Shown here in pieces: positions 1 through 45,679 of a stretch of DNA of 45,679 nt (positions are counted from its first letter, which is position 1; each line of letters begins with the position of its first letter). Made by a program: the position numbers and the translations under genes. The notes beneath the pieces are model-generated. The model was not told where the DNA came from, ran no database searches, and saw only the letters and a list, made by a program, of their open reading frames with translations. Where the stretch lies: IMG/VR virus record IMGVR_UViG_3300028859_000032, positions 1 through 45,679 of that record; one strand, 5' to 3'. The stretch is from a virus.

Positions 1-1
1 T

Positions 2-1834
2 GCAAATGCTGTATGGGCAGGTCCTACTTCCGGTTCTGCTGCTACTCCGACCTTCAGAGGATTGGTTTCTACTGATATCCCTTCACTTTCTGCGATCTAC
101 TTACCACTTGCCGGTGGAACAATGTCTGGTTCTATCGCTATGGGCGGAAACCAAATCACTGGATTGCCAAATCCAATTGCAAATGGCGAAGCTCTTCGTT
201 ACGACCAATTAGGAGTCGCTACTTCTGGAGCCGCAATCGGTATCGCAACTCTCGATTCTTCAGGTAAGATCCCAGTTTCTCAATTACCTTCTGTTGTAAT
301 GGAATACCAACAAGCTTGGGATCCTTCTACAAACACTCCAACCCTTGCTGACGGCTCTGGAACAAACGGTTTCGTTTATCGTGTAAGTGTTGCCCATACC
401 GGAGCAATTTCTGGATTAACAGATCCAAGTATGACCGTGTTCTACGTTGGTGATTTGATCATTTACTCTGGAACAATTTCTAAATACCAACGCGCTCCTT
501 CTGCTGATGGCGTAACTTCAGTTAACGGTGCGGTCGGTGCAGTAACTGTAAATGCAATCAATCAATTAACTGGTGACGTAACTACTACAGCCGCTTCTGG
601 ATCACAATCTAAAGCGACTACAGTATCTGCGATCCAAGGAACAACCGTTTCTGGAACAACTGGTACAGGTAACGTAGTATTCAGTGCCGCTCCAACTTTC
701 ACTGGTACCGCGAACTTCGCCGCGATCATCGCAAGCTCAACTGTTGCTGCAACCGGAGCAATCTCTGGTAGCAACTTATCTGCTGCCGGTCATGCTGCCC
801 TCGATCTTCAAATTGCAAATAACTTGAGCGATGTTGCAAGTGCTGCTACTGCATTTAAGAATATTTCTCCCCTTACTACTGCTGGTGATATCATTTTCGA
901 AAATGCGACTCCTGCTCCAGCCAGATTAGCAATTGGTTCTACCGGTAACGTATTGACAGTTGTTGCTGGATTACCAGCATGGGCACCTCCTGCAACTTCT
1001 GGTACTGTTAGTTCAGTAGCTTTCGCTGACGGTTCTGCAACTCCGATCTTCTCGGTTAGCGGATCTCCAGTGACTTCTTCTGGAACATTGACCAACACTC
1101 TGATTAATCAAAACGCAAACCTGATCTTCGCAGGTCCTTCTACTGGTTCTGCGGCACAACCTACTTTCAGATCAATTGTTTCTGCTGATTTATCTGCAGG
1201 AATTATCGGATCTACTCAGTTAGCCACTGCTTCCGTAACAGCTGCTAAATTGGGAACCGTTACCGATGGTGTAACTCTCGATCAATCAGGTTCTGGTTCT
1301 ACCATCGAAATTAAAGCAGGCGGAGTTGGCGCAACTCAATTGGGTACTGGCGCATTCGACCAAGTTACCATCACTGGTGGTGGCGGATCTGCTGCTGCAG
1401 TAGCACAGGCCCCTGCATTAAAACGCACCTTAGTTGCCGGTCAGACCTTCACTGCAAATACTTCATATGCAGTTCGTTGGGGTATCACTGCAAATGGTGA
1501 AACTGCTGGACGAGTTTATGCTGCCGATACTACCACAAGTTCTTTTAACTTGTTTTATGTAATAGGTATGGCTTCTTCTGCAACTACAATTTCTGCAGGT
1601 GGAAATATCTCGGTAACTACTTTGGGATCTTTCGCTTTAAGTTCAGCGGATACAGCTTTTGCTTCAGGAACAGATGGTGCCCCAGTTTTCTTGGCTGCAA
1701 GTGGTGCCATTTCAGTAACTCCACCAAGTTCTGCAGGCACAGCGATTACCAGAATTGGTATGTTGATGATCAGAAGCGCGACCGTTACCGCAAATATTAT
1801 CGACGTTCACCCAATCCCAGTATTGGTGAACTAA
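2..1834 (+). CDS. Tail fibre / adhesin-like structural protein, 5' end cut by window edge
   Basis: The reading frame is already open at base 2, well before the first ATG at 62. The upstream residues (AGPTSGSAATPTFRGLV) match a motif repeated further on (AGPSTGSAAQPTFRSIV, near base 1130), so the gene begins left of the window. The protein is rich in Gly, Ser, Thr and Ala and poor in Cys and charge, as phage fibre shafts are. It contains typical fibre segments (NQITGLPNP, TGNVLTVVAGLPAWAPP). The last 130 residues (GRVYAAD, GAPVFLAASGAISVTPP, ITRIGMLMIR) resemble a small beta-barrel found at the end of many phage fibres. It leads a run of four similar genes. Receptor binding or virion decoration is inferred from composition and context. 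Confidence 0.7.
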   Translation, partial: ANAVWAGPTSGSAATPTFRGLVSTDIPSLSAIYLPLAGGTMSGSIAMGGNQITGLPNPIANGEALRYDQLGVATSGAAIGIATLDSSGKIPVSQLPSVVMEYQQAWDPSTNTPTLADGSGTNGFVYRVSVAHTGAISGLTDPSMTVFYVGDLIIYSGTISKYQRAPSADGVTSVNGAVGAVTVNAINQLTGDVTTTAASGSQSKATTVSAIQGTTVSGTTGTGNVVFSAAPTFTGTANFAAIIASSTVAATGAISGSNLSAAGHAALDLQIANNLSDVASAATAFKNISPLTTAGDIIFENATPAPARLAIGSTGNVLTVVAGLPAWAPPATSGTVSSVAFADGSATPIFSVSGSPVTSSGTLTNTLINQNANLIFAGPSTGSAAQPTFRSIVSADLSAGIIGSTQLATASVTAAKLGTVTDGVTLDQSGSGSTIEIKAGGVGATQLGTGAFDQVTITGGGGSAAAVAQAPALKRTLVAGQTFTANTSYAVRWGITANGETAGRVYAADTTTSSFNLFYVIGMASSATTISAGGNISVTTLGSFALSSADTAFASGTDGAPVFLAASGAISVTPPSSAGTAITRIGMLMIRSATVTANIIDVHPIPVLVN

Positions 1835-1837
1835 TTG

Positions 1838-1859
1838 ATAGGACAATGATATATCCTAT
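1838..1859 (+). promoter_or_regulatory. TGATATAT motif inside an inverted repeat, upstream of the second fibre gene
   Basis: ATAGGA (1838-1843) and TCCTAT (1854-1859) form a 6-bp inverted repeat around TGATATAT (1847-1854). It lies in the 54-base gap between two fibre genes. The same TGATATA core occurs before several other genes here, so a phage promoter is a reasonable reading. A small operator or a weak RNA hairpin is the alternative. There is no U-run, so it is not a convincing terminator. Confidence 0.35.
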
Positions 1860-1888
1860 TTAACGAAGTATTTTAGGCAAAGGTAGTT

Positions 1889-3043
1889 ATGTCAAATTTC
1901 TTAAAAAATCTAAACGGTATAGGAGCAGGAACGGCGATCGTCGCTGCCGATCTTCCTGCTATTACCGCCACTGGAGATGCCACTGGCTCTGGCTCTGGCG
2001 GATCAATTCCCTTAATTCTTGCTACTGTAAATTCTAATATTGGGACATTTGCATCAGTTACCGTAAACGCAAAGGGCTTGGTAACCGGTGCATCAGCATT
2101 AAGCGGCGATGCCACAACTTCAGGTTCAGTAATCACCTTGGCTACGGTCAATTCTAATATCGGTACGTTCAATAACGTAACTGTAAATGGAAAAGGCTTA
2201 GTTACAGCAGCATCAAATGTAGCTTATCTAACTGCCAATCAAACCATTACTCTATCTGGAGCAGTCACTGGTTCTGGAACAACTGGTATTACAACTACCA
2301 TTGCAAATAGTGCGGTTACTTTGGCAATGTTGGCAAATTTAGCTGCCAATAGTGTTATTGGTAACGTAACTGGTAGTTCGGCTACTCCTACGGCTGTTTC
2401 GACATTAACTACTGCAACGGCCTCATCTGTCATGATTCGTGATGCGAATGCTAACGTGCAAGTAAATAATATTATTGAAGGCGTAACTACAACTACCACT
2501 GCAGCCAGTACTACCACATTAACCGCAGCAAGTACCTATACGCAACAATTCACAGGAACAACCACTCAAACTGTAGTCCTTCCAAATGCTACAACTTTAA
2601 CAGCGGGACAGGCCTTCTTAATCACCAACCGATCTACTGGCGTAGTGACAGTAAATGCTAACGGTGGCGGATTAATCCAAACCATGGCTGCGGGTTCTCA
2701 AACGGTCGTTACTGTAATTACAGTAGGAACTTCGGCTGGTACTTGGGATTCAGCATATAGTACTACTTCGGGTGGAAGTTCAAGTTTAACAGCTTTAGGG
2801 ATTTTTGCTGGTAAGGCGACACTTTCTGTTAGCACAACAAGTAAAGCGGTTACTTTTAGTACTGCATATGCAAATACTAACTATGCGGTTACAGCAACCA
2901 TGATTAACATTACAGATACAAATCCAGAATATATCCCGGTTACAATTACAGCTCAGGCTACAACCGGATTTACGGCGTCATGGAACGCTCCCACGCCAAC
3001 GGCCAACTACGTTTTAAGCTGGATGGCAATTGCAAACAATTAA
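1889..3043 (+). CDS. Tail fibre-like protein with tandem shaft repeats and C-terminal lectin-like domain
   Basis: The protein has 384 residues and is Gly/Thr/Ser/Ala-rich. Residues about 29-110 hold two copies of a 40-residue fibre repeat (ATVNSNIGTF...VTVNxKGLVT). Residues about 200-290 hold a module (TQTVVLPNATTLTAGQAF) that recurs near the N-terminus of the 809-residue protein at 4160. The last 63 residues (VTFSTAYANTNYAV to LSWMA) match two tandem domains in the next protein and have the pattern of an H-type-lectin-like beta sandwich. The ATG is preceded by AAAGGTAG. Receptor binding is inferred. Confidence 0.65.
   Translation: MSNFLKNLNGIGAGTAIVAADLPAITATGDATGSGSGGSIPLILATVNSNIGTFASVTVNAKGLVTGASALSGDATTSGSVITLATVNSNIGTFNNVTVNGKGLVTAASNVAYLTANQTITLSGAVTGSGTTGITTTIANSAVTLAMLANLAANSVIGNVTGSSATPTAVSTLTTATASSVMIRDANANVQVNNIIEGVTTTTTAASTTTLTAASTYTQQFTGTTTQTVVLPNATTLTAGQAFLITNRSTGVVTVNANGGGLIQTMAAGSQTVVTVITVGTSAGTWDSAYSTTSGGSSSLTALGIFAGKATLSVSTTSKAVTFSTAYANTNYAVTATMINITDTNPEYIPVTITAQATTGFTASWNAPTPTANYVLSWMAIANN
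2018..2222 (+). repeat. In-frame tandem repeat of about 120 bp in a fibre gene
   Basis: Two copies beginning at 2018 and 2138 encode LATVNSNIGTF followed by VTVN, then A or G, then KGLVT. The period is 40 codons. Residues agree more than bases do, so the duplication is old or under protein-level selection. Repeats of this kind extend trimeric fibre shafts. Confidence 0.7.
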
Positions 3044-3045
3044 TG

Positions 3046-3054
3046 TGATATATA
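3046..3054 (+). promoter_or_regulatory. TGATATATA motif before the third fibre gene
   Basis: The motif lies in the 20-base gap between two fibre genes, 9 bases before the ATG at 3064. It matches the TGATATA core seen upstream of other plus-strand genes. That close to the start codon, a transcript from it would be almost leaderless, so its role is uncertain. Confidence 0.25.
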
Positions 3055-3063
3055 GAGTATAAT

Positions 3064-4119
3064 ATGGGAAAAAATTTAGACGTAAGACAGAGTGAATTTA
3101 GAGGAATTTTGCAGCAACTATTTCCATACGTTGCAGAGCAAACTCTTGATATTTTACTCCAGTCTATAAATTCCGATCTTACTCCTCCTCTTAAAGTAGA
3201 TGCTAGTAACCCCGCGAGTCTAGTTGTAAATGTTGGCCCGACCATAGTCTCTAATCCGGAATCAAATAGACAAAGAAGTGTTTCTTTTGTAAATAACATC
3301 ATTCCTTTTTTAACCTCTGGAACAGTCACTTTCCCTGCTGCTAGCGGCGGAACAATCAGTACTTCTACTGGTCAAACATACGTTTTAACTCTGCCATCTG
3401 GTGATTACGCCCAAGCTCTCTTGGCATTAGACACGAGCAACAATATCGTCGTTAAGATGGGTGCTCCAAGTGCTACTTTAGCCGGAGCAATTGTTCCAAG
3501 TCCTACTGCAAACACCTTACCATTTGCATATGTTACTATCCATAATAATGCCGGTACAATTGCAAATATCAGCCAAAATGCTATTTTCCAATTCGCTTCA
3601 GGCGGCGGAGGTGGCGGCGGTGGAGGCGGTGGAGTTGCTCAAGAAGTTCCACTCACCATTGGTACTACAAGCGAAACAGTGACTTTCCCTACACCTCAAG
3701 CGGGTACAAATTACGTTGTTTTAGCCCAAGTAGCCAATACTACTGATCCAACTCCAGAATACATTCCAGTTACGATCACAAATAGGACTCCAACGGGCTT
3801 TACCGCAAGCTGGAACGGTCCCTTAGATACCGCAAATTACCTCCTAGACTACATTGTGCCCCCTGGAATCTCCCAAGAACAAGTCGGAGAAGCCGTATTA
3901 TCTATGGGCGATACCACTACCACAATTACAATTCCTATCCCTCTAACCAGTACAACCTATGTGGTTGTAGCGGAATTGGTCAATCTTACGGATATTACTC
4001 CACAATTTCAACCAGTTACGGTCACGAATAAAACAAACTCAACGTTTACAGTTACTTGGAACGCTCCAGTAGATACAGCTAATTATAGGATAGCTTATCA
4101 GGTGGCGTCTGCTCAATAA
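3064..4119 (+). CDS. Fibre/adhesin protein with polyglycine hinge and two lectin-like domains
   Basis: The protein has 351 residues. The N-terminal part (1-178) is a distinct domain. A run of eleven glycines follows (180-190). Two tandem copies of a beta-rich domain occupy about 198-265 and 279-347 (VTFPTPQAGTNYVV, TPEYIPVTIT, GFTASWN). The same domain ends the preceding protein. The pattern (TFPTP strand, VTIT strand, GFTxxW strand) suggests an H-type-lectin-like fold by eye. The architecture suggests a base domain, a flexible hinge and a sugar-binding head. No good Shine-Dalgarno sequence is seen, so it may be translationally coupled to the gene before it. Confidence 0.6.
   Translation: MGKNLDVRQSEFRGILQQLFPYVAEQTLDILLQSINSDLTPPLKVDASNPASLVVNVGPTIVSNPESNRQRSVSFVNNIIPFLTSGTVTFPAASGGTISTSTGQTYVLTLPSGDYAQALLALDTSNNIVVKMGAPSATLAGAIVPSPTANTLPFAYVTIHNNAGTIANISQNAIFQFASGGGGGGGGGGGVAQEVPLTIGTTSETVTFPTPQAGTNYVVLAQVANTTDPTPEYIPVTITNRTPTGFTASWNGPLDTANYLLDYIVPPGISQEQVGEAVLSMGDTTTTITIPIPLTSTTYVVVAELVNLTDITPQFQPVTVTNKTNSTFTVTWNAPVDTANYRIAYQVASAQ
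3601..3633 (+). repeat. GGN repeat encoding Gly11
   Basis: Eleven consecutive glycine codons use mixed third bases (ggc, gga, ggt). This is not a pure microsatellite, so slippage-driven phase variation is unlikely. It forms a flexible or polyglycine-II-type linker between the N-terminal domain and the lectin-like domains. Confidence 0.8.
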
Positions 4120-4124
4120 CCGTA

Positions 4125-4143
4125 ATCTTATATGATATAAGAT
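4125..4143 (+). promoter_or_regulatory. 19-bp near-perfect palindrome containing TGATATAA
   Basis: ATCTTATATGATATAAGAT is symmetric about the G at 4134. It lies between two fibre genes and ends 16 bases before the ATG at 4160, with AGGAG in between. The TGATATAA core is shared with sites before other genes. It may be a promoter with an overlapping operator or a short hairpin at the mRNA 5' end. Confidence 0.4.
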
Positions 4144-4159
4144 CTTTAGGAGATTAATT

Positions 4160-6589
4160 ATGGCAAATTTTCAAAGTGGGGGTCTCGTAGAGCAGATCAA
4201 TACAACCGCAACGGCTGCAGGTACGACTACATTGGTAGGAAGCACTTCTGCTAGCGCCACATTGGGCAAACAAATTCAAGTTTTTACTGGTTCTTCCACT
4301 CAGACTGTGGTTTTGCCAAGTGCGACTACGATGGTTGTAGGACAAAAATTTGAGATTTACAATGAATCCTCTTCGGTCCTAACAATTCAATTTCAAGATG
4401 CGTCCGCTTTTACAGATGCATCGGGTGTAAATTACAACATTTTGGCTCCCCACACATCTTTAGTTGTGAAATTACAAACTAACGGCACTGCAAATGGAAC
4501 TTGGGCAGTTCTTTCTACTGCTTCTACTTCTTCTGGAACTGGAATTAACTATATCACTTATGGTACAGCAGAAGCGGGAACTCAAGGATGGCATACAGTT
4601 AATTGGCAACAAGCTGTTACTATAACCAACGCATCTCCTGCCGTTTTTAGTGTCACATCGACAACCGGTATGTACGTGGGAATGCCAATTTCCTTTACTA
4701 CTACTGGCGCACTTCCAACCGGATTAACCGCAAGCACGATCTATTTTATTAGCTCTATTCCAAGTGGATCTACTTTCCAAGTATCTGCTACTTTAGGCGG
4801 AGCTGCAGTAAACACTTCAAGTGCTGGCTCTGGAACTCACACTTCCTATCCATTAGTTCCTATCAATGACACAACTGTAGCATTGGCAAATTTAGCCTTC
4901 GCAACTTCTTCATCTTCTCCATTGGTCGGCGCTAATAGTTATACTTTAGTTCAAACCAACAGCAAGGCAGTTGGTGGTGAAGGTGTTGCTTACGATTTCA
5001 CCATCGATTCAGCTTATGAAGCGCAAGTATTAAATATTAGCGCGAACTACAATGCTAGTTCTACTTTCGTAGCTTCTTCTGGAAGTGTAGGAAGCGATTC
5101 AGATGTAGAATTTGCAATTTGGGATAAAACAAATGCCGTTTTAATTCCTATTACTCCAAAATTCGTAACTGGAAATGGTTCAAATAATTTTACTTTTACG
5201 GCCTCATTTCAAGCTGCATCAAACAGTACTTCTTATGCATTAATAGTTTTTTCTCCAACTATGAACGCCAACGCAACGGGTTGGACTTTCAAATTTGATA
5301 ATGTTCAGGTTGGACCAAACAACAGTACTTCTACTGCTAGTTCAAGTGGTGCCGTTATTGCTAGCTATTACATGTCTGCTAATCAATCTCCAGGATCAAA
5401 CGTACAAATCAATTTCGATACAAAATTGGTAGATACAAATGCTGCAGTTACCACTGGAGCAGGTGCTTGGAAATTTACGGCTCCCGTAGCTGGAGACTAT
5501 AATGTCTCTGTAATCGTTGATTACCTTACTGGCACTACTGGTAATGTAAATATATATAAAAACGGTTCTTCGTACGCACAAATTAGCGGGGGATATGGTA
5601 CAGGATCTGGGGCAGATTCAGGTGTTACTGGATCTACAATAATCGCCATGAACGCTGGAGATTTCATTGATTTTAGACCTAATACGACCGCTACATTTGG
5701 TGGTGGTGCAGCTCCTCTATTTACTTATGTTTCTATCTTCTTGATCAACGGCTCTCAAACATCTGCGGGATCTAGTGGACAAACGGTTGCCGCAATTGTA
5801 AATACGGTGTCTGGCAGTTCGATTACTGCCGGTAATCCCGTAGTCTTTACGAATGTAGTTAGTGATAGCAATGGTGCTTATAATACCTCAACTGGTTTAT
5901 ATACTTGCCCAGTATCTGGCTACTACAATATGGAAATTGTATTTGGCACAATAACTGCTTCCAATTCAAATCTAAGCGTACAAAAGAACGGCGCGTATGC
6001 ATTCGGAACTTCGAATAACTCTCTTGTAGCTAATGCTACTAGCACTGCGAATTGTGCCGGTACTAGGATGATAAAATGTAATGCTGGAGATACATTGGCT
6101 CTAGTTGCCGTTACCTCTTCCGCAGGTGTTACGGTAGGTTCTATGGACATCTCCCTAATTGGAGGTGCCTCTTCCGCTCTCAACGCGAAAACTACTGTAG
6201 CTGCGAGTTATTACGCAAGCGCAAATGGGACTGGATCACCTACTCAGACTATCAATTTTGATACTAAAATATTCGACACTACTGCCTCAGTGACTGCTTC
6301 TGCAGCTGGAACGGGTACTTGGAAATTCACTGCCCCAATTAGCGGACTTTATAACATTGGTGGTTTGTTTGTTTCAACTACAAGCGGATACTATTCAGTA
6401 TATAAAAATGGTGCAGCATTCGCATCAATTGGTAACGATGGTAATGGAGGAGGACAGGCTCCCAATTTTGATATCCAATTAAATGCTGGAGATTTTATAG
6501 ATATCAGACCCAATAGCTCCAGAACTTGGCAAGGTGGGACGTTAACTTCGGTTGCAATCTGTGTTATTTGTATTAAAAAAGTAGGCTAA
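4160..6589 (+). CDS. Large fibre/adhesin protein with C1q-like domains
   Basis: The protein has 809 residues. The N-terminal module (about 10-115, with STQTVVLPSATTMVVGQKF) is shared with the 384-residue fibre protein. The C-terminal half holds three C1q/TNF-like jelly-roll units. Each has a central W/YxFTAPxxGxYNxS-type motif or its variant (WKFTAPVAGDYNVSV, YTCPVSGYYNMEI, WKFTAPISGLYNIGG), then a NxYKNG turn and an LNAGDFIDxRPN-type motif. C1q-like domains trimerise and are common at the tips of phage and bacterial adhesins. AGGAG precedes the ATG. The TAA stop overlaps the stop of a small minus-strand ORF. Surface binding is inferred. Confidence 0.7.
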   Translation: MANFQSGGLVEQINTTATAAGTTTLVGSTSASATLGKQIQVFTGSSTQTVVLPSATTMVVGQKFEIYNESSSVLTIQFQDASAFTDASGVNYNILAPHTSLVVKLQTNGTANGTWAVLSTASTSSGTGINYITYGTAEAGTQGWHTVNWQQAVTITNASPAVFSVTSTTGMYVGMPISFTTTGALPTGLTASTIYFISSIPSGSTFQVSATLGGAAVNTSSAGSGTHTSYPLVPINDTTVALANLAFATSSSSPLVGANSYTLVQTNSKAVGGEGVAYDFTIDSAYEAQVLNISANYNASSTFVASSGSVGSDSDVEFAIWDKTNAVLIPITPKFVTGNGSNNFTFTASFQAASNSTSYALIVFSPTMNANATGWTFKFDNVQVGPNNSTSTASSSGAVIASYYMSANQSPGSNVQINFDTKLVDTNAAVTTGAGAWKFTAPVAGDYNVSVIVDYLTGTTGNVNIYKNGSSYAQISGGYGTGSGADSGVTGSTIIAMNAGDFIDFRPNTTATFGGGAAPLFTYVSIFLINGSQTSAGSSGQTVAAIVNTVSGSSITAGNPVVFTNVVSDSNGAYNTSTGLYTCPVSGYYNMEIVFGTITASNSNLSVQKNGAYAFGTSNNSLVANATSTANCAGTRMIKCNAGDTLALVAVTSSAGVTVGSMDISLIGGASSALNAKTTVAASYYASANGTGSPTQTINFDTKIFDTTASVTASAAGTGTWKFTAPISGLYNIGGLFVSTTSGYYSVYKNGAAFASIGNDGNGGGQAPNFDIQLNAGDFIDIRPNSSRTWQGGTLTSVAICVICIKKVG

Positions 6590-6738
6590 TACTCCCCATT
6601 CCAGATGGCAACTTGACAGAACGGATGCTTTATCCCAAAGTATCCTGACATAATACTTGCTATCCCACCTACTACGGTCTTATTCAATTTTTTCACCCAA
6701 ATGTTATATAGCCAATCTACTCCAAATACCTCCTTCAC
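6586..6738 (-). CDS. Possible small protein or gene remnant (GTG start)
   Basis: An open frame on the minus strand begins at a GTG and encodes 50 residues with balanced, protein-like composition (VFGVDWLYNIW, GIASIMSGYFG, HPFCQVAIWNGEY). The frame is open further upstream but without an ATG. A strong AAGGAGG lies inside it, with no start codon at the right distance. Its stop overlaps the stop of the fibre gene by two bases. It could be a tiny membrane-associated protein or the 3' part of a decayed gene. Confidence 0.3.
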   Translation of the reverse strand: MKEVFGVDWLYNIWVKKLNKTVVGGIASIMSGYFGIKHPFCQVAIWNGEY

Positions 6739-6814
6739 ACAAGAGTTATAAACATATTTTATCTTGGGGCGGCGTTTCTGGAACAGGAACAGGCTCTGTA
6801 ATTATAGCCTTCAG

Positions 6815-6949
6815 ATGATTGAGCGTTTACTTTGGAATGGAAGCTTAAAGACAGCAAAGTCTATGATTCAAGACTATTCTGGTGTTGCATTCAATTCTTC
6901 AGATAAAGCTTCTGTGATTGCGATCCTAGATGCTTCTGGATTAGATTAA
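6815..6949 (+). CDS. Possible 44-residue ORF in the convergent junction
   Basis: The ATG at 6815 opens a frame ending KASVIAILDASGLD. The frame is open back to an ATG at 6764, but that N-terminus (MGRRFWNRNR) looks non-coding. Just upstream, a different frame reads GGVSGTGTGSVII, like fibre shaft sequence. The segment may therefore be the tail of a decayed fibre gene rather than a live gene. Its stop overlaps the stop of the minus-strand miniprotein at 6946. There is no clear Shine-Dalgarno sequence. Confidence 0.25.
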   Translation: MIERLLWNGSLKTAKSMIQDYSGVAFNSSDKASVIAILDASGLD

Positions 6950-7032
6950 TCCCCAAATAAAAACCAAAGTAGGATCATTACGATGAATCCTAATAACAAC
7001 CAACCATTGTCGGTAAGTTCTATATTTGACAT
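6946..7032 (-). CDS. 28-residue single-pass membrane miniprotein
   Basis: The ORF reads ATG to TAA with 28 residues. A short polar N-terminus (MSNIELTDNGW) is followed by one hydrophobic helix (LLLGFIVMILLWFLF) ending in GD. It is the last gene of the minus block, 7 bases after the coiled-coil gene at 7040, with no clear Shine-Dalgarno of its own. Single-helix miniproteins of this kind in phages may act on the envelope. The function is unknown. Confidence 0.45.
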   Translation of the reverse strand: MSNIELTDNGWLLLGFIVMILLWFLFGD

Positions 7033-7039
7033 AGGTTTA

Positions 7040-7324
7040 TTAATCTTTGGTTCTTTGATTGTACTTTAGATCTTCCAAATCAGATTCAACATCTTCCAGT
7101 CTTTGCTTAAGTTGAATATTCTCAATCTTTAAACGTCTGGTTTCTTGGTTATAAGAGTCTCGCCATTCTTCTGCCAAATTTAACAGCGCTAGAACTTCAT
7201 CGTTGTGGGCTTTAATCACGGCATCTAATTGTTTTGGATTAGGAATAACGGCTAGAATTTCGCTGGGACCATTGTCTACATCTCTCTTTAATTCTGGAAA
7301 ACTTCTATCTTTATACCAACTCAT
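7040..7324 (-). CDS. Small coiled-coil protein, function unknown
   Basis: The protein has 94 residues. The second half (about 38-90) is a predicted coiled coil with heptad-like leucines and charged residues (LLNLAEEWRD, LKIENIQLKQRLEDVESDLEDL). I do not recognise the family. It lies 10 bases after the aminotransferase gene and shares its orientation, near the end of the long minus-strand transcription unit. A spanin or other lysis role is possible for proteins of this size, but there is no signal or membrane segment to support it. Confidence 0.6.
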   Translation of the reverse strand: MSWYKDRSFPELKRDVDNGPSEILAVIPNPKQLDAVIKAHNDEVLALLNLAEEWRDSYNQETRRLKIENIQLKQRLEDVESDLEDLKYNQRTKD

Positions 7325-7334
7325 ATTTTTCCTT

Positions 7335-8300
7335 TTAGGCTATCCTATCGGCCCTTAATATGCTTGCAATCATCTCAACCGTCTCTTTTGTTGTTTTGGC
7401 AAGATTGATCCTTACTGTTAAGGGTGAGCCGCCCATTAGATTCCCTGGGGTAAAAGAGACATTGGACTTACTGAATAGATCCAATAGTTTTTGGTCCACT
7501 TCATAAAATGCGAACATGCCATTCTCTGGAATTTTTTGATTTCCAAACAGATAAGATATCTTACTTAAAGCTTCTCTATTTAGATCTAATAGTGAACTAG
7601 ATTGACAATAGAATGAATCCCAATCGGCATTACCCAACATATCTATTGCAATTATTTGGGATGGTACGCTAACGCCGCATACATTGCCTTCTAGGTATCT
7701 ATACGCCAAATCATAAAGAGTTTTACTATTGGTTGCTAGCCACCCCAAACGAATACCTGTGAGTCCAGAAAGCTTATTTATTCCGCCAACCATAACTTCA
7801 TGGGCAGGCATATTTGGTATTTTATTTTGACAGTATGTTCTGGAGGCGTATACGGAATCGAATATGGTGTTATCTGAAATACAATTAAGACTTATTGTGC
7901 CCCTTGGATTCGAGGGGCTATCGATAATTCTTACGATATTATTGCTAGTAAAGAAACTTTCTATTTCGTGTTCAAGACCAGCATCTTTTATGGTTTGTGG
8001 ATAAAATCTATAATACAGATTATTTGTGGAAGCGGTATCTATTCTAAAATCTGCATTTTTATAAGCATTAAGAGCTGCAGAAAGGGCATGTGTTGCTCCA
8101 TGTGTAATCAAGATATATTCATATTTTCCATAATCAGGTAAAAGAAAGTCTTTGACTTTTTCTATTAACTCTGGAAGCCCCGTGTGCGCAGGATACTGCA
8201 TATTATCGAATGGAATGCGAAAAGTATTCAAGGAAGGACAATTCTTTAAAAAGATTTCCGCAATACCAGGAGTTGTTCCGAATCCAAAGTCGTATTTCAA
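7335..8300 (-). CDS. PLP-dependent aminotransferase, class I/II fold
   Basis: The 321-residue protein is shorter than the usual 380-400. Fold-type I aminotransferase landmarks are visible in order: GLPELIEKV (41-49), ITHGATHALSAAL (65-77), the SPSNPRGT loop with N131, D148 and Y151 (FDSVYASRTY), the Schiff-base lysine K176 in GGINKLSGLTGIRLGW, and a C-terminal arginine in VRINLA. The key residues for PLP binding are present, so it is probably active. The substrate is unknown; histidinol-phosphate or aspartate aminotransferase-like enzymes are the nearest types by eye. It overlaps the gene before it by ATGA. An aminotransferase is unusual in a phage. Confidence 0.75.
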   Translation of the reverse strand: MKYDFGFGTTPGIAEIFLKNCPSLNTFRIPFDNMQYPAHTGLPELIEKVKDFLLPDYGKYEYILITHGATHALSAALNAYKNADFRIDTASTNNLYYRFYPQTIKDAGLEHEIESFFTSNNIVRIIDSPSNPRGTISLNCISDNTIFDSVYASRTYCQNKIPNMPAHEVMVGGINKLSGLTGIRLGWLATNSKTLYDLAYRYLEGNVCGVSVPSQIIAIDMLGNADWDSFYCQSSSLLDLNREALSKISYLFGNQKIPENGMFAFYEVDQKLLDLFSKSNVSFTPGNLMGGSPLTVRINLAKTTKETVEMIASILRADRIA

Positions 8301-8578
8301 GACTTGTTCTCCTTCCTCTTTTGGGCAATCATCTCGTTATGAAGTCGCTCTTCCTTCTTAAGTTTTAAAAATTCTACCACAAGATGCCCTTGACCGCGAT
8401 CAACAAGTTCGGAGGGGCGCGCTTTTTTTAATCTTGGGTTTTCCTTGAGATACCAGGATTTCACCTTTTTGCGGTCCCAAGCGAAACACTCCATAGCCAA
8501 AGCGACGATCTGCGCCTCGGTAATAGGCTCTTCACCTTCTGGGATAGGGTGTGGATTTCTACACTTGCGGTAAGGCAT
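8297..8578 (-). CDS. Small protein with MbcA/ParS-like C-terminal motif
   Basis: The frame is open to an upstream ATG at 8800, but that part lies antiphase over the lipoprotein gene. The ATG at 8578, directly after the lipoprotein stop, gives a coherent 93-residue protein. The central and C-terminal part (PRLKKARPSELVDRGQGHLV) resembles the toxin-binding domain of Xre/MbcA/ParS antitoxins (P-x-E-L-x-D-x-G-x-x-x-V). No partner toxin is adjacent. It could be a decoy antitoxin or an unrelated DNA-associated protein. Confidence 0.5.
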   Translation of the reverse strand: MPYRKCRNPHPIPEGEEPITEAQIVALAMECFAWDRKKVKSWYLKENPRLKKARPSELVDRGQGHLVVEFLKLKKEERLHNEMIAQKRKENKS

Positions 8579-8579
8579 A

Positions 8580-8834
8580 TTAAGGTGTAGGGGAAGGCGT
8601 TGGAGTAGCGATAGGTTCAGAACTTGCGGCAGCAAGAACAGCGAGGAATTGGTCATAGCAGCTAGTCGTACAGGCTTGGTTTCCAGCACACTGATTCGAA
8701 CAGTATTCCTGTGCCAAAGAATAATTGATTGTGGTTGATACCTGTACCTGGATTGGATCCACTTTAACTGGATCGGAGTGAATATCAATCCCACAACCAC
8801 CTAAAGTAAACGTTAACAAAAGTAGGTATTTCAT
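8580..8834 (-). CDS. Predicted lipoprotein, Cys-rich, Pro/Thr tail
   Basis: The 84-residue protein has a lipoprotein signal peptide: MKYLLLLTFT, then the lipobox LGGC, with the lipidated Cys at about residue 14. The mature part has four further cysteines in CSNQCAGNQACTTSC, which suggests two disulfides and thus periplasmic or surface exposure. It ends in a TPTPSPTP tail. Phage lipoproteins often block receptors to prevent superinfection (for example T5 Llp); that role here is inference. Its ATG overlaps the HNH gene stop (ATGA). Confidence 0.65.
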   Translation of the reverse strand: MKYLLLLTFTLGGCGIDIHSDPVKVDPIQVQVSTTINYSLAQEYCSNQCAGNQACTTSCYDQFLAVLAAASSEPIATPTPSPTP

Positions 8835-9352
8835 GATTCTCCTTCAAAATTTAATTTTCCACAAAACTTACCGTATATTTCTTTAGCTGCTCTATCATAA
8901 GCCCTCGCCGCCTCTTCGGGGGTCGTAAATTGACCTAAGCTTTTCTTTTTTCCATTTGGTAAATTTATTCTGGATCTCCATAAAACATTTTTACCGTCTT
9001 TTCTTTTTATTACGCCCCTATATCCACTAGTATTATTTCTTTTTAGGGCATGTAAGTTTGTATTATTTTCTCTTGCTGTTGCTATGCGTAAATTATTTTT
9101 TGTATTATCTAAAGTATTTCCGTTTTTATGATCTATTTTTATTTTTGGATCTTGAATTTGTAATATTTCTCGATGCATTTGTATTGTAGTAGATCTATAT
9201 TTACCATTAATCTTTCCCAAATATTTTGCTCTTTGGGCATAGCAATTCCCACTTCTGTCAGGCCTAGAAGACCATTTATAATGACTTAGTTTGTCAAAAT
9301 CTTCATCGTCTACAAACGTAATCATTTCTCTAGTTAATTCTATTACTTTCAT
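8831..9352 (-). CDS. HNH homing endonuclease with AP2 DNA-binding domain
   Basis: The protein has 173 residues. The HNH nuclease core is at about 58-100 (MHREIL, IDHKNGNTLDNTKNNLRIA). A C-terminal AP2-type domain follows at about 110-170 (SGYRGVIKRKDG, WRSRI, GQFTTPEEAARAYDRAA). This is the standard layout of free-standing phage HNH-AP2 endonucleases, which cut DNA site-specifically and spread themselves by repair. It is inserted between the CYTH and lipoprotein genes, with ATGA overlaps on both sides, so it is integrated into the operon's translation. Confidence 0.85.
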   Translation of the reverse strand: MKVIELTREMITFVDDEDFDKLSHYKWSSRPDRSGNCYAQRAKYLGKINGKYRSTTIQMHREILQIQDPKIKIDHKNGNTLDNTKNNLRIATARENNTNLHALKRNNTSGYRGVIKRKDGKNVLWRSRINLPNGKKKSLGQFTTPEEAARAYDRAAKEIYGKFCGKLNFEGES

Positions 9353-9942
9353 TTGTTTTTCTTATACATTTCAAAAAGACTTAAGCGCTTTCTTTTTTGA
9401 GCAGTAATGCCTAATGGAGAAAGTAATTTTTCATATTTTAAAATAACTTCCCATGCCTTATCTGGTGTCATTCCGATAGTCTCATCAGCCTCTATTTCAA
9501 GATAATAGGAATATTTACCATCTTCGTCTTTTACAGAATAATAAACAATATCCGCATCATCAAAAAAATAAATATCGCAAGCCTTATCAATACTAAAATT
9601 TTTACTATATCCCAGGCCTTCACAAAAAGCCATTACTAATTCTGGAGTATTTTTGTCTACTCTTAAATTTACTTCTGTACGAATCCAATTGTTTTGATTG
9701 ATATGTTTCTTTTTAAAAGTAAGTTCGGACCGATATTCGTCTTCTCCAGCCAATCTATTTTCTGACGCCATTCTATATCTTAGAAATTCATTTTCTTGCC
9801 TAACATAGTATACATCCTTAGACTCTACATATATAAATTTGTTAGGGCCTAGACTTTTGGCCAAATCTTTAAATGCAATACGGTCAATATCATCTGCACT
9901 ATATTTACACTCTATTTCTAAAAATTTATGTTCTTCACTCAT
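9349..9942 (-). CDS. CYTH-domain enzyme (triphosphate tunnel family)
   Basis: The protein has 197 residues. The hallmark ExExK motif is at the N-terminus (E9, E11, K13 in EIECKY). The alternating charged strands of the tunnel fold follow: YYVRQENEFLRYR, SELTFKKK, IRTEVNLRV and YYLEIEAD. The family includes adenylate cyclases of class IV, thiamine triphosphatases and inorganic or RNA triphosphatases; all use divalent metal and a triphosphate substrate. Which reaction this one performs cannot be read from sequence. It begins just after a promoter-like segment and may head a subtranscript running to the aminotransferase. Confidence 0.75.
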   Translation of the reverse strand: MSEEHKFLEIECKYSADDIDRIAFKDLAKSLGPNKFIYVESKDVYYVRQENEFLRYRMASENRLAGEDEYRSELTFKKKHINQNNWIRTEVNLRVDKNTPELVMAFCEGLGYSKNFSIDKACDIYFFDDADIVYYSVKDEDGKYSYYLEIEADETIGMTPDKAWEVILKYEKLLSPLGITAQKRKRLSLFEMYKKNK

Positions 9943-9975
9943 AGTACTATATTACCACTATACAGTACTTTATTC
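9943..9975 (-). promoter_or_regulatory. Putative promoter with two AGTACT palindromes
   Basis: On the minus strand, TTGAAT, a 17-base spacer and TAATAT form a plausible sigma-70-like promoter. Two copies of the palindrome AGTACT (9964-9969 and 9943-9948) flank the -10 region 21 bases apart, which would suit a repressor dimer. The gap here is only 38 bases, so the mRNA leader would be very short. This rests on pattern only. Confidence 0.3.
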
Positions 9976-9980
9976 AAGGA

Positions 9981-10472
9981 CTATTTTAAGTATTGCTTTT
10001 TAAATTCTCTTTTTTTATCAATCTTTTCATTCCAGGTAGGCCATACGCCAGTTTCGTAGTAGTGTCGGTAAACCCAAACATCGTATTGTCTTTGCATTTC
10101 TAGTCTATCTAGTCCAAATTGGCAGTTTGTATCTTTGTAAATTTGTTCCCAATATAGAGAATCATTGTATTCCATATCGTAAATGTGTTTGCGATGAAGC
10201 TTAGTGTGAGTATCTTTGTCTAGAGCCTCATCTACTTTCTGTTCTATGGATCGTTCATTATCAATGAAAGCCTTGTGGTGAGAAATTTCATGAATTAAGC
10301 TTAAAATTTTCTCTAGTTTAGAACATCGATTAGTAACGTATATAGTAATTTCAGAACCGTCCGTAATCCATTCGGCACGATCTCCGCCACGAATATATGG
10401 TTTAAAGCGAACTTTAAGCCCCATACCCTGGGCATATCGTATGAGTCTGTTAAGTTCATCATCACGGACCAT
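9981..10472 (-). CDS. HExxH zinc metallopeptidase-like protein
   Basis: The protein has 163 residues. The zinc peptidase motif is LIHEISHHKA, with H61, E62 and H65. Acidic candidates for the third ligand lie downstream (QKVDEALD at about 78-85). The layout resembles the IrrE/ImmA and SprT-like families. ImmA-type peptidases cleave repressors, and SprT-like ones act on DNA-protein crosslinks; either would fit a phage, but the sequence does not decide. The start overlaps the homing endonuclease stop by 11 bases. Confidence 0.6.
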   Translation of the reverse strand: MVRDDELNRLIRYAQGMGLKVRFKPYIRGGDRAEWITDGSEITIYVTNRCSKLEKILSLIHEISHHKAFIDNERSIEQKVDEALDKDTHTKLHRKHIYDMEYNDSLYWEQIYKDTNCQFGLDRLEMQRQYDVWVYRHYYETGVWPTWNEKIDKKREFKKQYLK

Positions 10473-11508
10473 TGGTTACCTTTAAAAAATCAAAAATTTT
10501 CTGTAAGCATTTTTTCTTATCGTTAATCCAATTCTCCTCTTTTATGTGTAAAATGTCAATACCTTTAGATTTAAAATATAAGTCCTTGATTTTATGGTAA
10601 TTTTTAATATCTTTATTGGACCATAAAATTTTGTTTTCACTAGCTCTCATATATTCAAAACTGTGATAATATGTTCCATCGAATTCAATACCTTTATGTA
10701 AAGATGGAATAAATATATCTATATCGAAACCTTTTATGTGAGGCTTATTTTTTATTTTAACCTTTCTGTCTCTAAATAATTTTGCGTCTGGATATGTTTT
10801 CTTTATTTCGGCCATAATATCTCTTTCGGAAGAAGATGTTATTCCAGAATATTTCATGTGATTACAAACTTTATCCAAAAATCCTCTGCGGGCAGATATT
10901 ACATATGCGCTGCTACTAAATTTATAAAAATCTGATCTTGTTTTGTATTTTGATCCTTCTAGCATTAACATCTCATCGGTCCATTTAAAAAATGGATTGT
11001 TTTCTCCAAAAAGGATGGATTTATTTTTAGGCATATGAACACAAATTTCATTCAAGATACCCATTTTAGTCGCCACAAAACATGCTGCTCCACTAAACTT
11101 CCAAAACTTACTCCTAGTTTTGTATTTCTTTGCCTCTTTTGTTAAAGAGTCCCTATTCCATTTTTTATTATTGGGAATTCTTCCAATACTTGCATTTTTA
11201 GGCATATGAACACAAACCCTATCAAGAATTCCCATTTTAAGTGCTGCTGCATATGCACCTTTAGATTTTTTACAAAAATCGCTTCTAATAAAATATTTAG
11301 ATGCTTCTTTTTTTATTTTGTTTAAAGTCCATTTAAATCTAGGGTTATTTTTACCAGATAAGGTTTTTCTTGTCATATGCTTGGTAACATTCTTGTAGAT
11401 GCCCAAATTATATGCCGCACTATACGCTTTCCTATTATGGCGAAAAAACTGCGATACGGTACGATATTTCTTTGCTTCTCTGGCAACAGAATTTTTGGTC
11501 CATTTCAT
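10462..11508 (-). CDS. Homing endonuclease with four DNA-binding repeats and Vsr-like nuclease
   Basis: The protein has 348 residues. Four repeats of about 44 residues (2-45, 59-102, 116-158, 175-218; pattern KWTxxxxxxEAxKYKTRSxF...AYxxAxxxGILDxVCxHM) look like tandem modular helix-turn-helix DNA readers. The C-terminal nuclease domain has SSSERDIMAEI (E228), GFDIDIFIP (D262, D264), GIEFDG (E275) and H282, the layout of Vsr/PD-(D/E)xK or EDxHD-type homing endonucleases. It sits between the primase and the HExxH gene. The four-repeat array suggests a long recognition site. Confidence 0.7.
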   Translation of the reverse strand: MKWTKNSVAREAKKYRTVSQFFRHNRKAYSAAYNLGIYKNVTKHMTRKTLSGKNNPRFKWTLNKIKKEASKYFIRSDFCKKSKGAYAAALKMGILDRVCVHMPKNASIGRIPNNKKWNRDSLTKEAKKYKTRSKFWKFSGAACFVATKMGILNEICVHMPKNKSILFGENNPFFKWTDEMLMLEGSKYKTRSDFYKFSSSAYVISARRGFLDKVCNHMKYSGITSSSERDIMAEIKKTYPDAKLFRDRKVKIKNKPHIKGFDIDIFIPSLHKGIEFDGTYYHSFEYMRASENKILWSNKDIKNYHKIKDLYFKSKGIDILHIKEENWINDKKKCLQKIFDFLKVTNGP

Positions 11509-11513
11509 AATAT

Positions 11514-12377
11514 TTACTTTTCATAAACGCGAACGAATGCGCTTGCTATAGCGCCTAGCCATTCACGTTCCTTAAAGTCTCTTTCTTCTTGGTAATGCTT
11601 GCTTAATTCTGCCGTAGCATGATCTTCTGAGTATCCAGCTAAAGCGAAATCGTAGGCTAATGCAAACCAAGTCTGGTTTCGACCATTCTTAAAGACTATG
11701 CCGTTCTTGAGTTGGTATTTAGCCCATGTAGAAAGCTTGTCATAGTCGCCTTCACCTTCGGGAATAACCTTCTTCTCTTTGGGTTTGGGGGCTAAATGCG
11801 ACCATTTATTGAGCCATGCAAAGAATTCGGCATGGGTAACTCTCTTGCGTAATTCGACCAATCTCTGCTTCTTGCCAGGCTCCCGGTAAGCCTCTGGGAT
11901 CCTGACGCACCTAGACGGATTTTCGCAATGATCATCTGCGGTAGTGATGATTGCAAAAATCCATTTCGCCAGGAGCCTGTATTGGGCTTCGCTTTTTAGA
12001 TCCTCATCGAGAGTAATTACCGTATGGATAGACTTGTTACCACTGAATACCTGGGCAGTAAAAGGCATCTTTAAATGCTTAATAGTATTTATTTGCTCTT
12101 TTAAAGTACCCACATCAAGCTCTATTAGAAACGATCTGTAATTTGTGACATTGCTATCAAGCCTAGATCCTTTAATTGGATTTAAAGCAGCAAGTATTAT
12201 CTTATCGCTATTCACTTCCCTGTTATACTTTGGATCTGTCGCTATAAGCTTAATCTTATTGCCGGACAGTATTTCTTCCAATGGAACAGAATGCGTGGCG
12301 AATTGAGAATCCTGAACACAAACATTTTCATTTGCATTGAATAGCAATTTAAAAAAATCTTGTGTCTTCTCGTTCAT
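11514..12377 (-). CDS. DNA primase, archaeo-eukaryotic (AEP) type
   Basis: The 287-residue protein would make primers for the phage fork. Motif I is LIELDV (E86, D88). The nucleotide-binding motif is SGNKSIHT (112-119). The third motif region is ADDHCENPSRCVRIP (147-161), with D149 and the NPSR box. These match AEP primase-like proteins of phages and plasmids rather than DnaG. The C-terminal part (about 205-285) is helical. Its place a few genes after the DnaB-like helicase in the same transcription unit supports the assignment. Confidence 0.7.
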   Translation of the reverse strand: MNEKTQDFFKLLFNANENVCVQDSQFATHSVPLEEILSGNKIKLIATDPKYNREVNSDKIILAALNPIKGSRLDSNVTNYRSFLIELDVGTLKEQINTIKHLKMPFTAQVFSGNKSIHTVITLDEDLKSEAQYRLLAKWIFAIITTADDHCENPSRCVRIPEAYREPGKKQRLVELRKRVTHAEFFAWLNKWSHLAPKPKEKKVIPEGEGDYDKLSTWAKYQLKNGIVFKNGRNQTWFALAYDFALAGYSEDHATAELSKHYQEERDFKEREWLGAIASAFVRVYEK

Positions 12378-12379
12378 AC

Positions 12380-12694
12380 TTACCCTTGTTGTGGTGTAGT
12401 ATCTTCTGCCGCAGCAGCTGCCAAAGCTTCTTTTGCGATTTTTTCTTGTGTATGACGATCTTCTAGAATTTGCATCATATGTTTTTTAATTTCTTCAACC
12501 GTAAAACGCTTAAGAACAAGTTTTTGGTCTTTGAATACCTTCTTGGATAATCCATTTGCACCAGGAATAACCACTTCTCGATCACGCTCATAAAGCTCTG
12601 GGCGTCCATTGTTTACTAGCTTCTGCCATTTGGACGATGCTCCAAAAGCCTTAAGCGATAATTCATTTAGTTCTTGTCTAGTCTTGTATTCCAT
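12380..12694 (-). CDS. Hypothetical protein of the replication block
   Basis: The frame is open to an ATG at 12751, but the ATG at 12694 has a good AGGAGAAAGAAA ribosome site and starts a coherent 104-residue protein (MEYKTRQELNEL). The upstream part overlaps another coding-like frame. The protein has a basic middle (VFKDQKLVLKRFTVEEIKKH) and a low-complexity tail (EALAAAAAEDTTPQQG). I do not recognise a family. It lies between the helicase/HNH genes and the primase, 2 bases before the primase start, so a link to priming is possible. Confidence 0.65.
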   Translation of the reverse strand: MEYKTRQELNELSLKAFGASSKWQKLVNNGRPELYERDREVVIPGANGLSKKVFKDQKLVLKRFTVEEIKKHMMQILEDRHTQEKIAKEALAAAAAEDTTPQQG

Positions 12695-12845
12695 TTTCTT
12701 TCTCCTCTTTTCCACTAAATTTAACATAAGCTTCCTCAATATGTTGTTCACTGGCCGTATTTTCTAGAACCATTTCGAACAAAGCCTGTCTAGCTTCTTT
12801 ATTTGTTAGCTTGTCTTTTTCCCACAGTATGCATACTATACAAAT
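12678..12845 (-). CDS. Possible small protein without an AUG start
   Basis: After a TGA at 12849, a minus-strand frame stays open for 56 codons and reads like protein (LTNKEARQALFEMVLENTAS, then HIEEAYVKF and KEEKENG). It ends inside the start of the next gene. No ATG is present in the first 25 codons. GAGGTGA lies just before an ATT codon at 12845, which could be a rare start. Alternatively the 5' end was lost when the HNH gene just upstream was inserted. Coordinates assume the ATT start. Confidence 0.35.
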   Translation of the reverse strand: MCIVCILWEKDKLTNKEARQALFEMVLENTASEQHIEEAYVKFSGKEEKENGIQD

Positions 12846-12855
12846 AAATCACCTC

Positions 12856-13314
12856 TCATTTATAAAATTCTCCGTGATACATCTTAGCGGCATTTTTTCT
12901 TGCTTCAGCCGCTTCTTTGGGGTCGTCAAATAGCCCTAAAGATATTGTTTTCCCATTAACCGTAATTTGTGATCTCCATTTTCCTGTTAATTTATGTAAA
13001 TGTACACCCTTATAACCAGATTTATTGTCACTTTTGGTTTTTGAATTTCTCATATTTTCTTTTTGAGTACAAATTCTTAAATTTTCTTTTTTGTTGTTTA
13101 GGGTGTTTCCATCTTTATGGTCTACAATTTTATCCGATGGACAATTTGTTATCAATCTATGCATATAGATACTTCCCGTACTTCTATTGCTTTGAGCATA
13201 TCCTTGAAATTTTTTATTTTTAGTGCTATAAATCCATTTATGTTTAAGAAGTTTTGGTAGATCTTCTTCGTCCACTTCAGCGATTTTATTTTGAGTCAAT
13301 GTAATAAAAGCCAT
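12856..13314 (-). CDS. HNH homing endonuclease with AP2 domain
   Basis: The protein has 152 residues. The HNH core is YMHRLI, then IVDHKDGNTLNNKKENLRIC (about 51-83). An AP2-type domain follows (SGYKGVHLHKLTGKWRSQI, ISLGLFDDPKEAAEARKNAA). It is a paralogue in layout of the protein at 8831. It lies 6 bases downstream of the helicase gene and directly upstream of a frame with no proper start, which may mark damage at its insertion point. Confidence 0.85.
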   Translation of the reverse strand: MAFITLTQNKIAEVDEEDLPKLLKHKWIYSTKNKKFQGYAQSNRSTGSIYMHRLITNCPSDKIVDHKDGNTLNNKKENLRICTQKENMRNSKTKSDNKSGYKGVHLHKLTGKWRSQITVNGKTISLGLFDDPKEAAEARKNAAKMYHGEFYK

Positions 13315-13320
13315 ATCGCT

Positions 13321-14463
13321 CTATTCTTCATCCTTCTCGTCTTTTTTATTAAGTCCCAGATCGCTTCCATAATGTGCTTCCAGATTTTTCTGCACTATTT
13401 TTGCAACGCTTGCTTGGAATGCCTCATCATACGGTACAAATTTACCACGGTCGTACCCAACATGGAAGTCTTCTCCTGCAGAGTCATTAAAACGACTTTT
13501 CCATATTTTCCATTTACTACGAAGCAATTTACGTTCTGGAGTGATCTCTGCAATGAATGTAGCCTTATCGCAAATCTCCTTACTTCCCTTTAATCGAACG
13601 TTAAAAGGGGTCGTGTCATCATCACCGGTAAGGCGCTTCATTTGAGCCATAACAACGATTGGTCCTGGATAAACTAATTTCATTTTATCTAGGAATGCAG
13701 CAAACATTGCCTGAGTCTTATATTGATCTAATTCTGGATCATTTTTTGAGCGTTTTACGTTCTGGTAGTAATCTAGAATAACTACATCTGGGGCATTACC
13801 ACTCTCAATCAAGTTGGTAAAAATCTTCTCGATTCCTTCGAGGGTCGTAGTCCAACCAGAGATTCCTTGATAGGTATCGCCAATGATTGAAAGTCTGTCA
13901 TCTTTACACCATAGAGGAATGAATTTGGCATATGTTTCTTTTTCTTCATCGGTAATCAAATTGTGGTTAGTGTATTTTAAGCCCATATGAACGGCTGTAA
14001 TACGATTGTAAAAGTCTTCTGGCGCTTCCTCGTTCGAGAGTACCAATGCTCGACCTAATTTACCCGTAGCTGGATTTGGCGTTGTAATAGTCGAATAAAT
14101 AATATTTGCAACCGTAGTTGATTTACCGTCTCCAGTATCAGCACCAATGAGAATGAGATTCTTCTGAAAATAGGGTACCACTAAGCGAAACATTTCATTC
14201 ATAAAGCACATAGATAGTCTAGCGGCCTCAATATACTTATTACTTGAATTTACCAGTTCATCAACGTATGACTGGGGCAGACTAGAGAAATCAACTTCTT
14301 GTCCTTTTTTAAGCTCATCCTGATTCTGTATTAATCTGGTGAGATCTCGATCTACCCTATGCTCTTGCAGGATAAGGCTTTTTTCTTGGACTTCCTTTTT
14401 ACGTTGGTCCATTTTCTTATCAGCTTCGAGTTTTTGCTCAAATTCGTCTAACTCTTTGCTCAT
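13321..14463 (-). CDS. Replicative DNA helicase, DnaB/gp41-like
   Basis: The protein has 380 residues. It has a short N-terminal coiled region (1-60) in place of the full DnaB N-terminal domain, then a RecA-fold motor. Walker A is GADTGDGKST (107-116), a catalytic glutamate lies in LSNEEAP (142-148), Walker B is VVILDYYQ (227-234), the sensor is VVMAQMKR, and a late KSRFN carries the likely arginine finger. It would unwind DNA 5'-3' on the lagging strand as a hexamer. Its start overlaps the preceding gene by ATGA, so that gene may encode a loader or partner. Confidence 0.85.
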   Translation of the reverse strand: MSKELDEFEQKLEADKKMDQRKKEVQEKSLILQEHRVDRDLTRLIQNQDELKKGQEVDFSSLPQSYVDELVNSSNKYIEAARLSMCFMNEMFRLVVPYFQKNLILIGADTGDGKSTTVANIIYSTITTPNPATGKLGRALVLSNEEAPEDFYNRITAVHMGLKYTNHNLITDEEKETYAKFIPLWCKDDRLSIIGDTYQGISGWTTTLEGIEKIFTNLIESGNAPDVVILDYYQNVKRSKNDPELDQYKTQAMFAAFLDKMKLVYPGPIVVMAQMKRLTGDDDTTPFNVRLKGSKEICDKATFIAEITPERKLLRSKWKIWKSRFNDSAGEDFHVGYDRGKFVPYDEAFQASVAKIVQKNLEAHYGSDLGLNKKDEKDEE

Positions 14464-15005
14464 TTTCTTCTCCCCAAAGCATTTAATTGCGCCATAAAGT
14501 CTTCATCTGGCACCATTGGCGGGAGCTTTGATGTATCGTATTTTGGATTATTTTGAATAAATTTTACTGGCTTAAGAGCTTCTTCTAGAGTAGGAAGGGC
14601 TTCTTCCACAACTTCTACATGTTCTTTTTTGGAAGTAGGTGGAAGTTCTTTTTCTACATTTTTTGTAGGGGCTTTTTCACTAAAGCTAATTTGGCTTTGG
14701 AATACAATACCTTTCCAGGTATCAATCTCCTGTTTTCTTTTTCGCTCAACGATCGATTTTGAGAGCCTATATATCTCTTCTGACCAACACAACTCGGCTA
14801 GCTTATAACAAATGTTTGGTCTAGTAATATCTTTGGCTGTATACCCATGCTCAAATAATGTAGAGCAAAGATAGTGGAAGAATTCTTCCCTATTGTTCCT
14901 TGGGATCTCAGTATACGTCTTTCCACGTTCGGAGGTACGACTAACACCGTATTGCATTTTCCAGGCTAATATGATGTCCTCGATGGATGGTCTTTCGTCT
15001 TCCAT
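14460..15005 (-). CDS. Hypothetical protein, possible helicase partner
   Basis: The protein has 181 residues. The N-terminal 90 residues are mostly helical with conserved-looking aromatic and Cys residues (FFHYLCSTLFEHGY, NICYKLAELCW). The C-terminal half is charged and disordered (VEKELPPTSKKEH), with a short terminal motif (PDEDFMAQLNALGRRK). No family is recognised. It is coupled to the helicase by ATGA and to the upstream gene by TAATG. A helicase loader or replication organiser is a context-based guess. Confidence 0.6.
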   Translation of the reverse strand: MEDERPSIEDIILAWKMQYGVSRTSERGKTYTEIPRNNREEFFHYLCSTLFEHGYTAKDITRPNICYKLAELCWSEEIYRLSKSIVERKRKQEIDTWKGIVFQSQISFSEKAPTKNVEKELPPTSKKEHVEVVEEALPTLEEALKPVKFIQNNPKYDTSKLPPMVPDEDFMAQLNALGRRK

Positions 15006-15910
15006 TACGCCCCAATAGTCTTAAGTAGTTTTCTTGCTGTAGACACTTCTTTTCTATATTCGCTCTTATTTCGATTTTTTGCAATAAATTTCTTTAAAAT
15101 AAGCACCTTTTTAGTGTCTGTTTTGTTATTGAAAATCATTGTAAACTTTTCTACTTCATTATCATTGAGAACTTGATCAGGGCGTCTATTATGGGTGTTT
15201 AGATAAGGATTAACTTCTGAAACAATTAAATCTTCGATTTCTAGTTCTCTTTGGGGTATCGGAAAAGACACATACCAAGACTCACCAAATTTAAAAGCCA
15301 TTACGTTATTTTTTACGTTTGCCTTTTTTCTGATTGACTTGAAAGTTGGAAAATCAACTTTCTTAAAGCCATATTCTTCATACTCTTTGATTAGTTTGGT
15401 TATATCACGAGGAAGCTTGCCAGTACCAGTAAACGACAGGTATTCTTCCGATGATTGACCCTTAATATTTCTTAATTTTTGCTTGCAGATCCGAACCAAG
15501 TCTTCCATGCGTTGTTTGTAGAATATGGAAAAGTTAGCCTTATTTTGTTGCAAGAAATCTTTTGCTTCAGGATGAACACCGCTATGTTTCAATAACCATT
15601 TTAGCACCCATGCGTCCATTTTCTCTTCCATCTGCTCTAGAGTAAATAGATTTAGGAAAGACACTAGATGCACTTGGCCAATACTGGTAACGTCGTCTAA
15701 GTACATGCCAACCGTTTTAAATAGGTTATAGTAAGTAAAAAAAGTATTTCGAGAAAGATTCTCTACAATTTTAATGTATGGAGCCATTTCTTCTGCGGTA
15801 GGATTACCTTTAGCTTTACGAAGATATTGGTGTCTTAAATAACACAGTTCAAAGTCATCTTTACTGCTAATTTTGCGTTTCTCTGGTGCTGGTCTATCAA
15901 CTGATATCAT
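15005..15910 (-). CDS. Hypothetical helical protein, weakly sigma/replication-factor-like
   Basis: The protein has 301 residues and is mostly helical and basic. The N-terminal segment (about 22-95, with LRHQYLRKAKGNPTAEEM and MYLDDVTSIGQVHLVSFLNL) vaguely recalls sigma region 1.2/2.1, but no clear promoter-recognition motifs follow. It is the first gene after the GC-rich structured segment at 15929-16162 and has an AGGAGT ribosome site. Its position directly upstream of the helicase cluster suggests a DNA replication role, such as an initiator or loader. The function is unassigned. Confidence 0.55.
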   Translation of the reverse strand: MISVDRPAPEKRKISSKDDFELCYLRHQYLRKAKGNPTAEEMAPYIKIVENLSRNTFFTYYNLFKTVGMYLDDVTSIGQVHLVSFLNLFTLEQMEEKMDAWVLKWLLKHSGVHPEAKDFLQQNKANFSIFYKQRMEDLVRICKQKLRNIKGQSSEEYLSFTGTGKLPRDITKLIKEYEEYGFKKVDFPTFKSIRKKANVKNNVMAFKFGESWYVSFPIPQRELEIEDLIVSEVNPYLNTHNRRPDQVLNDNEVEKFTMIFNNKTDTKKVLILKKFIAKNRNKSEYRKEVSTARKLLKTIGA

Positions 15911-15928
15911 TACTGACTCCTAATATTT

Positions 15929-16162
15929 AACGTAAGACCGGACGCTACTCCGATACCCCAATTTTCTAGCACCCACAAGTTATGGATGGCTTCAGCACCT
16001 TGAGTGTCACTTCGCTGACTCTTCAGTCATGGCTCTGCTCTTCGCGGTAATGGGTCTGGCTGTCTGAGCGTGTCTCCAAGTAATCTGCATCGGACGGCCC
16101 TATTAGTCAGCCCCGTTATCGATTCTCTATCTTTCCACGCCGCTTACGTTCCCTTGCGGGAA
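15929..16162 (-). ncRNA. Candidate structured noncoding RNA or long structured leader
   Basis: This gene-free segment is about 52% GC in its central 180 bases, clearly above its AT-rich neighbours, and has no convincing ORF. On the minus strand, AACGTAAG (16143-16150) pairs perfectly with CTTACGTT (15929-15936) about 200 bases later, extended by CGG/CCG across a 2-base bulge, so the whole segment is closed by a terminal stem. Inside are hairpins such as TGACT-GAAG-AGTCA and CGGA-GTAGCG-TCCG. A TTCCC-GCAA-GGGAA hairpin with a GNRA loop abuts the 5' side. I see no signatures of tRNA, tmRNA, RNase P or a group I intron core. Confidence 0.55.
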
Positions 16163-16164
16163 AC

Positions 16165-16458
16165 TTATTGATTCAAAAACTCTTTAAACTCATTACATGT
16201 CATGTTCAGTCTTTGTGGAAAAGTATCTCCCACGAATTTAACGAAACAATTTCCCTTATCTTCCGTAAAATAAATGATTTTGGATCTCGATATAGATATC
16301 TCAATTATATCCTTGCAATCTTTCGAATCTTCTACCGCGATACATCCATATGAATAAATGGTTAGGATCTCTGGACGGTGCTTTTCTGGCTGAGAAGCTT
16401 CCTGGATTTTAATTAAAGAGCACCCAGTCATTAACAATAATAGTAGCAAATATTTCAT
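16165..16458 (-). CDS. Predicted lipoprotein
   Basis: The protein has 97 residues. The frame could begin at a TTG three codons earlier, but the ATG at 16458 has AAGGA at good spacing and starts a classic lipoprotein signal: MKYLLLLLLMTGC, with lipidated Cys at residue 13. The mature domain has four further cysteines (YSYGCIAV, DCKD, NCFVK, TCNEF), compatible with disulfides outside the cytoplasm. I do not recognise the family. Superinfection exclusion or an envelope function is inferred. It is the last gene before the structured RNA segment. Confidence 0.65.
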   Translation of the reverse strand: MKYLLLLLLMTGCSLIKIQEASQPEKHRPEILTIYSYGCIAVEDSKDCKDIIEISISRSKIIYFTEDKGNCFVKFVGDTFPQRLNMTCNEFKEFLNQ

Positions 16459-16470
16459 ATAAGTCAATCC

Positions 16471-16692
16471 TTATGTCCGCATATCAAAGACTTTTTTAAT
16501 TGCCAATGAAGCTTTATGTGCCATTGCAGTGCCCCAATTATGCTTTGCATTGTCGTAATAGTGTGGTTTAACACCAAGTTCTTTTGTTAGGTCAATCATC
16601 TCATCTAAAAGATAGCTATTTTCTCTTTTGAGTTTTTGAATTTGAATTTTTAATTCGCCGATTTCTTTACACAAGTCTAATTTTGTTGTCAT
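16471..16692 (-). CDS. Small protein with N-terminal coiled coil
   Basis: The protein has 73 residues. Residues 8-40 form a leucine-zipper-like coiled coil (ELKIQIQKLKRENSYLLDEM). A short C-terminal part follows (YYDNAKHNWGTAMAHKASLA). The ATG overlaps the stop of the membrane protein before it (ATGA), so the two are translationally coupled. A membrane protein coupled to a coiled-coil protein could be an envelope pair, but no family is recognised. Confidence 0.55.
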   Translation of the reverse strand: MTTKLDLCKEIGELKIQIQKLKRENSYLLDEMIDLTKELGVKPHYYDNAKHNWGTAMAHKASLAIKKVFDMRT

Positions 16693-16904
16693 TTTAATAC
16701 TTCAAATATGCCATACATTAAAGCGGCCATCATAATAAAAACCCCAAGAAAACAGGCGTTAACACCTATAAAGAAGAGTTTTTGATGTTTCTTTATACTA
16801 AAATTTCTAGCGATTAAAAAATAAAGCATCAAAGATGAAGAGAATATCAGTCCAGAATAGGCCAGAATTTCTCCAATTGAAAATGCTATTTTAACGCTTT
16901 CCAT
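16689..16904 (-). CDS. Small two-helix membrane protein
   Basis: The protein has 71 residues and two clear hydrophobic helices (about 9-31, ILAYSGLIFSSSLMLYFLI, and about 44-68, FFIGVNACFLGVFIMMAAL) joined by a basic loop (KKHQK). Two-helix proteins of this size in phages include holins, but the location inside the replication block, just after the recombinase gene, is not a lysis cassette. The function is unknown. Confidence 0.6.
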   Translation of the reverse strand: MESVKIAFSIGEILAYSGLIFSSSLMLYFLIARNFSIKKHQKLFFIGVNACFLGVFIMMAALMYGIFEVLK

Positions 16905-16907
16905 GAT

Positions 16908-17810
16908 CTAATACTCTCCGCGAAGAGATTTCTTGTAAGATTCCAAAGCTTCAGGGGTATCTAAAATACCGATATCGACTACCGATACATCTTTAACGAT
17001 AGTACGACCATGGAAGTGACCTTTGTGAACTGTATATCGAGTAGTACGACCAATTTGCTGCTCTTCGTTTTTGATGTTACGAGTAATCTTTGCGCCCTTT
17101 TTGGTGATCAAAATTAAAGTTGAAAAAAAACTAAGTTCTTCTCCACCCTTAATAATGAGTTCTGGTTGCTCATATTTACTCTTAGGTTGTGTCATATAAT
17201 AGTGATTAATAAACACACAAGCAAGTTCAGTTTCCTTAATTGCTTGTCTAAGACGACGAACGTTCTTGTTATTTAGTTTAGCTTCGACTGCAACGTGAAA
17301 GTCACCAGCTTCGGAATCCATGATAGATTCTGGCACTGAGGCCGCAACTGAGTCCCATACCATCATAAGGGGTCCGGCAAAACCTTCTTCTCTAAGAGTT
17401 TTGGCTTCAGTCAAAATCTTCTCAATAGCATCCCAAGCTTCTTCTAGGTTCTCAGTAGGGGTCACCAAAACTTCTTTTGGTTTTCCGCCCATTAACGCAA
17501 GTCGGCTCATAGAGAATTTATGCTCTGAATCAATCAAAAACACTACACCACCCATTTTTTGGCACTGTACCATGCCCTCCATAATCAAGGTGGTTTTACC
17601 AGAATCTGGCTTGCCAATGACTTGGGTAATGTGGCCACATGGAAAGCCGTCTCCACCAGTCCCTTCTTTAAAGAAGGGTTTAAGTGGAATCCATGATTTA
17701 ACCTGAAGTAGCTCTTCGCCTTCTCCATAGGTCTTTACTAATTCTTTACCTGCACTATCATTTAATCGATTACGAATACGATCAATTAAAGATTCTTCTT
17801 GCTTTGCCAT
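16908..17810 (-). CDS. RecA/UvsX-type recombinase
   Basis: The 300-residue protein would catalyse strand exchange for recombination-dependent replication and repair. Walker A is GKPDSGKT (66-73), the catalytic glutamate region is LIDSEHKF (92-99), Walker B is LMMVWDS (148-154), and the loop region is NNKNVRRLRQAIKET. The compact length is closer to phage UvsX/Sak4-like proteins than to bacterial RecA. It follows SSB and a UvsY-like candidate in the same direction. Its ribosome site overlaps the end of a decayed HNH gene. Confidence 0.85.
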   Translation of the reverse strand: MAKQEESLIDRIRNRLNDSAGKELVKTYGEGEELLQVKSWIPLKPFFKEGTGGDGFPCGHITQVIGKPDSGKTTLIMEGMVQCQKMGGVVFLIDSEHKFSMSRLALMGGKPKEVLVTPTENLEEAWDAIEKILTEAKTLREEGFAGPLMMVWDSVAASVPESIMDSEAGDFHVAVEAKLNNKNVRRLRQAIKETELACVFINHYYMTQPKSKYEQPELIIKGGEELSFFSTLILITKKGAKITRNIKNEEQQIGRTTRYTVHKGHFHGRTIVKDVSVVDIGILDTPEALESYKKSLRGEY

Positions 17811-17811
17811 T

Positions 17812-17922
17812 TTATTCTCCTAAAAATTCTGCTAATTGAATTCTATTGTTATTCTTTTTCCCATAAAATTTATGGAATTTATTATGACATTTTTTACATA
17901 AACAAATTCCATTGGATATGTC
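17812..17922 (-). pseudogene. Remnant of an HNH endonuclease (C-terminal end only)
   Basis: A minus-strand frame bounded by TAG and TAA reads 36 residues, including NGICLCKKCHNKFHKFYG and ending RIQLAEFLGE. The C-x-x-C followed by H-x-x-x-H is the typical zinc/HNH tail of phage homing endonucleases. There is no start codon and no N-terminal half. It fills most of the otherwise unexplained 142-base gap between the UvsY-like gene and the recombinase, which suggests an old homing gene deleted down to a stub that now supplies the recombinase leader. Confidence 0.6.
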
Positions 17923-17952
17923 CTAATATTATTTTTACTTGTTTTTCTTTAA

Positions 17953-18327
17953 TCACATTTCTTTCCTGCGATCACTTCCAAGTTGTATTACCATATCCTT
18001 TTTAGCCTTCATAGAATCAACGGCACCTTCCCAAGTAGTAGCGTCATGTTCGGCTTTAATAAGCTTCATCTGAGCACTTACTACATCTGGATGGGAGTCT
18101 ATTTCAGCTTCTAGACTTTTTTCGCTATGTTTGGTTGAGGTATCACTTTTAATTCCTTTATAAACAACTGCCCTGGTCTCTTTAAGTTTTGCTTTGGCAA
18201 TATCTCGTACAGACTCTACTTTGGCCTTATACTGATAGTACCTAAACAATAGCCCTGGCAAATATCTAAATTCAGAGGTAAGGTTGTGAATATCAACCGA
18301 TAGATCTGTTTCTGGATTTAAGTCCAT
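17953..18327 (-). CDS. Helical protein, possible recombination mediator (UvsY-like)
   Basis: The 124-residue protein is almost wholly helical. The segment YYQYKAKVESVRDIAKAKLKE followed by KHSEKSLEAEIDSHPDVVSA and a terminal RRKEM resembles small phage proteins found beside UvsX/RecA genes, which load recombinase on SSB-coated DNA. It sits exactly between the SSB and recombinase genes. The assignment rests on context and general pattern, with no diagnostic motif. Confidence 0.5.
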   Translation of the reverse strand: MDLNPETDLSVDIHNLTSEFRYLPGLLFRYYQYKAKVESVRDIAKAKLKETRAVVYKGIKSDTSTKHSEKSLEAEIDSHPDVVSAQMKLIKAEHDATTWEGAVDSMKAKKDMVIQLGSDRRKEM

Positions 18328-18335
18328 AGAACTCC

Positions 18336-19406
18336 TTAAAATGGAATGTTAGAATTAGATTCGTTAGGATCGATTCCGATTTCTTTTAACCAGTCTTCGT
18401 GGCTTTGCTCAGCAGCTACAGGGGTAGTAAGAACTACTGCTGCGGGAGCTTGAACAGGAGCTGCCTGTACTGGAGAAGCCATATTAGTGGCTGCGCGTAC
18501 AGTTGTTGATGTCGCAGTTACCGGAGTAGGAGTTGGTGCCGACTCTTGAGGTTGTGCTGCTGGAGCAGGCGCAGCTTGTGCTGGAGCTGCTGCAGGACCA
18601 GATTTACGGGCATCGCGTTCTGATTTCCAACGATTATCGAAAAGCTCGTTACATACCGCAGTTTTACCAGTTGCGATATCTGCTGAAGCAACAATTCGCG
18701 CTACTTCATCTACAGTAAGCTTTGGAGCAATTTTGCTTAAATCTTGAGCTTCGCGTTCAATTTTAGCAAGAAGCTCTGGGGTAATTTTATGAATAACATC
18801 TCGCTCAACACGACCGTATTCTGGTGAATCGATTTGTTCTTTGTAAACACTTACTTTAAAAGTAGTTGCATTACCAGATCCTGTGCGAGTAAACACGAAA
18901 TAGCGACCATTATCCAAAGAAAGTGGATCTACGCCTTTTTCCATAAGTTTTTCGATTTCGATATCAAGTAATTCTTTAGCGGAAATTCGAAGTTTCAATG
19001 TACCGATATTTCCCTGGAGATCAACCACATTCATATGGAAATTGTTATCAATACTGTAGGTCCCTCCAAATCCAACCAAAGTATTAAGCTTGGCGACTAA
19101 ATCGTCATTCTTTTCTTCTTTAGCCTTCGCAAGTTTTGCTTTTAAATCCTCAATGCGTTTCACTGCCGGATCTTCGATCTCAATAACCTTATTGCGTTTA
19201 ACTTGGACACTTTGAAAGGGGCGAACTTTTCCTTCTGAAGTCTTGTACCCGAAAACAATTGAGTGGTACTTAGCCCAGTCCCTAGGATTGTTTGTGAATT
19301 GAGTCAAGGCTGGAATAATGCGGAACACCACATCTCCATCTTTCTGACTATAATAGTTTTTCTTTGCGAACTCTTTTTTACCATACTCTGCGCTTAATAC
19401 ACCCAT
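18336..19406 (-). CDS. Single-stranded DNA-binding protein, gp32-like
   Basis: The protein has 356 residues. The N-terminal half (about 10-225) has the aromatic- and basic-rich beta pattern of gp32-like SSBs (YYSQKDGDVVFRIIPALTQF, NPRDWAKYHSI, KVRPFQSVQVKR). A long Ala/Pro linker (about 270-335) follows. The protein ends in an acidic, hydrophobic tip (WLKEIGIDPNESNSNIPF), the usual protein-interaction tail of SSBs. It would coat ssDNA and recruit polymerase, helicase and recombinase. The usual gp32 zinc motif is not seen. Confidence 0.65.
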   Translation of the reverse strand: MGVLSAEYGKKEFAKKNYYSQKDGDVVFRIIPALTQFTNNPRDWAKYHSIVFGYKTSEGKVRPFQSVQVKRNKVIEIEDPAVKRIEDLKAKLAKAKEEKNDDLVAKLNTLVGFGGTYSIDNNFHMNVVDLQGNIGTLKLRISAKELLDIEIEKLMEKGVDPLSLDNGRYFVFTRTGSGNATTFKVSVYKEQIDSPEYGRVERDVIHKITPELLAKIEREAQDLSKIAPKLTVDEVARIVASADIATGKTAVCNELFDNRWKSERDARKSGPAAAPAQAAPAPAAQPQESAPTPTPVTATSTTVRAATNMASPVQAAPVQAPAAVVLTTPVAAEQSHEDWLKEIGIDPNESNSNIPF

Positions 19407-19415
19407 ATTTTCTCC

Positions 19416-19592
19416 TTATTTTAAAATTTTAACTGCCAAAACGATTGTTGAAACAACACCAACGAACATTAAAAATCTTGCTAGTCCAATACCCAAAGTT
19501 GCCTTAAAAGCGGTCATAAAAGGAGCTTTAGAGGCTGTAGCTAATGCAGCAATTACTGGCGTCTCTAGGTCAATTCTATTATTGTTATCCAT
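19416..19592 (-). CDS. 58-residue single-pass membrane protein
   Basis: A minus-strand ORF from ATG to TAA fills the gap between the SSB gene and the gene at 19599, with AGGA upstream. The polar N-terminus (MDNNNRIDLETP) is followed by a helical stretch and one strong membrane helix (FLMFVGVVSTIVLAV) ending in KILK. The codons fit the gap precisely, leaving only the SSB ribosome site. The function is unknown. Confidence 0.65.
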   Translation of the reverse strand: MDNNNRIDLETPVIAALATASKAPFMTAFKATLGIGLARFLMFVGVVSTIVLAVKILK

Positions 19593-19598
19593 ATATTC

Positions 19599-20372
19599 CT
19601 AAATCTTGTTGCGAATTGAAGTCAATGTTTCGCCAACAGTTTGTTCATTAACAGTCTTTAGCACAAAAGCGCCAGGAAGAGCTTGTAATGTTTTTGATGC
19701 TTTACCAGCCACTACCACAAAGGTCTTCGTTTTAAGACGTGTAAGGTTCTTTTGAAGATCTAAAGCAAAAACTTCATCGCTAGTGTTCAAAAGAACTGGC
19801 GTAATAGATCCAGAATGCTTCTTCTCTAGAGCCTTTTCTGCAATTGAACTAATAGCGTCTAAACCAACAACTTCTGATCCGATTTGATCATTAATAGCTT
19901 GTTTGAGTAGACCTGCAAGTTCTTCGGTATTGCTTACTGCTCTATTGTAGCGTTCATCAAACTTGATCTCCATAAGAGAGTTTCGGCTGATACCAATTTC
20001 TAAGGCTTTATCGTACAAAGCATTATTTGCAATATTAAATAGGTATTTAGTAGATTCACGACCAAACAATTTAGAGTCTACACGAGAAGCTAAGTCACGA
20101 TATAAATTGTCTGGGTCTACAGAGAAGCAATCAAAATCAGGATTTGAAGCCACCTCATTAAATGTGCTACGGCCAGCTCCAGTTAAAATGATAAAGAAAG
20201 TAGACTCAATGAGAGCTTTCTTGTAATCTGTCTTAAGTTGCTCTAAACGATCAACCGCAGCGCGTTTCATACCTTCACGACCACGAAATGTACTCTCGTT
20301 TCCTAGAGTAAGATCTAATTGAGCTGCTGGCAGCGTTTTTTCGATTTCTTGAATGATTGAGCTTAATGACAT
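19599..20372 (-). CDS. Hypothetical protein of the replication block
   Basis: The 257-residue soluble protein has mixed alpha/beta character. Notable stretches are FFIILTGAGRSTFNEVASNP (59-78), long helices at about 85-180, and a C-terminal alternation (KTFVVVAGKASKTLQAL). I recognise no domain. It has a good GGAG ribosome site. It lies upstream of the SSB and recombinase, so participation in DNA metabolism is possible but unproven. Confidence 0.6.
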   Translation of the reverse strand: MSLSSIIQEIEKTLPAAQLDLTLGNESTFRGREGMKRAAVDRLEQLKTDYKKALIESTFFIILTGAGRSTFNEVASNPDFDCFSVDPDNLYRDLASRVDSKLFGRESTKYLFNIANNALYDKALEIGISRNSLMEIKFDERYNRAVSNTEELAGLLKQAINDQIGSEVVGLDAISSIAEKALEKKHSGSITPVLLNTSDEVFALDLQKNLTRLKTKTFVVVAGKASKTLQALPGAFVLKTVNEQTVGETLTSIRNKI

Positions 20373-20374
20373 GT

Positions 20375-20623
20375 CTATTTCTCCGTTTTGATTCCAAAAT
20401 GTTTTCTAATTTGGTCGGCATTCTTGATACTTTTTGAAAAAGCGTCTGCCTGTTTTTTTCCGAACAATGAATCTTCAAAGTTCTTTTGTATCATGAGATT
20501 TGGATTTTTACAAGAAAATTCTACGAAAATCCTTCCACTCATTAAATTTTTGCTAACTTTAAGGAAAGTATCTGTATCAATTTCCTTACTTTTTATTAAC
20601 TTAAAGTCTTCTTTAAAATCCAT
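20375..20623 (-). CDS. Small hypothetical protein
   Basis: The 82-residue protein is basic and soluble (DFKEDFKLIKSKEIDTDTF, LFGKKQADAFSKSIKNADQI). No motif or family is recognised. It ends 2 bases before the start of the 257-residue protein and probably shares its transcript. A longer frame in another phase over the same bases (20275-20478) has poor composition and is treated as a shadow. Confidence 0.55.
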   Translation of the reverse strand: MDFKEDFKLIKSKEIDTDTFLKVSKNLMSGRIFVEFSCKNPNLMIQKNFEDSLFGKKQADAFSKSIKNADQIRKHFGIKTEK

Positions 20624-20662
20624 CTTTATTTATCCTATTCCTATTTTATTCTTAATGCAACC

Positions 20663-21403
20663 TTATTTTTTTAGAATACACTGATTTTTATTTTCTGCAA
20701 GAATTTTTCCTGTGGCAATCGCAGTAGCCTGTGAAGTTCCGCTGAGAGTAATACCATAAGCTTCAACGTTTTCGCCTATTTCCCATCTATTTACGAAATT
20801 CCCATGATTGGACCATTTTGATGGGATGCCATATTTATCTGTAGAACCTACAACAACAATTCGTTTATCGTACATTGCGGGATAGTAATCTTCATCGCCA
20901 GAACCAATTTTTTTTCCGTCATTACCAGCTGCAGCAATAAATTTGCCGCCTCTATTTAAGAATCTTGTAACTGCCATTTGCTCTTCTGGATCTGAATCTG
21001 GGCCGCCACCTGAATAGTTAATGATATCTGCGCCAATTTGATCGTTAGCAAAATTAATTGCTGATATGCTAGCCCTTAAGTTTTGATGGTTAGTTTGATC
21101 TTTTGAATAAAATTTAAGAATAACAATGCAATAATTTACATTAAATTTATTGGCGTAATCCTCAATAATACCGACAATATTGGTACCATGACCAACCGTA
21201 TCTACGGGTATAAAACTGTCTTCACCTATATATCGTAGGCCCTTTTTGGTAAAATCTTTATGGCCCCAATAACATAGATTAGCATCTTTTGGAAGTTTGT
21301 TGTACCCAAAGCCCGTATCGATTACCGCGATTTTAACTTGTCTTTTAACGCATTCCGCGTATGCTGAAGAACAAAATAGGGCTAAGATAAGGGCCAATTT
21401 CAT
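20663..21403 (-). CDS. Secreted subtilisin-like serine protease (S8 family)
   Basis: The protein has 246 residues. A signal peptide (MKLALILALFCSSAYA, likely cut before E17) is followed by a compact subtilase domain with no propeptide. The full catalytic set is visible: D29 (AVIDTGFG), H72 (GHGTNIVGI), the oxyanion N161 (AAAGNDG) and S224 (SGTSQATA). Four cysteines may form disulfides. It should act outside the cytoplasm, perhaps on envelope proteins during lysis, on rival receptors or on virion proteins. A secreted subtilase embedded among replication genes is unusual. Confidence 0.85.
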   Translation of the reverse strand: MKLALILALFCSSAYAECVKRQVKIAVIDTGFGYNKLPKDANLCYWGHKDFTKKGLRYIGEDSFIPVDTVGHGTNIVGIIEDYANKFNVNYCIVILKFYSKDQTNHQNLRASISAINFANDQIGADIINYSGGGPDSDPEEQMAVTRFLNRGGKFIAAAGNDGKKIGSGDEDYYPAMYDKRIVVVGSTDKYGIPSKWSNHGNFVNRWEIGENVEAYGITLSGTSQATAIATGKILAENKNQCILKK

Positions 21404-21435
21404 ATTATATATGATCTCACTAATTTAAACAAAAG

Positions 21436-24400
21436 TCAAGCTTCGATGAAAATTTCCTCAATGACCGCAGGATCTCCGCTGCCTTGACGTTTCTTCATAA
21501 AAAACATACAGATATTCCCCTTTTTAAGATCTTTTGGGTACTCTAATTTCTTTGAAAAATAATTAGGCCACATAACGTGTTCTTTAACATACCCATCTAC
21601 ATCAATAATTACTTTTAAAGCTTGTTTAGTGTTTTGGCTATAATCAAATACGCTCGTGCCGACTACATACCCAAATACTGCAAAATCCATGTCTTTGGTT
21701 GATTGTTCTGGTGTCTTTTTGTCAATCTGTTCGAATTCTTCTCCGCCTAATAGGATTACGTGATCCCCGTCTTCAAATTTTAACGGAACATAAGGATCTG
21801 CATGGCGCTTCCCTCTTCCTTTTTTGGTCATTACTGCTCTCTTAAAAGTAGCTTGACGATCCATAAGAGAAGAGTGGCTCATGCCAAGGTTTCTTAGGCC
21901 AACCAAAAGACTTGGCAGGATTGATTTTTGGATTGCTGCATTCTTTAAAGGATACTTTTCAATTTCCAAATATTCTGGCTTGATTTCACCTTTCTTAGGA
22001 ACTTCAATCCGACTTTTCTTGCCTTCGGCCTTAGCCTTAGCAATTTTCTTATTAAACTTGTTGGTCTCAAGAAGATCCTCAAACACTTGCATTTTTTGCA
22101 ACAGTCCAAGTTTTGGGGGAAATAATGAATCGAGAACTCCTACATGGATGAGCTTTCTCGTTACGGAATCTCCTGCCACTTCCTTATTAACAAAATCTTC
22201 AATATCCTTATAGGGCCTACCTTCTACGATTGGATCGATAGTGGCAGAGGCCATCCCTTTGATAACACCAAGTTTTGCTCTAATTTTTCCGTTGGCGTAA
22301 TCGATTTCCATCTCATCTGTTGAGAGATTAATGTCTGGAGCAGCAACCAAGTGTTTGACGTGGGGCCAGAGCTTACCGGCAATCTCTTTGTTCTCAGCAT
22401 TAGTAAGAACCGCAGCCCAAAATTCTAAGCTGTAATGGTGCTTCAGGAACATGCAAGCGTATGTGATAAACGCATACGACACACCATGAGATTTATTGAA
22501 AGCGTACCGTCCAAAGGTCACAATACGATCCCATAGCATCTGAGCTTCATCCTCAGTGATCTTATTGGACTGTAAGCACCCATTAATGAAGTCTGGCTTG
22601 ATCTTTAAGATAGTAGCGCGTTTCTTTTTACCGATTGCTTCCCGCAAGTTTTCGGCAGCAGATCCAGAGAATCCGGCCAACTGCTTTGCGATTTTGGTGA
22701 CCTGTTCCTGATAAACCAATACGGAGTGAGTTTCTGGGATCAATTCCTTAAGAATAGCGACATCCTTGTATTCACCACCATCACGTCTATGAATATACTC
22801 TTCGGCCATATTACGCCCGGTATCTTCATTTACATAATCGAGTGGGCCCGGACGAACCAATGAAAGGATGATCGAAAGGTCCTCGATACTCGTAGGTTTG
22901 ATACCTTTAACGAAGGGAATCATCGAACTTGTGTTAATTTGAAAACATGATTCTGTGTTCCCATCCCATACACTTTCGTAAGCCTTTGAATCACTTGGTA
23001 AATTCCAAATATATGTTGATTCCCCATTATGAGAAAAGTGGCCCGTCTTGTGTTTTTCTTTATTCTTCTTATTAATCAAATCTAGGCAAACACGGATATC
23101 TTTAAGTTGGCTGATGACTAGGAAGTCATATTTGATGAGTCCGGCCTTCTCTGCCTCTGTAGCTTCGTATTGAATGACATTATCGTCTTTGGTCGGAACA
23201 ATTTCTGAAATTGGTTTGTCTGCTATGATAAATCCACATGCATGTTTTGAGAACGATCTAGTAATCCCAAGTGATTTTTTAACAATATCCCATTCTTTGG
23301 GTCTTTCTATCGCATATTTCCGTAATGGCTCTGAAGTTTCAATTAGACCATCAATATGGTTACCGTCCTCGTCTTCCATACCAAAAATGAATTGCTCGTC
23401 TGTGATGCCCTGACCTGCGTCTGGTAGCGATTTAGCGAAGACTTCAATGGACTTCTCGACTGATCCATTAATGTATCGGTTTGTGTCTTTAATGGCAGAT
23501 TTAAGCCTAGTTTTTCCTCTCGTACTGATCTGGGCAGCCTTATTGCCCCAACGATTATAAAGATAGCCACTTTTACCATCTTCGCCTACTAAAAGATCCC
23601 TGGATTCCAAATCGGAGTCAATATCGGCAAGCTTAAGAGCTTTAATCCGATCCATTGAATAGAACCGATTGAAACTCAAATCAAAATCAAATGGATTGAC
23701 TTTAGTGATACCCATTACGTAACACACTAGACTTCCAGCAGCACTTCCTCGCCCTGGACCTGTTAGTCTACCATTTTCTTCATAGTAGTTAAGAACATCA
23801 TGCTTAGGAAGAAAATATGGTGAAATGTCAAAAACGCCATTTTTAGAGAAAACTTCCATTTCTTCTTTAAGTCTCGCAACCCAAATAGGATTGTCCCATC
23901 TCATTAGGCCCTTTTTCTTAATAATATCTATGCATTTTTTGGCAGGATTTTCACCGCTATCAGCAAGACGCCATTTGTACTTGAGTTCAAATTCATCAAA
24001 GTTTTTGGCCCATTCATTGTTTCCATTGAGAATGGAGGCGCATTCATCTGATGTAAGTCCAAGATTTGTTGTGAGGTAGGCTTCAAATTCAGTATCTGAT
24101 TTCATATGCAGACTAGACTTTAGCTTATTTTTGCCACCCAGAACCATGGTCTGAACGATATGGTCTTCTTTGTCTGAATAAAAGGCGTAATCTGAAACCA
24201 ATAACTTGATCCCATGCTTCTTGTTCATTTCAATGAAAAAACGATTGATATTTAGGGTTACGTCCACAGGCAAAGGGAGAAATCCGGTATGGGCTGTCAC
24301 TGCTCCAATTTCTTTGTCCACTTCATAAAAAGTACTTCCGACCACTTTCGACTTAATAAGAAAATGACCGCTTCGTTCCACTAAGTCCCCTGCTTCAATC

Positions 24401-25050
24401 TTACGGGCCTTATTGGTAGTAACGATGTCAGTTGAGAGAAGGGAGTCCGTAGTACCATCCTTATATTGGATTTTCACTACCGTTGCATATTTTTTAGTCC
24501 ATGGCTCACAAATTAGTGACATCGAAAGTCTATCACCAAAAAGAGCGTGTAATTTTAACAAGACTGTCTCTGCCAATTCAGGGCTATCGGCAAGGAGTGC
24601 CTTTCCAACCATACACTGAGGGCCACCAAGAACAAGAAGGGTATCGGCTTTACTTAAACGCTCAAGATCTTTCCATGACCAAAGAGATTCAAATTCCTCC
24701 CTGACCTTGATTTTTGGCATATCGTTCGACGAAACAACCCTTACGATTTCTTGATAGGAATCTTGATTCTTCGCAAAAATGGACGCATTGAAATACTTAC
24801 ACCTATCGGCCTTAGACCCCACAACAATTGGGCAAGAGGAATCCTTGAAATAGAATTCAATACCTGCAGCAAATTTTAACTTTGCGGCTTTAGCTTGACC
24901 ATAGGCTTTCAAGCAACTCGATAGATGGCCCAAATCCGTATAGGAAAAATGAGTTCGGCCAAGATCCACCGCCTTCTTGATCATTGAAGGTAGGGGTGAT
25001 CCAGTTAGTTTAGATTCGCAATGCGTATGTGGAGATATCAACAATGTCAT
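21436..25050 (-). CDS. DNA polymerase III alpha subunit, DnaE-type
   Basis: The 1204-residue protein is the phage replicase. The N-terminal PHP domain (1-310) keeps H8, H10 and E65 but has TDLGH and SDYAFY where metal-binding forms have TDHGN and NDAHY. A beta-rich insertion lies at about 184-268. The C-family palm has GPGRGSAAGS (431-440), the catalytic DIDSD (476-480) and a third acid in KYDFL (D642). SKHACGFII and FNKSHGVSYAFITY are also conserved. The gene starts with an ATGA overlap. Proofreading is probably supplied by the DEDDh protein encoded at 25691. Confidence 0.9.
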   Translation of the reverse strand: MTLLISPHTHCESKLTGSPLPSMIKKAVDLGRTHFSYTDLGHLSSCLKAYGQAKAAKLKFAAGIEFYFKDSSCPIVVGSKADRCKYFNASIFAKNQDSYQEIVRVVSSNDMPKIKVREEFESLWSWKDLERLSKADTLLVLGGPQCMVGKALLADSPELAETVLLKLHALFGDRLSMSLICEPWTKKYATVVKIQYKDGTTDSLLSTDIVTTNKARKIEAGDLVERSGHFLIKSKVVGSTFYEVDKEIGAVTAHTGFLPLPVDVTLNINRFFIEMNKKHGIKLLVSDYAFYSDKEDHIVQTMVLGGKNKLKSSLHMKSDTEFEAYLTTNLGLTSDECASILNGNNEWAKNFDEFELKYKWRLADSGENPAKKCIDIIKKKGLMRWDNPIWVARLKEEMEVFSKNGVFDISPYFLPKHDVLNYYEENGRLTGPGRGSAAGSLVCYVMGITKVNPFDFDLSFNRFYSMDRIKALKLADIDSDLESRDLLVGEDGKSGYLYNRWGNKAAQISTRGKTRLKSAIKDTNRYINGSVEKSIEVFAKSLPDAGQGITDEQFIFGMEDEDGNHIDGLIETSEPLRKYAIERPKEWDIVKKSLGITRSFSKHACGFIIADKPISEIVPTKDDNVIQYEATEAEKAGLIKYDFLVISQLKDIRVCLDLINKKNKEKHKTGHFSHNGESTYIWNLPSDSKAYESVWDGNTESCFQINTSSMIPFVKGIKPTSIEDLSIILSLVRPGPLDYVNEDTGRNMAEEYIHRRDGGEYKDVAILKELIPETHSVLVYQEQVTKIAKQLAGFSGSAAENLREAIGKKKRATILKIKPDFINGCLQSNKITEDEAQMLWDRIVTFGRYAFNKSHGVSYAFITYACMFLKHHYSLEFWAAVLTNAENKEIAGKLWPHVKHLVAAPDINLSTDEMEIDYANGKIRAKLGVIKGMASATIDPIVEGRPYKDIEDFVNKEVAGDSVTRKLIHVGVLDSLFPPKLGLLQKMQVFEDLLETNKFNKKIAKAKAEGKKSRIEVPKKGEIKPEYLEIEKYPLKNAAIQKSILPSLLVGLRNLGMSHSSLMDRQATFKRAVMTKKGRGKRHADPYVPLKFEDGDHVILLGGEEFEQIDKKTPEQSTKDMDFAVFGYVVGTSVFDYSQNTKQALKVIIDVDGYVKEHVMWPNYFSKKLEYPKDLKKGNICMFFMKKRQGSGDPAVIEEIFIEA

Positions 25051-25259
25051 TTTTTGTGTCTTCTATAATTGATTTTCTTGTCGTATTCTTGTCGATTACT
25101 TACGTATGTAGCAATTACTATCCACTTAAATAAGTAAAACTCTACTGTAAGGCCCCACCACTTGTGTTTTTTGCTGTGGCGATACCAACCAATACCAAAT
25201 TTTACATTACAACCATCAAAATAGTAATCCAAAACACAACAATTGAAGAGTATCTTCAT
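25047..25259 (-). CDS. Small hypothetical protein, aromatic-rich
   Basis: The 70-residue protein has many aromatic and basic residues (WYRHSKKHKWWGLTVEFYLF, then KWIVIATYV) and one moderately hydrophobic stretch. No family is recognised. It is the last of four tiny genes linked by ATGA overlaps between the proofreading exonuclease and the polymerase, and its own stop overlaps the polymerase ATG. Translational coupling to the polymerase is likely. Confidence 0.5.
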   Translation of the reverse strand: MKILFNCCVLDYYFDGCNVKFGIGWYRHSKKHKWWGLTVEFYLFKWIVIATYVSNRQEYDKKINYRRHKK

Positions 25260-25462
25260 ACAGCTCCTGATTTAAGGCCATGAAGTAATTTGAATTCATT
25301 TTCAGTAGGTGTATGTATTTCAATCTGCACATGGCCTACAGGATCTTCATAGGCATATAGTTCTTCTAAATCTAAATAAATATGCGTACCAAAAGTAGTA
25401 CCGTGGTCCAAATCTGGATTCTTTCCCCAATTATAAATTGGTAAATAAGCAATGTGTTTCAT
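25256..25462 (-). CDS. Small hypothetical protein
   Basis: The 68-residue protein is acidic with many aromatics (YLPIYNWGKNPDLDHG, HIYLDLEELYAYEDP). No signal or membrane segment is present and no family is recognised. ATGA overlaps join it to the genes on both sides. Codon content and the overlaps support it being real. Confidence 0.55.
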   Translation of the reverse strand: MKHIAYLPIYNWGKNPDLDHGTTFGTHIYLDLEELYAYEDPVGHVQIEIHTPTENEFKLLHGLKSGAV

Positions 25463-25569
25463 CGTTTAAAAATTGCCTGAGCAACCCCTACAACAGAACA
25501 GCATCCATAATATACTATGAGGGATGTTAATATTGGATGGTTTCCTGCAAATTCATAGAACTCTCTCAT
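25459..25569 (-). CDS. 36-residue membrane miniprotein
   Basis: The ORF begins in an ATGA overlap with the preceding 42-residue gene and ends in an ATGA overlap with the following one. It encodes MREFYEFAGNHP followed by one hydrophobic helix with two cysteines (LTSLIVYYGCCSVVGVAQAI) and a basic end. Exact fit between neighbours on both sides supports translation. The function is unknown. Confidence 0.5.
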   Translation of the reverse strand: MREFYEFAGNHPILTSLIVYYGCCSVVGVAQAIFKR

Positions 25570-25694
25570 ACTTCCTTCACTTTCATGAAATCACAATCCA
25601 CTAGACCATGTTCTACCGGTACACCAGGCAATCCTTTGGATGCTCTTTTAATACAAATCTTGCAAATCCCATCTGGACCAAGCCGGAGACTCAT
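25566..25694 (-). CDS. 42-residue miniprotein with CxxC motif
   Basis: The ORF starts in an ATGA overlap with the proofreading exonuclease gene and ends in an ATGA overlap with the next miniprotein. It encodes MSLRLGPDGICKICIKRASK and continues with one more Cys. The C-x-x-C suggests half of a zinc knuckle or a redox site. No family is recognised. Confidence 0.5.
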   Translation of the reverse strand: MSLRLGPDGICKICIKRASKGLPGVPVEHGLVDCDFMKVKEV

Positions 25695-26323
25695 TCGGCC
25701 TCCAATAAGCTAATCAAATCTTGAGTTTGTCCGCCTTCTTTTTTGGATTTCATAAGCTCGATCATTTTCTTATAAACGTCTAGGGTCATATGAACGTCAC
25801 CTTTAGCTTCATGGGCCTCACGTTTAGCAATACCAAAGAATTCCACGAGGCTTTTCAGTGTACCAGTTTCAGGCGGCAACCAACCACAACGCTTGAGGAA
25901 TAGGCACGCCGTCTTGGTGTCTTCTACATTATAACTAAAAATGCTCTCCCATTCATCTTTTGGAATGACGTACTCCCAAATCATGGCCAAATCGAATGAT
26001 ACGTTTTGTCCTAATGGAATTAAGTTGCTATATCTTCCAGTTTTTTTAAGATATTTTTTTGCAAAATTTATGATTGAAATTTTAGCTTGAGAATACGTAA
26101 GGGTATTAGGATCGGCAAGATGTTTCTCAAGATCGATCTTGTTTACTTCCATTGCCTCAGCTTCTACAATTGGAAGTCTATCGTTTGGCTTAAGCTTAAA
26201 ATCAAGTTCATCTACAATTTTAAGATTTTCGTCGGTCATAGCCATATATAAAGTCAGAATATCTGCTTTTTTAGGATCCAGGCCACCCGTTTCTGAGTCT
26301 AGACATAAAATGAAATTAGCCAT
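25691..26323 (-). CDS. DEDDh 3'-5' exonuclease, DnaQ-like proofreading subunit
   Basis: The protein has 210 residues. The four acids and the histidine of the DEDDh family are visible: D9 and E11 in LDSETGG, D110 in GQNVSFDL, then H170 and D175 in AHEAKGDVHM. It resembles DnaQ epsilon and would excise mismatched 3' ends. Its position four miniproteins upstream of a polymerase III alpha subunit with a degenerate PHP domain makes it the likely proofreader. The gene is probably expressed from the same transcript as the polymerase. Confidence 0.85.
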   Translation of the reverse strand: MANFILCLDSETGGLDPKKADILTLYMAMTDENLKIVDELDFKLKPNDRLPIVEAEAMEVNKIDLEKHLADPNTLTYSQAKISIINFAKKYLKKTGRYSNLIPLGQNVSFDLAMIWEYVIPKDEWESIFSYNVEDTKTACLFLKRCGWLPPETGTLKSLVEFFGIAKREAHEAKGDVHMTLDVYKKMIELMKSKKEGGQTQDLISLLEAE

Positions 26324-26361
26324 ACGACAATGATATGCTAAATTCTAATTAAAGTCAAGTT

Positions 26362-26562
26362 CTATTTATTTAGGATTTTTTGTCTAAGAATTACAATAGA
26401 TTCTTGATAAAGTCTTTCCACTTCTTCTTCTGGGAGTAAGAGTAGGCGACCAATAGTGGTATTCTCAGGAGGATTATCCATTTTGGCCAAAAATCGTTTT
26501 AGGCTATTCCCAAACTTTGGAGAGTGGATAAAATCCTCTTCTTCCCGTACTTTCTTTTCCAT
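26362..26562 (-). CDS. Small hypothetical protein
   Basis: The frame is open to an ATG at 26607, but that part lies within the coding end of the upstream gene. The ATG at 26562, just after that gene's stop and preceded by GGAAAGAAG, is preferred and gives 66 residues. The protein is charged and helical with a hydrophobic turn (TTIGRLLLLPEEEVERLYQE). No family is recognised. Confidence 0.55.
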   Translation of the reverse strand: MEKKVREEEDFIHSPKFGNSLKRFLAKMDNPPENTTIGRLLLLPEEEVERLYQESIVILRQKILNK

Positions 26563-26563
26563 T

Positions 26564-26953
26564 TCACTTCTTTCCACGATTAACTCCAAACAGACCGTGT
26601 ACGACATTATTCTCGCTTGAGTTTAGCATCTTTACATAATCTCTTTTTAATTTAACTATGATTTCTTGGACACTACTAAGACCATGAACAGCCTTCTTGT
26701 GGTCATCCGTAATAAGACCAAGGCGATTTACTATCTTGTCTAATTCTCTCTTAGACTTACCGTATTCTTGAGCTATTGGAATAATACCGGCTCTTCTATG
26801 GAATTCTAAGTTCTCTTCTAGTTCTAGTTTTTTTTGATTTAAGATATTGATTTCTTTAACATTTTGATCAATACTGGTCTGAATAGACTTCTGACTTGTT
26901 TCAGCGTCCTTAATTGCTTTAGTTAATTGGTCAAGTTCTTCGGTCTTAGTCAC
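26564..26953 (-). CDS. Coiled-coil protein
   Basis: The 129-residue protein is almost entirely coiled coil (residues 4-55, KEINILNQKKLELEENLEFH, and again 70-110), with a short basic tail (GLFGVNRGKK). It starts after a TGATATAAT motif that may be its promoter. No family is recognised. A structural or scaffolding role in DNA metabolism complexes would fit its form, but there is no direct evidence. Confidence 0.55.
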   Translation of the reverse strand: MTKTEELDQLTKAIKDAETSQKSIQTSIDQNVKEINILNQKKLELEENLEFHRRAGIIPIAQEYGKSKRELDKIVNRLGLITDDHKKAVHGLSSVQEIIVKLKRDYVKMLNSSENNVVHGLFGVNRGKK

Positions 26954-26976
26954 AAAATCGTCCTATCCTTAGATTG

Positions 26977-26985
26977 ATTATATCA
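26977..26985 (-). promoter_or_regulatory. TGATATAAT extended -10-like motif
   Basis: TGATATAAT on the minus strand is a perfect extended -10 box (TGnTATAAT), 24 bases before the coiled-coil gene. No good -35 lies 17 bases upstream. The same core occurs upstream of the chaperonin, sigma and fibre genes. Confidence 0.45.
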
Positions 26986-27015
26986 TGAAAAGTTAAGATG
27001 ATATTTGCAATTAAA

Positions 27016-28800
27016 TTACGATGGTTTACGAGAGCTATTTTTAGGATTTTCGGATTTTTTGTTCTTAGGTTTAAATGCGGTACCTTTTACGATCATATAG
27101 AGTTGTTTCATGCCACCTTTATAAACGGCTCCGCAGCATAAAATCCACGTACTAGGTCCGTTATTATAACCATGGCGTTCGTGGGTCATATGGCCTACGG
27201 TAAAACATCCATGGAAAATACTAGGAGTATGTGAATGGGCTACCATGACATCGCCATGAGCAAGCTCGTGCCCTATTTTGTTTCCGCGTGAGCCATTCGT
27301 GCCAAGATGACCGTGAACGTTCATTTGTACACCTTCTACGTAATCATCGGCATTCTCTTCGCTCCATACCATACGCTTTTCGGGATCCATACGTAATTGG
27401 AGTGGATTTTTACCATGATAGCCTTCTAAGAACATCTCGTGGCCAATAATCTTATTTGGCGCACAATCTTTAATGTAGCGAGCCTCTTCTATGTAACGCA
27501 TTACGTGTTCAGGGTGATTAGATGCAGTGGCAATAATTCTTGCATCCTTTGGGGCTTTTGCCCACACTGATTCGAGGACACTTTTTGCATAAGAAATCTC
27601 AGATGGAAGGTCTGCAAAATACTTAAAGTCACGGGCAATAATCGCTTGGGTAAGACCTTTCTTTTCTAAGTGATGGGAGATAGAAGTTCCATCGAAAAAG
27701 TCTTCAAGATAAATGCGTTTAGGTTGAATTAATTCCCATAGATCATACATACCGTTCATTGCGGTTTGATCATGGTGACCTGGGTGAATATCTCCCATTT
27801 TGAACGCTTCGGCGCGTTCTTTTGTAGTAGATCCATCTGCATGGTAGCGAGTTCCAAGATCTACGAAAGAACCGTTATAAACGTCGAACTGTACTTGGCG
27901 CATCCAGAAAACGTCACCGCGAACTTCTACGATTAATCCACCGAGCATATGATCTTCATTGGCAATCATACCGACTCGATTACGTAAATATGAAGGTTTA
28001 GTAAGACATCCAGTTGAGTGGACGATACGTGGATGAGAAGAGTTTCCTGTAGGACTTACTTCCATCATTTGCTTTGAGTGTCCGATAATCAGAGAGGTTT
28101 TTGCACGCTTTATTTCCTGTCCTTTTTCGTAATTGCCAGTGTACTTATGTACACGTAGGCGACGAAGACCAGTGATAGGGTTTGCTTGTTGAGGATTTAA
28201 ATGGGCCTCAATAGCTTTTAAATGTGCGTTGAAAGTAAATTCTGTCGCAAAATTATTACGGTAAGGTTTCAATTTTGGATCGTAATGCTGAGGTTGTTTT
28301 TGTAAAGCCTTAACGTGAGCTGGCATTGGAAGCAATACCATTTCAGCTTTGTTACGTGACACAAAATTTTGCATTGCCGCAAATCCTGGCTCAAAAAGGT
28401 TTTCTGCCAATACATCTTCGCCTTGTTCTGCGCGACTGAAATCTGCCTCTGACCAGTCTAAGTAAGAAGTTGGGGATACGGCTGTAATGAAGAACGTTCC
28501 TTCTTTATAGTCATTTTCTTTTACAATGTTACCAATGGCCTCTTTGGTAAAGTCATTTAGTGAGTGTGGGACTTTTGGCTTAAGTACGGCTAATTCTTGT
28601 TTATCTATTTTAGCAAAAGATTTTGGCTTTTCTTTTCTAGAAGCTATCTTTAGCTTTTCCATGTTTCCAAAGTAATCACGAACCTTATCTCTTGAAATTC
28701 CAGAACTAAGAAGATCTGCCCGTGTAGGGTATTCGCCATTCTTTTTTGATAAATCCGCGTATATTTTAACGATCTCTTTTTGTTTTGGAGTTAAAAGCAT
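27016..28800 (-). CDS. Calcineurin-like metallophosphoesterase with N-terminal HTH
   Basis: The protein has 594 residues. The N-terminus (about 1-60, PTRADLLSSGISRDKVRDYF) looks like a helix-turn-helix. The C-terminal half holds metallophosphoesterase motifs: MGDIHPGHHD (GDxH), TASNHPEH (GNH-like), NVHGHLG, and VAHSHTP (GHxH-like). The usual GD-x-x-D motif is less clear. The length and mixed architecture recall phage DNA-degradation or transfer proteins such as T5 A1, but I cannot confirm homology. A nuclease or phosphodiesterase acting on host nucleic acid is the best inference. A strong RNA hairpin precedes the gene. Confidence 0.55.
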   Translation of the reverse strand: MLLTPKQKEIVKIYADLSKKNGEYPTRADLLSSGISRDKVRDYFGNMEKLKIASRKEKPKSFAKIDKQELAVLKPKVPHSLNDFTKEAIGNIVKENDYKEGTFFITAVSPTSYLDWSEADFSRAEQGEDVLAENLFEPGFAAMQNFVSRNKAEMVLLPMPAHVKALQKQPQHYDPKLKPYRNNFATEFTFNAHLKAIEAHLNPQQANPITGLRRLRVHKYTGNYEKGQEIKRAKTSLIIGHSKQMMEVSPTGNSSHPRIVHSTGCLTKPSYLRNRVGMIANEDHMLGGLIVEVRGDVFWMRQVQFDVYNGSFVDLGTRYHADGSTTKERAEAFKMGDIHPGHHDQTAMNGMYDLWELIQPKRIYLEDFFDGTSISHHLEKKGLTQAIIARDFKYFADLPSEISYAKSVLESVWAKAPKDARIIATASNHPEHVMRYIEEARYIKDCAPNKIIGHEMFLEGYHGKNPLQLRMDPEKRMVWSEENADDYVEGVQMNVHGHLGTNGSRGNKIGHELAHGDVMVAHSHTPSIFHGCFTVGHMTHERHGYNNGPSTWILCCGAVYKGGMKQLYMIVKGTAFKPKNKKSENPKNSSRKPS

Positions 28801-28849
28801 AGAATTCCTTGGATTATTAAATTGATGTTATGGGGCACATTTAGATATG

Positions 28850-28878
28850 GTTGGACCACAGAATTGCTGTGGCCCAAC
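28850..28878 (-). terminator. 12-bp hairpin between genes, without a U-run
   Basis: GTTGGGCCACAG, loop CAATT, then CTGTGGTCCAAC form a 12-bp stem with a single G-U pair on the minus-strand RNA. It lies 17 bases after the stop at 28895 and 50 bases before the ATG at 28800. No U-run follows on either strand, so it is more likely an mRNA-stabilising or processing hairpin, or an attenuator, than a simple intrinsic terminator. Confidence 0.6.
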
Positions 28879-28894
28879 TAATCATTTGTATCTA

Positions 28895-29593
28895 TTATTG
28901 TGCTGATGGAGCTTCAGGAGCTGCTTGATTAGACAAGCTTTCTTCCGGTTGGCCATGGAAATTTAATCCAAATCCTACTGGAGACTCTGCTGGAAGTTCA
29001 TTTTGGATTGGGGCAGCTGGAGCCGCTTGCGCAGGAGCTTCAGTTGCTGGAGGAGTTGCTTGAGGAGCAGGACTATCCACCAAAGTGTACAATTCAATAA
29101 TTTTAGCTGGATACTTGCCTTCACCAAAAGAAACTGTATCGCCAACCTTTTTGCCAGTGAAAGCAGCTTGAGTTTCTGGATCTTGTGAATCTAAGCGAAA
29201 CTGAATGCGTGGGTTTGCGATTGTACCATCTGTATTTTGTTCTTCGCAAATCAAGTAGCTTTTTGCGGATACTTCATCTGCTGGAACCAAACTGCCACGT
29301 TGTAGGTAGTCTGCAACTTGAGCCTTAAGATCATCCACGTTCATTTTAATCACTAAATCGGATACTGCTACGGCAGTAATACCAGATTCTGGAGTTGCTA
29401 CTTGAATGATGGCTTCAGTTTTCTTGTTTAGTAAACGAAGTGCATCTCGTACCAAAACCATATCTCGTTGAGTGCTCATAAGAGACTTAACGGCTCCATC
29501 TAGAGCGGTTACTGATTGATACAACATTGAAACTACTCGTTCCAAGTCTTCGATTTTTTGAGTTGCAGTCCGGGTATCTTTATTATCTGACAT
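28895..29593 (-). CDS. Coiled-coil protein with GreA-like C-terminal domain
   Basis: The protein has 232 residues. The N-terminus (about 10-70) is a coiled coil. Residues about 118-168 (IQFRLDSQDPETQAAFTGKK, then VGDTVSFGEGKYPAKIIEL) resemble the FKBP-fold C-terminal domain of GreA/GreB transcription factors (GKxVGDxV then a strand). An Ala/Pro-rich tail follows (about 175-232). Coiled coil plus this domain is the GreA order, so a phage factor acting on RNA polymerase is possible. The acidic tip residues of GreA are not evident. The similarity is weak. Confidence 0.4.
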   Translation of the reverse strand: MSDNKDTRTATQKIEDLERVVSMLYQSVTALDGAVKSLMSTQRDMVLVRDALRLLNKKTEAIIQVATPESGITAVAVSDLVIKMNVDDLKAQVADYLQRGSLVPADEVSAKSYLICEEQNTDGTIANPRIQFRLDSQDPETQAAFTGKKVGDTVSFGEGKYPAKIIELYTLVDSPAPQATPPATEAPAQAAPAAPIQNELPAESPVGFGLNFHGQPEESLSNQAAPEAPSAQ

Positions 29594-29614
29594 TTCTATT
29601 TCTCCTTGTTTTAG

Positions 29615-30481
29615 TTATTTGTTACCAGAAATTAAGGCAATTGTGTTTGCTACAGCACCAAACTGTTGAGCATGCGACATATACCTCATCTCTAATTCTT
29701 GTGGTGAAGGGTGAGGAACAAGATTTGAAGGTACGGCAGCTTTATTTTTAGACCGTCTTTCTAATGCTTGTTTATCATACTCCACTAATTCTTCGGGGGT
29801 CATTTGATCAATTGGTTTTTTTAGTTGCGAATCTCCTTCTGGATTAGATATTGCGGACTTAATAATGGGCTCACCTTTTTTAGGTTCTGGTCGCTTAGCA
29901 TGAGTAGGATTCTTAGCTAATGGGCGTCTTTCTGGAGCTTTAATCGAAGGAGCTGGCTGCGGCCTAAGTGCGCCACTAATTGCTGTAATACCGTCTTTTT
30001 TAGGTTGCGGTACTGGCGTTGGAGTTCGATCGTACTGAACTTCTTCTGTGGCACCCTTAGTGATCTTAGAAGCAAGCATTTTTAATGCGCTAACTTCCAT
30101 ATCATTAAATGGGGATGAAACAATAGTTTGTTGTTGTTGTGCAGGTTGATCCTGACGGATACCTAGCATGATTTCTAATTTTTCTCGTACTAAGCGACGA
30201 ATCTCTCTTTGAACATTTTTAATGGCCCGAGGATCGGCATTAGTTTGAGCAAAAATATCGTTCTCAAGAATCATTTGGTATAGTCTGCCCATCTCCAAAC
30301 GAAGATTTGCGTCAGCCATTACCGAGGAGATATCATCTTCCTCTTCTTCATATACATCAAAGTGCTCTTCTTGAATTTCAGATACAGCTTCTTCATCTAA
30401 AACCATAGGCTGTGGGGCAATAGTCTCGTACGCCTGTATATTTGCTTGGTTATTTACGGTTTTTTCCCAAAATCCAGACAT
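29615..30481 (-). CDS. Acidic/proline-rich hypothetical protein
   Basis: The protein has 288 residues. A very acidic stretch lies near the N-terminus (HFDVYEEEEDDISSVM), then a helical segment (about 58-110, with KNVQREIRRLVREKLEIMLG), a long Pro/Lys-rich disordered region (about 150-225), and a helical end. No catalytic motif is visible. The TAATG overlap joins it to the RuvC-like gene. Scaffold-like or hub proteins have this composition; the function is unassigned. Confidence 0.55.
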   Translation of the reverse strand: MSGFWEKTVNNQANIQAYETIAPQPMVLDEEAVSEIQEEHFDVYEEEEDDISSVMADANLRLEMGRLYQMILENDIFAQTNADPRAIKNVQREIRRLVREKLEIMLGIRQDQPAQQQQTIVSSPFNDMEVSALKMLASKITKGATEEVQYDRTPTPVPQPKKDGITAISGALRPQPAPSIKAPERRPLAKNPTHAKRPEPKKGEPIIKSAISNPEGDSQLKKPIDQMTPEELVEYDKQALERRSKNKAAVPSNLVPHPSPQELEMRYMSHAQQFGAVANTIALISGNK

Positions 30482-31146
30482 TATGTTTTATCCTTCTCTA
30501 TCAAATCTTCCATGGTCACTTCTTCCGACTTATTTCCGTTAAGTCTTCTAAGGTGCAGAGCGAATAAAAGTAAAAGCGCATCTGCCTCATCTTCATTCTT
30601 CTTCCTTAACGGCTCTTTTAAGAACTCACCAAACACTTCATTTGCGCGTCTAATATTGATATGTTTCTTGGATAGTTTACCAAGAATCTTACCATTTATA
30701 TCACGAGCCAGTCTGGTCCCGTGTTTAGCCTTATATTCCTTGACTTCCTTATTTCGCTTGGATTCCTCTTTGGTCATCTTACAACCAACTTCACTTCTCC
30801 AAGCACCCGTCAATAGGTATATAGATCTTATATTATGCTCTTTTATGTATTTGGCAAGTAAAAAATGCGAATATTCTAAGATTTTTTGCGAATATACCCC
30901 TTTTGATCCCGCAACAGTCTCTTCTATTGCTAACATATCGGGCTTAAATTTCTCTATAAGATCTTCTATATCATTAAATACTAAATACGCCCAATCCACA
31001 AAAGATGATGGGTAGGGACCTCCTGGTTGAGGTATTTGGGGAATCATTCCGTAATCCTCCAATACGATACCAGAATCAGAACTTATGCCAGAAGCCCAGC
31101 CAGTTTTTGTACTGATATCAAGACTGAGAATTCTTTCTGATTTCAT
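30481..31146 (-). CDS. RuvC-like Holliday junction resolvase
   Basis: The protein has 221 residues. The RNase H-fold acids are visible in RuvC order: D10 (LSLDISTKTGWA), E74/E75 (LAIEETVAGS), and D185 with D188 in NEDEADALLL. The spacing and GxxxY-type features between them match phage RuvC-like nucleases. It would cut branched recombination intermediates before packaging, the role of endonuclease VII in T4. Its place among recombination genes supports this. Confidence 0.75.
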   Translation of the reverse strand: MKSERILSLDISTKTGWASGISSDSGIVLEDYGMIPQIPQPGGPYPSSFVDWAYLVFNDIEDLIEKFKPDMLAIEETVAGSKGVYSQKILEYSHFLLAKYIKEHNIRSIYLLTGAWRSEVGCKMTKEESKRNKEVKEYKAKHGTRLARDINGKILGKLSKKHINIRRANEVFGEFLKEPLRKKNEDEADALLLLFALHLRRLNGNKSEEVTMEDLIEKDKT

Positions 31147-31151
31147 TTAAA

Positions 31152-31454
31152 TTAGGATTCGCCTTTTTCCTGACGAAGTTTTACAGCGACTCCGATAATA
31201 GCATTCTGGCGAGTTTTTACTTCTCGAAATCCAGAACTAAGGAGTTTAACGTCGTTTTTTGCTGCTGTATACGCCTCATTGGCCTCAAGTTCCTCTTTGG
31301 TTTCAGAGATAGCTTGGTTAGCTTGGGCAATTCGTTTGTTTAGGCCAGCAACATCCATAACCTCTAGCTCTCGAAGTATATCCTCTCCATCAGAGCCGAT
31401 AGCTTTAACGATTTTATCCATAGGACTAGTTGGTTTTTTTAAGTTTCTTTTCAT
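31152..31454 (-). CDS. Small helical hypothetical protein
   Basis: The protein has 100 residues with a good AAAGGAG ribosome site before the ATG. The start lies inside the 3' end of the HNH gene, a 29-base overlap, which suggests the homing gene was inserted or extended across an existing gene start. The protein is helical, with a central coiled-coil-like part (LNKRIAQANQAISETKEELE). No family is recognised. Confidence 0.6.
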   Translation of the reverse strand: MKRNLKKPTSPMDKIVKAIGSDGEDILRELEVMDVAGLNKRIAQANQAISETKEELEANEAYTAAKNDVKLLSSGFREVKTRQNAIIGVAVKLRQEKGES

Positions 31455-32205
31455 TATATTCTCCTTTATTTGTTTGGTAACTATGTATTCTCTCTACATG
31501 ATCAAGAAATTCTTTGACGGTTCGGTCTAATTTGGCAATATTACAGTCCGTACAACAAGGGACACAATTTCCTATAGTGTACCCGATATCTCGACTACTA
31601 TCCACTCTATCTATCCCATTAATATAAACCCCCTGTTTTTGTGCCCAATCATCACTTACTTTTAAGTAGCGCCTTTGCATCTTTACGCATTTTGTATAGT
31701 AGATATTCCACAATCTTGGCTTCCCATCGCAATAATGACAATTTTGGACTATTAAAAATCTAAATTCTTCTGTGGTTAATTTATAAGGAATTTTATGTTT
31801 TTCTGCGGTTTTCTTATATGTTGTTTCGTACATATTAAAAGAAACCTCTCCAATTTTTTTTCTGACTTTTTCCAACTGAAAACAACCACATGATTTAGTG
31901 TGATTTTTTCGTAAGGAAGCTCCTATGGCTTCGATAGTATTTCCGCAATTACAATTGCAAATATAGTAATAGTTACCTTCTTTTGATTTTCTTTCTGTTT
32001 TGGAAATTATCGTTAAATATCCAAATTTTTCTCCTATTTTTATAGGTGAACTTTTGGGAGATTTAATGAATTTTAATGCACCCAATCTATGATGCACTGC
32101 TTCCTTTGTTCTGCGTAACTTTAATCCCATTTCTGCATGGCTCATAATTTTATAATTTTCTTTTAAGAAAAAGTCTTCTTTTGGTGTCCATCTTTTGAAA
32201 TTCAT
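31426..32205 (-). CDS. HNH homing endonuclease with N-terminal HTH and zinc module
   Basis: The protein has 259 residues. An N-terminal Myb/SANT-like helical domain (1-45, WTPKEDFFLKENYKIMSHAE) is followed by a module common in phage homing proteins (GEKFGYLTIISKTER, YYICNCNCGN, KSCGC; about 56-106). The C-terminal HNH nuclease has CHYC, INGIDRVDSSRDIGYTIGNC and CCTDCN. The cysteine pairs probably bind zinc. It separates two unrelated small genes of the block. Confidence 0.8.
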   Translation of the reverse strand: MNFKRWTPKEDFFLKENYKIMSHAEMGLKLRRTKEAVHHRLGALKFIKSPKSSPIKIGEKFGYLTIISKTERKSKEGNYYYICNCNCGNTIEAIGASLRKNHTKSCGCFQLEKVRKKIGEVSFNMYETTYKKTAEKHKIPYKLTTEEFRFLIVQNCHYCDGKPRLWNIYYTKCVKMQRRYLKVSDDWAQKQGVYINGIDRVDSSRDIGYTIGNCVPCCTDCNIAKLDRTVKEFLDHVERIHSYQTNKGEYNEKKLKKTN

Positions 32206-32226
32206 ATAGATATACTACTTCTCATC

Positions 32227-32607
32227 TTACCATCTCTTATCAGTAAAATCAAAACGGGCCAATCGTTTGAGTAGGTTCTTTCTGTTCAGCCAAGAAGTGA
32301 AAGCTTCTAAAAAACACAAGTAAGTAAGATAATTCTCTTCTACTTTTTTGTTCGATATAAAAATTTCAGTTCCCAATCTTGAATAATTTTCTTTTGCTAT
32401 ACTAACTATACTGTCAAAATCACTGAATTTAACCATCTCGTCTTTTGGATCGATTCTTGCAATTTCAATTTTGTTCATTAGGGAAAGGCAGACGTTTTCC
32501 TTTCTTTCTTTCTCGCTAAATGATAGTCGTTCGTCCAACTTTCGTTCTGTAATAATCGCTTTTGCGACAATGTTGATTTCTTCTTCTGTTAATTCAAGTA
32601 ATGCCAC
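32227..32607 (-). CDS. Hypothetical protein
   Basis: The 126-residue, mostly helical protein (ELTEEEINIVAKAIITERKL, YLCFLEAFTSWLNRKNL) has balanced charge. No domain is recognised. It begins 9 bases after the SbcC-like gene and continues that transcript. A partner role with the SbcC-like protein is possible from position only. Confidence 0.55.
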   Translation of the reverse strand: MALLELTEEEINIVAKAIITERKLDERLSFSEKERKENVCLSLMNKIEIARIDPKDEMVKFSDFDSIVSIAKENYSRLGTEIFISNKKVEENYLTYLCFLEAFTSWLNRKNLLKRLARFDFTDKRW

Positions 32608-32615
32608 ATTAACCC

Positions 32616-34814
32616 TTATTGCTGTACGATTTTGCTAGTTAGTCCGTCTCTTACCACTAAAATGCGATTTTCGATGGATTCTGATACTATAGGATTATGT
32701 TCTACCAAAAAAAGTTTCTTGTCAACACTATATTCACGTAACATTTCTAAGGCATCTTGAATGCAGGTAGTATCTAAGCCATTGAAACCTTCGTCAATGA
32801 CGTAAATTCCAATTCCGTTGTTGGTGGTCTCCTCAATGAATTTAATGATACTTAAGTCCACACACATATCACAACTGGATCTTTCACCTCCAGAGAGTGA
32901 TTTGAGGGGTACCCCGACTTCTCCGTCCATACTAACTAGACAAGTAACTTCTTCTTTGATTTTACCTGTGCCGGTCTCTTTTAGGCCTTCAAATTGAATA
33001 GTGGCATTCGCCATATTGGGAATACGTCTAATTAATCTTGTGGCTTTATCCCCAATAGATTCCAGTGCGTCATCGAATGAACAAGATAAGTGACTTTTAA
33101 TGGCTTTCTTGGATTCTTCTAAGATTTCTATTTCTTCTTGAATAGAAACCAAATTAGACGACTTCTGGGTCACAATTGATTCGTAATTAGATATTTGAGT
33201 GTGGATCTTAGAAAGCGAATCCGTATATCTTTTAAATTCTGCCTCAAAAGACTTCTGTTTAACAAGAGCCATCTCATGATCGGATAAAGACTTTCTCTCA
33301 AGATCCCAAAGCGATTTCACCTTAGCTTCATGCTTATGGCCGAGGGCGGATTGCTTTTTAGCAAATTCTACAAGAATGTCTTGATTCTTGATATTTTCTT
33401 TATTTTGATGTTCTTTTTCTTGCTGACGAAAAAACTCAAGTTGCTTATTTTCAGAAGAGTATTGGTTTCTAAGTTCTTGCACCTCTGGAATAGCACGAGG
33501 TCCGCTATCCACTCTTAGATCACTAATTTTGGCATTAAGGACATCAATTTCTGGTAATGCTTTGGGAGATGTCTCCAGGATGAGGGCAGCGTGGTCTTCA
33601 TTGAGTTTTGCTACGATCTTTAAGGCCTCAGAAGCAGCCAAAACGGTTTTTCTATAACCGTCTAGCGTCTTGAGCATTTCCGCCTCTTTAACCTTAATAG
33701 AATCAGTTAGCCATCCCTGTTCACAGGTAGGACAAATAGCAGTCCTGATCTTGTTTAATTCAACAGCTAAGCGTTTTGCGGCTTCTTTTGCTTGGTCACC
33801 TTGATTAGCAATATTTGATGCTTTATTTGCTTCTAATCTATTTGCCGCAACTTTAGAAAGAGCATCAGATTGCCTACTCTGCTCAATCTTTTGTAAATTT
33901 GAGATTTCTAATTGAATGGCGGAAATCTGACTTTTGACTTCAGACTGCCTAGACAATTCAGCGGCTTCTAAAGCATTTGCCTTTTTTGTAATTTCTTTTA
34001 GGATCGCTTCAGAATTTTCTATGGCAGATCTATCGAAAGGAGAAACAGAGACCGTGGGTCTAGATTTTTCTAGCTCAGCTTTCTCTGATTCATATTCTGA
34101 TTTTGATGCACTGTAAAGATCATAGGCTACCGTATGCGCCAATTTAAGGGTCTCTATATAGTCCGCATTAAAAGACGGTTTGGGGGCTTCTCCAAGGCTA
34201 TTTAGAGCATTTTTAGATGCCTCAAGACCGGTCCTATTCGATTCTACTTCCGATTTAACTTGTACTTCTTGTGTCGATCTAGCTTTTAAGATCTCATCAA
34301 GTTTAAGAATTTTCTTTTGTTCTTCTTCGAGCTTTAAGCAACTTGTAAGAAATTTATGGACATCAGACGGTCCCATGTCCAAGAAAAATCCACCCTCACC
34401 TTGTCTTTTGTGAAGAATTTTCCTAAAAAGATCTCTAGGCATACCAATGATTTCATCTAGTTTTTCTTCGGTGATCTTAGAGCTACCGGTGGTTACTTGA
34501 TCGCCTACTGTAATTGAAAACTTTGATTTTCCACGTTCAATAGTAACTGGAGTGCCGTCCCAATCATATTCACCAAATGTTGAAAGGGGGTCCTTCGTGA
34601 ATCTTGATTGTAGGATAGAGACAGGTAGATCATTTAGGCCAAGATTGTACTCTACCATTCTAAGAAAGGTGGTCTTTCCTGTCCCCGAAGATCCTCCAGT
34701 ATTAGCATTCTTTCCTTCAACTTGAACAAAAGAACCAAGAGTGGTGAATTCAACGATTTGTTCGTCTACAAATCTACCGGCAGCTTTAAATCTTAATCTT
34801 ATTGGTGTAAGCAC
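32616..34814 (-). CDS. SbcC/Rad50-like ATPase (gp46-like)
   Basis: The protein has 732 residues. Walker A is GGSSGTGKTT (40-49). Coiled-coil arms run from about 160 to 560, with a zinc-hook CPTC at 361-364. The ABC signature SLSGGERS begins near 639, Walker B is IYVIDEGFNGLD, and the H-loop is LVEHNP. With the SbcD-like nuclease encoded at 37323 it should form a Mre11-Rad50-type complex that resects DNA ends for recombination. The start is a GTG with no clear ribosome site. Five genes separate it from its partner. Confidence 0.85.
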   Translation of the reverse strand: MLTPIRLRFKAAGRFVDEQIVEFTTLGSFVQVEGKNANTGGSSGTGKTTFLRMVEYNLGLNDLPVSILQSRFTKDPLSTFGEYDWDGTPVTIERGKSKFSITVGDQVTTGSSKITEEKLDEIIGMPRDLFRKILHKRQGEGGFFLDMGPSDVHKFLTSCLKLEEEQKKILKLDEILKARSTQEVQVKSEVESNRTGLEASKNALNSLGEAPKPSFNADYIETLKLAHTVAYDLYSASKSEYESEKAELEKSRPTVSVSPFDRSAIENSEAILKEITKKANALEAAELSRQSEVKSQISAIQLEISNLQKIEQSRQSDALSKVAANRLEANKASNIANQGDQAKEAAKRLAVELNKIRTAICPTCEQGWLTDSIKVKEAEMLKTLDGYRKTVLAASEALKIVAKLNEDHAALILETSPKALPEIDVLNAKISDLRVDSGPRAIPEVQELRNQYSSENKQLEFFRQQEKEHQNKENIKNQDILVEFAKKQSALGHKHEAKVKSLWDLERKSLSDHEMALVKQKSFEAEFKRYTDSLSKIHTQISNYESIVTQKSSNLVSIQEEIEILEESKKAIKSHLSCSFDDALESIGDKATRLIRRIPNMANATIQFEGLKETGTGKIKEEVTCLVSMDGEVGVPLKSLSGGERSSCDMCVDLSIIKFIEETTNNGIGIYVIDEGFNGLDTTCIQDALEMLREYSVDKKLFLVEHNPIVSESIENRILVVRDGLTSKIVQQ

Positions 34815-34845
34815 TTTTATAGACTACAACAGATTTATTTTTTAA

Positions 34846-35169
34846 TCAAGCGGTTTTAAGTAGCCCTAATCCAAATAAAACAAAACCAACTCCACATAGC
34901 TGAATGGTTGTAAATTTAATATTACAGACAAATAGGGGCAAAATAGAATAAGCAAAGATTATCATGGAATCCCATAATATGCCTCTAATATAGATTTGAT
35001 TTGGGTTTACGGCATGTTTAGCTAAATACATCCATAAAAAATTAGAAAGTAGAGATAGGGCCATTCCAGCAGGATAGTACCATAGAGATACTTTGGTTTT
35101 GTCAGAATAGTTCATAGAAACAGTGGTTAAATAAACCATCATTCCTATAAGGTACAATAAAAATACCAT
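34846..35169 (-). CDS. Small multi-pass membrane protein
   Basis: The protein has 107 residues and four predicted helices: FLLYLIGMMVYLTTV, WYYPAGMALSLLSNFLWMY, a third around GILWDSMIIFAYSILPLFV, and LCGVGFVLFGLGLL. The layout of four helices in about 100 residues recalls small multidrug-resistance/EamA half-type proteins, but no signature glutamate in helix 1 is seen. The function is unknown. It is placed between a zinc-ribbon gene and the SbcC-like gene. Confidence 0.6.
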   Translation of the reverse strand: MVFLLYLIGMMVYLTTVSMNYSDKTKVSLWYYPAGMALSLLSNFLWMYLAKHAVNPNQIYIRGILWDSMIIFAYSILPLFVCNIKFTTIQLCGVGFVLFGLGLLKTA

Positions 35170-35171
35170 AA

Positions 35172-35420
35172 TTAGTCCTCTTCGGAATAATCTTTTTTGG
35201 ATCGCTCATCATTGATCTCCGTAATATTTGGGTCAATTTCGATCCTGCGGGACATAAGCCCATTGTCGATAACAATTTTGTGTGAAGATGAAGTGAGCCC
35301 AAAAGCCTTCTTAGCTTTTAGGCCACACTTACAAGGAAGAGAATCTGGCGCATCCGATGCGGTTTTTTTGTACTTATTGAATGAAATTCCGCAAGTACAT
35401 GAATAGCTGATGAGTGGCAT
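35172..35420 (-). CDS. FmdB-like zinc-ribbon protein
   Basis: The protein has 82 residues. The N-terminus MPLISYSCTCG followed 20 residues later by LPCKCG matches the CxC/CxxC zinc ribbon of the small FmdB-type regulatory family, which begins MPxYxYxCxxCG. The second half is charged and probably disordered. The ATG overlaps the stop of the ClpP-like gene by one base. FmdB-like proteins are commonly found in phages; their role is unclear. Confidence 0.6.
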   Translation of the reverse strand: MPLISYSCTCGISFNKYKKTASDAPDSLPCKCGLKAKKAFGLTSSSHKIVIDNGLMSRRIEIDPNITEINDERSKKDYSEED

Positions 35421-36295
35421 TACCAGTACATCGGGATTTCTTGTTTTTGAGAATTATAGAATGTAGCTAAGAATTTAGACTTAATTTCATTCTTAATTTC
35501 GGTAGGAATCTCTTTGCCTTGAGGCATAAGCATACTAATATTCATAGGGGCAGTATTTAGAGGACAATTATCAAGTTCATAAGATACCTGCATTCCCATG
35601 AAATCTAAGCTATGCTTAGAAGTACCGCCGATACTGGCATCACAACGAACAAGTACTACTTCATCGCTGTAGCCTTCTTGTACTGATTTAGTACCAGTCA
35701 ACCACATCTCATGGTCATATTCTTTAAGGTAGCTATCGTAAGTTTGCTTGCCTTTAGTACGAGATACGGTCTGTTCGTCAAGTTCACGAACTCGATCTAA
35801 CCAAAATTGGTAACGGCTATCTACTTGTGACGGTTTAGTTCCACCGAAAGAGCCCTCGAATCCACCAGCTGCATGGTGACTCATCATAACTCCATTTTTA
35901 AGGACCAAGCGATCGTCAAGATTTTGAACGATTTGGAAGGCCATACTAGCGGCAAATAGGGTTACTGTATTAATTTTACAGCCGAGACCGCGAAGTGCCT
36001 CGTTCAACTCTAGTCCAGACTGAATGCTTCCGCCTGGGGAATTGATAAAAAGATTAAGAGTTGGTTTTTGACCAAATAGCTTTTTTACAGCGCTGACTTG
36101 ACACAGTTCCTTGGCTTTTGAAATCACAGCTGAAGTGCTTTCTCCATTAACCTCACCATTTAATACAAGCAAGTTCTTGCTAGTAAGAACCACAGTAGGA
36201 CTGAGGTCTGGGGCTTTCTTCTCCTGTGAGATTGACATTTTCGGGACTAAAATCATTACCAATCCCAGTAGGGTGATAAGCGCCATTTTCTTCAT
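35420..36295 (-). CDS. Exported ClpP-like serine protease
   Basis: The protein has 291 residues. A hydrophobic N-terminus (MKKMALITLLGLVMILVP) looks like a signal peptide with cleavage near residue 23. The ClpP/crotonase-type core follows: FINSPGGS (83-90), the nucleophile S117 in LFAASMAF, the catalytic His at 140 or 141 in MMSHHAAGG, and DHEMWLTGTKSVQEGYSDEV (194-213), matching the ClpP segment with the acid and the EYGxxD turn. Cysteines occur in the mature part. Phage ClpP-like proteins are usually cytoplasmic prohead proteases; export is unusual. The target is unknown. Confidence 0.75.
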   Translation of the reverse strand: MKKMALITLLGLVMILVPKMSISQEKKAPDLSPTVVLTSKNLLVLNGEVNGESTSAVISKAKELCQVSAVKKLFGQKPTLNLFINSPGGSIQSGLELNEALRGLGCKINTVTLFAASMAFQIVQNLDDRLVLKNGVMMSHHAAGGFEGSFGGTKPSQVDSRYQFWLDRVRELDEQTVSRTKGKQTYDSYLKEYDHEMWLTGTKSVQEGYSDEVVLVRCDASIGGTSKHSLDFMGMQVSYELDNCPLNTAPMNISMLMPQGKEIPTEIKNEIKSKFLATFYNSQKQEIPMYW

Positions 36296-36300
36296 TTTAT

Positions 36301-37005
36301 TTATTCACTTTCTTTATTTGGTTTACTAGACTCTTTGTCTATATCACTACTTTTTTCTGAAGCTTCTTGCTTTTCTTGTTCACGCTTTAATTCCGCAAAT
36401 TGCTTAAGCTTTGAGGCAAAAGGGCTCTGTTTAGGAGTAATCTCCACAGAATTTGGGCCAGTCTTGGTAATATTAACGCCTTCGCCCATTCCATTAAGTC
36501 CAACTAACGGTGGTTTATCACCCATAGTTTCGCTATTTAGCTTATGAAGCATTTCCATGACTTTCATCAAGGTTCCAAGATCCTTATTATCGATTTTATC
36601 GTAAAATTCCGAATCATCGGTTCTAAGGTACTGATCTATATTTTTACCTATTTTTTTCTTATATGCAAGGCTTAAATGCAACAAAAATTCTTGATCTTGC
36701 AATTTTGCCTCTAAAATCTTACCTTTTAGGGTAGCATGTAATTCGTCTAGGTACTCTGCACGAAGCTCGAACCATTTAAACTTGTGAGCCAAAAACAACA
36801 CCACTTGCCTGTTCTTTTTTAGAAGGGACGCAATTTGACGATAGGTCTTGCCATCCATATACAAACCCATCATACGCTCTACATCGACATCAGTTAGTGT
36901 ATGGAGACCAAGTAGACCCCCTTCCTTGAACTGCTCGATTAGTTCAAGATCTTTCATGGTGAAATCACTGTGCGGAATTAGGGATAAATCTTTTGAATCA
37001 CTCAT
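36301..37005 (-). CDS. HTH protein, candidate small terminase subunit
   Basis: The protein has 234 residues. The N-terminal part has a helix-turn-helix (DVERMMGLYMDGKTYRQIAS then LLKKNRQVVLFLAHKFKW, about 40-78), a helical middle (about 80-160, NKDLGTLMKVMEMLHKL), and a charged disordered tail (about 180-234). HTH plus helical oligomerisation region is the form of small terminase subunits, which pick the packaging site. The large subunit at 44397 lies on the other strand, so this is a candidate only. Confidence 0.4.
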   Translation of the reverse strand: MSDSKDLSLIPHSDFTMKDLELIEQFKEGGLLGLHTLTDVDVERMMGLYMDGKTYRQIASLLKKNRQVVLFLAHKFKWFELRAEYLDELHATLKGKILEAKLQDQEFLLHLSLAYKKKIGKNIDQYLRTDDSEFYDKIDNKDLGTLMKVMEMLHKLNSETMGDKPPLVGLNGMGEGVNITKTGPNSVEITPKQSPFASKLKQFAELKREQEKQEASEKSSDIDKESSKPNKESE

Positions 37006-37330
37006 TTGGCACTAACCCTTTGCTTTTATATACAGTTTTTCCATTTATATTAAGAATCAACACAACTTCTTTCCAAAATAACATTCGGATCGCTGTCTCA
37101 AGTGCCTTCGCTCTCTCCGCCAGAGAATCGGGCTCTTTGTCTGTAGTGAGTTCGTACATAACAAACCAGTCTGTAGCTTTGGTGTCTAATTCATATGTAA
37201 GACCTGCTTGTTTAACGCTATCAAAGTAAATGAATGGCGCTGCCTTCAAATTCTGTACATGTGTTTCTGGAATACGACCAAAAAATAGCATCAGGCTTTT
37301 TAAATCTTTTAGGGTATTTGGCTCAGACAA
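36998..37330 (-). CDS. Hypothetical protein
   Basis: The 110-residue mixed alpha/beta protein has strands that are easy to see (PFIYFDSV, WFVMYELTTD, EVVLILNINGKTVYKSKG). No motif is recognised. It overlaps both neighbours by 8 bases, between the SbcD-like nuclease and the HTH protein, so it is co-translated with them. Confidence 0.55.
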   Translation of the reverse strand: MSEPNTLKDLKSLMLFFGRIPETHVQNLKAAPFIYFDSVKQAGLTYELDTKATDWFVMYELTTDKEPDSLAERAKALETAIRMLFWKEVVLILNINGKTVYKSKGLVPNE

Positions 37331-38303
37331 GGTTTAGGTCCCCCAAATACTTAAGGATTCTGGTTCTTTTATTGGGATCGGCTTTGTAATGATTGAGAAT
37401 AAAATCTCGCAAACTGCTACCGCTCTTACGTTCTTTACTGCGTTTACTGTCAGTAATCTTACTTGAAACACTGACCCCCTTAAGAGCGAGTTTTTCTTTG
37501 GTGACCCAATCAGACGAACCAACTAATTCAATATCTACTTTTGCGCCTTCTTGGATGAAAGGTTTTTCTTCTCCCTCTTTCCAGACCAATGAGATCATGG
37601 GAGTACAAACAGATTCGGTTCCAAGAAAAATCTTTTTCGTAATCTTACCGTCGGTATCGTGATCACAAAGCCAGATACCCTTTTGTTTATTTGCGCAACT
37701 TTTTGTAAGCCAGCGCGGGTTTCCGATATACCAAATACGACCAAGCTCAAACTGGGTATGAATATGTCCACCAATTAAATGGTGAAAACGAGGATCAAGA
37801 GCACTTTCTGGAACTCCGCTTTGAATAGGGGTACTATTATCATATACCGCTCCTTCAAAATTTGGATGGCTTACAAGAACTGTTGCGCCTTTTTCAGCCA
37901 GTGCATTGGCCTCTTCAATAAATTTTTCATTGGAATGAATGTAAGGAAGATATCCATATACACCGTCAACAAATGGCGCATATACGATCTTAAACCGATC
38001 ATTCTCTAGGTTGAGGAATGGGTGAAGAGCGCTATAAGAATCAGAATAGTCCCCAGTAAGATCATGGTTTCCTACTAATATTCGGGTTTTAAAGGTCTGC
38101 TTTGATAAAACTGTAAACCAGTGCTGCCAAAATTTAAGTACGCGTAGTCTTACAATATCGTGGGTATCAAATAGATCTCCCTCGATTTCAAGTACATCTA
38201 CATTGTAATTGTTAGCTTGATGAACAACTAATTCAAGAAGTCTATGGGACTCTTCAAGATTATTTGGTTTTACGTGTGGATCACCCACTCTTAATATTTT
38301 CAT
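37323..38303 (-). CDS. SbcD/Mre11-like nuclease (gp47-like)
   Basis: The protein has 326 residues. All metallophosphoesterase nuclease motifs are present in order: GDPHV (D8, H10), GDLFD (42-46), GNHDL (about 98-102), VSHPNF and GGHIHTQ. A C-terminal capping part (about 250-326) follows. It would act with the SbcC-like ATPase to process double-strand ends. It starts in an ATGA overlap with the Cys-rich gene. Confidence 0.85.
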   Translation of the reverse strand: MKILRVGDPHVKPNNLEESHRLLELVVHQANNYNVDVLEIEGDLFDTHDIVRLRVLKFWQHWFTVLSKQTFKTRILVGNHDLTGDYSDSYSALHPFLNLENDRFKIVYAPFVDGVYGYLPYIHSNEKFIEEANALAEKGATVLVSHPNFEGAVYDNSTPIQSGVPESALDPRFHHLIGGHIHTQFELGRIWYIGNPRWLTKSCANKQKGIWLCDHDTDGKITKKIFLGTESVCTPMISLVWKEGEEKPFIQEGAKVDIELVGSSDWVTKEKLALKGVSVSSKITDSKRSKERKSGSSLRDFILNHYKADPNKRTRILKYLGDLNLV

Positions 38304-38524
38304 GCAGATTCGTCACCACATTCACATCTAGAAAATTTATGTCCACACCATTCACAATAACAAACACATTCGTATTGCTTACATCCTCCGCATACACAAT
38401 CTACATCGGATTTGATGATGTAAAAGAATCCTAAATTTAGACACTTACATTTACAAGGAAATGTTTCAAGCCCAAATTCTAATGGTCCGTCTATTAAATT
38501 GATGTAGAGTCTACCGATTCTCAT
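38300..38524 (-). CDS. Cysteine-rich zinc-binding small protein
   Basis: The protein has 74 residues with twelve cysteines, eleven of them in the pattern CKCKC, CVCGGC, CVCYCEWCGH and CEC. This density suggests two zinc clusters, such as rubredoxin-like knuckles. No known family is recognised. It is coupled by ATGA to the SbcD-like nuclease gene, so it might be a protein- or nucleic-acid-binding adaptor. Confidence 0.55.
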   Translation of the reverse strand: MRIGRLYINLIDGPLEFGLETFPCKCKCLNLGFFYIIKSDVDCVCGGCKQYECVCYCEWCGHKFSRCECGDESA

Positions 38525-38526
38525 GA

Positions 38527-38883
38527 CTATGGATTAGACCCATTTCCTGAAACAGGGAGCGGATCTGGACGTGACATTGGTCCAGGAGGGGTCTCAATAA
38601 ATTCAACCCATTCTAAGCCAACGATCATGAATTTTCCACTGATGCCGTCACAAGTAAAAAATTTAGAAGACCATGCCTGAGTGTGTAGAGCCTCTTCACG
38701 CACATATGCGTAAGACCCTGCAGGAATATCTCTACCATCGACCAATCGAGTGCTAACCAAAACCTTTAACTTTTTAATGCCATCTCTTTGACCGGGAGTT
38801 GCAATACCGCCCATTACTTTGGATTTAAGTCCTTCTTTGACATATTCTTCGAGAATTAGTCGATTGTTTAATGAAAAAATCAC
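38527..38883 (-). CDS. GroES-like co-chaperonin candidate (gp31-like)
   Basis: The protein has 118 residues. Its order of elements matches GroES/gp31: a first strand LNNRLILEEYV (GroES DRVVVKR), a Gly-rich mobile-loop-like segment VMGGIATPGQRDG (23-35; GroES AGGIVLP), a strand-turn-strand VLVSTRLVDGRDIPAGSYAY, and a final strand pair KFMIVGLEWVEFIE in place of EYLILREDDILAVIE. A proline/glycine tail follows. The similarity is by eye and low. Presence of a GroEL-like gene in the same window strengthens it. The loop has IAT where GroES has IVL. Confidence 0.5.
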   Translation of the reverse strand: MIFSLNNRLILEEYVKEGLKSKVMGGIATPGQRDGIKKLKVLVSTRLVDGRDIPAGSYAYVREEALHTQAWSSKFFTCDGISGKFMIVGLEWVEFIETPPGPMSRPDPLPVSGNGSNP

Positions 38884-39080
38884 AGTTCAGCTCCATTTTT
38901 TAAAAGTTTTACCATTTCAGCAAAAGATCGACTAACCACTTTTTCTTGTTCAAGCTCATATTCGAGTCTTTCAATACGATCCATTAGGGTCATAGCTGTT
39001 TTGGCGGGTACAGATCGAATATTGCCTAAATTAATGTCTTCTTTTAAGCAGTCCAAATCAATTTGTAATTCTGATTCCAT
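38880..39080 (-). CDS. Small coiled-coil protein
   Basis: The protein has 66 residues. The second half is a coiled coil (LMDRIERLEYELEQEKVVSR). The ATG follows AAGGAG closely. Its stop overlaps the ATG of the GroES-like gene (ATGA). No family is recognised. Confidence 0.55.
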   Translation of the reverse strand: MESELQIDLDCLKEDINLGNIRSVPAKTAMTLMDRIERLEYELEQEKVVSRSFAEMVKLLKNGAEL

Positions 39081-39127
39081 ATATTCTCCTTAAATTAGTT
39101 TATATTAAGTTAAAATAAAAAACAATA

Positions 39128-40165
39128 TTAAATTTCAATACCCTTAAGCTTTAAAATCTTTTGCATGATAAGTGGCATGCTTCTTGAGATTTCCGATATT
39201 TGTTCCGTTTGCTGCTTCTTACTTAGCACTTCTTCCGCATTTTCGGTCTTGTCGGGAGTATAACTGTAAACCCCAAAACCTTCTTCTCCATCGTTAGAAT
39301 CGGACGAAATAAGGCTGGCTGCAGACATCAAATACCATAAATCAGAGGAGGTGACTTCTTTGGGGGCGGTTCTTCCCTCTGCGAGATCTTTTCTGAAGCT
39401 TTCATTGACCGCCTGAGTCAATTCCTGGATGTCGGTAATTCCCTGTCTTCCTCGAATACTGTTGGCGCGGTATAAAACTCTCCTGTCAGAAGGATAGAAG
39501 TGCATTACCGTCTCACTGTAGGCATCAATCAGATTTCCCACTATTCGACCAATAGCTACCCCTAAGTAATTCTTCTTGTATGAACCCGTATACTTATCGA
39601 TACCGGCTGCAAGCCCCATAGAGCTTACCTCAACCATATCCATGAAACTTAGATGACCTTTAGGGGTGCTTCTATAGAAAATTTTTGCGCGATTGACTGC
39701 CAATGGCATGTTATTTTCGATAAGAACCGTTCTTGCTCTTTTAACTCGTTGGTACAGCAATTCAATCTTCTTTGGCCAAAGTCCCATCCAGTGATCCTTG
39801 CAAAATTTAACGAAATGGTAATTTATATTAAATTCTTTTAACGCTTCTGGATCTCTATTCTTTAATGCGGGAGTGATTTTTTCTGAAAATGTTATGGAGG
39901 ACTCTCTAAAATAGGGTCTGGCAGATAGAATGTTATTATTTGTAATTCGAATTAATTGAATAAATCTCTTGTAGATTTCTGTGCTTATTCGATAACTTAG
40001 GACCAGCGCATGGAAATCTTGCTCTGCAGATACCAATTCTTCTACTTGCTCTTTTTGTGTCGTACCATCCTTGTTGCGCTCAATTGCCTTCTGGATCTCT
40101 AACGCTAATTGGGCAAAAGACGGATCATGAGAGTCTTTCCATTTTTTATTCGGTTGTCTTGCCAT
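39128..40165 (-). CDS. Phage sigma-70-like RNA polymerase sigma factor
   Basis: The protein has 345 residues. The central part (about 150-235) follows sigma region 2: NMPLAVNRAKIFYRSTPKGH (region 2.1), LSFMDMVEVSSMGLAAGIDKY (the core-binding 2.2 pattern DLxxxGxxGLxxAxxxF), then KKNYLGVAIGRIVGNLIDAY (2.3/2.4). Region 3/4-like helices follow, less clear. It should redirect host RNA polymerase to phage promoters, probably late ones. A TGATATATA motif lies upstream of its own gene, so autoregulation is possible. Confidence 0.7.
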   Translation of the reverse strand: MARQPNKKWKDSHDPSFAQLALEIQKAIERNKDGTTQKEQVEELVSAEQDFHALVLSYRISTEIYKRFIQLIRITNNNILSARPYFRESSITFSEKITPALKNRDPEALKEFNINYHFVKFCKDHWMGLWPKKIELLYQRVKRARTVLIENNMPLAVNRAKIFYRSTPKGHLSFMDMVEVSSMGLAAGIDKYTGSYKKNYLGVAIGRIVGNLIDAYSETVMHFYPSDRRVLYRANSIRGRQGITDIQELTQAVNESFRKDLAEGRTAPKEVTSSDLWYLMSAASLISSDSNDGEEGFGVYSYTPDKTENAEEVLSKKQQTEQISEISRSMPLIMQKILKLKGIEI

Positions 40166-40195
40166 AATATTCCTTTAAGTTATTGTCTTAAAAGA

Positions 40196-40204
40196 TATAT
40201 ATCA
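40196..40204 (-). promoter_or_regulatory. TGATATATA motif upstream of the sigma gene
   Basis: The motif is in the 82-base gap between the UvsW-like helicase stop and the sigma gene start, 31 bases before the ATG. AAAGGA follows as ribosome site. It shares the TGATATA core with the plus-strand sites before the fibre and chaperonin genes. It could be a phage promoter read by the sigma factor itself. Confidence 0.4.
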
Positions 40205-40247
40205 TGGAATCAATTATAAGAGACAGGATAAGAGACAGTAGTGCCCC

Positions 40248-41756
40248 TTAATCCTTCAATCGTATGTATTTAATGAGGTTTGGTCCACTGTCCAAATAGC
40301 ACTCTATTCTAGCTTGAAGGTGCCTGGCCATACTCTTATTATTTTCCACGTCAAAATCATAAATAATTGCTTTCTCTTTTGGCACACATTTTGAGGCCCA
40401 GTCATTTGACCTACCAAAACGAACTGCTCGACCCACCGCCGCTTGTTTGGTCTTAATTTCGCTTGTTCCACCAAACCAGTTTACTACGGAATGGCATGGG
40501 AAAATATTGACTCCTACGTGTAAGCAACTTGTGCCTACTAGTACCTTAACTTCGCTCTTATTGAACTTCTCAATACTTTCAGAAACCTTTACTTTAGGGA
40601 GACCCAATTCCACCAGTCTTTTCATGTTCTTTTCGCTATGAGCTATTGCGTAAGGAACTTCTAGCAGAGGGAGTAGCATTACTATCTGACTAAGTTCTTC
40701 ACATAAAATAAGGGTTTGTTTTCCTTGAGATAGGGCGGTTGCATTGGCTAGTCTAGCAGCAAAAGAAGCAATATTTTTATTATTCAAAAAATGGGCTCTC
40801 TTTTGGGCAAGACCATCGGTCGAGTTAAATTCTCCATTCGAAGACTTTAATGATACGATCCTGAATTCATGTGGGCAAATGTAACCTTTTTCTACGGCTT
40901 CCTGGGTCGGTAATTCGTACACTGTTTTGCCAATAATTGATTGCAGGAGAGGTAATGAGCCATCATTACGAGTTTGGGTAGCCGAAAGAAAAAATCTATA
41001 AGGAATATTGCCTAAGACTCCATGGCAAATGGTCTCTAGAGATTCGGCTCCAAATGTATGAGATTCATCGACAATCAATACATCCATGCTTGCAAAAAAC
41101 TCGTACTCTGGAGTTCCCTCTTTAAGATTTGCAATAGAGTCCCCAATAGCAATGGTTAGTTTTTTATCATATCTCTTTAAGCCATCTCCTAAATAGCCTA
41201 CATATTTGCTACCTAGATGATTTTCAAAGTTCTCAATAGATTCATGAAAAATTCCCTTACCAGGAACAACGATACAGGTTTTTAGTCCCATCTCCTTGCA
41301 TAGACTCAAAATAATGGCACTTTTACCTCCACCCGTAGTAATGCTGACATTCCCATGTTTTTGGGCAAGTAAATTGGCTATAGAACCGCTTTGATAAGGA
41401 TGCAGAGTAAATTTAAGAGGCTTCTTCCATGGAATCTTGGTAAAGTTCTTATATTGTACCTGATTTACAATTTGCAAATTAAAAGTTGACAAATGTGTTA
41501 GGGATCCAGGTCTAATGTAAATTCCATCCTCGTCCTCAAATACCAAGCATTTTGTTACCTGAGCCTTCAATCCATCTAAATGGGCAGTCCAACTAACAAC
41601 ATTTTGGTTTTTCCAGCGAAAATTATCGTAATGTCTCTTTATGAGATGTTTAACGGCTGTATTGTCGTAAGTAAGCTTGTCTTTTAGACAATAAAGCTCA
41701 TCTTCAGTATATGATACCAATCTCGCCTTAATTGGACTTTCTATGGTTATTTTCAT
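40248..41756 (-). CDS. SF2 DNA helicase, UvsW-like
   Basis: The protein has 502 residues. An N-terminal accessory domain (1-110) is followed by the SF2 core: Walker A TGGGKS (141-146), motif II DESH (230-233), motif III SAT (258-260) and motif VI QAAVGRAVRFGR in the second RecA-like domain. UvsW of T4 remodels forks and R-loops and switches origin-dependent to recombination-dependent replication; the same role is likely here. The gene starts in an ATGA overlap with the HNH gene. Confidence 0.8.
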   Translation of the reverse strand: MKITIESPIKARLVSYTEDELYCLKDKLTYDNTAVKHLIKRHYDNFRWKNQNVVSWTAHLDGLKAQVTKCLVFEDEDGIYIRPGSLTHLSTFNLQIVNQVQYKNFTKIPWKKPLKFTLHPYQSGSIANLLAQKHGNVSITTGGGKSAIILSLCKEMGLKTCIVVPGKGIFHESIENFENHLGSKYVGYLGDGLKRYDKKLTIAIGDSIANLKEGTPEYEFFASMDVLIVDESHTFGAESLETICHGVLGNIPYRFFLSATQTRNDGSLPLLQSIIGKTVYELPTQEAVEKGYICPHEFRIVSLKSSNGEFNSTDGLAQKRAHFLNNKNIASFAARLANATALSQGKQTLILCEELSQIVMLLPLLEVPYAIAHSEKNMKRLVELGLPKVKVSESIEKFNKSEVKVLVGTSCLHVGVNIFPCHSVVNWFGGTSEIKTKQAAVGRAVRFGRSNDWASKCVPKEKAIIYDFDVENNKSMARHLQARIECYLDSGPNLIKYIRLKD

Positions 41757-42463
41757 AATTTTAATGCTTTATTTATTTTATTTATATGCTGCAAGAATTC
41801 CTCATTGGACATGTTCGATTTCATTGATTGACAAACAAAACAACAACTTTGAATATTTAATGTTTTATAATAATTTTCGTTGTCTTTTCTGTCTACAGAA
41901 TTGAGTGGCATCGTTTTTGTTGGATCGTTTCTATTCTTACGAATGGAAAACCCTTTACAATAAGAACATGGCATTTTTGCCACTTCTACATACTGTTCTA
42001 AAGTCAAATGAGATTTTATATTTCTAAGAGTTGCGGCATGTAAATGACCTTCGTAAGCCCTATTTATTATGGACTGATTGTTTGGCAAAAGATGGCTACA
42101 TTCCTTGCTACAACCAATATTTTTTACCTTTTTGAGTTTATATGAACTTACTATGCATTTTTTTTCGCAATTACATTTGCAATTCCAATATCTACTTCCT
42201 CTTTTGTTTACCCCATAGAAAGACTCTACTATTAATTTTCCATACTTCTTACCCACAAAATCCACAAAATTTGGCCTACATTCACTTTTCCCACAACTTC
42301 TTATTAGCCCTTGGCTAAATGGATTTGATTTAACTATTTTTGTGTTTCCACAATCACACTTGCATACCCATAACATTCTATTATCTTTATCGCGTTTCTC
42401 CAAGGAACTTATGGCTATTAATTTTCCAAATTTAACGCCTGTCAAATCTAATGTCTTTCTCAT
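41753..42463 (-). CDS. HNH-type homing endonuclease with duplicated zinc modules
   Basis: The protein has 236 residues from the ATG at 42463; a TTG three codons earlier is possible. Two copies of a phage homing-protein module lie at about 5-50 and 68-118 (GVKFGKLIAISS...WVCKCDCGN and GKKYGKLIVESF...WNCKCNCEK). The C-terminal nuclease has CSYCKG, then NSVDRKDNENYYKTLNI and CCFVCQ, an HNH variant with zinc cysteines. It is the first gene of the minus block, just upstream of the UvsW-like helicase. Confidence 0.75.
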   Translation of the reverse strand: MRKTLDLTGVKFGKLIAISSLEKRDKDNRMLWVCKCDCGNTKIVKSNPFSQGLIRSCGKSECRPNFVDFVGKKYGKLIVESFYGVNKRGSRYWNCKCNCEKKCIVSSYKLKKVKNIGCSKECSHLLPNNQSIINRAYEGHLHAATLRNIKSHLTLEQYVEVAKMPCSYCKGFSIRKNRNDPTKTMPLNSVDRKDNENYYKTLNIQSCCFVCQSMKSNMSNEEFLQHINKINKALKL

Positions 42464-42566
42464 ATATATCAAGATTGCATCACTAATTTTTTCATGTGTG
42501 ATGAAACAGTGACTTACCGCCCTATAATAATATTGTATGTAGTTTTATAGAATAGGTCAATAGATA

Positions 42567-42575
42567 TGATATAAT
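42567..42575 (+). promoter_or_regulatory. TGATATAAT extended -10 promoter of the chaperonin gene
   Basis: A perfect extended -10 (TGnTATAAT) lies 27 bases before the ATG at 42602, with AAGGAGAT as ribosome site between. No consensus -35 is seen 17 bases upstream. The divergent region 42473-42601 also contains a second TATAAT-like stretch near 42522. This is the start of the right-hand plus-strand unit (chaperonin, terminase). Confidence 0.5.
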
Positions 42576-42601
42576 CAGTATAAGTTTTAAAAGGAGATTA
42601 A

Positions 42602-44392
42602 ATGGCATATCGTAAAGCAAAAACAGCACCTAAATTATATTTGGCCGATAAGGACAGAATTAAGGCAATCGTATTAGAAACCATGAATGATATCAGCCTT
42701 CTTGTCGGCGCGACACTTGGTCCCGGAGGTAAAGTCTGCTTATTGGAGTCTGATCATCAGGACATCTCAGACCGTATCTCTAAGGATGGTATCTCGGTAT
42801 TTCAATCAATGGCTCATCAGAATGCCTACAAGCATAGTATCATTGAAGTTGCTCGATCGTGTTCTCTTAGGACGGCCACCGAAGCTGGGGATGGCACAAC
42901 GACCACTGCGGTTTTAGCCAATGAAATTATTAAGAATATTTTTGCTTTTTGTGAAAATAATCCAAAAGAAAGTCCTCAAAAAACTGTTCGTCGTATCAAG
43001 AAAGTAATGGAAGACGTACTTCTTCCTTATATTAAGTCCCAAAGTATTAAAGTAACCCAAGAATCTAAGGACTTGCTTTTAAGCGTTGCTACCATCAGCG
43101 CCAACGGAGAAAAGGCTCTTGCTGAAGCAGTTCTTAAATGTTTCGAAGAAGTAGGTTTTGGCGAAAGCAGCCATGTTACTATTCGTGAGCTTCCTGGTCC
43201 AAGCGGATACAAAGTTGAACGAATTGAAGGATACCCAATCCCAATTGGCCTAGAGGAAAGTTCTGGTAAATACTTCACAAGTTTTATCAACGATCAAGGA
43301 AATCAACGAGCTTATTTAGAGAATCCTAAATTCATCATTTTTGATGGAGCAATTCAAGACCTATTGCCATTAAGCCCTCTTCTTAATGCTATTGAGGCAC
43401 GTATCCAAGAAGACCCTGCTAAAAATAAAGATCTTAAAAATCTTGTATTGGTTGCAAATGGATTTTCAGAGACAGTTATTTCTACGCTCGCATTTAACTT
43501 TGAGCAAACTGGCACTCTCCGAGTTCTTCCAATGAAAGCTCCAATGGCTCAATTCATGAACGCACAAAGTCATTGGTTAGTCGATTTGGCTGCCTTTACA
43601 GGAGCAAGAGTATTTGGCATGAAAAACCAAATTAATGACGCTACTGTTGAAGATTTAGGAAGCGGAATGGAAAGCTTTGAGGCCACACGTTTCAGAAGTA
43701 CATTGAGTGGTACTCCAGATGAAATAAATATCGAATGCCGCGCAGAAGAATTGACAACCCAACTTAAGAGAGCCGAATCAAAAGCTGAATCTGGTTGGTT
43801 AGAAGAACGTATTGCAAAAATCACTTCAGGTATCGCAAAACTTACGGTGGTTGGATCTTCTCCTGGAGATATCAAAGAAAGATGCGACCGAGCAGAGGAT
43901 GCAGTGTGCTCTATTCGTAGTAGTTTAACTAACGGAATTCTTCCGGGTGGTGGACGAGTAATTCTTAATATGGCTCTTAAATTATCTAACGAATTACCAA
44001 AAAACGATCCAGCTCTAGAAATTCTAATGCCATCTTTTATCAGTGTTGTAAACCGACTCCTTGAAAATGCCGGTTACAACGAAGAGCAGGCAGGAGAAGT
44101 ACTTGGTCATTTAGTCAGTAATCCAGAAGATGTTTACGATATCGAAAATCAAGTATTCGGAAAACCCGAAGAGTTGGGATTATTTGATGCTTGTAAGGCT
44201 GTAAGCGAAGCTCTACGTAACTCAGTTGAAATTGCAGGTGTTCTTGGAACTCTTGGTGGTATCGTAGTTCACCCTCGTGACTCTGATTTCGAGCGTAAAG
44301 AAGCTTCTCTTGATGAAGAATGGCGCAAAGTAAGTGCTAATCCAGATGCTTACCAGAACCCTGCTTTAAATAGAGCTAGACAGGGCGCTTAA
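42602..44392 (+). CDS. Phage GroEL-like chaperonin
   Basis: The protein has 596 residues, slightly longer than GroEL (about 548). Group I chaperonin signatures are present: VGATLGPGGKVCLLES (GroEL TLGPKGRNVVLD), GDGTTTTAVLA for ATP binding, and RAEDAVCSIRSSLTNGILPG (GroEL VEDALHATRAAVEEG), which keeps the catalytic Asp. The apical domain (about 190-400) diverges most. A ring ATPase that folds virion proteins is expected. A GroES-like candidate is encoded at 38527 on the other strand. The terminase gene follows after 4 bases. Confidence 0.85.
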   Translation: MAYRKAKTAPKLYLADKDRIKAIVLETMNDISLLVGATLGPGGKVCLLESDHQDISDRISKDGISVFQSMAHQNAYKHSIIEVARSCSLRTATEAGDGTTTTAVLANEIIKNIFAFCENNPKESPQKTVRRIKKVMEDVLLPYIKSQSIKVTQESKDLLLSVATISANGEKALAEAVLKCFEEVGFGESSHVTIRELPGPSGYKVERIEGYPIPIGLEESSGKYFTSFINDQGNQRAYLENPKFIIFDGAIQDLLPLSPLLNAIEARIQEDPAKNKDLKNLVLVANGFSETVISTLAFNFEQTGTLRVLPMKAPMAQFMNAQSHWLVDLAAFTGARVFGMKNQINDATVEDLGSGMESFEATRFRSTLSGTPDEINIECRAEELTTQLKRAESKAESGWLEERIAKITSGIAKLTVVGSSPGDIKERCDRAEDAVCSIRSSLTNGILPGGGRVILNMALKLSNELPKNDPALEILMPSFISVVNRLLENAGYNEEQAGEVLGHLVSNPEDVYDIENQVFGKPEELGLFDACKAVSEALRNSVEIAGVLGTLGGIVVHPRDSDFERKEASLDEEWRKVSANPDAYQNPALNRARQGA

Positions 44393-44396
44393 TAAT

Positions 44397-45679
44397 ATGG
44401 ATTTCAAAGCTTTAACAGATGAGCAGAAGAAGGAGATGGCGGACTTAATGTTCGAGCCTCTTTCTTCTGCTAGTGACGTTAAGGACTGGGCTCGGGCCTT
44501 TTTAGATCTAGAGCTTCCACTTGAAATTACAGATCCAGATAGCACAAGCTCTCCTCTCGATGCCGTGTGGCAAATCTACAATGGCGCTAAAAATAACTCA
44601 GGAGATATAACTCCAGGTTACATTTTGATGAGTTGTCGAGAAGGTATGAAAACCGTTTCTGTTGCGATATTGGAGCTTCTCATTATGCTCCATTTCCAAA
44701 GAACTGTAGCTCATGCTGCCGCAACCGAAGAGCAGTCAGCCGTTGCTATCGGTTACATTAACGATTTTATCACCAAAATTCAGCCCTTATTAGAATCTCG
44801 TGGCTGGGTAAACATGACCCAAAATAAACGGACTATTAAATATAAGACCCCGGAAGGAAAAGGTCCCTTCATTAAAATTTTAATTTGTACCCCTAAAGGT
44901 ATGAATTCTTTGCACGCTAACTTTTTGTTCCTGGATGAGTTGGATTTGGCCGATCCTGCAGCCATCAAACAAGGTAAAAACATTACCGGTTTCAGTCGTG
45001 GGTTTTATGGGGTTAAGGTTTATTTAAGTACTCGTAAGTACGCTTTCGGTAACATGCAAGACGCCCTAAATAAAGCCGCTGATATGAACTATAAGGTTCT
45101 TTCATGGAATATTCTGGACGTTACTGAAGCATGTCCACCTTCAAGGCACAAACCAGAACTTCCAAGACAGGACATGTTCGTTGGTAAGAACCTTCCGCTA
45201 GTAAGACTTACTGGCGATGAATTTAATGCTCTTTCTGATGTAGAAAAAGCTAAATACGACATGATCCCAAATGCATATGCTGGATGTGTTGGGTGCAAGC
45301 TTCTCCCTGTATGCAGAACACGATTAACTGAAAAACCTGCTTCAGCAACAGATGGTTTTTATAAACCTATTATTTCCATCATCAATAAGTTCGCCGAGAA
45401 TGACGTTGACGTTGCAGAGGCTGAGTTAATGTGCTGGAAGCCCGGTACTGCTGGATTGGTGTACCCAAGATATATCGATCGAAGTAATGGCGGAAATCTC
45501 ATTACCGTAAATCAAGCTTTTGAAACTCTCATAGGTAGTGCTCCTCCACCAAAAATTACTGAACAGAACATTTACTCCATTATTAAACAATTGGATCTAC
45601 CAATTTACTGTGCAGTGGATTGGGGTTTTGAGCACGATGCCGTTATCTTGGTTGCTGTTAAAGTGCCGAATGGTGAAGT
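44397..45679 (+). CDS. Terminase large subunit, 3' end cut by window edge
   Basis: The frame from ATG 44397 is open to the end, 427 residues so far. The ATPase motor shows a deviant Walker A (SCREGMKT, 79-86), Walker B FLFLDELDL (176-184) and coupling motif YLSTRK (209-214). The nuclease domain begins with AVDWGFEHDAV, whose D408 is the expected first metal ligand of the RNase H fold. A CVGCKLLPVC cluster (C297, C300, C306) may bind metal. It packages DNA into proheads. It directly follows the chaperonin, so the two are co-expressed. Confidence 0.8.
   Translation, partial: MDFKALTDEQKKEMADLMFEPLSSASDVKDWARAFLDLELPLEITDPDSTSSPLDAVWQIYNGAKNNSGDITPGYILMSCREGMKTVSVAILELLIMLHFQRTVAHAAATEEQSAVAIGYINDFITKIQPLLESRGWVNMTQNKRTIKYKTPEGKGPFIKILICTPKGMNSLHANFLFLDELDLADPAAIKQGKNITGFSRGFYGVKVYLSTRKYAFGNMQDALNKAADMNYKVLSWNILDVTEACPPSRHKPELPRQDMFVGKNLPLVRLTGDEFNALSDVEKAKYDMIPNAYAGCVGCKLLPVCRTRLTEKPASATDGFYKPIISIINKFAENDVDVAEAELMCWKPGTAGLVYPRYIDRSNGGNLITVNQAFETLIGSAPPPKITEQNIYSIIKQLDLPIYCAVDWGFEHDAVILVAVKVPNGE

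Follow-up and report, generated by a model that had tools for sequence, protein, structure and literature searches.

The comparison of phage sequences indicates that a small exported subtilase belongs to the core genes of a single large-phage clade, and is not a stray gene. The protein was studied in a 45.7-kb IMG/VR virus record (IMGVR_UViG_3300028859_000032, positions 1–45,679), which is referred to here in its full length as the window, and in which the subtilase gene occupies positions 20663–21403 of the minus strand, starts with ATG and encodes 246 amino acids. The initial annotation of this DNA had described a subtilase with a complete catalytic set, and this description was confirmed by a Pfam search, where the Peptidase_S8 family (PF00082) matched residues 21–233 with an E-value of 3.1e-18 and a score of 66.6 bits, well over the family cut-off (21.8 bits). 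The second family match was PHROG 3677 (protease). The residues that define peptidase family S8, which are a D/H/S triad in D-T/S-G, H-G-T, and G-T-S contexts together with an oxyanion asparagine, were all found, as D29 in VIDTG, H72 in GHGTN, S224 in GTSQATA, and N161 in AAGN. An AF2 model obtained with a 31-row alignment had a mean pLDDT of 90.5 (58 when five sequences were used), and it matched thermitase, subtilisin, and deseasin in Foldseek with E-values of about 1e-13 and TM scores of about 0.7, which supports the subtilisin fold. Among viral proteins, Foldseek pointed to the 253-aa protease of Lactococcus phage AM4. The fold and the catalytic machinery are common to the window subtilase, to thermitase and subtilisin of the S8A type, and to intracellular subtilisin, while the window protein differs from S8A enzymes in its length of 246 aa, in an export signal without an I9 propeptide, in the invariant Cys44 and Cys92, and in the sequence GTSQATA in place of GTSMATP.

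The clean signal peptide and the absence of a propeptide, both of which had been noted before, were also borne out. By inspection, the N-terminus MKLALILALFCSSAYA/E, where the slash marks the cleavage site, is a textbook signal peptide comprising residues 1–16. A hydrophobic N-terminal stretch of this type is present in only 6 of the 53 window proteins, and the features of Sec export (n-region, hydrophobic core, and cleavage site or lipobox) could be recognized from sequence alone. Only about five residues separate the cleavage site from the S8 domain, which starts at about residue 21, and these are too few to accommodate an I9 propeptide. The pattern of secreted S8A enzymes, in which the signal is followed by an I9 propeptide of about 70 aa, was absent from the relatives as well, with at most about 35 residues preceding the catalytic domain in any of them. 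These features suggest that the subtilase is a minimal, propeptide-less exported protease, which is probably active, and which would fold outside the cytoplasm and be held by one or two disulphides formed among its four cysteines (Cys18, Cys44, Cys92, and Cys242).

The comparison was extended to 31 distinct relatives, which are 33–66% identical to the window subtilase. The catalytic D, H, N, and S residues, as well as Cys44 and Cys92, are invariant in all 31 of them, while Cys18 near the N-terminus and Cys242 near the C-terminus co-occur across the relatives (Fisher p = 1e-5). The invariance of one cysteine pair and the covariation of the other suit the disulphides predicted to form in the periplasm. 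An N-terminal export signal was seen by inspection in 31 of 31 relatives, of which 30 exceed the hydrophobicity cut-off and one, L007, falls slightly short of it. Three styles of this signal were observed, which are the signal peptidase I type present in the window, a canonical lipobox (L024, L026, L028, L047, L051, and L053), and an apparent membrane anchor (L034). The fact that the style of the signal changes, yet export is kept, argues that the extracytoplasmic location is what selection acts on. The dN/dS ratio for the L007/L009 pair of subtilases was 0.22, while the comparison against L004 was saturated and could not be used. In the same pair (L009:11561–12929 and L007:11652–12386) the DnaE proteins are 98% identical and the subtilases only 77%, and an HNH gene sits between dnaE and the subtilase in one of the two phages, which suggests allele replacement by homing.

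The view that subtilases are rare in phages proved to be a fair one, as 22 of 50,697 phage records matched the window subtilase at E ≤ 1e-3, none of them with more than 34% identity. The best of these matches, MT836193, was set aside, because it is an unverified faecal scaffold, in which a 459-aa ORF reads as a cellular biosynthetic enzyme. The subtilases of Bacillus phages BSP12, Goe3, and vB_BcoS-136 (PHROG 3677) likewise contain a phage-encoded S8 core, which is about 28–34% identical, but these phages infect other hosts and no link to dnaE was seen in them; the BSP12 subtilase also has a longer ORF, located in the terminal region of a Herelleviridae genome. Distant exported subtilases were additionally noticed in other phage types (L032, L037, L039, L027, and L036), some of them adjoining a terminase gene, which shows that the gene moves between phages. 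The few distant copies that have terminase or structural genes nearby (L027, L032, and L039) could mean that a virion-associated or prohead-type protease has been mistaken for an exported one. This explanation is highly improbable, given the export signal in all relatives, the disulphide-type conservation of cysteines, and the position in the replication cluster. The arrangement that the initial annotation had named as contrary to its interpretation, with homologues always located in virion or lysis modules, is not the one seen in the clade.

In the window the subtilase gene lies 32 nt behind the gene of a DnaE-type DNA polymerase III alpha subunit (1204 aa, positions 21436–25050, minus strand), which was assigned by Pfam, PHROG, and a tree, and is the conserved upstream neighbour. 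This agrees with the position just after the DNA polymerase gene that had been noted earlier. Downstream on the minus strand there are genes of an 82-aa conserved protein (20375–20623) and of a 257-aa conserved replication-cluster protein (19599–20372), which has no Pfam match and is also found in Mx1-type phages, followed by genes of the ssDNA-binding-like and UvsX/RecA types. A match to PHROG 1745, annotated as DNA transfer protein (27016–28800, minus strand, E = 9e-65), is also located within the replication cluster.

The linkage of the subtilase to DnaE was followed in three scans. A polymerase scan gave seven related contigs and one near-identical contig, and the subtilase was located behind DnaE in each of the seven; the subtilase alignment, used as a query, retrieved 25 loci from viruses and one from a bacterial MAG; and 79 loci were retrieved when 11 aligned DnaE sequences served as the query. 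The subtilase was present at every locus where DnaE was at least about 40% identical, except L055 and L057, and at none of the loci where DnaE was at most 33% identical. Genome-wide searches detected exactly one copy in each subtilase-bearing phage record searched, and no match in the 165–170-kb records G017, G022, and G023 or in Myxococcus phage Mx1. A tree of DnaE groups the phages that have the subtilase together with L055 and L057 in a single clade with 100% support, and thereby gives one gain and one loss. This clade consists of phages of about 150–177 kb, and the subtilase is present in 25 of its 27 members, while the sister lineages, including Mx1, lack it. The gene directly follows DnaE in 19 of the 25, and is one or a few genes away in the other six, where it is separated by an HNH gene (L009, L023, and L042) or by other genes (L034, L038, and L061).

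Myxococcus phage Mx1, a virulent myovirus (PMC6070905), is the one isolate with a related polymerase module. Its DnaE is 32% identical over 97% of the length, and its 257-aa, ssDNA-binding, and RecA-like genes are arranged in the same order as in the window, but the subtilase is found nowhere in its 170 kb. The two phages also have in common a GroEL-type chaperonin (42602–44392, plus strand; 42% identity). A different arrangement is present in Moorella phage MTATph1, where an S8 protease is likewise encoded within 3 kb of a DnaE-type polymerase, but this protease is 26% identical, lies upstream rather than downstream of dnaE, has other neighbours, and comes from a phage of a Gram-positive host. 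One contig of the clade (L042) and several further copies belong to a Deltaproteobacteria MAG from a bog (G001), in which contigs C413, C429, C54, C79, and C273 contain two clade-type subtilases and several fragments of exported ClpP-like genes. The presence of several clade-type genes indicates that several related phages were binned there. The phage contig in this MAG has a GC content of 38%, compared to 47–55% in the chromosomal contigs, which makes the assignment of the host through the MAG weak, and our guess is that the host is among Deltaproteobacteria in the wide sense. A search for a cellular donor within the phylum to which this MAG belongs yielded no close one, as the best chromosomal matches reached E-values of about 1e-36, compared to about 1e-80 for the phage copies.

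A predicted sigma70-type promoter (TTGACT-N17-GATCAT, positions 21411–21439, minus strand) is located 7 nt before the subtilase ATG. Considered alone, the window promoter is no better than expected by chance for that region. However, the arrangement TTGACA-N17-TATNNT, 6–7 nt before the ATG, was found in 20 of 25 DnaE-linked relatives, compared to 2.4% of other gene starts. A promoter score of at least 9 out of 12 was obtained for 19 of 25 subtilase starts, among which L051 was entered with a corrected start, versus 11 of 463 other starts at the same loci (Fisher p of about 1e-21, a nominal value, as the rows are related). The hexamers are conserved across relatives and the spacers are not, and in the other ortholog groups among the tested neighbours this arrangement was present in at most 23% of cases. 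In the window and in many lineages the –35 box overlaps the stop codon of dnaE. As the –10 box ends 6–7 nt before the ATG, the mRNA is predicted to start at the ATG, and thus to be leaderless. Shine–Dalgarno-like motifs precede 24% of subtilase starts versus about 40–88% of the starts of most neighbours, although a few other groups are equally low. A promoter-like site with the same leaderless-type arrangement (TTGACT-N17-TATCAT, ending 6 nt before the ATG) was also noticed at the window exonuclease gene (25691–26323, minus strand), where it is kept in only about 12% of relatives.

The lineages with altered gene content help to define the role of this promoter. In L034 and L061 it has kept its place after dnaE, with a leader that contains a Shine–Dalgarno motif and then another gene downstream of it. 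In L055 (9560–9600) and L057 (9555–9600), which have no subtilase, the promoter is retained, and is now located ahead of a gene in which the 82-aa and 257-aa proteins are fused. The survival of the promoter after the loss of the gene indicates that it drives the replication transcript rather than only the protease, and the most fitting view is therefore that of a conserved promoter internal to the replication cluster, with the subtilase at its head. The possibility of a moron with its own promoter and terminator was dropped because of this persistence in L055 and L057; no terminator was found after the subtilase on the same strand. The promoter also bears on whether the subtilase could be a lysis helper, which would cut envelope-linking proteins in the periplasm at the end of infection, in a job similar to that of spanins. 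The exported or lipid-anchored location would fit the outer-membrane step of lysis, but the gene is linked to dnaE and not to lysis genes across the clade, the sigma70-type promoter suggests early expression, and the annotated endolysin of the sister phage Mx1 lies elsewhere, so that this role appears unlikely.

The other exported proteins named in the initial annotation, which are a ClpP-like protease and two lipoproteins, are indeed encoded in the window. The ClpP-like serine protease (291 aa, positions 35420–36295, minus strand; Pfam CLP_protease, E = 4e-13) is the second exported protease of the clade. All copies in its alignment contain a signal peptide, invariant Ser117 and His140, and invariant Cys218 and Cys244. 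The gene was found in 12 of the 14 subtilase-clade records tested first, where it lies about 14–35 kb upstream of the subtilase on the same strand whenever both were found, and further copies are present in the MAG of L042 and in L051, L056, L057, and L063. It was not found in L047, L053, and L061, nor in the fragment L049, and its absence from the subtilase-bearing L047, L053, and L061 indicates that the two proteases are not strictly coupled. An exported ClpP-like protein was not found in Mx1, and annotated phages contain only remote relatives of the head-maturation type. The proteins of the window and of L144–L155 are exported, whereas the ClpP-like head proteases known from other phages are cytoplasmic.

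The clade has two exported proteases, both from families of broad specificity, and this could also point to a nutritional or auxiliary metabolic role, in which periplasmic protein, or protein of prey, would be digested to supply amino acids for virions. This could fit with the sister phage infecting Myxococcus, a predator, and with one relative being in a Deltaproteobacteria MAG. On the other hand, the subtilase is small and sometimes membrane-tethered, and no peptide uptake genes were noted, which makes this explanation rather improbable. The two lipoproteins are encoded on the minus strand at 16165–16467 (lipobox LMTGC, conserved in L004-type relatives) and at 8580–8834 (lipobox LGGC), and both lipoboxes were confirmed. 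Such exported products of the phage could in principle be substrates of a maturation protease, similarly to the dedicated subtilases QhpE and mycosin, which each process single partners. The best NCBIfam matches of the window subtilase were the T7SS mycosin and QhpE, but the equivalog cut-offs were missed by far (57 bits where 279 are required, and 36 bits where 165 are), and neither identity was accepted. Additionally, the subtilase is more conserved than any exported partner, and the lipoprotein genes were not found clade-wide. Hence, a maturation role is quite unlikely.

We propose that the subtilase is an early-expressed periplasmic or surface protease, which cleaves envelope proteins of the host, with an altered cell surface or periplasm as the likeliest benefit, and we give this proposal an even chance of being correct. 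The host RNA polymerase would transcribe the gene early, into a leaderless mRNA that also covers the replication genes further downstream. The protein would then leave the cell by the Sec route, with its signal peptide removed, or with a lipid anchor in the lipobox relatives, and would fold without a propeptide, held by one or two disulphides. During infection it could cut periplasmic or outer-membrane proteins of the host, probably alongside the exported ClpP-like protease. The phage might benefit from removal of the receptor, that is superinfection exclusion, or from disabling of an envelope-level defence. These outcomes are favoured, since expression goes with replication rather than with the genes for lysis or the virion; superinfection exclusion is a plausible benefit, although both the substrate and the benefit are conjecture. 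A more specific version, in which the subtilase with its leaderless promoter and the ClpP-like protease form an early two-enzyme periplasmic takeover module that reworks or immunizes the host envelope, is put forward only tentatively, as somewhat less than probable. The early envelope-remodelling programme suggested by the initial annotation is thus partly supported: the exported, probably active protease at a conserved position in the replication cluster and its ClpP-like partner in the clade agree with it, so that it was right in outline and is unproven in specifics, while defence against predators gained no support.

The phage proteases known so far are mostly enzymes of capsid maturation or effectors in the cytoplasm, and to our knowledge no exported superinfection-exclusion protein is a subtilase. 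In the literature no report was found of an exported phage subtilase in an envelope-cutting role. Exported superinfection-exclusion proteins, such as Ltp-type lipoproteins and SieA of phage P22, are likewise phage-encoded and reside in the infected cell's envelope, where they block DNA entry or bind (PMC3952083; PMC10883804), and their similarity to the subtilase is a functional analogy only. If the two-enzyme module exists, it would be a proteolytic envelope takeover of a kind not described before. The clade also offers a compact subtilase, probably with disulphide bonds, whose folding has to do without a propeptide, and a route to testing proteolytic superinfection exclusion or envelope counter-defence. 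The fixation of an exported protease beside the replicative polymerase implies that envelope proteolysis may be a routine part of infection by these phages.
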